This document shows, piece after piece, positions 1 to 35,952 of a stretch of 35,952 bases of DNA. The stretch comes from an uncultured Nitrosomonadales bacterium. GTDB lineage: Bacteria > Pseudomonadota > Gammaproteobacteria > Burkholderiales > Gallionellaceae. Numbering within the stretch: position 1 is the stretch's first letter; each line of letters begins with the position of its first letter. The stretch is from the NCBI GenBank assembly GCA_903878125.1, contig CAIRGS010000276.1:1-35952 (forward strand), given 5' to 3'. The notes beneath the pieces are model-generated. The model worked only from the letters and a program-made list of their open reading frames with translations, was not told where the DNA came from and ran no database searches. The translations under genes and the position numbers were made by a program.

Positions 1-202
1 AAATACCTTATCCAATTCCGCAGGCGTGACAACCCCGCAAACCGCAAAAATATCATAAATAGCTTTAGCATTTTTGTGCAATCCATTCTTTTTTAAAGAA
101 ATTACTGCAACATCAACTTTCAGCTCTAACTACTTGTCGCGCAAAGAAAAATATTGTTTTATTGCTTGACCCAGCCTGTTTTTTTCAATATAGTGAAGCG
201 CA

Positions 203-227
203 GTGGGGAAAAGTGGGTTTTTGTGGG
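203..227 (+). promoter_or_regulatory. MraZ-type operator: three GTGGG repeats with exact 10-bp period
   Basis: gtggggaaaagtgggtttttgtggg: GTGGG at 203-207, 213-217, 223-227, immediately upstream of the mraZ ATG at 251; a degenerate fourth copy (gtgaa) lies at 193. Matches the known MraZ binding-site architecture (TGGG repeats at 10-bp spacing). Confidence 0.85.
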
Positions 228-250
228 TCAGCAAGCACAGGGTTGCGATA

Positions 251-697
251 ATGTTTCAGGGAGCTGCACAACTCAGTCTGGATAGCAAAGGTAGGCTCGC
301 GATACCGGCTCGGCATCGTGATGTCTTGCTTGCTAATTTCGCCAGTCAATTAGTGCTAACTGCTGATGCGGATGGTTGCTTGCTGTGTTATCCGCAGCCT
401 GAATGGCAACCGATACGCGACAAGTTACTAAAACTATCCTCTCTTAATCCCCGCATTCGCGCGCTACAACGCCGCCTGATTGGTTACGCCGAAGATGTCG
501 AAATGGATGCCGCGGGACGCATACTGATTTCTCCTGCCTTGCGCAGCTATGCGACGCTGGATAAGCGCGTAATGCTGATTGGCCAAGGCAACAAACTAGA
601 ATTGTGGGATGAGGCGAAATGGACGGCGCAGCAGGAAATGGCGTTGTCGTTTGCTCATGGCGAACTTCCTCCGGAACTGGAGGGGTTCACGTTGTGA
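251..697 (+). CDS. mraZ: Transcriptional regulator MraZ
   Basis: [24 protein letters not shown]...; first gene of dcw. The ORF-track GTG start at 203 falls inside the operator repeats, so the ATG at 251 is preferred. Confidence 0.95.
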
Positions 698-1653
698 GTG
701 GTTGCTTATCTCACACACCCAAACCATTGCATGAAACAGTTTTATTGCACGAAGCCATTGAGGCATTGCAGATTAAACCGGATGGTGTCTATGTGGATGG
801 CACGTTCGGGCGCGGTGGACACAGTCAGCTGATACTGCAAAAGCTGGGCGCGATGGGTCGTTTGATTGCGTTGGATAAGGATCCGGAGGCAGTAGCTGCA
901 GGGCAGGCAATTACTGATCCACGTTTTGTCATGGTGCACAGCGGATTCGCGCACTTGACCAAGTTGCTGGGCAAACTGGCGATTGAACAAGTGGACGGGG
1001 TGTTGCTCGATTTGGGGGTGTCTTCACCGCAACTGGATGATGAGCAACGCGGCTTCAGCTTCCGTTTCGACGCGCCGCTGGACATGCGCATGGACACCAG
1101 CAGCGGACAAACCGCAGCGGAATGGCTGGCCTCCGTAAATGAAAGTTTGCTTGGAGAGGTGATACGTGACTATGGCGAGGAACGGTTTGCTGCACAGATT
1201 GCAAGAGCGCTTGTTGCTGCACGCCAAGAGAAACCTATTGCCACCACACGTCAGCTCAGCGAAATTATTGCTCAGGCCGTGCGCACACGTGAGCCCGGGA
1301 AAAATCCGGCGACACGTACCTTTCAAGCTATACGGATTTATCTCAACCAGGAACTCGAAGAAATCGCGCGGATTCTCCCGCAGTGTGTGGATTGCCTAAG
1401 ACCAGGAGGACGTATCGTGGTCATCAGTTTCCATTCGCTGGAAGACCGTATGGTCAAACATTTTCTGCGTGACATGGCGCAGGGCGATAAGTTGCCGCGT
1501 AATTTGCCGATTCGCGCTGCAGATATCCCCAAAGGTAGGCTGCACCTGGTTGGCAAAGCAATTCACGCCACATCGCAGGAGGTGGCAACCAACCCGCGAG
1601 CGCGCAGTGCGGTGATGCGCGTAGCAGAACGTGCAGGAGAGGCGCATGACTAG
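694..1653 (+). CDS. rsmH: 16S rRNA (cytosine(1402)-N(4))-methyltransferase RsmH (MraW)
   Basis: [13 protein letters not shown]...[11 protein letters not shown]...[13 protein letters not shown] start overlapping the mraZ stop (GTGA). Confidence 0.95.
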
Positions 1654-1936
1654 GGTGCATCTATTGCTCTTGCTTATGGTGATCATTTGCGCGCTGAGTG
1701 TTGTGACCTCACAAGACAAAGCACGCAAATTGTTTGCGGAATTACAAAAAGAAAAGGACCGCTCGCAGCAAATGGAAGAGGAATGGGGACGATTAAAGAT
1801 TGAGCAGCGTACCTCGGCGAATCCAGCGCGGGTAGAAAAAATCGCTGTCAACCAGTTGCAAATGCAGCTACCGAAAAGCCGGCAGATCCAATTTATCCGT
1901 GCTGAAGAGCTGAGTGCAGCTTCAACGCAACCATGA
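1646..1936 (+). CDS. ftsL: Cell division protein FtsL
   Basis: Small bitopic protein with an N-terminal TM and coiled coil between rsmH and ftsI; AGGAG RBS; ATGA-type overlap. Confidence 0.9.
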
Positions 1937-3666
1937 ATTATTCCAGCCATATACAGTCCGCAAAGTTTGCAACATTACCGTCGGGGCGTTCTCGACTGAT
2001 ATTTGTGTTGTTGCTATTGGGCATGGGTGCATTGATCGTGCGCGCAGTATATTTGCAAGGCATCCAAAAGAATTTCCTGCAAAAGAAAGGGAATGCAAGT
2101 TCCAGCCGTGTCATAGACATTAGCGCACACCGCGGCATAATTGCCGACCGCCATGGGGAACCGCTCGCCATCAGCACGCCAGTGGAATCCATTTGGGTTA
2201 GCCCGCAGGATGTGGAAGCGACACCACATCAAGTGCATCAGTTAGCGCAGGTCATGGGCATGGATGCAAAAGAAGTGAGGAGTCGTTTATTCGACACTAC
2301 GCGTGATTTTGTTTATCTCCAGCGCCAATTACCACCCGAACAGGCGGAAAAAATCGTAAAACTGGGCATGCCCGGTGTGTCGCTACGGCGTGAGTATCGC
2401 CGCTATTACCCAAGCGGGGACATAACCGCGCATCTGCTTGGTTTCACTGACGTGGACGACAACGGTCAGGAAGGGCTGGAGCTGGCATTACAGAGTCAGC
2501 TCGGTGGCAAGACGGGTAGCCAGCGCGTAACCAAGGATGGCAAGGGTCATATTGTCGAAGACGTCGCCAGCATTCGCGCGCCCAAGCCGGGGAGCAATCT
2601 GGTGCTGAGTATGGACAGCAAAATCCAATATTTGGCTTACCGGGAAATAAAGCTGGCAGTCGAACAACATAATGCCAAAGCTGGCTCTATTGTAGTGCTG
2701 GATGCTCGAAGCGGCGAAGTATTGGCACTGGCCAATTGGCCAAGTTACAACCCAAATAATCGCGCCAAGCCCAGCCTTCAGGTACTACGCAACCATGCTG
2801 TAACTGACCTATTCGAACCGGGCTCCACGCTCAAGCCATTCACCGTGGCAGCGGCGCTGGAGTCTGGTAACGTGACGCCACAAACCATTATTAATACCGA
2901 GAATGGGGTAATGCTGGTCGGTGGACACAAAATTCATGACACCCACCCCGAAAAAACGCTCACAGTGGCGCAAGTAATTCAGAAATCCAGCAATGTAGGC
3001 GCGGCCAAGATTGCGCTATCGTTGCCGCCAGAAACAATCTGGCAAAGCCTGAACGAAAGTGGCTTTGGTACGCAGGCCGGCAGCGGTTTCCCCGGTGAAG
3101 CGGTGGGTAAGCTGCGCGATTACAAGAAGTGGCGGCCGATTGATCAGGCCACGCTTTCCTATGGCCACGGCATTTCCGTCAGTCTGTTGCAACTGGCGCG
3201 CGCCTATACAATATTTGCCAACCATGGTGAATTGAAACCAGTGTCATGGCTTAAGCTGGACACACCTGTGGGCGGCAAGAAAGTATATTCGGATGCCACC
3301 GCGCGCGAAATACTCAATATGCTGGAACTGGCGACTCTGCCAGGTGGCACCGCGCCGTTGGCACAGATCAATGGCTACCGCGTAGCGGGCAAGACTGGTA
3401 CTGCGCACAAGCTAGAGGGGGGGCGCTACATCAATCGTTATATTTCTTCTTTTGTCGGATTGGCGCCCGCGTCCAGCCCACAACTGATAGTGGCAGTGAT
3501 GATCAACGAGCCAAACAAAGGCCAGTATTACGGTGGTTTGGTCGCAGCACCGGTATTCAGTAATGTGATGGGCGCGGCGCTACGCTTGCTCAACGTGCCT
3601 AACGATACTCGGCTCGGAAATTTAGTAATGCCGCCATCTGTCGATATCGTGAAGGAGGAAGTATGA
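1933..3666 (+). CDS. ftsI: Peptidoglycan D,D-transpeptidase FtsI (PBP3)
   Basis: Motifs AHRGIIADRHGEPLA, FEPGSTLKPF (SxxK), KSSNVG (SxN), AGKTGTAHK (KTG). Confidence 0.96.
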   Translation: MNYSSHIQSAKFATLPSGRSRLIFVLLLLGMGALIVRAVYLQGIQKNFLQKKGNASSSRVIDISAHRGIIADRHGEPLAISTPVESIWVSPQDVEATPHQVHQLAQVMGMDAKEVRSRLFDTTRDFVYLQRQLPPEQAEKIVKLGMPGVSLRREYRRYYPSGDITAHLLGFTDVDDNGQEGLELALQSQLGGKTGSQRVTKDGKGHIVEDVASIRAPKPGSNLVLSMDSKIQYLAYREIKLAVEQHNAKAGSIVVLDARSGEVLALANWPSYNPNNRAKPSLQVLRNHAVTDLFEPGSTLKPFTVAAALESGNVTPQTIINTENGVMLVGGHKIHDTHPEKTLTVAQVIQKSSNVGAAKIALSLPPETIWQSLNESGFGTQAGSGFPGEAVGKLRDYKKWRPIDQATLSYGHGISVSLLQLARAYTIFANHGELKPVSWLKLDTPVGGKKVYSDATAREILNMLELATLPGGTAPLAQINGYRVAGKTGTAHKLEGGRYINRYISSFVGLAPASSPQLIVAVMINEPNKGQYYGGLVAAPVFSNVMGAALRLLNVPNDTRLGNLVMPPSVDIVKEEV

Positions 3667-5210
3667 GCTTCCATTCCGACCTCATTTCCTCCCTCGGCGT
3701 AAAGGTCACACGGCTAGTGACGGATAGCCGCGCGGTTGCGCCAGGCGATACATTCATCGCGTACCCCGGCAGCAAAGCAGATGGACGCCAGTTCATTAAG
3801 CAATCTATCGCAAATGGTGCCAATGCGGTGATCTGGGAAGCGCACGGCTTTAGGTGGAACGAAGCATGGCAACTCCCCAATTTGGCAGTTGCCGATCTGC
3901 GCCATCATGCCGGAGAGATTGCTGACCATGTATATGGCAGGCCTTCGCAAAAATTGTGGGCAGTTGGTATCACCGGCACCAACGGTAAGACATCTTGCTG
4001 CCACTGGATTGCACAATCGTTTTGCGCACTGGGCAAAAAAACTGCGCTGATCGGAACCTTGGGCAACGGCTTCCAATCTGCGTTGCAGCCCACTCTTAAC
4101 ACCACACCTGATGCCATCCACCTGCACGAATTGTTAGCTGAGTATCTCGCACATGGCGCGCAGGCTGTTGCAATGGAAGTGTCCTCTCATGCTTTGGAAC
4201 AGGGACGCGTGAGTGGGGTGCAATTCGATGTAGCGCTGCTTACCAATCTCAGCCGAGACCATCTCGATTATCACGGTGACATGCAAAGCTATGCGGCGGC
4301 CAAGCGACGCTTATTCGATTGGAAAACGCTTAAATACATTTTACTCAACCTGGATGATGCATTTGGTGCCGAGCTTGCCGAACAACTGCAGGACAAAGGT
4401 GTGGAAGTGGTGGGCTACGGTCTAAACGACGATGCCTTGGCCCTGGCTGAGCGCCTCGGTTTACGCATGGTTTACGGTGGTGCATTACACATGAATGTGC
4501 ATGGGTTCAGCCTGCAAATACATTCCAGCTGGGGCGGTGGTGAGCTGCATAACACACTGATCGGGCGCTTTAATGTTGCCAATCTGTTAGGTGTTCTGGC
4601 GGTATTGCTGGTGAGCGGCGTGACGTTAAGCAATGCGCTGCACGAATTATCGCGTATCAGCGCGGTGCCCGGACGCATGCAGGCTTTTGGTAATGGCGGC
4701 GATCGCCCCACTGTGGTGGTGGACTATGCACATACTCCGGATGCACTGGAAAAAGTGTTGCAGGCCGTGCGTGAAGTGCTCGGACATGCGCCAGTCGGAC
4801 GTGAATCGGTCGGGGCTGGCGGCGGCAAACTGGTTTGTGTGTTCGGTTGTGGCGGCGACCGTGACCGCGGCAAACGCCCGATGATGGGGGCTATCGCAGC
4901 CAAATTGGCAGACATCTCTATTATTACCAGCGACAACCCGCGCAGTGAAGCGCCACTCGACATTATCGCAGCCATTGTCTCCGGCATTACATCCGGAAGA
5001 AGGAAAACGAACGGCACATACCAAATCATCGAAGATCGCGCCTCAGCCATCGCACAAGCAGTACTCAGCGCGCATGCGAAGGATATCGTATTGATTGCTG
5101 GTAAAGGGCACGAGACGTCCCAGGAAATCAAAGGTGTGAAATATCCATTCAGCGACGCAGAGGTTGCACAGCGCGCATTGTTGGCTTGGCGCAATGAGGA
5201 GCGGGCATGA
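3663..5210 (+). CDS. murE: UDP-N-acetylmuramyl-tripeptide synthetase MurE
   Basis: GITGTNGKTSCCHW; VDYAHTPDALEKVL; SDNPRSEAP (the DNPR meso-DAP-adding type motif). Confidence 0.96.
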   Translation: MSFHSDLISSLGVKVTRLVTDSRAVAPGDTFIAYPGSKADGRQFIKQSIANGANAVIWEAHGFRWNEAWQLPNLAVADLRHHAGEIADHVYGRPSQKLWAVGITGTNGKTSCCHWIAQSFCALGKKTALIGTLGNGFQSALQPTLNTTPDAIHLHELLAEYLAHGAQAVAMEVSSHALEQGRVSGVQFDVALLTNLSRDHLDYHGDMQSYAAAKRRLFDWKTLKYILLNLDDAFGAELAEQLQDKGVEVVGYGLNDDALALAERLGLRMVYGGALHMNVHGFSLQIHSSWGGGELHNTLIGRFNVANLLGVLAVLLVSGVTLSNALHELSRISAVPGRMQAFGNGGDRPTVVVDYAHTPDALEKVLQAVREVLGHAPVGRESVGAGGGKLVCVFGCGGDRDRGKRPMMGAIAAKLADISIITSDNPRSEAPLDIIAAIVSGITSGRRKTNGTYQIIEDRASAIAQAVLSAHAKDIVLIAGKGHETSQEIKGVKYPFSDAEVAQRALLAWRNEERA

Positions 5211-6667
5211 TGCTGCTATCGCAGGCTGCGCAGGTGTTGGGCTGTGAGCTTGTCGGCCACGATGTATTGTTTACCTCCGTGTCCAGCGATAGTCGAACGA
5301 TCACTTCAGGCGATCTATTTGTAGCGTTGCAAGGCGAAAATTACGATGGCGCTGCATTTGTTGCCAGTGCTAGTCAAAGCGGTGCAGTCGCTGCATTGGT
5401 AAAAACTACAAGTTATCGGGTCATTGAATCACCATGCCCATTACTGCTGGTCGAAGACACGCGCCTGGCATTAGGTCGTCTGGCAGCTTATTGGCGTGCG
5501 CAGTTCAATTTTCCTGTGATTGCAGTGACCGGCAGCAATGGCAAGACCACTGTGAAGGAAATGTTGGCAAGCATATTGCGCGCGGCAACAGGTGATGATG
5601 GCGCAGTGTCTGCAACACTTGGAAACCTCAACAATGACATTGGTGTGCCACTTACCTTGCTTAAGTTGAGAGCCGAGCATCGCTATGCAGTAATCGAGAT
5701 GGGCATGAACCATACGGGAGAAATTGAATACCTGACCCGACTAGCACGGCCGGATATCGCCATTGTCAACAACGCGGGCAGCGCGCACTTGGCCGAACTG
5801 GGTTCGGTGAAGGCGGTGGCACTCGCTAAAGGAGAAATTTTCATAGGGTTGTCGCCTCAAGGCACTGCAGTCATTAATGCCGATGATGCTTATGCACCAC
5901 TATGGCGCGAGTTGGCAGACGGCCATACGATTATTGAATTCGGTCTGGGAAAAAACAGGGCGGTAAATGCGCAATGGCAGATAAAGGGCTATGGCGCATA
6001 TATCGAAGTGAGCATGCCGCAGGGTAGCTTCAGTGCACAGTTGCAAGTACCGGGAGAGCACAACGTACGCAACGCGCTGGCGGCTACTGCTGCAGCGTTG
6101 GCCTTACACGTACCCTTGTCAGCGATTGTGGCAGGGCTGGAAAAGTTTTCTGGCGTGGCCGCTCGTTTGCAGCGTAAAGCTGCGCTGCATGGTGCGATGC
6201 TGATAGATGATAGCTATAACGCCAATCCAGCCTCACTGCACGCCGCGCTCGAGGTATTGGCGCAGAGCGCCGGTAAAAAGATCCTGGTACTAGGCGACAT
6301 GGGAGAGCTAGGGGAGGATGCCGTACGCCTGCATGGCGAAATTGGCGCAGAAGCCCTCCGTTTGGGGGTGAACCAGCTATTGGCACTGGGCAAATTGACA
6401 CTTCATACGGTACGTGAGTTCGGCTCAGGCGCCCGCCACTTTGAACGCATTGAGGATTTATTAGCCGAGCTGGATATGAATTTGGATGCTGACAGCACGC
6501 TACTAGTGAAGGGCTCTCGCTTCATGCGCATGGAGCGAGTAGTGCAGCACTGCACTGGAACAAATAAGGTGCGGGAGGAAAGAAGCAAAGAAGCGTCCAT
6601 GCACAATCTTCACCAGATTTCCAATCCCCTTAACCGACCAGCCGAAAGAAACAAAAATGTTACTTAA
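5207..6667 (+). CDS. murF: UDP-N-acetylmuramoyl-tripeptide--D-alanyl-D-alanine ligase MurF
   Basis: [39 protein letters not shown] overlap with murE. Confidence 0.96.
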
Positions 6668-7742
6668 ATTCGCGCAATGGTTATCGCAATATGTCAGTGG
6701 TTTCAGCGTATTCAATTACATCACTCTGCGCGCCGTGCTGGCAGCGATGACTGCGTTGTCTATTTCCTTCCTGGTCGGACCGATGATGATACGCAAGCTG
6801 ACCGCCTACAAAATAGGCCAAGCGGTACGGGATGACGGCCCACAGACGCATCTGATAAAAGCTGGCACGCCAACCATGGGAGGAGCGTTAATTCTCACCT
6901 CGATCGCCATCACCACATTATTGTGGGCCGATCTGAGTAATAAATATGTATGGGTGGTATTGCTCACCACATTGAGTTTCGGCGCGATCGGCTGGGTCGA
7001 TGACTACCGCAAAGTGGTTCATCGCAACCCCAAGGGGCTATCTGCCAAAACCAAGATATTCTGGCAATCCATTATTGCGGTGATCGTAGCGGCGTACCTG
7101 TGGCAGCACGCCAGCCTGCCTGCGCATACCGAACTTATCGTGCCCTTCTTCAAGCATCTGGTATTTCCGCTGGCAGCATTCACTTTCATTCTGCTGGCCT
7201 ACCTGGTTATCGTCGGCACCAGTAACGCAGTAAATTTGACCGATGGTCTGGACGGCTTGGCGATCATGCCCACGGTGATGATCAGCAGTGCGCTGGCGAT
7301 CTTCGCTTATGTTGCGGGCCATGCCGTGTTCGCCAAGTATCTTGGCATGCCACATGTTCCTGGCGCAAGCGAATTAGCGGTCTTCTGCGGCGCAATTGCG
7401 GGCGCAGGGTTAGCTTTTTTGTGGTTTAACGCTTATCCGGCAGAAGTGTTCATGGGCGACGTAGGTGCGCTGGCGCTGGGCGCTGCACTCGGCACGGTGG
7501 CAGTGATCGTGCGCCAGGAAATCGTACTGCTCATCATGGGTGGGGTGTTCGTGCTGGAAACGCTATCGGTAATCATCCAGGTGGCTTCTTTCAAGCTGAC
7601 TGGCAGGCGCATCTTTCGCATGGCACCACTCCATCATCATTATGAATTGAAGGGCTGGAAAGAGAATCAAGTAGTTGTTCGGTTTTGGATTATTTCGATG
7701 ATGTTGGTATTAGTCGGATTGACGACGCTGAAATTGCGATGA
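6657..7742 (+). CDS. mraY: Phospho-N-acetylmuramoyl-pentapeptide-transferase MraY
   Basis: [41 protein letters not shown]. Confidence 0.97.
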
Positions 7743-9139
7743 TGAAATTGTCAAACAAATTGGTGCTGGTGCTGGGTCTCGGCGAGACCGGGCTGTCGCT
7801 CGTGCGTTGGCTTAGTGCGCAGGGTGCGCGGGTGCGCGCTGCGGACAGTCGTGACCTCCCTCCCTCCTTAGATGAATTGCGTACGCTGTTTCCCGAGACG
7901 GAGTTGCACTGCGGTGTGTTTCGCAGCGCATTGCTCAATGATATCGACTTGATCGCCATCAGTCCCGGGATACCAATGAGCAACCAATTCGTCGTGCAGG
8001 CGGCGGCGCGTGGCATTCCAATAATGGGCGATATTGAATTATTTGCGCAATCATTGCCGCAAGACCGGCGCCCGAAAATTATTGCCATCACCGGTGCCAA
8101 TGGTAAGTCCACGGTAACCAGCATGGTCGGTGCGATGTGCCGTGCAGCAGGGTTAGACACAGCAGTGGCTGGCAATATTTCGCCCGCAGTGCTGGATGTG
8201 CTATTGCAGCGCCAAGGACAGCAGCCGGATGTTTGGGTGCTTGAACTTTCCAGCTTTCAGTTGGAAACCACATCCTCACTCAGTGCGGATGCAGCAACGG
8301 TACTCAACATCAGCGAAGACCATCTCGATCGTTATTCTGACATAAACGAATATATAGCCGCGAAGGCGCGCATCTTCCGTAACAATGGGCAGAACAGCGT
8401 GCAAGTGCTCAATCGCGATGATGAATTCAGTGCTGGCATGGCGTTATCAGGACGCATTCTAAATACATTTGGATTGAATACCCCGCCTCCCACTGATAGT
8501 GACTGGGGCATAGATAGCAGTGGCGAGGATGTATGGCTAATGCATGGCCAACGGCGCGTGATGAATGCCAATGAGCTGCGAGTGGTGGGGCTACATAATG
8601 TGGCCAATGCATTGGCTGCCCTTGCCTTGTCCCATGCCGTGGGTTTGCCGCTGACCCCGTTACTGAATGCGTTACGCGCTTTCGAGGGTTTGCCGCATCG
8701 CGTGCAACCAATCGCGAAGATCAACCACATCATTTATTACGACGACTCCAAAGGAACTAATGTCGGCGCTACCATAGCGGCGCTAAAGGGTTTAGGACGG
8801 CCCGCCGTTTTGATCGCGGGCGGAGAGGGCAAAGGGCAGGATTTTGCGCCGCTCTATCCGGTAGTGATGCAGTATGCGCGCGCTATAGTGCTCATCGGAC
8901 GCGATGCTGACAAGATTGCAGCAGTCTTGCAGAATTGCGGCGTGCCTGTAGTTCATGCACGCGATATGGTCGATGCAGTGCGTCAGAGTGCCACTCTGGC
9001 GCAGCCGGGTGACGTAGTGCTCTTATCACCGGCCTGCGCCAGCTTTGATATGTTCCGTAATTACAGCCATCGTGCTGAAGTATTTACCGCTGCGGTGCAT
9101 GCGTTACAAGAGGAGGTGGCATGCTCGCCGCAAGCCTGA
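7739..9139 (+). CDS. murD: UDP-N-acetylmuramoylalanine--D-glutamate ligase MurD
   Basis: [54 protein letters not shown]. Internal ATG preferred over the ORF-track start. Confidence 0.96.
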
Positions 9140-10284
9140 CCAGCCACCGCCATGCCTTGGTGGAATACGACGAGATACTGTCGTGGATAACCATCGCGTT
9201 GCTGGCGTTCGGACTGGTAATGGTGTATTCGGCTTCTATCGCCACTGCCGAAGCCAGCAAGTTCACCGGCTTTCAGCCTGCGTATTATTTGGTGCGGCAT
9301 GGCCTGTATATTTTCGTCGGTATCGTGGCCGGCGTCATGGCGTTCCAGGTATCGCTGGATAGCTGGCAGAGGCTGGCGCCCTACCTGTTTCTGCTTGGCG
9401 TGGCACTGCTGATTCTAGTGCTTATCCCCGGCATCGGGCGCGAAGTGAATGGCAGCCGCCGCTGGCTTTCACTGTTCGTCATTAATCTCCAGCCATCTGA
9501 ACTCATAAAATTATTTGCCGTGCTGTATGCCGCCGATTACACCGTACGCAAAGGCTTGCTCAACTATCACTGGAGCCGAGTATTTCTGCCGATGTTCGCG
9601 GTGATGGCGTTGGTTGGATGGTTGTTATTGCTAGAACCGGATATGGGTTCTTTCGTGGTGATTTGTATTGTCGCGGGATCCATCCTGTTTCTTGGCGGTT
9701 TCAATATCAAGGTGTTCGCCGCATTGGTGATTGCCCTGCCTGTCGCATTTGCAGCTCTTATTTTCTCATCACCCTATCGCATGCAGCGCGTAGTCGGCTT
9801 CATGGATCCATGGTCTGATCCTTACGGCAAGGGATACCAGTTAAGTCATGCACTGATCGCATTTGGTCGTGGCGAATGGTTCGGCGTGGGACTGGGCGGC
9901 AGTTTACAAAAATTGTTCTACTTGCCGGAAGCACATACAGACTTTCTACTCGCGGTAATTGCTGAAGAGCTTGGCTTCGTTGGTATATGCATGGTTATCC
10001 TGTTATTTGCCGGGCTGATCATTCGCGCCTTCGCCATCGGCCGTCAAGCTGCCAATCTCGATCGCCAGTTTGCCGCGCTGGTGGCACAGGGTATTGCCGT
10101 GTGGCTGGGCGTGCAAGCGATGATAAATATTGGCGTAAATACGGGAGTATTGCCCACCAAAGGATTAACCCTGCCCTTTCTCAGTTTTGGCGGCAGCAGC
10201 GTGGTAGTGAGTTGCATTGCGGCAGCGCTGCTACTCCGTATCGATTGGGAAAACAGACGCATATTGAGAGGCCTGCCAACATGA
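9121..10284 (+). CDS. ftsW: Peptidoglycan glycosyltransferase FtsW (SEDS)
   Basis: Polytopic SEDS protein; [33 protein letters not shown]. Confidence 0.96.
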
Positions 10285-11342
10285 CTCGTAAGATCCTGAT
10301 CATGGCAGGCGGAACGGGTGGCCATATCTTCCCGGCTTTGGCTGTGGCAGGCTACCTGCGCTCGAAAGGCTGGCACGTCATTTGGCTGGGCGCGCCCAGA
10401 AGCATGGAAGCAGAGTTGGTGCCCCGACATGGCTATGAAATGGCTAGTGTGCGGTTCTCCGGTTTGCGCGGAAAGGGGCTGTTGCGCAAATTGATGCTGC
10501 CACTAAATCTACTGCTGGCATTGGGGCAAAGCTGTGCTGCATTGTTGCGTCATCGTCCCGACGTGGTGCTGGGCATGGGGGGTTATATCACCATTCCTGG
10601 CGGAATCATGGCTGCATTGATGCGCCGCCCATTGTTGATTCACGAACAAAATTCCATTGCCGGACTGAGCAACAAGGTTCTGGCACGATTAGCCGCAAGA
10701 GTGCTGAGCGGTTTTCCGTACGTACTGCCAACAGCTGAATGGTGTGGCAATCCAGTACGCGACAGTATCGCCATGCTACCCGAGCCGCAGGTACGCTACG
10801 CCGCACGGAGCGGAGTGCTTAACCTGTTAGTGCTGGGTGGCAGTTTGGGAGCGAAGGCAATCAACGATTGCGTGCCACAGGCATTGGCATTATTACCACA
10901 GGCTACACGCCACAATGTGTTACATCAAACTGGCAAGCAGCATTTAGAAGCGGTGCGCACCGCTTACCAGCAAGCGGCAGTAAATGCCGAGTCTCAGCCA
11001 TTTCTGGATGATATGGCACGGCACTATGCCTGGGCGGATGTCGTAATTTGTCGTGCCGGAGCCTTGACTATCGCCGAACTGGCAGCAGCTGGCGTAGCCA
11101 GCATACTGGTGCCATTTCCGTTCGCGGTGGATGATCACCAGACCGGCAATGCGCGATTTCTCAGCGAGCGCGGCGCGGCCGCCCTGCTACCGCAGACCGA
11201 ATTGAAACCGCAGCCCTTGGCCAATTTATTACAGGGAATCACTAGGGAACGTGCTCTGAACATGGCGCAAAGCGCGCGCAAACTAGCCAAACCGGAAGCA
11301 ACACTGTGTGTTGCACAAGTATGCATGGAGTTGGCAGGATGA
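10281..11342 (+). CDS. murG: UDP-GlcNAc:lipid I GlcNAc-transferase MurG
   Basis: [47 protein letters not shown]. Start at ATG 10281, overlapping the ftsW stop. Confidence 0.96.
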
Positions 11343-12757
11343 AACATAAAGTTAAACACATCCACTTCATTGGCATTGGTGGCTCCGGCATGAGCGGAAT
11401 AGCTGAAGTATTACTCAATTTAGGCTATCAGGTGAGCGGTTCTGATATTGCTGACAATGCCATCATACAGCGTATGAAACAACTCGGCGCGACGGTGTAT
11501 TTGGGGCATGACGGTAGTCATTCGGCGAATGCCAATGCAGTAGTCGTGTCTTCCGCAGTGAATTCAGACAACCCGGAGATAGTAGCCGCGCGCGCGCGCA
11601 ATATTCCAGTGGTACCGCGCGCAATGATGCTGGCAGAACTAATGCGTTTACGCCAGGGAATCGCCGTGGCCGGCACACATGGCAAGACCACCACCACCAG
11701 CCTGATCGCGAGCGTGTTAGCCAAAGGTGGTTTTGATCCGACCTTTGTCATTGGCGGAAAGCTTAACAGTAGCGGCACCAACGCCAAGCTGGGAACTGGC
11801 GAATTTATCGTAGTGGAAGCAGATGAATCGGATGCTTCGTTTTTGTACCTGCAACCCATCTTGGCTGTGATTACCAACATAGATGCTGATCACATGGAAA
11901 CATACGAGCATGATTTCTCGAAGCTGAAGCAGGCATTCGTAGATTTCGTCGAACACTTGCCATTCTATGGCATGGTCATGGTATGCGCGGATGATGCCAA
12001 CATACGCGACATTCTGCCCAGTATCAGCAAGCCAGTTACCACTTACGGTTTTGCCGAAGACGCGCAAATCCGTGCGGTGAATGTACGTCATCAAGATGGC
12101 AAGATGCGATTCACCGCATTATGCCGACAAAATGGACAGCCTCGCGATCTGGATATCATACTCAATTTGCCCGGACAGCATAACGTACAGAATGCGCTGG
12201 CAGCAATCGCCGTGGGGCTGGAAGTCGGCGTAGCAGATGATGCCATCGTTAGCGCGCTGGGTGAATTCGAGGGCGTTGGTCGGCGTTTTCAACGCTATGG
12301 CGAAATTCCACTGGCGGGTAGCGGCACCTATACTCTGGTCGATGATTACGGCCACCATCCCATCGAAATACTGGCGACAGTAAATGCTGTGCGCGGGGCA
12401 TTTCCGGGGCGGCGTTTAGTGCTGGCGTTTCAGCCCCATCGCTACACGCGTACGCGTGATTTATTTGAAGATTTCGTCAAGGTATTAAGCGGGGTGGATG
12501 TGCTATTGCTGGCCGAAGTATATGCCGCTGGCGAGCTGCCCATCGTAGCGGCAGACGGGCGTGCACTGACCCACGCTTTACGTGTGGCCGGGCAAAACAA
12601 GGTGCTGTTCGTGGAACAAATTCAAGATATGCCGCAGGCCATTCTGAATATGGCACAAGCCGGTGATGTAATCGTAACCATGGGAGCGGGTTCTATTGGC
12701 GGTGTAGCGGGCATGCTAAAAAATTTAGCCACCAATCCTGGCGCATCTCCAAAATGA
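11339..12757 (+). CDS. murC: UDP-N-acetylmuramate--L-alanine ligase MurC
   Basis: [42 protein letters not shown]. Start at ATG 11339. Confidence 0.96.
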
Positions 12758-13737
12758 ACATGCTCGAACCTGCCCAATTTATGACCGAAGAATTGCGCGG
12801 AACGCTACGCAGCAACATCGCCATGGCCCAGCACACCAGTTGGCGTGTGGGTGGCTATGCCGAGAGAGTCTATCAACCCGCTGATCTGGCCGACTTGATT
12901 GTTTTTCTGCGTACCTTGCCCGCAGGTTTACCGGTAGTCGCGGTGGGATTGGGCAGCAACCTGTTGGTGCGTGATGGCGGTCTACGCGGCACGGTGCTGC
13001 TATTACATGCGGCGCTCACCGAAATGCGTATCGAAGCGGATGGATCAATCTATGTGCAGGCTGGTGTAACCGGTGCCAAGCTGGCCCGGTTCGCTGCCAA
13101 GCATAATTTGAGGGGTGCGGAATTCTTCGCCGGAATACCCGGCACACTGGGCGGAATGTTGGCTATGAACGCTGGCTGCTACGGTAGCGAAACGTGGAAT
13201 GTGGTGGCAAATGCGCAAACGCTAATGCGTAGCGGGAAACTATTGGAACGTGAGCCGAATGATTATGAGATTAGCTATCGGCATGTTGTGTTGCGAAAGA
13301 AGGATGCAAATCTTGAGCACGACGACGCCCGCATCCCTAATTCCTTGCCTTTTCATCAAGAGGAATTTTTCGTTGGCGCAAGATTGCGCTTGCCAACTGG
13401 TGACGGCGAAGTCGCCCGCCGCGAAATTAAGGCACTGCTCTCCAAACGCATTGCCTCCCAGCCCTTAAACCTGCCGAATGCCGGCTCGGTGTTCCGCAAT
13501 CCGCCAAATGATTATGCGGCACGATTGATCGAGCAGTGCGGGTTGAAAAACTTGCAGATCGGCGGTGCGCGCGTGTCGGAACAGCACGCCAACTTTATCG
13601 TGAATGTGGGCGGAGCCACGGCGGCAGACATTGAAAATCTGATTAACGAAGTGCAGGCACGTGTGCAACACAAGGCCGGCATTTGCCTGCATCAGGAAGT
13701 GCGAATCATAGGTGAGTACGCAAGCACTCATGAATAA
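12754..13737 (+). CDS. murB: UDP-N-acetylenolpyruvoylglucosamine reductase MurB
   Basis: NTSWRVGG-type N-terminus ([12 protein letters not shown]), [44 protein letters not shown]. Confidence 0.95.
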
Positions 13738-14677
13738 GCTATCCCTTTTTCCACAATCTCTGCCTCCTGCACAACATGGAAAAGTTGCGGTCTTGTACGG
13801 CGGGCGCTCCGCCGAGCGCGAAATCTCGCTCAAGAGCGGAACAGCAGTCCTGACCGCGCTACTAAAAAATGGGGTTGATGCCCAACCATTTGATCCTGCC
13901 GAACAGGATTTATATAAGCTGCTGGAGGGTGGATTCAAGCGCGCATTCATTGCGCTGCACGGACGCTTTGGCGAAGACGGCACGATGCAAGGCGCACTCG
14001 AATTGATGAACATACCCTATACCGGTAGCGGGGTATTGGCTTCAGCGTTAGCCATGGACAAGTGGCGCAGCAAGCTCGTGTGGCAGGCTGCAGGACTGCC
14101 TGTTCCGGCTTATGAGATGCTCGATGCAGCCAGCGATTTAGATGCAACAGTGGAACGGCTGGGGTTGCCGCTATTCATCAAGCCAGCCAATGAAGGTTCC
14201 AGTGTGGGCATCAGTAAAGTGAAGAAGGCCAGTGAAATGCGAGCTGCCTATGCAGAAGCGGCGAAACACGACAAATTGGTAATTGCGGAAGCATTCATTG
14301 GCGGGGGGGAATACACGGTTGCCATCCTTGGTGAGCAGGCACTGCCAGTAATCAAGATAGAACCAGCCAATGAATTTTATGACTATGAGGCAAAGTATTT
14401 ACGCAACGATACACGCTATCTGTGCCCCTCTGATTTGTCGCAAGAAAAGGAAGCCGAGATGCAACGGCTGGCACTACAAAGCTTTGAACTGATAGGAGGC
14501 GCCGGCTGGGGACGAGTGGATTTTTTGATGGATGATGCTGGACAACCCTATTTACTAGAGATCAATACCGTACCCGGCATGACCGACCATAGCCTGGTGC
14601 CGATGGCGGCACGTCAGGCCGGAATAAGTTTCGAGCAACTGGTGCTAACCATACTGGAGTTGGCCCATGTGGGATAA
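13730..14677 (+). CDS. ddl: D-alanine--D-alanine ligase
   Basis: [65 protein letters not shown]. Start either 13712 (GTG) or 13730 (ATG). Confidence 0.95.
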
Positions 14678-15455
14678 GCCGGAGTCGCTACACATGATTT
14701 CCAGCGCACTGTTCGGCATTTGCTTCGTACTGGTTTTATATGGCGCGTTGCACTATGCGTCGCACTTGCCAGTGTTTGCGCTACGCGTCGTCTCTGTTAG
14801 TAATGCGCCGCGCCAAGTCGCTCCTGCTCAGATCGAGGCTATGGTGCGCAATGAATTGCGCGGTAATTTTTTCACTGTCGATCTGGAACGAACGCGGCGG
14901 GCTTTTGAGAACATCCCCTGGGTGCGTAAAGTAAGCATCCGGCGCCATTTCCCTTGGCGGCTGGAGATAGCATTGGAAGAGCATGTAGCGCTGGCGCATT
15001 GGAACAACGCAGGGCTGGTGAGTACCCACGGCGAAGTGTTCTCGGCAGAGACGGACAAGCTATTGCCGAAATTCATCGGGCAGCCCGATGGCGCAGCCGA
15101 AGTGACCCAGATGTTTGCCGCATTGACTAAGCAGCTGGCACCGCTTAAGCAGGAAATTACAGAAATCAGCTTGTCTCCGCGCCGCTCCTGGCGGTTGCGC
15201 TTGAACAACGGCATGCTGCTGGAATTGGGGCGTGAGCAGTCAACGCAGCGCTTGGCGCGCTTTGTAGCGGTGTACCCATACAGCCTGATGCCCATGCAAC
15301 AAAATAACGAATTTTTTCATGCAGGAAAAGCACCGCATCAAAATGGGCTGCAACGCAGGGTAGAGTATGTGGATCTGCGTTATAGCAATGGCTTCGCCGC
15401 TTACCTGTCGGATACAGCAAACGGTCTTGGCATACTCGAGAAAAAAGCAATGTAG
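14667..15455 (+). CDS. ftsQ: Cell division protein FtsQ
   Basis: Bitopic protein with POTRA-like [46 protein letters not shown], between ddl and ftsA. Confidence 0.94.
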
Positions 15456-15562
15456 GGCGAAGCCAAAAATTCCATAGAAAATTTATTTCATGATGGAACA
15501 CGTATTCTAGTGAATGCATCGACTATACAACGCACAGAAAGTTTAGGCAGTGGAGAAATGCA

Positions 15563-16798
15563 ATGAGTAATAGCAGGGAAAACAAGAATTTGATCATAGG
15601 GCTGGACATCGGTACTTCCAAGATTGTCACTATCGTCGCTGAGGCCAAGCCTGAAGGAGCCATGGAAATAATCGGCGTAGGAATGTACGAATCCTCCGGC
15701 ATGAAGAAGGGGATGGTCGTCAATATTGACGCGACCGTGGCTGCAATCCAGCGTGCGCTGGGTGATGCCGAATTAATGGCCGATTGCAAGATACGTGAGG
15801 TTTACACGGGCATCGCGGGCAGCCATATTAAAAGTTCCAATGCCAATGGCATGGTCAAGATTAAAGATAGGGAAGTTGCGCAGGCTGACATCGACCGGGC
15901 AGTTGAAACCGCCAGCTCGCTAAGCTTGCCTGGCGACCAGCAGATATTGCACATTCTGGAACAGGAATTCAGCATCGACGGACAAGGAAATATCAAGAAG
16001 CCGCTGGGTATGAGCGGTATGCGCCTTGAGGTTGAGGTACATATCGTTACTGGTGCGGTAGCAGCAGCACAGAACATCATAAAGTGCGTGCACCGCTGCG
16101 GACTGATGGTGCAGGAGATAATCCTGCAACCGCTGGCATCCAGTAAGGCGGTATTGTCGGACGATGAGAGAGATTTAGGCGTGTGCCTAGTGGACATCGG
16201 CGGCGGCACTACCGATGTGGCAATTTTCACTGGTGGTGCGATTCGTCATACCGCCGTAATTCCGATTGCAGGCGACCAGATTACGAATGATATCGCAATG
16301 GCTTTGCGCACCCCGACTACGGATGCGGAGGACATCAAGATCAAATATGGCTGCGCTCTGCGCCAACTCGCTGACGATGGCCCGATCAGCGTCCCTGGAG
16401 TTGGTGAGCGAGGTATACGGATGTTGTCGCGGCAAACCTTGGCAGAGGTCATTGAGCCACGCGTGGAGGAGCTGTATATGCTGGTGCAGGCTGAGTTGCG
16501 CCGCAGTGGATTCGAAAATTTGCTGTCCTCGGGTATCGTCATCACTGGAGGCAGCAGCGCCATGCAAGGCATGGTGGAATTGGGTGAGGAAATATTCCAT
16601 ATGCCGGTGCGTTTAGGGCTGCCACGCTATATAGGAGGACTATCTGATGTGGTGAAAACACCCCGTTTTTCCACCAGTGTTGGCTTACTGCTCTATGGGT
16701 TGGAGCAACATCAGCGCAATCAAACTGCGCGTCAGCGCTCGAATACTTTCAGTGACGTGTTGAGCAGCATGAAAGCATGGTTCAAAGGAAATTTTTAG
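15563..16798 (+). CDS. ftsA: Cell division protein FtsA
   Basis: LIIGLDIGTSKIVTIVAE; VDIGGGTTDVAIF; actin-like ATPase. Confidence 0.96.
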   Translation: MSNSRENKNLIIGLDIGTSKIVTIVAEAKPEGAMEIIGVGMYESSGMKKGMVVNIDATVAAIQRALGDAELMADCKIREVYTGIAGSHIKSSNANGMVKIKDREVAQADIDRAVETASSLSLPGDQQILHILEQEFSIDGQGNIKKPLGMSGMRLEVEVHIVTGAVAAAQNIIKCVHRCGLMVQEIILQPLASSKAVLSDDERDLGVCLVDIGGGTTDVAIFTGGAIRHTAVIPIAGDQITNDIAMALRTPTTDAEDIKIKYGCALRQLADDGPISVPGVGERGIRMLSRQTLAEVIEPRVEELYMLVQAELRRSGFENLLSSGIVITGGSSAMQGMVELGEEIFHMPVRLGLPRYIGGLSDVVKTPRFSTSVGLLLYGLEQHQRNQTARQRSNTFSDVLSSMKAWFKGNF

Positions 16799-16876
16799 TG
16801 GAACAATTTTAGCTGAGCACAACCAAGTTGGTTATTAACTATTTTAGTTTATATTGTAAATAACAAGGAGAAAACA

Positions 16877-18034
16877 ATGTTTGAAATCGAGAATGTACAA
16901 CTTCAGGACGCAGTAATTAAGGTTATCGGCGTGGGCGGTTGCGGCGGCAATGCAGTGGATCATATGATTGAGAAAGGCGTACAGGGTGTAGAGTTCATCG
17001 TCATTAATACAGATGCCCAAGCGCTCAATCGCAACAAAGCACGAACTCAGTTACAGATAGGTGCCACGATTACTAAGGGGTTGGGTGCGGGGGCAATTCC
17101 GGATATTGGACGTGCTGCTGCCGAGGAAGATCGCGAGCGCATTGCCGCTTTGATCCAAGGTGCCAATATGATATTTATCACAGCCGGAATGGGGGGCGGC
17201 ACGGGCACCGGTGCAGCACCCATAGTAGCGCAGATAGCCAAGGAAATGGACATTCTCACCGTGGCCATAGTGACCAAACCATTTCTTCATGAAGGCAAGC
17301 GCATGCGTTTGGCACAAACTGGCATCGAATCACTGTGCGAGCATGTGGACTCACTCATCATCGTGCCAAACGAAAAGCTGATGACCGTGCTGGGCGAAGA
17401 TACTACTTTACTGGATGCATTCAGCGCCTCAAATAGTGTGTTGCAGGGCGCAGTGGCGGGCATTGCCGAGGTAATTAATGTACCCGGCCTGATGAATGTA
17501 GACTTTGCCGATGTACGCACCCTTATGTCTGAAAACGGCATGGCGATGATGGGATCGGCTACTGCTTCCGGATCTGATCGCGCTAAAGTTGCAGCAGAAC
17601 GCGCCATGTCCAGCCCTTTGCTTGAAGATGTGAATTTAGCAGGCGCGCGAGGTGTGCTGATAAATATCAGCTCCAGCAGCAAACTCACCCTGAGGGAATT
17701 CAGGGAAATTACCGACAGTGTGCAATTTGCCATTGAAGAAGCCACCGTAATAGTTGGCTCTGTGTTCGATGAGAGCATGGGTGACGAACTGCGAGTGACC
17801 ATAGTGGCAACTGGTTTGGGCTCGCCGCTGGAACGCAAGCAAGCCAAGCCTGAACTTGTTTATGGGCTACGCACAGGCACTCATAACGAACCAATTTTCG
17901 CGGGCAATTATAAAGAGCTTGAAATGCCTGCGGTAATCCGTAACGGTCGTCACCGCGAAGCAGTCGAAGCGATGAAACTGTCCGGTGTAGACACACTAGA
18001 CATTCCCTCCTTTCTGCGTAAGCAAGCAGATTAG
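16877..18034 (+). CDS. ftsZ: Cell division protein FtsZ
   Basis: IKVIGVGGCGGNAV; ITAGMGGGTGTGAAPIVA; C-terminal tail LDIPSFLRKQAD. Confidence 0.98.
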   Translation: MFEIENVQLQDAVIKVIGVGGCGGNAVDHMIEKGVQGVEFIVINTDAQALNRNKARTQLQIGATITKGLGAGAIPDIGRAAAEEDRERIAALIQGANMIFITAGMGGGTGTGAAPIVAQIAKEMDILTVAIVTKPFLHEGKRMRLAQTGIESLCEHVDSLIIVPNEKLMTVLGEDTTLLDAFSASNSVLQGAVAGIAEVINVPGLMNVDFADVRTLMSENGMAMMGSATASGSDRAKVAAERAMSSPLLEDVNLAGARGVLINISSSSKLTLREFREITDSVQFAIEEATVIVGSVFDESMGDELRVTIVATGLGSPLERKQAKPELVYGLRTGTHNEPIFAGNYKELEMPAVIRNGRHREAVEAMKLSGVDTLDIPSFLRKQAD

Positions 18035-18231
18035 TACCGTTCTGGGAGCGCGAACATTCCACCCTTTTCAACCTTTGTGGTCAGGATACACAAGGGCAGG
18101 GTGGCGGGCAGGAAATTCACCTCAATGAAAGGTGGCTTACCTTGCGCTAATTCTCATGCGCTTAATTTGACCGCATGTGGAATCGACACGCAGCAATATG
18201 CGCGCGATTTGTTCAAAAATTCCTGTATAAA

Positions 18232-18247
18232 ATCGGTATAAACCGAT
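18232..18247. repeat. Inverted repeat ATCGGT-ataa-ACCGAT upstream of lpxC
   Basis: Read directly: aATCGGTataaACCGATg, about 55 bp before the lpxC ATG; function unknown (operator or hairpin). Confidence 0.4.
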
Positions 18248-18301
18248 GCCAGAATGAACTATGTTAAAATTTTATATCATTTATGAATTTTTTAAAGCAA
18301 C

Positions 18302-19213
18302 ATGGTTAAACAACGCACATTAAAAAATTCTGTGCATGCTACCGGGGTAGGGCTGCATACTGGTGAGCGGGTTACGCTTACCTTATCTCCTGCACCAGCA
18401 AATAGCGGCATTGTATTCCGCCGCGTGGATGCTGTGCCAGTGGTGACGATACGCGCTGAAGCAAACGCGGTGCACGATACCCGCCTGTCCACCTGCCTGG
18501 AAATAAACGGCACGCGGATAGCCACTATTGAGCACCTAATGTCCGCTTTTGCCGGGCTTGGTATTGACAATGCCTTTGTTGACTTGACTAGCGCAGAAGT
18601 GCCGATAATGGACGGTAGCGCTGGGACATTTATTTTCCTGTTGCAATCTGCAGGCATCATCGAACAGTCTGCTGCAAAGAAATTCATTCGCATAAAAAAA
18701 ATTATAGAGATCAAGGATGGTGATAAGTGGGTACGCTTCGAACCATTCAACGGCTACAAACTTAGCTTTACTATTAATTTTTCCCACCCTGTATTTGCCT
18801 CTACCAAGCAGCATGTAACGATAGATCTGGGAGAGCATTCTTACATAAAGGAAGTAAGCCGAGCCCGCACCTTCGGCTTCATGCATGACGTTGAGAATAT
18901 GAGAGCTCAGGGATTGGCGCTGGGCGGCAATTTAGACAATGCAATCGTGATGGATGAATACCGCATCATCAACCCAGACGGATTGCGCTTTGAGGATGAG
19001 TTCGTCAAGCACAAAATACTCGATGCCATTGGCGACCTATATTTGCTCGGGCATCCGTTGATCGGCGCATTCTCTGGTTATAAATCCGGCCACGCCCTGA
19101 ACAATGCCTTGCTACGCACCTTGCTTGCTGATGAACAGGCGTGGGAATTCGTGACTTTCAATAAGACCGAGGAAGCGCCTGCGTTCCTGCGCTTACAATT
19201 ACAGACTGCCTGA
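18302..19213 (+). CDS. lpxC: UDP-3-O-acyl-N-acetylglucosamine deacetylase LpxC
   Basis: [43 protein letters not shown]; metal-binding [12 protein letters not shown] and GHPLIG. Confidence 0.97.
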
Positions 19214-19227
19214 TTCTTCATCAGGCA
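19207..19227 (+). terminator. Hairpin at the lpxC 3' end (possible terminator, no U-tract)
   Basis: TGCCTGAT-TCTTC-ATCAGGCA, 8-bp perfect stem spanning the lpxC stop codon; the following sequence (acctccatccatttcc) lacks a strong T-run. Confidence 0.5.
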
Positions 19228-19305
19228 ACCTCCATCCATTTCCGACAAGCGGAGTAAGGATTAGGGGAAGTTAAATCCACCTACTCAACTGTCAGGGTAA
19301 ACACT

Positions 19306-19506
19306 TTGCTCATTTTACGTCTGCTGCTCATCCTGGCCGCCCTATTCATTGTCATTTCTGGCGGAGCGTATATGCTTACCCGCAATCGCCGCTATCTAAG
19401 TCTAGCTTGGCAAATCGTGCGCTTCGTGATTTTTATGCTGTTGATATTTGCCGTGCTGTTTTTATTGGAACGTTATGTTTTGGTAGGTTGGCGCATTTTT
19501 GTTTAA
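19306..19506 (+). CDS. Small integral membrane protein (66 aa, TTG start)
   Basis: Two TM segments with an intervening RNRRY basic loop; short ORF downstream of lpxC. Confidence 0.55.
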   Translation: MLILRLLLILAALFIVISGGAYMLTRNRRYLSLAWQIVRFVIFMLLIFAVLFLLERYVLVGWRIFV

Positions 19507-19551
19507 AATTAGCCGTCACTGAACAACCAGTAAAATCAGCAGTTACCAAGC

Positions 19552-19953
19552 TCAATGCAATGAGCTTTCAGAATCCTTGCCTTGATGTTGCATAAACTTT
19601 TCAGCAGCCTTAAGCACATCGTCTAAAGGAATGATAAATGTTAGCTCAACCTCGCCCATAAACACCCGTACAGCGCACTCAGTAGCGGTTCGGCCAATGG
19701 CTAATTCGACATGCTGTGCAGGAAGTGCATTTTTAGGACCAGACCAAGATTTCACTTTTGAATCTGGTTCTCTTGCCCATTTCGATGCAAGTCCAAGAAC
19801 TGGGTATATAAGAGCATTCAATCCTTCTGGATTGATGATAAATTCAGTTTCAGCGCCATTAGTATCTGTTAATGCAAGACAAACTACGTTACTTGCATCG
19901 GTAGGGTATGTGCGAACTGAAGCAATTGGTCTTACAGGTTTTTCGTTTGACAT
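19552..19953 (-). CDS. Conserved hypothetical protein
   Basis: MSNEKPVRPIASVRTYPTDASNVVCLALTDTNGAETEFIINPEGL...; ATG at 19953 preferred over the longer ORF. No family recognised. Confidence 0.55.
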   Translation of the reverse strand: MSNEKPVRPIASVRTYPTDASNVVCLALTDTNGAETEFIINPEGLNALIYPVLGLASKWAREPDSKVKSWSGPKNALPAQHVELAIGRTATECAVRVFMGEVELTFIIPLDDVLKAAEKFMQHQGKDSESSLH

Positions 19954-20138
19954 GTTTTTCCTACGATAGAGACAATAGTTTAATCCGCGCTTTAATATTT
20001 GGCTGAATGACACCCCCCCGAGAAAGCAACCGCGAAGAAGTATCACCAAAAGTGAAATATTCTAACCAGAATTGAATCGCTAATACAGTTTATATTATAT
20101 TGTCTCTACTTCAGGCACACAATGCTGTTTGTGCGAAA

Positions 20139-20152
20139 TACTTGCGCAAGTA
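20139..20152. promoter_or_regulatory. 14-bp perfect palindrome TACTTGCGCAAGTA upstream of a small ORF
   Basis: Self-complementary; lies about 70 bp upstream of the RBS/ATG of the 36-aa ORF; no recognised regulator consensus. Confidence 0.4.
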
Positions 20153-20223
20153 ATGTCTTTTAGATATACTTTTTAAAGTAAGTAATAATGGTTATTTTAA
20201 ATAACGATAGAAGGAGTAATACC

Positions 20224-20334
20224 ATGGAAGTATTGGTTCCCATAGTGATTTTCGGCGTTGGCATTATCATCTCCACAACCTTGGCTGGCTTAGGTATTCA
20301 ACGGATTATAGAGGGTGAAAAAGGTAATAAATAA
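20224..20334 (+). CDS. 36-aa small single-TM protein (not in the supplied ORF track)
   Basis: MEVLVPIVIFGVGIIISTTLAGLGIQRIIEGEKGNK*, preceded by a strong RBS (agaaggagtaataccATG) and followed by a palindromic hairpin. Confidence 0.6.
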   Translation: MEVLVPIVIFGVGIIISTTLAGLGIQRIIEGEKGNK

Positions 20335-20397
20335 ATATTACTCACCTTCTATTAAAAACTCTCAAAACGATATAAATCGTTAACCTGTTATTCGCAT

Positions 20398-20423
20398 AAG
20401 CACGGCCATATATGGCCGTGCTT
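20398..20423 (+). terminator. 26-bp perfect palindrome aagcacggccata/tatggccgtgctt, likely terminator
   Basis: Exact inverted repeat, followed by tcgttattg (imperfect T-tract), between the 36-aa and 172-aa ORFs. Confidence 0.6.
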
Positions 20424-20454
20424 TCGTTATTGAAGCATCACACCCACACTTCAC

Positions 20455-20973
20455 ATGCATCTAAATAACACTGAACTCCCCCACTTAATTAAGTTCTTGG
20501 TGGTTTCCACAATTTCTTTTTTTGTCGGTGCAATGCATGGCATGTTGCAGGTGATTCCGTCCATACGAGCCTGGCTGGATTCTATCGGCAGCCCTTATGG
20601 TGGCCCTGGGCACATGATAGATCCATTGGCACATGCACACATAAACTTAATCGGCGGGCTAGTAATATTGGCAATGGGAACCATGTATTATTTGCTGCCC
20701 ATAATTAGCGGAAAAGCAATTTACTCTTTACGCTTGATAAACCATTCGTTTTGGTGGACAACTATTGGGGTGTTTTATTTTTATATTACGCAAGTGGTAT
20801 TTGGCACCCTGGAAGGGAGTTTATTACTAGCAAATAACCTGCAAGCTATGGCACAAGTGCACCGCTATTATGGGCCCATCGTAGCCAGCGCAGGAATGAC
20901 CATGGCGACGGGGTTTTGCATCTATCTTGCTAACGTCTTATTCACACTTAAAAATAAAGACCGGAATCCTTAA
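20455..20973 (+). CDS. Stand-alone cbb3-type oxidase subunit I-like (C-terminal half) membrane protein
   Basis: DPLAHAHINLIGGLVILAMGTMYYLLPIISGKAIYSLRLINHSFWWTTIG aligns by eye with the CcoN heme-ligand helix and following helix (locus CcoN: VAHAHLALLGFSTFLEAAAVYLGLQTLMKRKLYSLTLGNLHFWLLLIG). Confidence 0.75.
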   Translation: MHLNNTELPHLIKFLVVSTISFFVGAMHGMLQVIPSIRAWLDSIGSPYGGPGHMIDPLAHAHINLIGGLVILAMGTMYYLLPIISGKAIYSLRLINHSFWWTTIGVFYFYITQVVFGTLEGSLLLANNLQAMAQVHRYYGPIVASAGMTMATGFCIYLANVLFTLKNKDRNP

Positions 20974-20986
20974 GAACTGTTTATTG

Positions 20987-21415
20987 CTAAGGTGATAAGT
21001 TCATCGGAAAGCGCAGAACTCCTTCAGCACCGTTGCGCTTCATTTGCACCTGTAACACGGATCTGGTCCCTAGATCAACTTTCGCCGCCCTGCGGTAAAC
21101 ACCCACCTCCCCATCTTGAATTGCCTGTATCCATTGATCTTGGTCGTCAGTACGGATAGAAACCATAACGTCATGGATCGGCCCACGTTCACCAGTCACT
21201 ATCACCAAAAACTCGTTTACTCCAAGACGCGGTGGACTGGGCCTAGATTCAACTCGCACCTCCGCACCCTGCCATTTTTGCGGTTGCGTATCAGCAACTT
21301 GGTCTCCACCACATGCCGCTAACAGAACCAAGGGTATCAGCTTAGTATATTTGACATATGTTCTCCATAGTCGGTTAACCGGAGTAGGAAAATTATTTTT
21401 CAGCTTTGAGTTCAT
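20987..21415 (-). CDS. Lipoprotein with CcoH/FixH-like (YtkA-like) periplasmic domain
   Basis: Lipobox LVLLAACGG; RPSPPRLGVNEFLVIVTGERGPIHDVMVSIRT is FixH/YtkA-like; end of the oxidase-accessory run. Start at 21415 inferred. Confidence 0.55.
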   Translation of the reverse strand: MNSKLKNNFPTPVNRLWRTYVKYTKLIPLVLLAACGGDQVADTQPQKWQGAEVRVESRPSPPRLGVNEFLVIVTGERGPIHDVMVSIRTDDQDQWIQAIQDGEVGVYRRAAKVDLGTRSVLQVQMKRNGAEGVLRFPMNLSP

Positions 21416-21824
21416 TGGATTGATCTTTATTATTTTTATCTGAATCCAGCGTGCCGCCAATTGACGATCCATATAGATTAACCATGAAACGAACAAAAGC
21501 GCTTCCGGCGGCAACATAAAATAAAGCTATGATAAACCCCCAGTCCACCCAAGGGCGCTCATCACCCGGACGAAGACCCCAAAAAGGGAAACTCAAACCC
21601 ACCGCAACCAATAACACCGCAACGGTCACTCCTATAAACCAATAGGGTATGTTTTTTTGTGACTCCGGAATGGTTTCTACCAGCTCCCAATCTTCAAGTC
21701 CTCGTTTAGCCATACGTTCTTCATCAGAAGCATAGCCAAAATGATCATCCGGCTTCTCACCCCAGCGCGGCTCATCTACTTTCGATAAGCCTTGAGCTTT
21801 CTCATCAATATCGCTGGCTATCAT
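21393..21824 (-). CDS. Two-TM protein related to the 221-aa oxidase-cluster protein
   Basis: IPYWFIGVTVAVLLVAVGLSFPFWGLRPGDERPWVDWGFIIALFYVAAGSAFV; shares the [IF]PxWGxRP...WxDxGFxIxLFY pattern with the ORF at 29665-30330. Confidence 0.6.
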   Translation of the reverse strand: MIASDIDEKAQGLSKVDEPRWGEKPDDHFGYASDEERMAKRGLEDWELVETIPESQKNIPYWFIGVTVAVLLVAVGLSFPFWGLRPGDERPWVDWGFIIALFYVAAGSAFVRFMVNLYGSSIGGTLDSDKNNKDQSNELKAEK

Positions 21825-23161
21825 AGTTTTCTCCTTTGTTCGGAAAAATGTTGAAGAGGGAATCGCCCCTTCCAGGTATCACCCGCAGTGACTTCCACCA
21901 CCACAGAATATAAGCCTCGTGGCAAATTCTGCGCGATGGAAAGCATAAGCGATTCTCGCCCGACCGGTGATAATTTAACGTCCTTAGCGCTAAGCTGGTA
22001 ACTACCCGACGGCAAACCTAACACACGCACATGAAGCTCCGCCGAGTGATACAGTTTATTGGAAAGCGCAATGCGATATTCTTGAACCGTGTGACCCTGC
22101 TGGATATCCGCATTACCCACTGCTACATGATAAGGTTGATATGACCATATTCCCCAAACAAACATCGCCGCACCCAATGCTACGAATGGGGTCGTCCAAC
22201 CCATTCTGGCAAACAATGAAATTGCGACGCCACGAAATTTATTTGCACTTTTATTCGTGCGCTCAAGCATATTAAAACGTAATAGCCCAGGGACTCCTTG
22301 TTTGTTATGCAAGCGATTGCAAGCATCAACGCAATCACCGCAATTGATACAACTGTCATAAATATCGGTTTTGCGCGGATCCAGATCGATAAAACAAGAA
22401 GTGACACAATAATTACACTTGGCGCATTCATCGCTGCGACTGGCATCGTATGCTATATGCAAGGTCTGCTTGGTTTTAAACGAATGCATCCAAACCCTGT
22501 AAATGCAGGCATAGCGGCACCAGAAATGTCTTATTACCGCAATGTCTATGAAAACGATCACGACACATACAGCGTAAATCCAATGCAGCGATCCCGCCAA
22601 CTTGGTATTTTCCTGCAATATTACAAAAGACCACACTACAATTGGCGGATAGAAATAAAATAATGGGATTAGCGCAAAAAACATAGACGCCCCCAAAAAT
22701 GCAACCCCAAGCAGCGTCCAATTCATGATCTTATTTTTGGCACCCGCGACTCGCGGCGCTTCGCCGGTTAAACTTACTTCGGCATGCTTACCTAATAGTT
22801 TGTGCGTAAGATTGTTAGCCCACTCGGCCATAGTATTCTGAGGACAAGCCCAACCGCAGAACACAGTACCTGCAGTCGAGTACAGCAACACCAAACTACT
22901 CGCCAAAAAAAGCCATGCCCCGGTTACCAAGGAAAAATCAGCCAGCCAGATCTGCCTATCAAGCACAACAAAGGCGGCCGCACCCGGATCAATACGGAAT
23001 AGGCCACTGGCCGGAATGAGTACCACAAGAATCAAGACCAGCATCTGCACCAACCGGCGCTTCCAACGGAATTCGGAATAGACTGACTTGGAACCTACGG
23101 CCGTGCCGATAACCTTGACCGGGATACTGGAAATGGATTTATATTTGACGCCGCTGGCCAT
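21821..23161 (-). CDS. ccoG: CcoG/RdxA/FixG-like polyferredoxin, cbb3 oxidase assembly
   Basis: TVFCGWACPQNTMAEW; CAKCNYCVTSC...CINCGDCVDAC; C-terminal FixG Ig-like domain. Confidence 0.85.
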   Translation of the reverse strand: MASGVKYKSISSIPVKVIGTAVGSKSVYSEFRWKRRLVQMLVLILVVLIPASGLFRIDPGAAAFVVLDRQIWLADFSLVTGAWLFLASSLVLLYSTAGTVFCGWACPQNTMAEWANNLTHKLLGKHAEVSLTGEAPRVAGAKNKIMNWTLLGVAFLGASMFFALIPLFYFYPPIVVWSFVILQENTKLAGSLHWIYAVCVVIVFIDIAVIRHFWCRYACIYRVWMHSFKTKQTLHIAYDASRSDECAKCNYCVTSCFIDLDPRKTDIYDSCINCGDCVDACNRLHNKQGVPGLLRFNMLERTNKSANKFRGVAISLFARMGWTTPFVALGAAMFVWGIWSYQPYHVAVGNADIQQGHTVQEYRIALSNKLYHSAELHVRVLGLPSGSYQLSAKDVKLSPVGRESLMLSIAQNLPRGLYSVVVEVTAGDTWKGRFPLQHFSEQRRKL

Positions 23162-23167
23162 AATTAG

Positions 23168-25783
23168 TTAATTCCCTGTCGCATTTGCTTCACGATCAAG
23201 CGGGCTCAGCTCCAGCAAACGCACACGGCTCAACTCCGCGTGCGCATCACCAGCTTTACGCTCAATTCGCCACAATGCACGCACCGCTTCTACGTGATAT
23301 GGATTAAGACGCAAAATTTTCTGCAACGCCTCTTTCTCGCTCAAACCATGCTCACGCGCCTGCGCTAAAGATGAAAACATATTATCAGCCAACGCATAAG
23401 CAATCCAGCGATCTTTTGCATTCGCCTTATACGCCAAGTGCGTCAGCTGGTTAGCCTGTTGCGTTGCGCCACGTGCAGCCGCAAGCCAGCTACGCGTCAT
23501 CAGCTCACTTGCTACGTAGGCACGTTCAAAAGCATCTTTATCGTTGTCGCGAATGCCAAGCAAATTTGCAGCGGCTTCCATTTTCGGCCTGGTTTTCAGC
23601 AAAAGCTGCAATAACTTTGTCACATCTAATTCACCTGCGTAGCGCGCGCGTGGCAGACGAAACTCAATCACTGGTGACCACTCGTCTTGCACCTGTTCCC
23701 GACTAGTCGGCATTGGCCCCCAATAGCGTCCCAGCCATGTCCACCCTCCCTCGCCAGCCGTCGCCTCATCCTGTTGCCCCAAGGGCATGCGCTGCAAATT
23801 ATGCAGCAACCCCTGCGCGCCCATAAACTTCTGCCGTGGGCCAACCAAGGCTAAATGCATTCCATCAAGAAATATTTGCGCATCTGGAAAAGCCAGCCGA
23901 AAGCTGTTAAAAATCACGTTTAACGATTTATTGTCGAATTGATTGAGCGCCAACCACTGAACAAATAGTCCATTTTCGCTTAGGCGATTACGCACGCGCT
24001 GAAATTGCTGCACTGATAATAAAGAACTTGAACCTGCCAAATCCGGATGAAACACGTCGCCGATTATAACGTCGTATTGATCCCGACTCGCGCTTAGAAA
24101 ATGCCGTACGTCGTCACGTTCCACTTTGGTTTGACGCAGAACGTCGCGATTTAATGGGGCAAATAAGCTCGCTGCAGAATTAATCGCGCCCTGCGACAAT
24201 TCAACAGCACTACGCTCTAAATCAGGAAACGCCAGAGAACCAGCCACGGAAATTCCGGTACCCAATCCGAGAAATAGTACCGCGCGCGGCTGTTCATGCA
24301 AGAGCAATGGAAGACGCGCTTGATTGGACTGCACGAACACCGCTGTAGGATCAGTTGAAGCATCCATTCTCTGCAAATCGGTCAGCAACACACGCTGCCC
24401 GTCTTGTTGCTCCACCACATGAGTCATCGAAATGGCGTCTTCGTAAAAATATAAATCCTTGCTTCCCGCTTGCGCCTGCGGCAATAGCATATTGACTGGC
24501 GGTAACTTTACAACTGGCCACGCTGCCATTAAAAAAAGCGGTACAGCAAGCCATGCGGTACGCGACTGTGCCCAAGTTAAACCCAGGATCAACAATGCCG
24601 AAGCAGCCACCACCACCGTAGCAGCGCTGCCCCAAACCGGAATCAGTACCACCCCTGCAACTACCGCGCCGAGAGCGGCGCCCAGTGAATTAGCTCCATA
24701 TAACCATACCCCACCGCCATTCGAACGGCTGTTTAACAACGGCAACCAAGCTCCAAGAGCCAGTGTAACCGGCAGAGTTACCAGCGCAAGCAATAACCCT
24801 TGCATTCTCAATGCTCCAAATAAAGAAGCAAACTCAGCTCGCTCCACCCATGCAGAAAGTGCAGGCAGCAACCATAGACTTAATACGGTAAATCCTCCAG
24901 CAATAATGGGCAGGGTTACAAACCATGCTTGCCTGTGCTGGCGTGGCGCGATCAAGCTGCCTATACCGATTCCCAACAGAAATGACGCCAGAATCACTGT
25001 CAGCACATACTCGGTGCGTAGCATCACCATGCCGAATAATCGTGTCCACGCTATTTGCAAGGTCAGACTTGCCGCACCAATCCCGGCATAGGCAAACAGA
25101 AAAGCTAAACGCGGTCGGCTTGCACTGATGCTTTTCTCGGTAACCTGCGCTGTGGTGTACCGCGATGAAAGCAGCAACAGCGCAACCACTCCCAAACAGC
25201 CAATCGCGGCAACCACTCTGACCGCCGAGACCCAACCCATGGCAGGCAGCAACCAAAGTGGTAACAATGCGCCACAAGCAGCACCTAGCGTATTTAAACC
25301 GTAAATCTTCCCCAGCTGCTCCGGCTTATTCCCCAGGGATGCTAAAATCAACGGAAACCCTGCCCCCATGATGAAAGCCGGGAACAACAGCAAACACAAT
25401 GCAACACTAGCAATAAGACCATACCATTGAAATAGCGAGAGTTGAGCCGCAGCGCCTTCCATTCCCGCCGACGTCATTTGCAGAATCAAAGGCAGGAGTA
25501 GGGCGTAAACAGCAATACCACCTTCCAATGCAGCCAGTAACAACAACGGCCTTTTGATTTGGGGAGCCCGGCGTACTGCAAATAAACTTCCCGCTCCCAG
25601 CCCCCCCATAAATGCGGCGACGGTCAGCACCACCGCAAAAATACTTACACCGAATTGCAAAGAAAGTATGCGCGCCCACAATACCTCATATGCCACGCTA
25701 GTCAGACCGAATAATCCATACAGTACTGCCAGCGGCCAGTAACTACGCTTTGAAATTAATGATAGTGACTCTTTCACCAGCAT
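23168..25783 (-). CDS. Polytopic membrane protein fused to spermidine synthase-like domain with helical C-terminal region (871 aa)
   Basis: N-terminal MFS-like helices (YGLNTLGAACGALLPLWLLP), then LGLGTGISVAGSLAFPDLERSAVELSQGAI...YDVIIGDVFHPDLAGSSSLLSVQQFQ typical of the SpeE-like fold. Confidence 0.8.
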   Translation of the reverse strand: MLVKESLSLISKRSYWPLAVLYGLFGLTSVAYEVLWARILSLQFGVSIFAVVLTVAAFMGGLGAGSLFAVRRAPQIKRPLLLLAALEGGIAVYALLLPLILQMTSAGMEGAAAQLSLFQWYGLIASVALCLLLFPAFIMGAGFPLILASLGNKPEQLGKIYGLNTLGAACGALLPLWLLPAMGWVSAVRVVAAIGCLGVVALLLLSSRYTTAQVTEKSISASRPRLAFLFAYAGIGAASLTLQIAWTRLFGMVMLRTEYVLTVILASFLLGIGIGSLIAPRQHRQAWFVTLPIIAGGFTVLSLWLLPALSAWVERAEFASLFGALRMQGLLLALVTLPVTLALGAWLPLLNSRSNGGGVWLYGANSLGAALGAVVAGVVLIPVWGSAATVVVAASALLILGLTWAQSRTAWLAVPLFLMAAWPVVKLPPVNMLLPQAQAGSKDLYFYEDAISMTHVVEQQDGQRVLLTDLQRMDASTDPTAVFVQSNQARLPLLLHEQPRAVLFLGLGTGISVAGSLAFPDLERSAVELSQGAINSAASLFAPLNRDVLRQTKVERDDVRHFLSASRDQYDVIIGDVFHPDLAGSSSLLSVQQFQRVRNRLSENGLFVQWLALNQFDNKSLNVIFNSFRLAFPDAQIFLDGMHLALVGPRQKFMGAQGLLHNLQRMPLGQQDEATAGEGGWTWLGRYWGPMPTSREQVQDEWSPVIEFRLPRARYAGELDVTKLLQLLLKTRPKMEAAANLLGIRDNDKDAFERAYVASELMTRSWLAAARGATQQANQLTHLAYKANAKDRWIAYALADNMFSSLAQAREHGLSEKEALQKILRLNPYHVEAVRALWRIERKAGDAHAELSRVRLLELSPLDREANATGN

Positions 25784-26127
25784 GACCGAACCTTAATATG
25801 CAGCAATATAATTAAAACGAATGCCGGTAATAGCGCAAGAATGTGTAATTCAAATTTGTTAAGTAACAACCTGGTTTTATCTGCAGATAATGACTTTACC
25901 CGGCTAAGCCGAGCGTGAATGCAATCTACTATCGCAACAAATTCATCGAAGAGCCAGCTAGACAATCAGTGGAAGCGGGACAGAGGCATCGTTCAATACG
26001 CACAAGCGCAGCGCTAAAACGAACTATAAACATCGAAGCATAAAAAGTGCTTCATTGATTTTTTTTAGCAACAGATGCGGGGCTAAGCGTCGACAATAAT
26101 AAAAAGCTGCATCGTTCTATAACTAAA

Positions 26128-26514
26128 TTAAAAGGGATAAAACCAAATAACGCCCACAATAGCGTGAACAAAAGCCAGCGTGATAGTTAGCCCGGCAGAA
26201 ATCATATGCAGCATAAATACTTGCTTACCATATATCCCCATTGCGATGCCCAGCGCCCCAGTAATTAGAAGCAGGATTAATAATGGCACGCCCAATAAAA
26301 ACATAGTCAAATGCTTTTTTTGTATAGTTGAGGGCTTATCTATATTAATCTTGCTAGCTTGCTGTTCAAACGCCTCCATCACCTTAGCGCTATCGCCCTT
26401 CTGTTCGTTATCATCAGCTAGCGCTGGAATCGCGCAAAATAAAAACAACAACGCCGTAACCAGCCAGCACGCTATTAAACTTGGATTGGAGCCACCCCTT
26501 ACACTCGCCATCAT
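26128..26514 (-). CDS. Small membrane protein with signal-peptide-like N-terminus and His-containing TM helices
   Basis: SLIACWLVTALLFLFCAIPALADD...KKHLTMFLLGVPLLILLLITGALG...FMLHMISAGLTITLAFVHAIVGVIW. Confidence 0.6.
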   Translation of the reverse strand: MMASVRGGSNPSLIACWLVTALLFLFCAIPALADDNEQKGDSAKVMEAFEQQASKINIDKPSTIQKKHLTMFLLGVPLLILLLITGALGIAMGIYGKQVFMLHMISAGLTITLAFVHAIVGVIWFYPF

Positions 26515-26765
26515 TTCTCACTCTCGACTGAAATTGTCTGCTGCTCTTTCGGATCGGTTTTGCTTTCCGCGTAGTGCCATGTCAACACCGCCAACAGGAT
26601 AAAGGGAACAAAAATTACACCCAACAGGAATAAAAAAATATACCAGAGCGTATCAATATGCACGTGAAGGAAACGGTAGCTATCAACTGCATAGCTCATC
26701 TTTATCGCAGACAATGAGAGACCAAGAACCATTCCCAGCTGCCACAAAATTTTGAGCACTCTCAC
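26511..26765 (-). CDS. Small membrane protein (84 aa)
   Basis: Signal/TM-like N-terminus and second TM (RFLHVHIDTLWYIFLFLLGVIFVPFILLAVLTWHY); overlaps the FGE-like gene start-to-stop. Confidence 0.6.
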   Translation of the reverse strand: MRVLKILWQLGMVLGLSLSAIKMSYAVDSYRFLHVHIDTLWYIFLFLLGVIFVPFILLAVLTWHYAESKTDPKEQQTISVESEK

Positions 26766-27826
26766 CGTCTTTTGTCCTTCACCCCGGGATTACTGGCACA
26801 GCGGAACCCGAAAAAATCGGATGCATAGTTTGCAAAAGCGAAATTTCGATGAAATACTGAAGAGGAGAATGGATCCCCCTTCCATGAGCCACCACGCAAT
26901 ACCTTGTATTTCCCCCCAGTCGGCACAAGCTCAACCTCTTTTGTATTTGTCGCCTGCACAATTTTTCCTTTAAACAAATCTGCCGGCGCGTCGGATCCAG
27001 GATAAGGTGCAAAATCATCTGCTGTCCACTCATTTACGTTACCCGCCATATCCATTACTCCATAGGGGCTAACGCCGTTTGGATAAGCATTCACATTAGT
27101 TGTAGACCCTACATTGTAATAAGTGTTCAACCGCTCCGGTTCCATCTTATTACCCCACGGCCAGCGCCTTCCATCAGTTCCACGCCCGGACTTTTCCCAT
27201 TCCGCTTCATAAGGAAGTCGTTTGCCTGACCACTTAGCATAAGCTGTTGCATCGTACCAAGAGACCATAGTAACGGGGCGCAACGCTTCGCCTGAAGGAA
27301 TTTTTCCTTTTTTCCAGTTCAGCGGCGGACGACGTGAAGTAGCGACTACAAATTTAGCATATTGCGCATTAGTTACAGGATATTTGTCTATCCAGTAGGC
27401 GGGTAATTTAACTGTATGCTTCGGACGATTTTGTGCATCTGCACGTTCTAAATCTGTACCCATCGAAAAAGTGCCCTCAGGGATCAATACCATACTCTCT
27501 ACTTCGAGCCACTCATCTTTGGAGAGCAAGCTTTCAATTTCTGTAGCGTTATATCCTACCGCATGTTTTTTCTCTGCCTCATGCACACTATGCAATACTA
27601 AATCCTCACCAGCAGCACGTATATGGGATGATTCATCTTTCAATTCGTAGGTTACGCGTGTGCGCATTTCGCCCATACGATCGAACCCTTGATTCACAAC
27701 ATACAAGGTAATCCCAATTGCCAACAAGACAAAGCAAATTACAAAGGTAGCCGATAAGTAACGTTTGCGTCGTGCATAATCTGCAACAGGAAGCACAGTT
27801 TTTCTGTTCGCAGAAGTAACTGTCAT
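26762..27826 (-). CDS. Membrane-anchored SUMF1/formylglycine-generating-enzyme-fold protein
   Basis: MVLIPEGTFSMGTDLERADAQNRPKHTVKLPAYWIDKYPVTNAQYAKFV...GKRLPYEAEWEKSGRG...YGVMDMAGNVNEWTAD...KVLRGGSW...FFGFRCA; N-terminal TM. Confidence 0.9.
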   Translation of the reverse strand: MTVTSANRKTVLPVADYARRKRYLSATFVICFVLLAIGITLYVVNQGFDRMGEMRTRVTYELKDESSHIRAAGEDLVLHSVHEAEKKHAVGYNATEIESLLSKDEWLEVESMVLIPEGTFSMGTDLERADAQNRPKHTVKLPAYWIDKYPVTNAQYAKFVVATSRRPPLNWKKGKIPSGEALRPVTMVSWYDATAYAKWSGKRLPYEAEWEKSGRGTDGRRWPWGNKMEPERLNTYYNVGSTTNVNAYPNGVSPYGVMDMAGNVNEWTADDFAPYPGSDAPADLFKGKIVQATNTKEVELVPTGGKYKVLRGGSWKGDPFSSSVFHRNFAFANYASDFFGFRCASNPGVKDKRR

Positions 27827-28297
27827 CTAAATATCACCTTCTCTATTACTGGCACGTTGCTTATATAAAATATCTTGGGGACTTCTCCCGTATGTTTTTT
27901 TCACCATGATTTCACCCATGACCCCGCCGAAGGCTGCCGAAGTCATTACTACAGTCACATACAAAGCCCACATGCCAAATGGCATTATCGACGTATCTTC
28001 CGGAACTGTATTTATATAGGTGCTTTCCAAGTAGCCAATCGATTTAACTATAAGTGGCGGGAAATAACACAGCCATTTTCCGCCAAGTCCAAAAATAACA
28101 GCAACCAATACACCGACGAAAAAAGGTAGCACCAACATATCGATGACCCACAGGCCATTGAAGTCAAGAATGCCGCGAAATAACTCGATTTTTACTCCAA
28201 GTAAACGGTCGCCAAAGTAATTCAGCGCACAACCCATGATAACTGCCACCAGCCCGTTGAAAAATCGGGCTCTGGTCAAAGGAGTCAATTTACTCAT
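27827..28297 (-). CDS. Integral membrane protein of oxidase cluster (156 aa, 3-4 TM)
   Basis: Hydrophobic segments; abuts the cytochrome c gene (ATGA-type overlap with 28294) and the FGE-like gene; family not recognised. Confidence 0.6.
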   Translation of the reverse strand: MSKLTPLTRARFFNGLVAVIMGCALNYFGDRLLGVKIELFRGILDFNGLWVIDMLVLPFFVGVLVAVIFGLGGKWLCYFPPLIVKSIGYLESTYINTVPEDTSIMPFGMWALYVTVVMTSAAFGGVMGEIMVKKTYGRSPQDILYKQRASNREGDI

Positions 28298-28782
28298 GGT
28301 CGATACTCTTGACCAGTAAGTACTTCACGTTCAGCTTTACGCGTTTCTTCAAGATACCAGTCTTGTACCTTCAGGCTTGCCATATAGCGCGCCAGAAGTC
28401 GCCTTTCACTTTCAGGCAGATGCGCATACGATCGCATTTGATATTCTTTCTTTAAGCGGGATGGCAATATTGCTTGAGGATTTGTTGCTGAAAAATACTG
28501 GTAAAACCACTCTTCACTTCGCAAGGATCCCATGCCGTCCAATATCGGAGCGGGAACGGCTTTCATAAGGTCCCGCACCGTCCATAATGAATGGCAGCTT
28601 TTACAATTTTGTTGGCGATAGACATCCATAGCAGCGCGTTCCAAAGTAGCAGGTGCGGTGCTGTAATAAGGAATACCTTTATCGACTTCCTGAATAGTAT
28701 TGAGGCGCCATAGATTACGCCCCATAAAACCAACAACTACAATTGTAATTACCAAAAAAACGATTTTTTCGCCTTGTTTCAT
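28294..28782 (-). CDS. Membrane-anchored monoheme cytochrome c
   Basis: N-terminal TM; VYRQQNCKSCHSLW (CxxCH); distal YQMRSYAHLPESERRLLARYMASLK (Met ligand and class-I C-terminal helix). Confidence 0.85.
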   Translation of the reverse strand: MKQGEKIVFLVITIVVVGFMGRNLWRLNTIQEVDKGIPYYSTAPATLERAAMDVYRQQNCKSCHSLWTVRDLMKAVPAPILDGMGSLRSEEWFYQYFSATNPQAILPSRLKKEYQMRSYAHLPESERRLLARYMASLKVQDWYLEETRKAEREVLTGQEYRP

Positions 28783-29057
28783 TTGTCCTGTTGCTTTTCT
28801 TTTTCCTGACGCTTTAAAACACGCTCCCGGCTTTGCATCTGTGCGGCATTAACCTCGCGACTTTTTGCATATTCTTGAGGTGACATTTTTTCTCTATCGC
28901 CTTCATCAAATACAAGATACTTGATATCTTCATCGAATTGCTCATTTTTAAGTCCCCATCTAATCCAATAAATAACAGCAAGAATTATCATTCCTCCAAC
29001 AACAAGCCAAAGGTAAATAGACCATCCATCATCTAACGATTGTAAGTAGCTTTCCAT
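28779..29057 (-). CDS. CcoS-like small membrane protein
   Basis: TM followed by WGLKNEQFDEDIKYLVFDEGD, resembling the CcoS pattern W..k.gQFdDl...rILfDDd. Confidence 0.55.
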   Translation of the reverse strand: MESYLQSLDDGWSIYLWLVVGGMIILAVIYWIRWGLKNEQFDEDIKYLVFDEGDREKMSPQEYAKSREVNAAQMQSRERVLKRQEKEKQQDK

Positions 29058-29100
29058 ATTTTTCTCCGTTGGTCGTTAGGTAACCATCCTCGTGGATAAT

Positions 29101-29421
29101 CTAGTAAAGATTTCCGCCCAGCATTTGCAATCCGCCAAAAATGACTGCAACTATAATTCCTGTGATTATCATCCCAAACATCACTTTCTCGCCAGTTCTC
29201 ATTTTTTTTGGCGCATGATTTCCGAACATCACCATAATCACGATGCCAGAAAACACCAATACGCCCAGCAGCATGAAAAAAAACACACCCGTACTAAATT
29301 GCTGACTGCGCATTCCTTCTATGCTTAGATCTAATTTTGGTGAATATGCTGTATTAGCTAACACATTAAAAAACCTGCCGACATTTAATCCTTCAAGAAA
29401 GGAATAAATAATAATCTCCAT
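29101..29421 (-). CDS. Small integral membrane protein (106 aa)
   Basis: Two strong TM segments (VFFFMLLGVLVFSGIVIMVMFG; VMFGMIITGIIVAVIFGGLQML); first gene after the internal terminator. Confidence 0.55.
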   Translation of the reverse strand: MEIIIYSFLEGLNVGRFFNVLANTAYSPKLDLSIEGMRSQQFSTGVFFFMLLGVLVFSGIVIMVMFGNHAPKKMRTGEKVMFGMIITGIIVAVIFGGLQMLGGNLY

Positions 29422-29450
29422 TCATTCCAAATGAATCCTCGTAAAAAGAT

Positions 29451-29473
29451 TATGCCGCCCGTACGGCGGCATA
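29451..29473 (-). terminator. Intrinsic terminator inside the oxidase cluster (minus strand)
   Basis: TATGCCGCC-cgtac-GGCGGCATA hairpin; on the - strand followed by atCTTTTTac. Confidence 0.75.
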
Positions 29474-29502
29474 CCTTATTCATTTAGCTTGCAACAGCAA
29501 TG

Positions 29503-29637
29503 CTAGCTATTTTTTGACCTTATTTGAGGACTTTTCTTATCATAATTATCTACAAAAAAACTATAGAAAAATGGAGCGAGAAATCCTATTGAAACTACTG
29601 CCGCAAAGCATATTGGTCCATAATCCAAATCTATCAT
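29503..29637 (-). CDS. 44-aa small membrane protein (not in the supplied ORF track)
   Basis: MIDLDYGPICFAAVVSIGFLAPFFYSFFVDNYDKKSPQIRSKNS*; RBS aaggagtcatcagATG; one TM; terminator directly downstream. Confidence 0.6.
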   Translation of the reverse strand: MIDLDYGPICFAAVVSIGFLAPFFYSFFVDNYDKKSPQIRSKNS

Positions 29638-29664
29638 CTGATGACTCCTTAATATAATTTCAAA

Positions 29665-30330
29665 TTAAGCGTTATGCCGTCTTTCACCGTGGCGTGGATC
29701 AGCGTCATGATGACGTGGCTGCCAATGGTATGCAGGCAATCGCTTCACAGTAATAGTTACGCCAACAAAGAACATCACAAGATAAAATAAGTCAATCGTA
29801 AATCCTTTATCCCACCAAGGCTGTTGACGTTCTCGTTTACCATTAGCGCGATAATTACCTTCAAAATTAGCAATTTTCACCACTGGACCTACAACAGTGT
29901 AATCCTTAAGATCCACAGATGGAAGCTTCATAACCTCCTCTATTTGCGGCTTCAGCACTCGCAAATCGTCCATACTCACTGGATGTCGACCTTGCTGGGC
30001 TTTAAATTGACTGTCTTTATTAATTTCAACTATACGTTTCATTGCTGCATCATCACCCTGAGCTTCTTGAATCGACTGGATTTCAGGCGTATCCATAGCT
30101 TTAATATAGTCGACGTAGATCGCAGCTGTAGGACGCTGCCCCCAGAGCGGGATTGTGGTCAGGAATGCTGTTGCAATCGTTAACGCGACAAGAATAACAA
30201 CAGGAACTGGTAAACGGTTGTTATCCTCTGTCATCCCGCCAAGATCTTCGGCCTCCCAAAGTGCTTTGCTTCTTTCTCCAGTCTCTGCGTGCGTCAAAGA
30301 AACCAGCGGTTCATTAAATACCCAAGTCAT
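29665..30330 (-). CDS. Heme-less two-TM oxidase-cluster protein with CcoP-N-terminus-like segment
   Basis: LWEAEDLGGMTEDNNRLPVPVVILVALTIATAFLTTIPLWGQRP resembles the CcoP N-terminal motif (W..DLtE.NNPLP..W); no CxxCH; C-terminal PWWDKGFTIDLFYLVMFFVGVTI. Confidence 0.55.
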   Translation of the reverse strand: MTWVFNEPLVSLTHAETGERSKALWEAEDLGGMTEDNNRLPVPVVILVALTIATAFLTTIPLWGQRPTAAIYVDYIKAMDTPEIQSIQEAQGDDAAMKRIVEINKDSQFKAQQGRHPVSMDDLRVLKPQIEEVMKLPSVDLKDYTVVGPVVKIANFEGNYRANGKRERQQPWWDKGFTIDLFYLVMFFVGVTITVKRLPAYHWQPRHHDADPRHGERRHNA

Positions 30331-30345
30331 ATCGTCCCCCTTAAA

Positions 30346-31308
30346 TTATTTCAGATTTATTACAAAATCAATCAAGTTCCGAATTTCGCTATCCTTAGCG
30401 TACATAGGCACGTCTGGAGGAGTAGTGATTTTACCTTCCCGATACTCATCGTACTCAGAACGCCATTTTTTGAAATCAATTTTTTTGCCTTCAGCGTCGA
30501 CCTCGCCCCATAAATAATCAAAACGGGGCATGATGGAATGCGGTTGCACTAAGCGTGGATTAAAGAAATGCAACATCATCCACTCTCTAGACGCATTGCG
30601 TGAACCAACGTGCAGCAGATCCGGTCCCTTACGATCTGACCCAAATGCTGTCGGTGATTCGCCATTAAAATCACCAAGCATAGGAGGAGCGCCAAATACT
30701 TGCCAATCTTGTGTCTGTTCTGGCAATAATGTATGACACCACCAACAACCCTCTCGTACAAACATGGTTTTTCCAGATCCAGCGTGCAATATGTCTGAAT
30801 CTGCTGCTTGTTTTAAAACGTCACTTGGAGTCCAGCCTTTTGTGGCTGTCGCATTTTCCATATAAGCAAGTGGCTTATCCTCAAAATTCAGCAGCTTATC
30901 ACTCTTCTTAATCAGGAAAACAACACCATCTTCTTTTCTTGCTTCTTTTATGCGGCCTTCCTTGACACTAAGCTCCTCAACGCCGTGACCCAAGTTGGCA
31001 GTGTGATTCACGCCATTCGGCAATGTCGTTCCTGCAGGATATACATATGCATACACAGGGTCCATCGGCGCGCCACTTTTCGGATCTTTCCTGAGCAACA
31101 CTTTCAATGGCTTGTTCAATCCGTTCAGTAACGGATCTGAGAGCTGCCACCCGGAGTCCCACCCTGACGTCAGCTGCTTATCCAAGCCAACCTCTGAAAC
31201 GACTGACGCCGCAAGATCAAAACTTGGAAACAGCAGGGTTATACTCATTGATAATGCGAAGGCCGCACCAAACATTCTTGAACCGATTCTATACTCTCTA
31301 AAATTCAT
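30346..31308 (-). CDS. CcoO-like membrane-anchored monoheme cytochrome c with long insert
   Basis: MFVREGCWWCHTLLPE...GSDRKGPDLLHVGSRNASREWMMLHFFNPRLVQPHSIMPRFDYL, matching CcoO YVREGCxxCH...RTGPDLARVG...NPRSVVPESIMPxYPWL. Confidence 0.85.
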   Translation of the reverse strand: MNFREYRIGSRMFGAAFALSMSITLLFPSFDLAASVVSEVGLDKQLTSGWDSGWQLSDPLLNGLNKPLKVLLRKDPKSGAPMDPVYAYVYPAGTTLPNGVNHTANLGHGVEELSVKEGRIKEARKEDGVVFLIKKSDKLLNFEDKPLAYMENATATKGWTPSDVLKQAADSDILHAGSGKTMFVREGCWWCHTLLPEQTQDWQVFGAPPMLGDFNGESPTAFGSDRKGPDLLHVGSRNASREWMMLHFFNPRLVQPHSIMPRFDYLWGEVDAEGKKIDFKKWRSEYDEYREGKITTPPDVPMYAKDSEIRNLIDFVINLK

Positions 31309-31344
31309 AGTTTTCTCCCGAGACTCTGGCTTAGTGTTTTAGTT

Positions 31345-32754
31345 TTAACGCTCATACGCCAATTCGTGTGGCATACGTCCGGCTGGAATTACAGTACCTT
31401 CACGCGCAGTCATCCACATGTTATATAACCAAATAAGGGTTGAAGAAAACACCATAGTCCCGCCCAACCAACGTGCGATCATATAAGGATGCTCAGCGAT
31501 CACGACATCAATGTATGGAACTTCATATATTTTACCAGCACCCTGAATTAGGCCGGCAATCGTCATTGATATCCAGTAAGTACTAAACCCAATCAACAGC
31601 AACCAGAAATGCAGGTTTCCTAAAGTCAGCGAGTACAGCTTGCGCTTCATCAGTGTTTGCAAACCCAAGTACACGGCAGCCGCCTCAAGAAACGTCGAGA
31701 ACCCTAGCAACGCAAGATGCGCATGCGCCACCATCCAACCTGTACCATGAATGTACCAGTTGATTGAGCGTGTTTGCTGGAAGCCACCCTGCATATTGAG
31801 CGGGATCGCCAGCAATACACCAACTACGGTAAAGCGTACTTCAAGGTTTTCGACAAACATGTTCCACTTACCCTGCATGGTCAAAAGTATGTTCGACACG
31901 AAGGCAATAGCCGGGACCAGAATCAATACCCCTTCCACTGAAGCGAATGACTTTAGCCACTCAGGCAAAGGAGCCGACATCAAATGGTGCGCAGCCGGAG
32001 TAGAATAAAAAACGACGATTGACCAAAAATGCAAGTGGCCTATTCGATGGGAATACAACGGATTACCTGTCACCTTTGGAATAACGTAATAGGCGATAGC
32101 TGCAGCTACTGGAGTAATCCACAGCCCAAGAACGTTATGCGCAAACCACCAAGTCATGTAAGCTTCTGTCAGACCAGTAAGGTGGAAGTACTCTGGTAGA
32201 TTTCCCACCAAAAATACGATGATCAACATAAAAGTTGCGGCTGCAAAAAACCAGTTGGTAGTATAAATACCTTGAGTACGGCGCTTTATTATGGTCATCC
32301 ATACATTAACTGCCAATGGAATGCTTATAAATGCAGCTACAGCAAGATCCAGCGGCCACGGGAAATCAGAATATTCACGCCCGGAAGTCACCCCCATCCA
32401 CAATAGAGACAGGCCCAAAAGCAGGGAAATATTCCACATCATGCAATTCCACAAACCAAGCTTCTCTGACCACAGCCTGGTGTTCCCCAGTATCGGAGTG
32501 ATATACATCATGGCCATTGCAAACGCCATCGAAATCCAGCCAAAAATTACCGCCAGCACATGCACCTGACGCATGTGGCCGAAAGCAAACATTTCCGTCC
32601 CGGTTACAAAATCAGGGAAAGCAAGCTTAGCCGCGTTGAATGACCCCAACCCAGTTCCGATCACGAACCACATTATGGCCGAAAAACCAAAGAAAATCGC
32701 CGCCGAACCGACCGGGATAGCCTCATTTTTACCGAATAAATACTTAAGAATCAT
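31345..32754 (-). CDS. CcoN-like (C-family) heme-copper oxidase subunit I
   Basis: FGHMRQVHVLAVIFGW; WWFAHNVLGLWITP; LHFWSIVVFYSTPAAHHLMSAPLPEW; INWYIHGTGWMVAHAHLALLGF. ATG at 32754 (RBS aaggagatgcagc) preferred over the ORF-track start. Confidence 0.9.
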   Translation of the reverse strand: MILKYLFGKNEAIPVGSAAIFFGFSAIMWFVIGTGLGSFNAAKLAFPDFVTGTEMFAFGHMRQVHVLAVIFGWISMAFAMAMMYITPILGNTRLWSEKLGLWNCMMWNISLLLGLSLLWMGVTSGREYSDFPWPLDLAVAAFISIPLAVNVWMTIIKRRTQGIYTTNWFFAAATFMLIIVFLVGNLPEYFHLTGLTEAYMTWWFAHNVLGLWITPVAAAIAYYVIPKVTGNPLYSHRIGHLHFWSIVVFYSTPAAHHLMSAPLPEWLKSFASVEGVLILVPAIAFVSNILLTMQGKWNMFVENLEVRFTVVGVLLAIPLNMQGGFQQTRSINWYIHGTGWMVAHAHLALLGFSTFLEAAAVYLGLQTLMKRKLYSLTLGNLHFWLLLIGFSTYWISMTIAGLIQGAGKIYEVPYIDVVIAEHPYMIARWLGGTMVFSSTLIWLYNMWMTAREGTVIPAGRMPHELAYER

Positions 32755-32832
32755 GCTGCATCTCCTTGTTTTAGCTCTTGGCAGACTTATTGGCTGCCGC
32801 AACTAGCGTTAATCCCACTATAATTTTAGGTA

Positions 32833-33036
32833 TTATTTTTTTGGCGTTTTATGATGCGCGACTGAAGACATCTCTTCTTTAATTATGTCGCCTAGCGTAC
32901 CGCCGATTGTCCCGCCCAATGTATCAGTACCATCCGGCAAATGAACTTTTTCGTGCGGCATTAAAACATACCATGATAACCACATACTAGAAAATGCCAA
33001 GAGCATACAGAACGTACCCGCAAATATTACAAGCAT
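32833..33036 (-). CDS. Small membrane protein of oxidase cluster (67 aa)
   Basis: One TM plus GTDTLGGTIGGTLGDIIKEE; very strong RBS (aaaggaggggaaacATG). Confidence 0.6.
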   Translation of the reverse strand: MLVIFAGTFCMLLAFSSMWLSWYVLMPHEKVHLPDGTDTLGGTIGGTLGDIIKEEMSSVAHHKTPKK

Positions 33037-33098
33037 GTTTCCCCTCCTTTATTTAAGGTCGTCAGATTTTAAAGTTTTAACACAGGCGAACCCATTAT

Positions 33099-33380
33099 TT
33101 AAGCATGACGCCCATTTTCAATCGTATCATGTCGCTTTAGCGCGAGTGCCAGCATTATTGTAAACACAAAGCCAAACGCAAGCATCCAGAAGCTCATAAA
33201 ACCATTAAATGTTGTTGGAATATATGAACCAGAACCTACTCCGCCCCAATCTTCAAATCCTGCACGTCCCATCCAACACATAAGAGCAGCTCCAAAAACG
33301 CTACCATTACCCATACCTGTTACAAATCCCGCAACGATAATAATCCAAAATGACCTAGATGGTATTGATTGTCTTTGCAT
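33099..33380 (-). CDS. Small membrane protein, first gene of oxidase cluster (93 aa)
   Basis: Two hydrophobic segments (SFWIIIVAGFVTGMGNGSVFGAALMCWM; FNGFMSFWMLAFGFVFTIMLALAL); G-rich RBS. Confidence 0.6.
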   Translation of the reverse strand: MQRQSIPSRSFWIIIVAGFVTGMGNGSVFGAALMCWMGRAGFEDWGGVGSGSYIPTTFNGFMSFWMLAFGFVFTIMLALALKRHDTIENGRHA

Positions 33381-33528
33381 TTTTAATTCCCCCCCGGTTT
33401 TATCTAAAATATTTAGATTTATATTGCAAATTTTTTAAGCGGAACTCGGATGTTTTCAAGCAAATTTACTCTGCAACCGAATTCCTTCTGGCAAAATGTA
33501 TTGTTCGATACCAGTAATTACTAAAATT

Positions 33529-33554
33529 CAGTGATATAAAAATGCAGTGATATA
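33529..33554. repeat. Direct repeat CAGTGATATA x2 (16-bp period) in divergent promoter region
   Basis: cagtgatata-aaaatg-cagtgatata at 33529-33538 and 33545-33554, between the divergent 93-aa and PMT-like genes. Confidence 0.5.
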
Positions 33555-33617
33555 ATAAAACCCTACGCTTAACCTTGTCAAGGCATAGTGCACTTAAACC
33601 AAACAATAATATTGATT

Positions 33618-35084
33618 ATGAACATTAATACCTTTCTGTCGCGTATCCCTCTTCGCTATTGGGGATATCTTTCATTGTCATTATGGGGTGGAGTTATCCT
33701 TTTTTTGTTACGCCCAGACCTTTACAATTTAGATGAGGGGGCTGCCAAATCCCTTTTGTTGGTTTGGTCAATAGCTGATGAGGTGGCAGCCTCAGTTGTA
33801 ACTTTTGGCGCACCTGATTTACGCGCATTGTTGTTTTTACCTGTGGCATTTCTTTGGACGGGCAATGTATTTGCAGCCAAAATTTTCACTGCTTTTTTGG
33901 TTGCCTCTTCTATCTGGTTACTGTACTTATGGAACCGACACAACGTCAATGCTGAAAGTGCATTAGTTGCCAGTGGGTTGTTGATCGTCTCTCCGTTAAT
34001 ATTGGAACAAATTGATACTCTTTCTCCCGGCATTTACTTGTTGCCGGCATTTACATTAGGCGCATGGTTGAATGCTGAGTATCGCGCAAATCCTCGCCCG
34101 GGTGGCGGTTGGTATTTTTCTCAATTACTCGTCAGCGCCTTCAGCGTAAGCTTGCATCCTATTGGCTTGGCTTATCCGTTGGCGTTGCTTTGGTCATGGT
34201 ACAAAGATCCGCTGGATCAAAAACAGCAAAAATATTTTTTTATCGGTATAAGTTTTATTGTTCTCTTTACCTTGCTCATGTTAAGGGGTTGGAGTTACGT
34301 CGAATGGTTCCAAAATCCTATTAAAAGTCTCGCAATTGCTATACTCGGATCATCTTTGAGCGGTGAAATATCTGCTGTCCGCTGGATAGTTGGAGGGAGT
34401 ATGCTTGTGGGGCTTGCAATCGTCATGCTTAAGCAATACCGCAATCTATGGTCGGACTTTACAGGGCGCACCTTACTTATTGGCATGACGCTGGGTGTTG
34501 CAACTAGTGATTCGGCATGGGGCATAATTGTGTTATGCCTTATTTTGTTTTTTGGAGTTCCGTTGTTATTACAGTTGCATCATGACCGCGCAGGCAACGG
34601 GTTTTTCCAGCAACGGGGCCTAATGATGCTTTTTATTATTATTCTTTCCTCAGTATTTATGCGGGCTGATAAAAGCCACTACGAAACTCGACAGTCTGGA
34701 TTTCTATCTGAGGAAGATCAATTAATTCACTTTCTTGTTGAAGAGGCTGATAATGCCCGGAAAATTGCTGAAGAAGGCAAAGGTGGAAGAAATCCTGTTC
34801 CTTTACGTGTAGCCAGTCAATGGCCAAGCCGTACCATGATCGCATGTAAATGCGATACCTTACCGTTACCCCCTGCAGCAAAAGATCCGCAGGCTCAGCT
34901 CGCCATGCTGCACAGCATTTCCCACTTATTATTCAATCCGCGGCATGCCAACAATGCAGCGCTAGCACGGAACCTATCTACTCTTGGTGGAGGGGTCGTT
35001 GAAACTATCGCGTTACAGCCCGGTGGGGTGCTTTTGCATTTCAAAAATGTTAATGCACCAGCCAACCTAAAGAACGGTAAATAA
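33618..35084 (+). CDS. Polytopic membrane protein, PMT/ArnT-like glycosyltransferase family (tentative)
   Basis: Early acidic loop RPDLYNLDEGAAKSLL, many TM helices, soluble C-terminal domain. ATG at 33618 preferred. Confidence 0.45.
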   Translation: MNINTFLSRIPLRYWGYLSLSLWGGVILFLLRPDLYNLDEGAAKSLLLVWSIADEVAASVVTFGAPDLRALLFLPVAFLWTGNVFAAKIFTAFLVASSIWLLYLWNRHNVNAESALVASGLLIVSPLILEQIDTLSPGIYLLPAFTLGAWLNAEYRANPRPGGGWYFSQLLVSAFSVSLHPIGLAYPLALLWSWYKDPLDQKQQKYFFIGISFIVLFTLLMLRGWSYVEWFQNPIKSLAIAILGSSLSGEISAVRWIVGGSMLVGLAIVMLKQYRNLWSDFTGRTLLIGMTLGVATSDSAWGIIVLCLILFFGVPLLLQLHHDRAGNGFFQQRGLMMLFIIILSSVFMRADKSHYETRQSGFLSEEDQLIHFLVEEADNARKIAEEGKGGRNPVPLRVASQWPSRTMIACKCDTLPLPPAAKDPQAQLAMLHSISHLLFNPRHANNAALARNLSTLGGGVVETIALQPGGVLLHFKNVNAPANLKNGK

Positions 35085-35198
35085 GTTATCAGTGAATTGC
35101 GTAAATAATCCTCCGACGACCCTACTATATTTATAGTTAAAGGTTAGCCGGATTTAGACCGCTCATGTCCCAATTGGTGGCAGATTTAATTTAATGAT

Positions 35199-35408
35199 AT
35201 GAATAAGCTCATACAAGAAATTATAATTTATTTAATTGTGGCTCTTAGCTCTCTGTTCATCATGAGCTATGCTGTGCATATGCTAGTTGGTGGCTTAGTT
35301 AGCAAGGAAACTGAAAGTTTGCTGATTATAGTCACTTGTATCGTTGGTATGGTGGCGATAGGATTTATGGTTTGGGATGTAACCCGACGCCGCAAGAGCA
35401 TTAAATAG
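35199..35408 (+). CDS. Small two-TM membrane protein (69 aa)
   Basis: MNKLIQEIIIYLIVALSSLFIMSYAVHMLVGGLV...LLIIVTCIVGMVAIGFMVWDVTRRRK. Confidence 0.5.
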   Translation: MNKLIQEIIIYLIVALSSLFIMSYAVHMLVGGLVSKETESLLIIVTCIVGMVAIGFMVWDVTRRRKSIK

Positions 35409-35434
35409 TGACCTCTTGCATCGCTTTAAAATTT

Positions 35435-35821
35435 CTAGGGTTCTACAAGTAGGGCACCTGTAAAAATGACTAAAGCACGTATCAGCAACACCGCCTTACC
35501 TTGCGCACGGTGATCAATGCGCACGCTGTTATCACAACGCAGCATGCGCAGCGCGGTCTTAACTTGCATTACATATAACGCATACATCATCACAAGCATC
35601 ATGAAATGTATCCATACTAGAAATGAAGTCAATTCGCTCTCTACAATCAAACGCCGATACCAGTCCTTATAAAGATAGAGATAAACCGGCATCCCCAAAT
35701 CAAACAAGATTACAGAAATCATGACCAGCACATGAAACGTGCGTTTATTAGCATATCGAAACGCAGCTAACATTAACGCATAGGTCGCCAATGCGACCCA
35801 CACTGTACCAGTTGTTAGCAT
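35435..35821 (-). CDS. Small polytopic membrane protein (128 aa), possibly DUF420-like
   Basis: Four hydrophobic segments with His in or near TMs (RTFHVLVMISVILFDLGMPVYLYL; FLVWIHFMMLVMMYAL; DHRAQGKAVLLIRALVIFTGALL). Confidence 0.5.
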   Translation of the reverse strand: MLTTGTVWVALATYALMLAAFRYANKRTFHVLVMISVILFDLGMPVYLYLYKDWYRRLIVESELTSFLVWIHFMMLVMMYALYVMQVKTALRMLRCDNSVRIDHRAQGKAVLLIRALVIFTGALLVEP

Positions 35822-35952
35822 ATTTTCTGTCCACGCACCTTTTTACATTCTCCATTGTTTTTTTGGACGGCAATATCTGCTAGATACTCCATAACCATTT
35901 ACTCACTTCACTTTGGTCTATTTTTAACTTTGATTACCCATTAGAGCAGCAT

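What the first reader, a model, noticed from the sequence alone, without database searches (positions are those of the whole stretch)
31345..32754. CcoN-like subunit keeps the O2-reductase active site but loses apparent K-pathway residues
Ungapped eye alignment to P. stutzeri CcoN (sequence and numbering recalled, not retrieved). Low-spin His (H60) and CuB ligands H207, H257/H258 are kept, as is the cross-link Tyr251 (HFWSIVVFY..PAAHH) and the HxH pair H345/H347. Ser240 aligns with Gly, Tyr317 with Ala, and Glu323 (FEGP) with Gln (MQGG). The FeB-type glutamates expected of cNOR/qNOR are absent. This suggests an O2 reductase with a rebuilt proton-input route, altered heme b3 proximal environment, or reduced proton pumping. 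The INWYIHGTGWMVAHAHLALLGF helix also looks partly NOR-like (INYYTHGTQ..AAHGHMAFYGAY).
Basis: partly seen in the sequence, partly recalled or inferred. Interest (0 to 1): 0.72.

Follow-up and report, generated by a model that had tools for sequence, protein, structure and literature searches.

The report
Iron/nitrite-oxidiser cbb3 oxidase without K-channel
A nitrite-oxidising bacterium (Candidatus Nitrotoga), and many iron oxidisers related by this gene, use an oxygen-consuming enzyme that keeps the usual catalytic centre but in every sequence examined has lost two residues thought to carry protons into it, so it must feed protons in by some other, undescribed route.

Summary
ORF 31345-32754(-) encodes a C-family (cbb3-like) oxygen-reductase subunit I from a Ca. 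Nitrotoga genome. It aligns over about 430 residues with P. stutzeri CcoN. All six metal-ligand His and the helix-VII cross-link Tyr are kept. Ser240 is Gly and Tyr317 is Ala in 111/111 distinct orthologues, but Ser and Tyr in 42/42 other C-family sequences. Two new invariant His appear (positions 237, 241). Ser283, the Thr351-equivalent of another published K-channel definition, is Ala. Glu323->Gln is not specific: all six fused-type CcoN rows sampled have it too. NOR glutamate motifs are absent.

The gene heads a conserved ~13-gene cluster (CcoN, CcoO, a monohaem c, CcoG- and CcoS-like proteins, several unknowns, no CcoP) shared by Nitrotoga, Gallionella, Sideroxydans, Ferrovum and related genomes. 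It appears to be the 'distal cbb3' of the iron-oxidiser literature. In at least eight near-complete Nitrotoga genomes, including N. fabula, it is the only terminal oxidase found (no other full HCO, no bd, no AOX). It therefore almost certainly reduces O2, and bioenergetics require cytoplasmic proton uptake. I favour a rebuilt proton path; pumping is undetermined. The clade is known; the fixed K-channel loss was not found described in the papers I could search.

The parts
31345..32754 (-). CcoN-like subunit I, 469 aa; C-family haem-copper oxidase with Gly239 (Ps S240), Ala316 (Ps Y317), Gln322 (Ps E323), new His236 (Ps Y237) and His240 (Ps I241)
30346..31308 (-). CcoO-like subunit, 320 aa, one CxxCH (REGCWWCH), matches 3MK7 chain B over residues 178-275; extra N-terminal domain
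29665..30330 (-). p221, conserved membrane protein of unknown family; no detectable CcoP/CcoQ/CcoH similarity
29101..29421 (-). p106, small membrane protein, conserved in the cluster, unknown
28779..29057 (-). p92, single-TM CcoS/FixS-like protein (invariant QFDEDIKY..F motif; FixS E=0.006, below Pfam's cut-off)
28294..28782 (-). c162, membrane-anchored monohaem cytochrome c (CKSCH); candidate electron-entry subunit in place of CcoP
27827..28297 (-). p156, membrane protein, conserved in the cluster, unknown
26762..27826 (-). SUMF/FGE-domain protein (PF03781, E=2.9e-55), conserved in the cluster
26128..26514 (-). p128, conserved small membrane protein of the cluster
23168..25783 (-). 871-aa protein with a spermidine-synthase-like domain, conserved in the cluster
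21821..23161 (-). CcoG/FixG-like 4Fe-4S protein (oxidase copper maturation), ~24% identical to CcoG of the canonical cco clusters
32833..33036 (-). p67, small TM protein between p93 and ccoN, detected in 13 of 110 loci, mostly Nitrotoga
33099..33380 (-). p93, two-TM protein heading the cluster, detected in all 80 genome-contig loci

Best explanation
This is subunit I of a distinct C-family (cbb3-like, 'distal cbb3') cytochrome c:O2 oxidoreductase that serves as main or only terminal oxidase in Ca. Nitrotoga and is shared with many iron oxidisers. Electrons pass from periplasmic c-cytochromes through the CcoO haem c (and probably the separate c162 haem c) to low-spin haem b and then to the haem b3/CuB/Tyr site, where O2 becomes water. 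Shown: ligand set, Tyr-II, CcoO, fixed loss of Ser240 and Tyr317 and of Ser283, absence of CcoP, conserved cluster, sole-oxidase status in several genomes. Inferred: protons still come from the cytoplasm, because otherwise nitrite oxidation by a periplasmic NXR would generate no proton motive force. They reach the site by a remodelled K-like path that keeps Thr215, Tyr223, His243 and Tyr251 and uses the two new helix-VII histidines (Ps 237, 241) plus water in the cavities opened by Ser->Gly and Tyr->Ala. Whether it also pumps protons is unknown.
For: Alignment to solved cbb3 structures. 111/111 G240, A317, H237, H241 against 42/42 S and Y, with T215, Y223, Y251 and all ligands invariant. The clade is monophyletic on a long stem apart from canonical and fused CcoN (99/97 support). 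Strong purifying selection. Cluster conserved across Gallionellaceae, Ferrovum and further Pseudomonadota. Nitrotoga genomes G000, G018, G008, G047, G043, G051, G039 and G064 hold no other full-length HCO, no bd and no AOX. Locus L091 is named Ca. Nitrotoga fabula and carries the same CcoN as G018. N. fabula consumes O2 during nitrite oxidation, has a periplasmic NXR and delivers electrons to a single predicted cbb3 (PMC6050957).
Against: No biochemical data. The AlphaFold model was too poor to use (mean pLDDT 50), so no proton path was traced in 3D and the role of His237/His241 is a guess from helix position. In S. lithotrophicus ES-1 the distal ccoN was up on thiosulfate rather than Fe(II) (PMC8788666), so the link to a particular donor is loose. 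Two genus members (G061, G070) lack the gene and G073 has a canonical CcoN instead. Genomes are drafts, so absence of other oxidases is not absolute.
Confidence: 0.72

Rival explanations
1. An ordinary, fully pumping cbb3-type oxidase in which the substitutions are functionally neutral because water molecules or other subunits complete the same K-channel.
For: Most of the polar positions checked (T215, Y223, H243, Y251, T293) are kept; hosts grow on it as sole oxidase; N. fabula's enzyme was annotated as proton-pumping (PMC6050957).
Against: A Ser and a Tyr invariant in every other sampled C-family enzyme are both fixed as Gly and Ala, with accompanying His changes; CcoP, which supplies the channel-entrance Glu in studied enzymes (from memory), is absent. 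A paper states that K-pathway mutations in B/C families block both phases (PMC12901375).
Confidence: 0.15
2. The enzyme reduces O2 with protons taken from the periplasm, as in cNOR, and is not electrogenic.
For: Loss of the cytoplasmic K-channel Ser/Tyr; a short NOR-like stretch around HGT..AHAH.
Against: With a periplasmic NXR and electron entry at cytochrome c, such an oxidase would leave nitrite oxidation without any coupling site (inference from PMC6050957); several Nitrotoga genomes have no other oxidase.
Confidence: 0.06
3. It is a C-family-derived nitric oxide reductase.
For: Other HCO lineages have given rise to NORs, some proposed from their proton channels (PMC11388526); partial NOR-like helix.
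Against: Tyr-II kept; NOR motifs H-X-Arom-X-E and HHX-Arom-Arom-X17-E (PMC3084760) absent by inspection; 4XYD cNOR a far weaker match than cbb3; it is the only oxidase found in O2-respiring Nitrotoga genomes.
Confidence: 0.04

Closest known systems
Canonical ('proximal') cbb3 oxidase CcoNOQP, e.g. P. stutzeri 3MK7
   Same: Fold, six His ligands, Tyr-II in helix VII, Ca-ligand E122, R57, monohaem CcoO, CcoG-like maturation factor
   Different: ~30% identity; S240G, Y317A, S283A, E323Q, Y237H, I241H; no CcoP or CcoQ detected; extra conserved genes; longer CcoO; scores 229 bits against the TIGR00780 cut-off of 583
'Distal cbb3' of iron oxidisers (term from Ducluzeau 2008 as used in PMC8788666, PMC7029218, PMC10734462; Ferrovum cbb3 in PMC4725956)
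   Same: Ferrovum myxofaciens, Gallionella and Sideroxydans loci carry this very cluster; Ferrovum JA12 likewise has only subunits I and II plus co-localised c cytochromes
   Different: Nothing; this is most likely the same enzyme. The fixed K-channel substitutions were not found mentioned in those papers. Identity with the 'distal' label was not tested on named reference sequences.
Fused CcoN-CcoO proteins (L040, L041, L081, L196-L198)
   Same: C-family, Tyr-II, Gln at position 323
   Different: Keep Ser240 and Tyr317; separate clade
cNOR NorB
   Same: HG(T/S)..AHxH stretch, overall HCO fold
   Different: Lacks NOR glutamates, keeps Tyr-II; remote by sequence

Membership tests
C-family (cbb3) O2 reductase | Subunit I sequence similarity to CcoN | tested here: met
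   3MK7 E=2.6e-62; within the C-family side of the tree
C-family (cbb3) O2 reductase | Six His ligands of haem b, haem b3 and CuB | tested here: met
   invariant 111/111
C-family (cbb3) O2 reductase | Cross-link Tyr in helix VII (Tyr-II) | tested here: met
   Y251 111/111; the cross-link itself not testable
   S240->G, Y317->A, S283->A in 111/111; only Y223 and Y251 kept; Thr351=S283 mapping from PMC12901375
C-family (cbb3) O2 reductase | Monohaem CcoO subunit | tested here: met
   FixO 65.6 bits over cut-off 29.6; 3MK7_B match
C-family (cbb3) O2 reductase | Dihaem CcoP subunit with FixP_N domain | tested here: not met
   PF14715 absent from 18/19 genus genomes; no CcoP-like profile in the cluster
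C-family (cbb3) O2 reductase | Meets NCBI's ccoN equivalog cut-off | tested here: not met
   228.8 against 583.15 bits
C-family (cbb3) O2 reductase | O2 reduction and proton pumping | not testable with these tools
   indirect only: only terminal oxidase found in several genomes
cNOR/qNOR | H-X-Arom-X-E and HHX-Arom-Arom-X17-E motifs (PMC3084760) | tested here: not met
   window has HNVLG and HHLMS (alignment)
Distal cbb3 subtree | Placement with reference sequences of Ducluzeau 2008 | not tested
   paper not held; inferred from the shared cluster in Ferrovum, Sideroxydans and Gallionella

The most novel reading that the evidence does not exclude
A further working design of haem-copper O2 reductase: cytoplasmic protons reach a normal haem b3/CuB/Tyr site without the K-channel Ser and Tyr, by a histidine/water route unique to this clade, with altered or no pumping, as an adaptation to high-potential donors (nitrite, Fe(II)).
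Probability: 0.35. Interest if true: 0.8.

Novelty: new variant of a known kind. Interest (0 to 1): 0.6.

Why it matters
cbb3 oxidases are described as having a single proton-input channel whose residues are essential in the enzymes studied. Here is a large natural clade, in places the only terminal oxidase found in a free-living chemolithotroph, in which two of those residues are fixed as Gly and Ala. It gives a ready comparison for what is really needed to feed and couple a haem-copper oxidase. It also casts doubt on the assumption that nitrite- and iron-oxidiser cbb3 enzymes pump protons like P. stutzeri's, which enters their growth-yield and energy-budget models.

Tried and rejected
AlphaFold2 on the window protein with 19 orthologues gave mean pLDDT 50, so no fold search or 3D channel tracing was attempted. 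Profile comparison of the unknown cluster proteins with CcoP/CcoQ/CcoH built from Gallionellaceae found nothing; an eye resemblance of p221 to the CcoP N-terminus was dropped for that reason, though the reference profiles were thin: one of the three rows meant for CcoP (L079) was another dihaem protein, and CcoH had a single row. Plasmid collection: no intermediate relatives, best hits around 34% identity. Two alignments failed on strand errors. Ducluzeau 2008 not held. Chance or sequencing error rejected by fixation across 111 sequences. E323->Q rejected as a distinguishing feature.

Full report
Identity and coordinates. The ORF 31345-32754 on the minus strand (469 aa from the ATG at 32754, preceded by AAGGAG) is a haem-copper oxidase subunit I (Pfam COX1, E=2e-77). 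Its best solved relatives are cbb3 CcoN subunits (P. stutzeri 3MK7, E=2.6e-62), with cNOR far behind (4XYD, E=1.8e-5). The host is Candidatus Nitrotoga: the nearest named loci are Nitrotoga assemblies at 93-100% identity, including Ca. Nitrotoga fabula. The first half of the window is a dcw cell-wall/division cluster.

The residues. Against P. stutzeri numbering the alignment has no gaps in the relevant helices. H60, H207, H257, H258, H345, H347, the cross-link Tyr251, R57, E122 and W203 are all kept. S240 is Gly, Y317 is Ala and E323 is Gln. I collected 136 orthologous loci (111 distinct proteins) and 42 other C-family sequences from Pseudomonadota and the PDB; a few rows in each set are repeat fetches of the same gene. 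G240 and A317 are fixed in 111/111, S240 and Y317 in 42/42. The clade also fixes H at 237 (Y in 41/42 others), H at 241 (aliphatic in the others), A at 283, N at 321 and L at 320. Thr215, Tyr223, His243 and Thr293 are kept. E323->Q occurs in 6/6 fused CcoN rows, so it is not special. D340, proposed in 2026 as a pump-loading site (PMC12901375), is Gly in 110/111, but it also varies elsewhere (32/42 D).

What 'K-channel' means here. One published C-type definition names Tyr-II plus a Ser and a Tyr at the Thr351 and Ser291 positions of P. denitrificans (PMC3084760). Thr351 corresponds to P. stutzeri S283 (PMC12901375). By either definition the Ser is lost in this clade, and Y317 is lost; Y223 and Y251 remain. 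One paper states that K-pathway mutations in B- and C-family enzymes block both phases of the cycle (PMC12901375).

Phylogeny and selection. In an ML tree the clade is one side of a branch (99/97 support) with a stem of about 1.9 changes per site and short internal branches, apart from canonical CcoN and from fused CcoN-CcoO proteins. The position relative to NorB is unreliable because of long branches. Within Nitrotoga dN/dS is about 0.013-0.022 (the most distant pair is near saturation at silent sites), so the gene is under strong purifying selection. CcoN is much more conserved between distant hosts (75-88%) than its neighbours (mostly 35-70%).

Neighbourhood. ccoN lies in a same-strand run p93-(p67)-ccoN-ccoO-p221-p106-p92-c162-p156-SUMF-p128-SpeE-like-ccoG-like. 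This order is kept in most loci of Nitrotoga, Gallionella, Sideroxydans, Ferrovum and further beta/gammaproteobacterial MAGs, and in genome groups f79/f99, which I take to be Zetaproteobacteria from context, not from names. CcoP is absent: no FixP_N domain in 18 of 19 genus genomes, no CcoP-like profile in the cluster. A membrane-anchored monohaem c (c162) is present, as noted for Ferrovum JA12 (PMC4725956). This is almost certainly the 'distal cbb3' of the iron-oxidiser papers (PMC8788666, PMC7029218, PMC10734462).

Why O2 reductase. In eight genus genomes at least 98% complete (G000, G018, G008, G047, G043, G051, G039, G064) the only full-length HCO is this gene, and there is no cytochrome bd and no AOX. 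Others add bd (G026, G058, G067) or AOX (G033, G055). G061 and G070 lack it and G073 has a canonical CcoN. N. fabula respires O2 with nitrite and was assigned a predicted cbb3 (PMC6050957). The NOR signature motifs are absent by inspection.

Mechanism. In Nitrotoga, nitrite electrons enter at cytochrome c and NXR releases protons in the periplasm. If the oxidase also took its protons from the periplasm, nitrite oxidation would move no charge and build no proton motive force. Cytoplasmic uptake is therefore required (inference). Since the usual Ser and Tyr are gone and two His are gained on helix VII near them, I propose a remodelled route: T215/Y223, the new His237/His241 and water in the vacated spaces, to His243/Tyr251. 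Positions 237 and 241 flank 240 on the helix, but no reliable 3D model was obtained. Pumping stoichiometry cannot be judged from sequence.

Verdict. The clade is known; its fixed loss of these residues did not turn up in the papers I could search, a library that lacks most subscription journals. New variant of a known kind.

Noticed in passing
window 20455-20973 (+); second copy on G000:C95:16331-16795: 172-aa proteins matching only the C-terminal third of COX1 (helices around H345/H347), keeping an (A/G)HxHIN(L) motif; syntenic with the oxidase cluster in many loci. Possibly small haem b proteins or haem-handling factors; function unknown.
   Followed up: partly
window 26762-27826 (-): A formylglycine-generating-enzyme (SUMF)-type protein is a constant member of this oxidase cluster, with no evident sulfatase nearby.
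   Followed up: partly
window 23168-25783 (-): 871-aa protein with a spermidine-synthase-like domain, next to the CcoG-like gene in the cluster.
   Followed up: no
G061:C9:30711-31889, G070:C8:19399-20607, G073:C240:2461-3672 (L193-L195): 460-496-aa HCO-like proteins with a GPGH(L/V)LQFVH motif in genus members lacking this CcoN; matched by COX1 only weakly, class unknown.
   Followed up: no
G073:C316: A genome placed in the same genus carries a canonical CcoN and FixP instead of this enzyme; 83% complete, possibly a divergent or mixed bin.
   Followed up: no
window 31345-32754 compared with neighbours: CcoN is far more conserved between distant hosts than CcoO and the other cluster genes (75-88% against mostly 35-70% identity).
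   Followed up: partly
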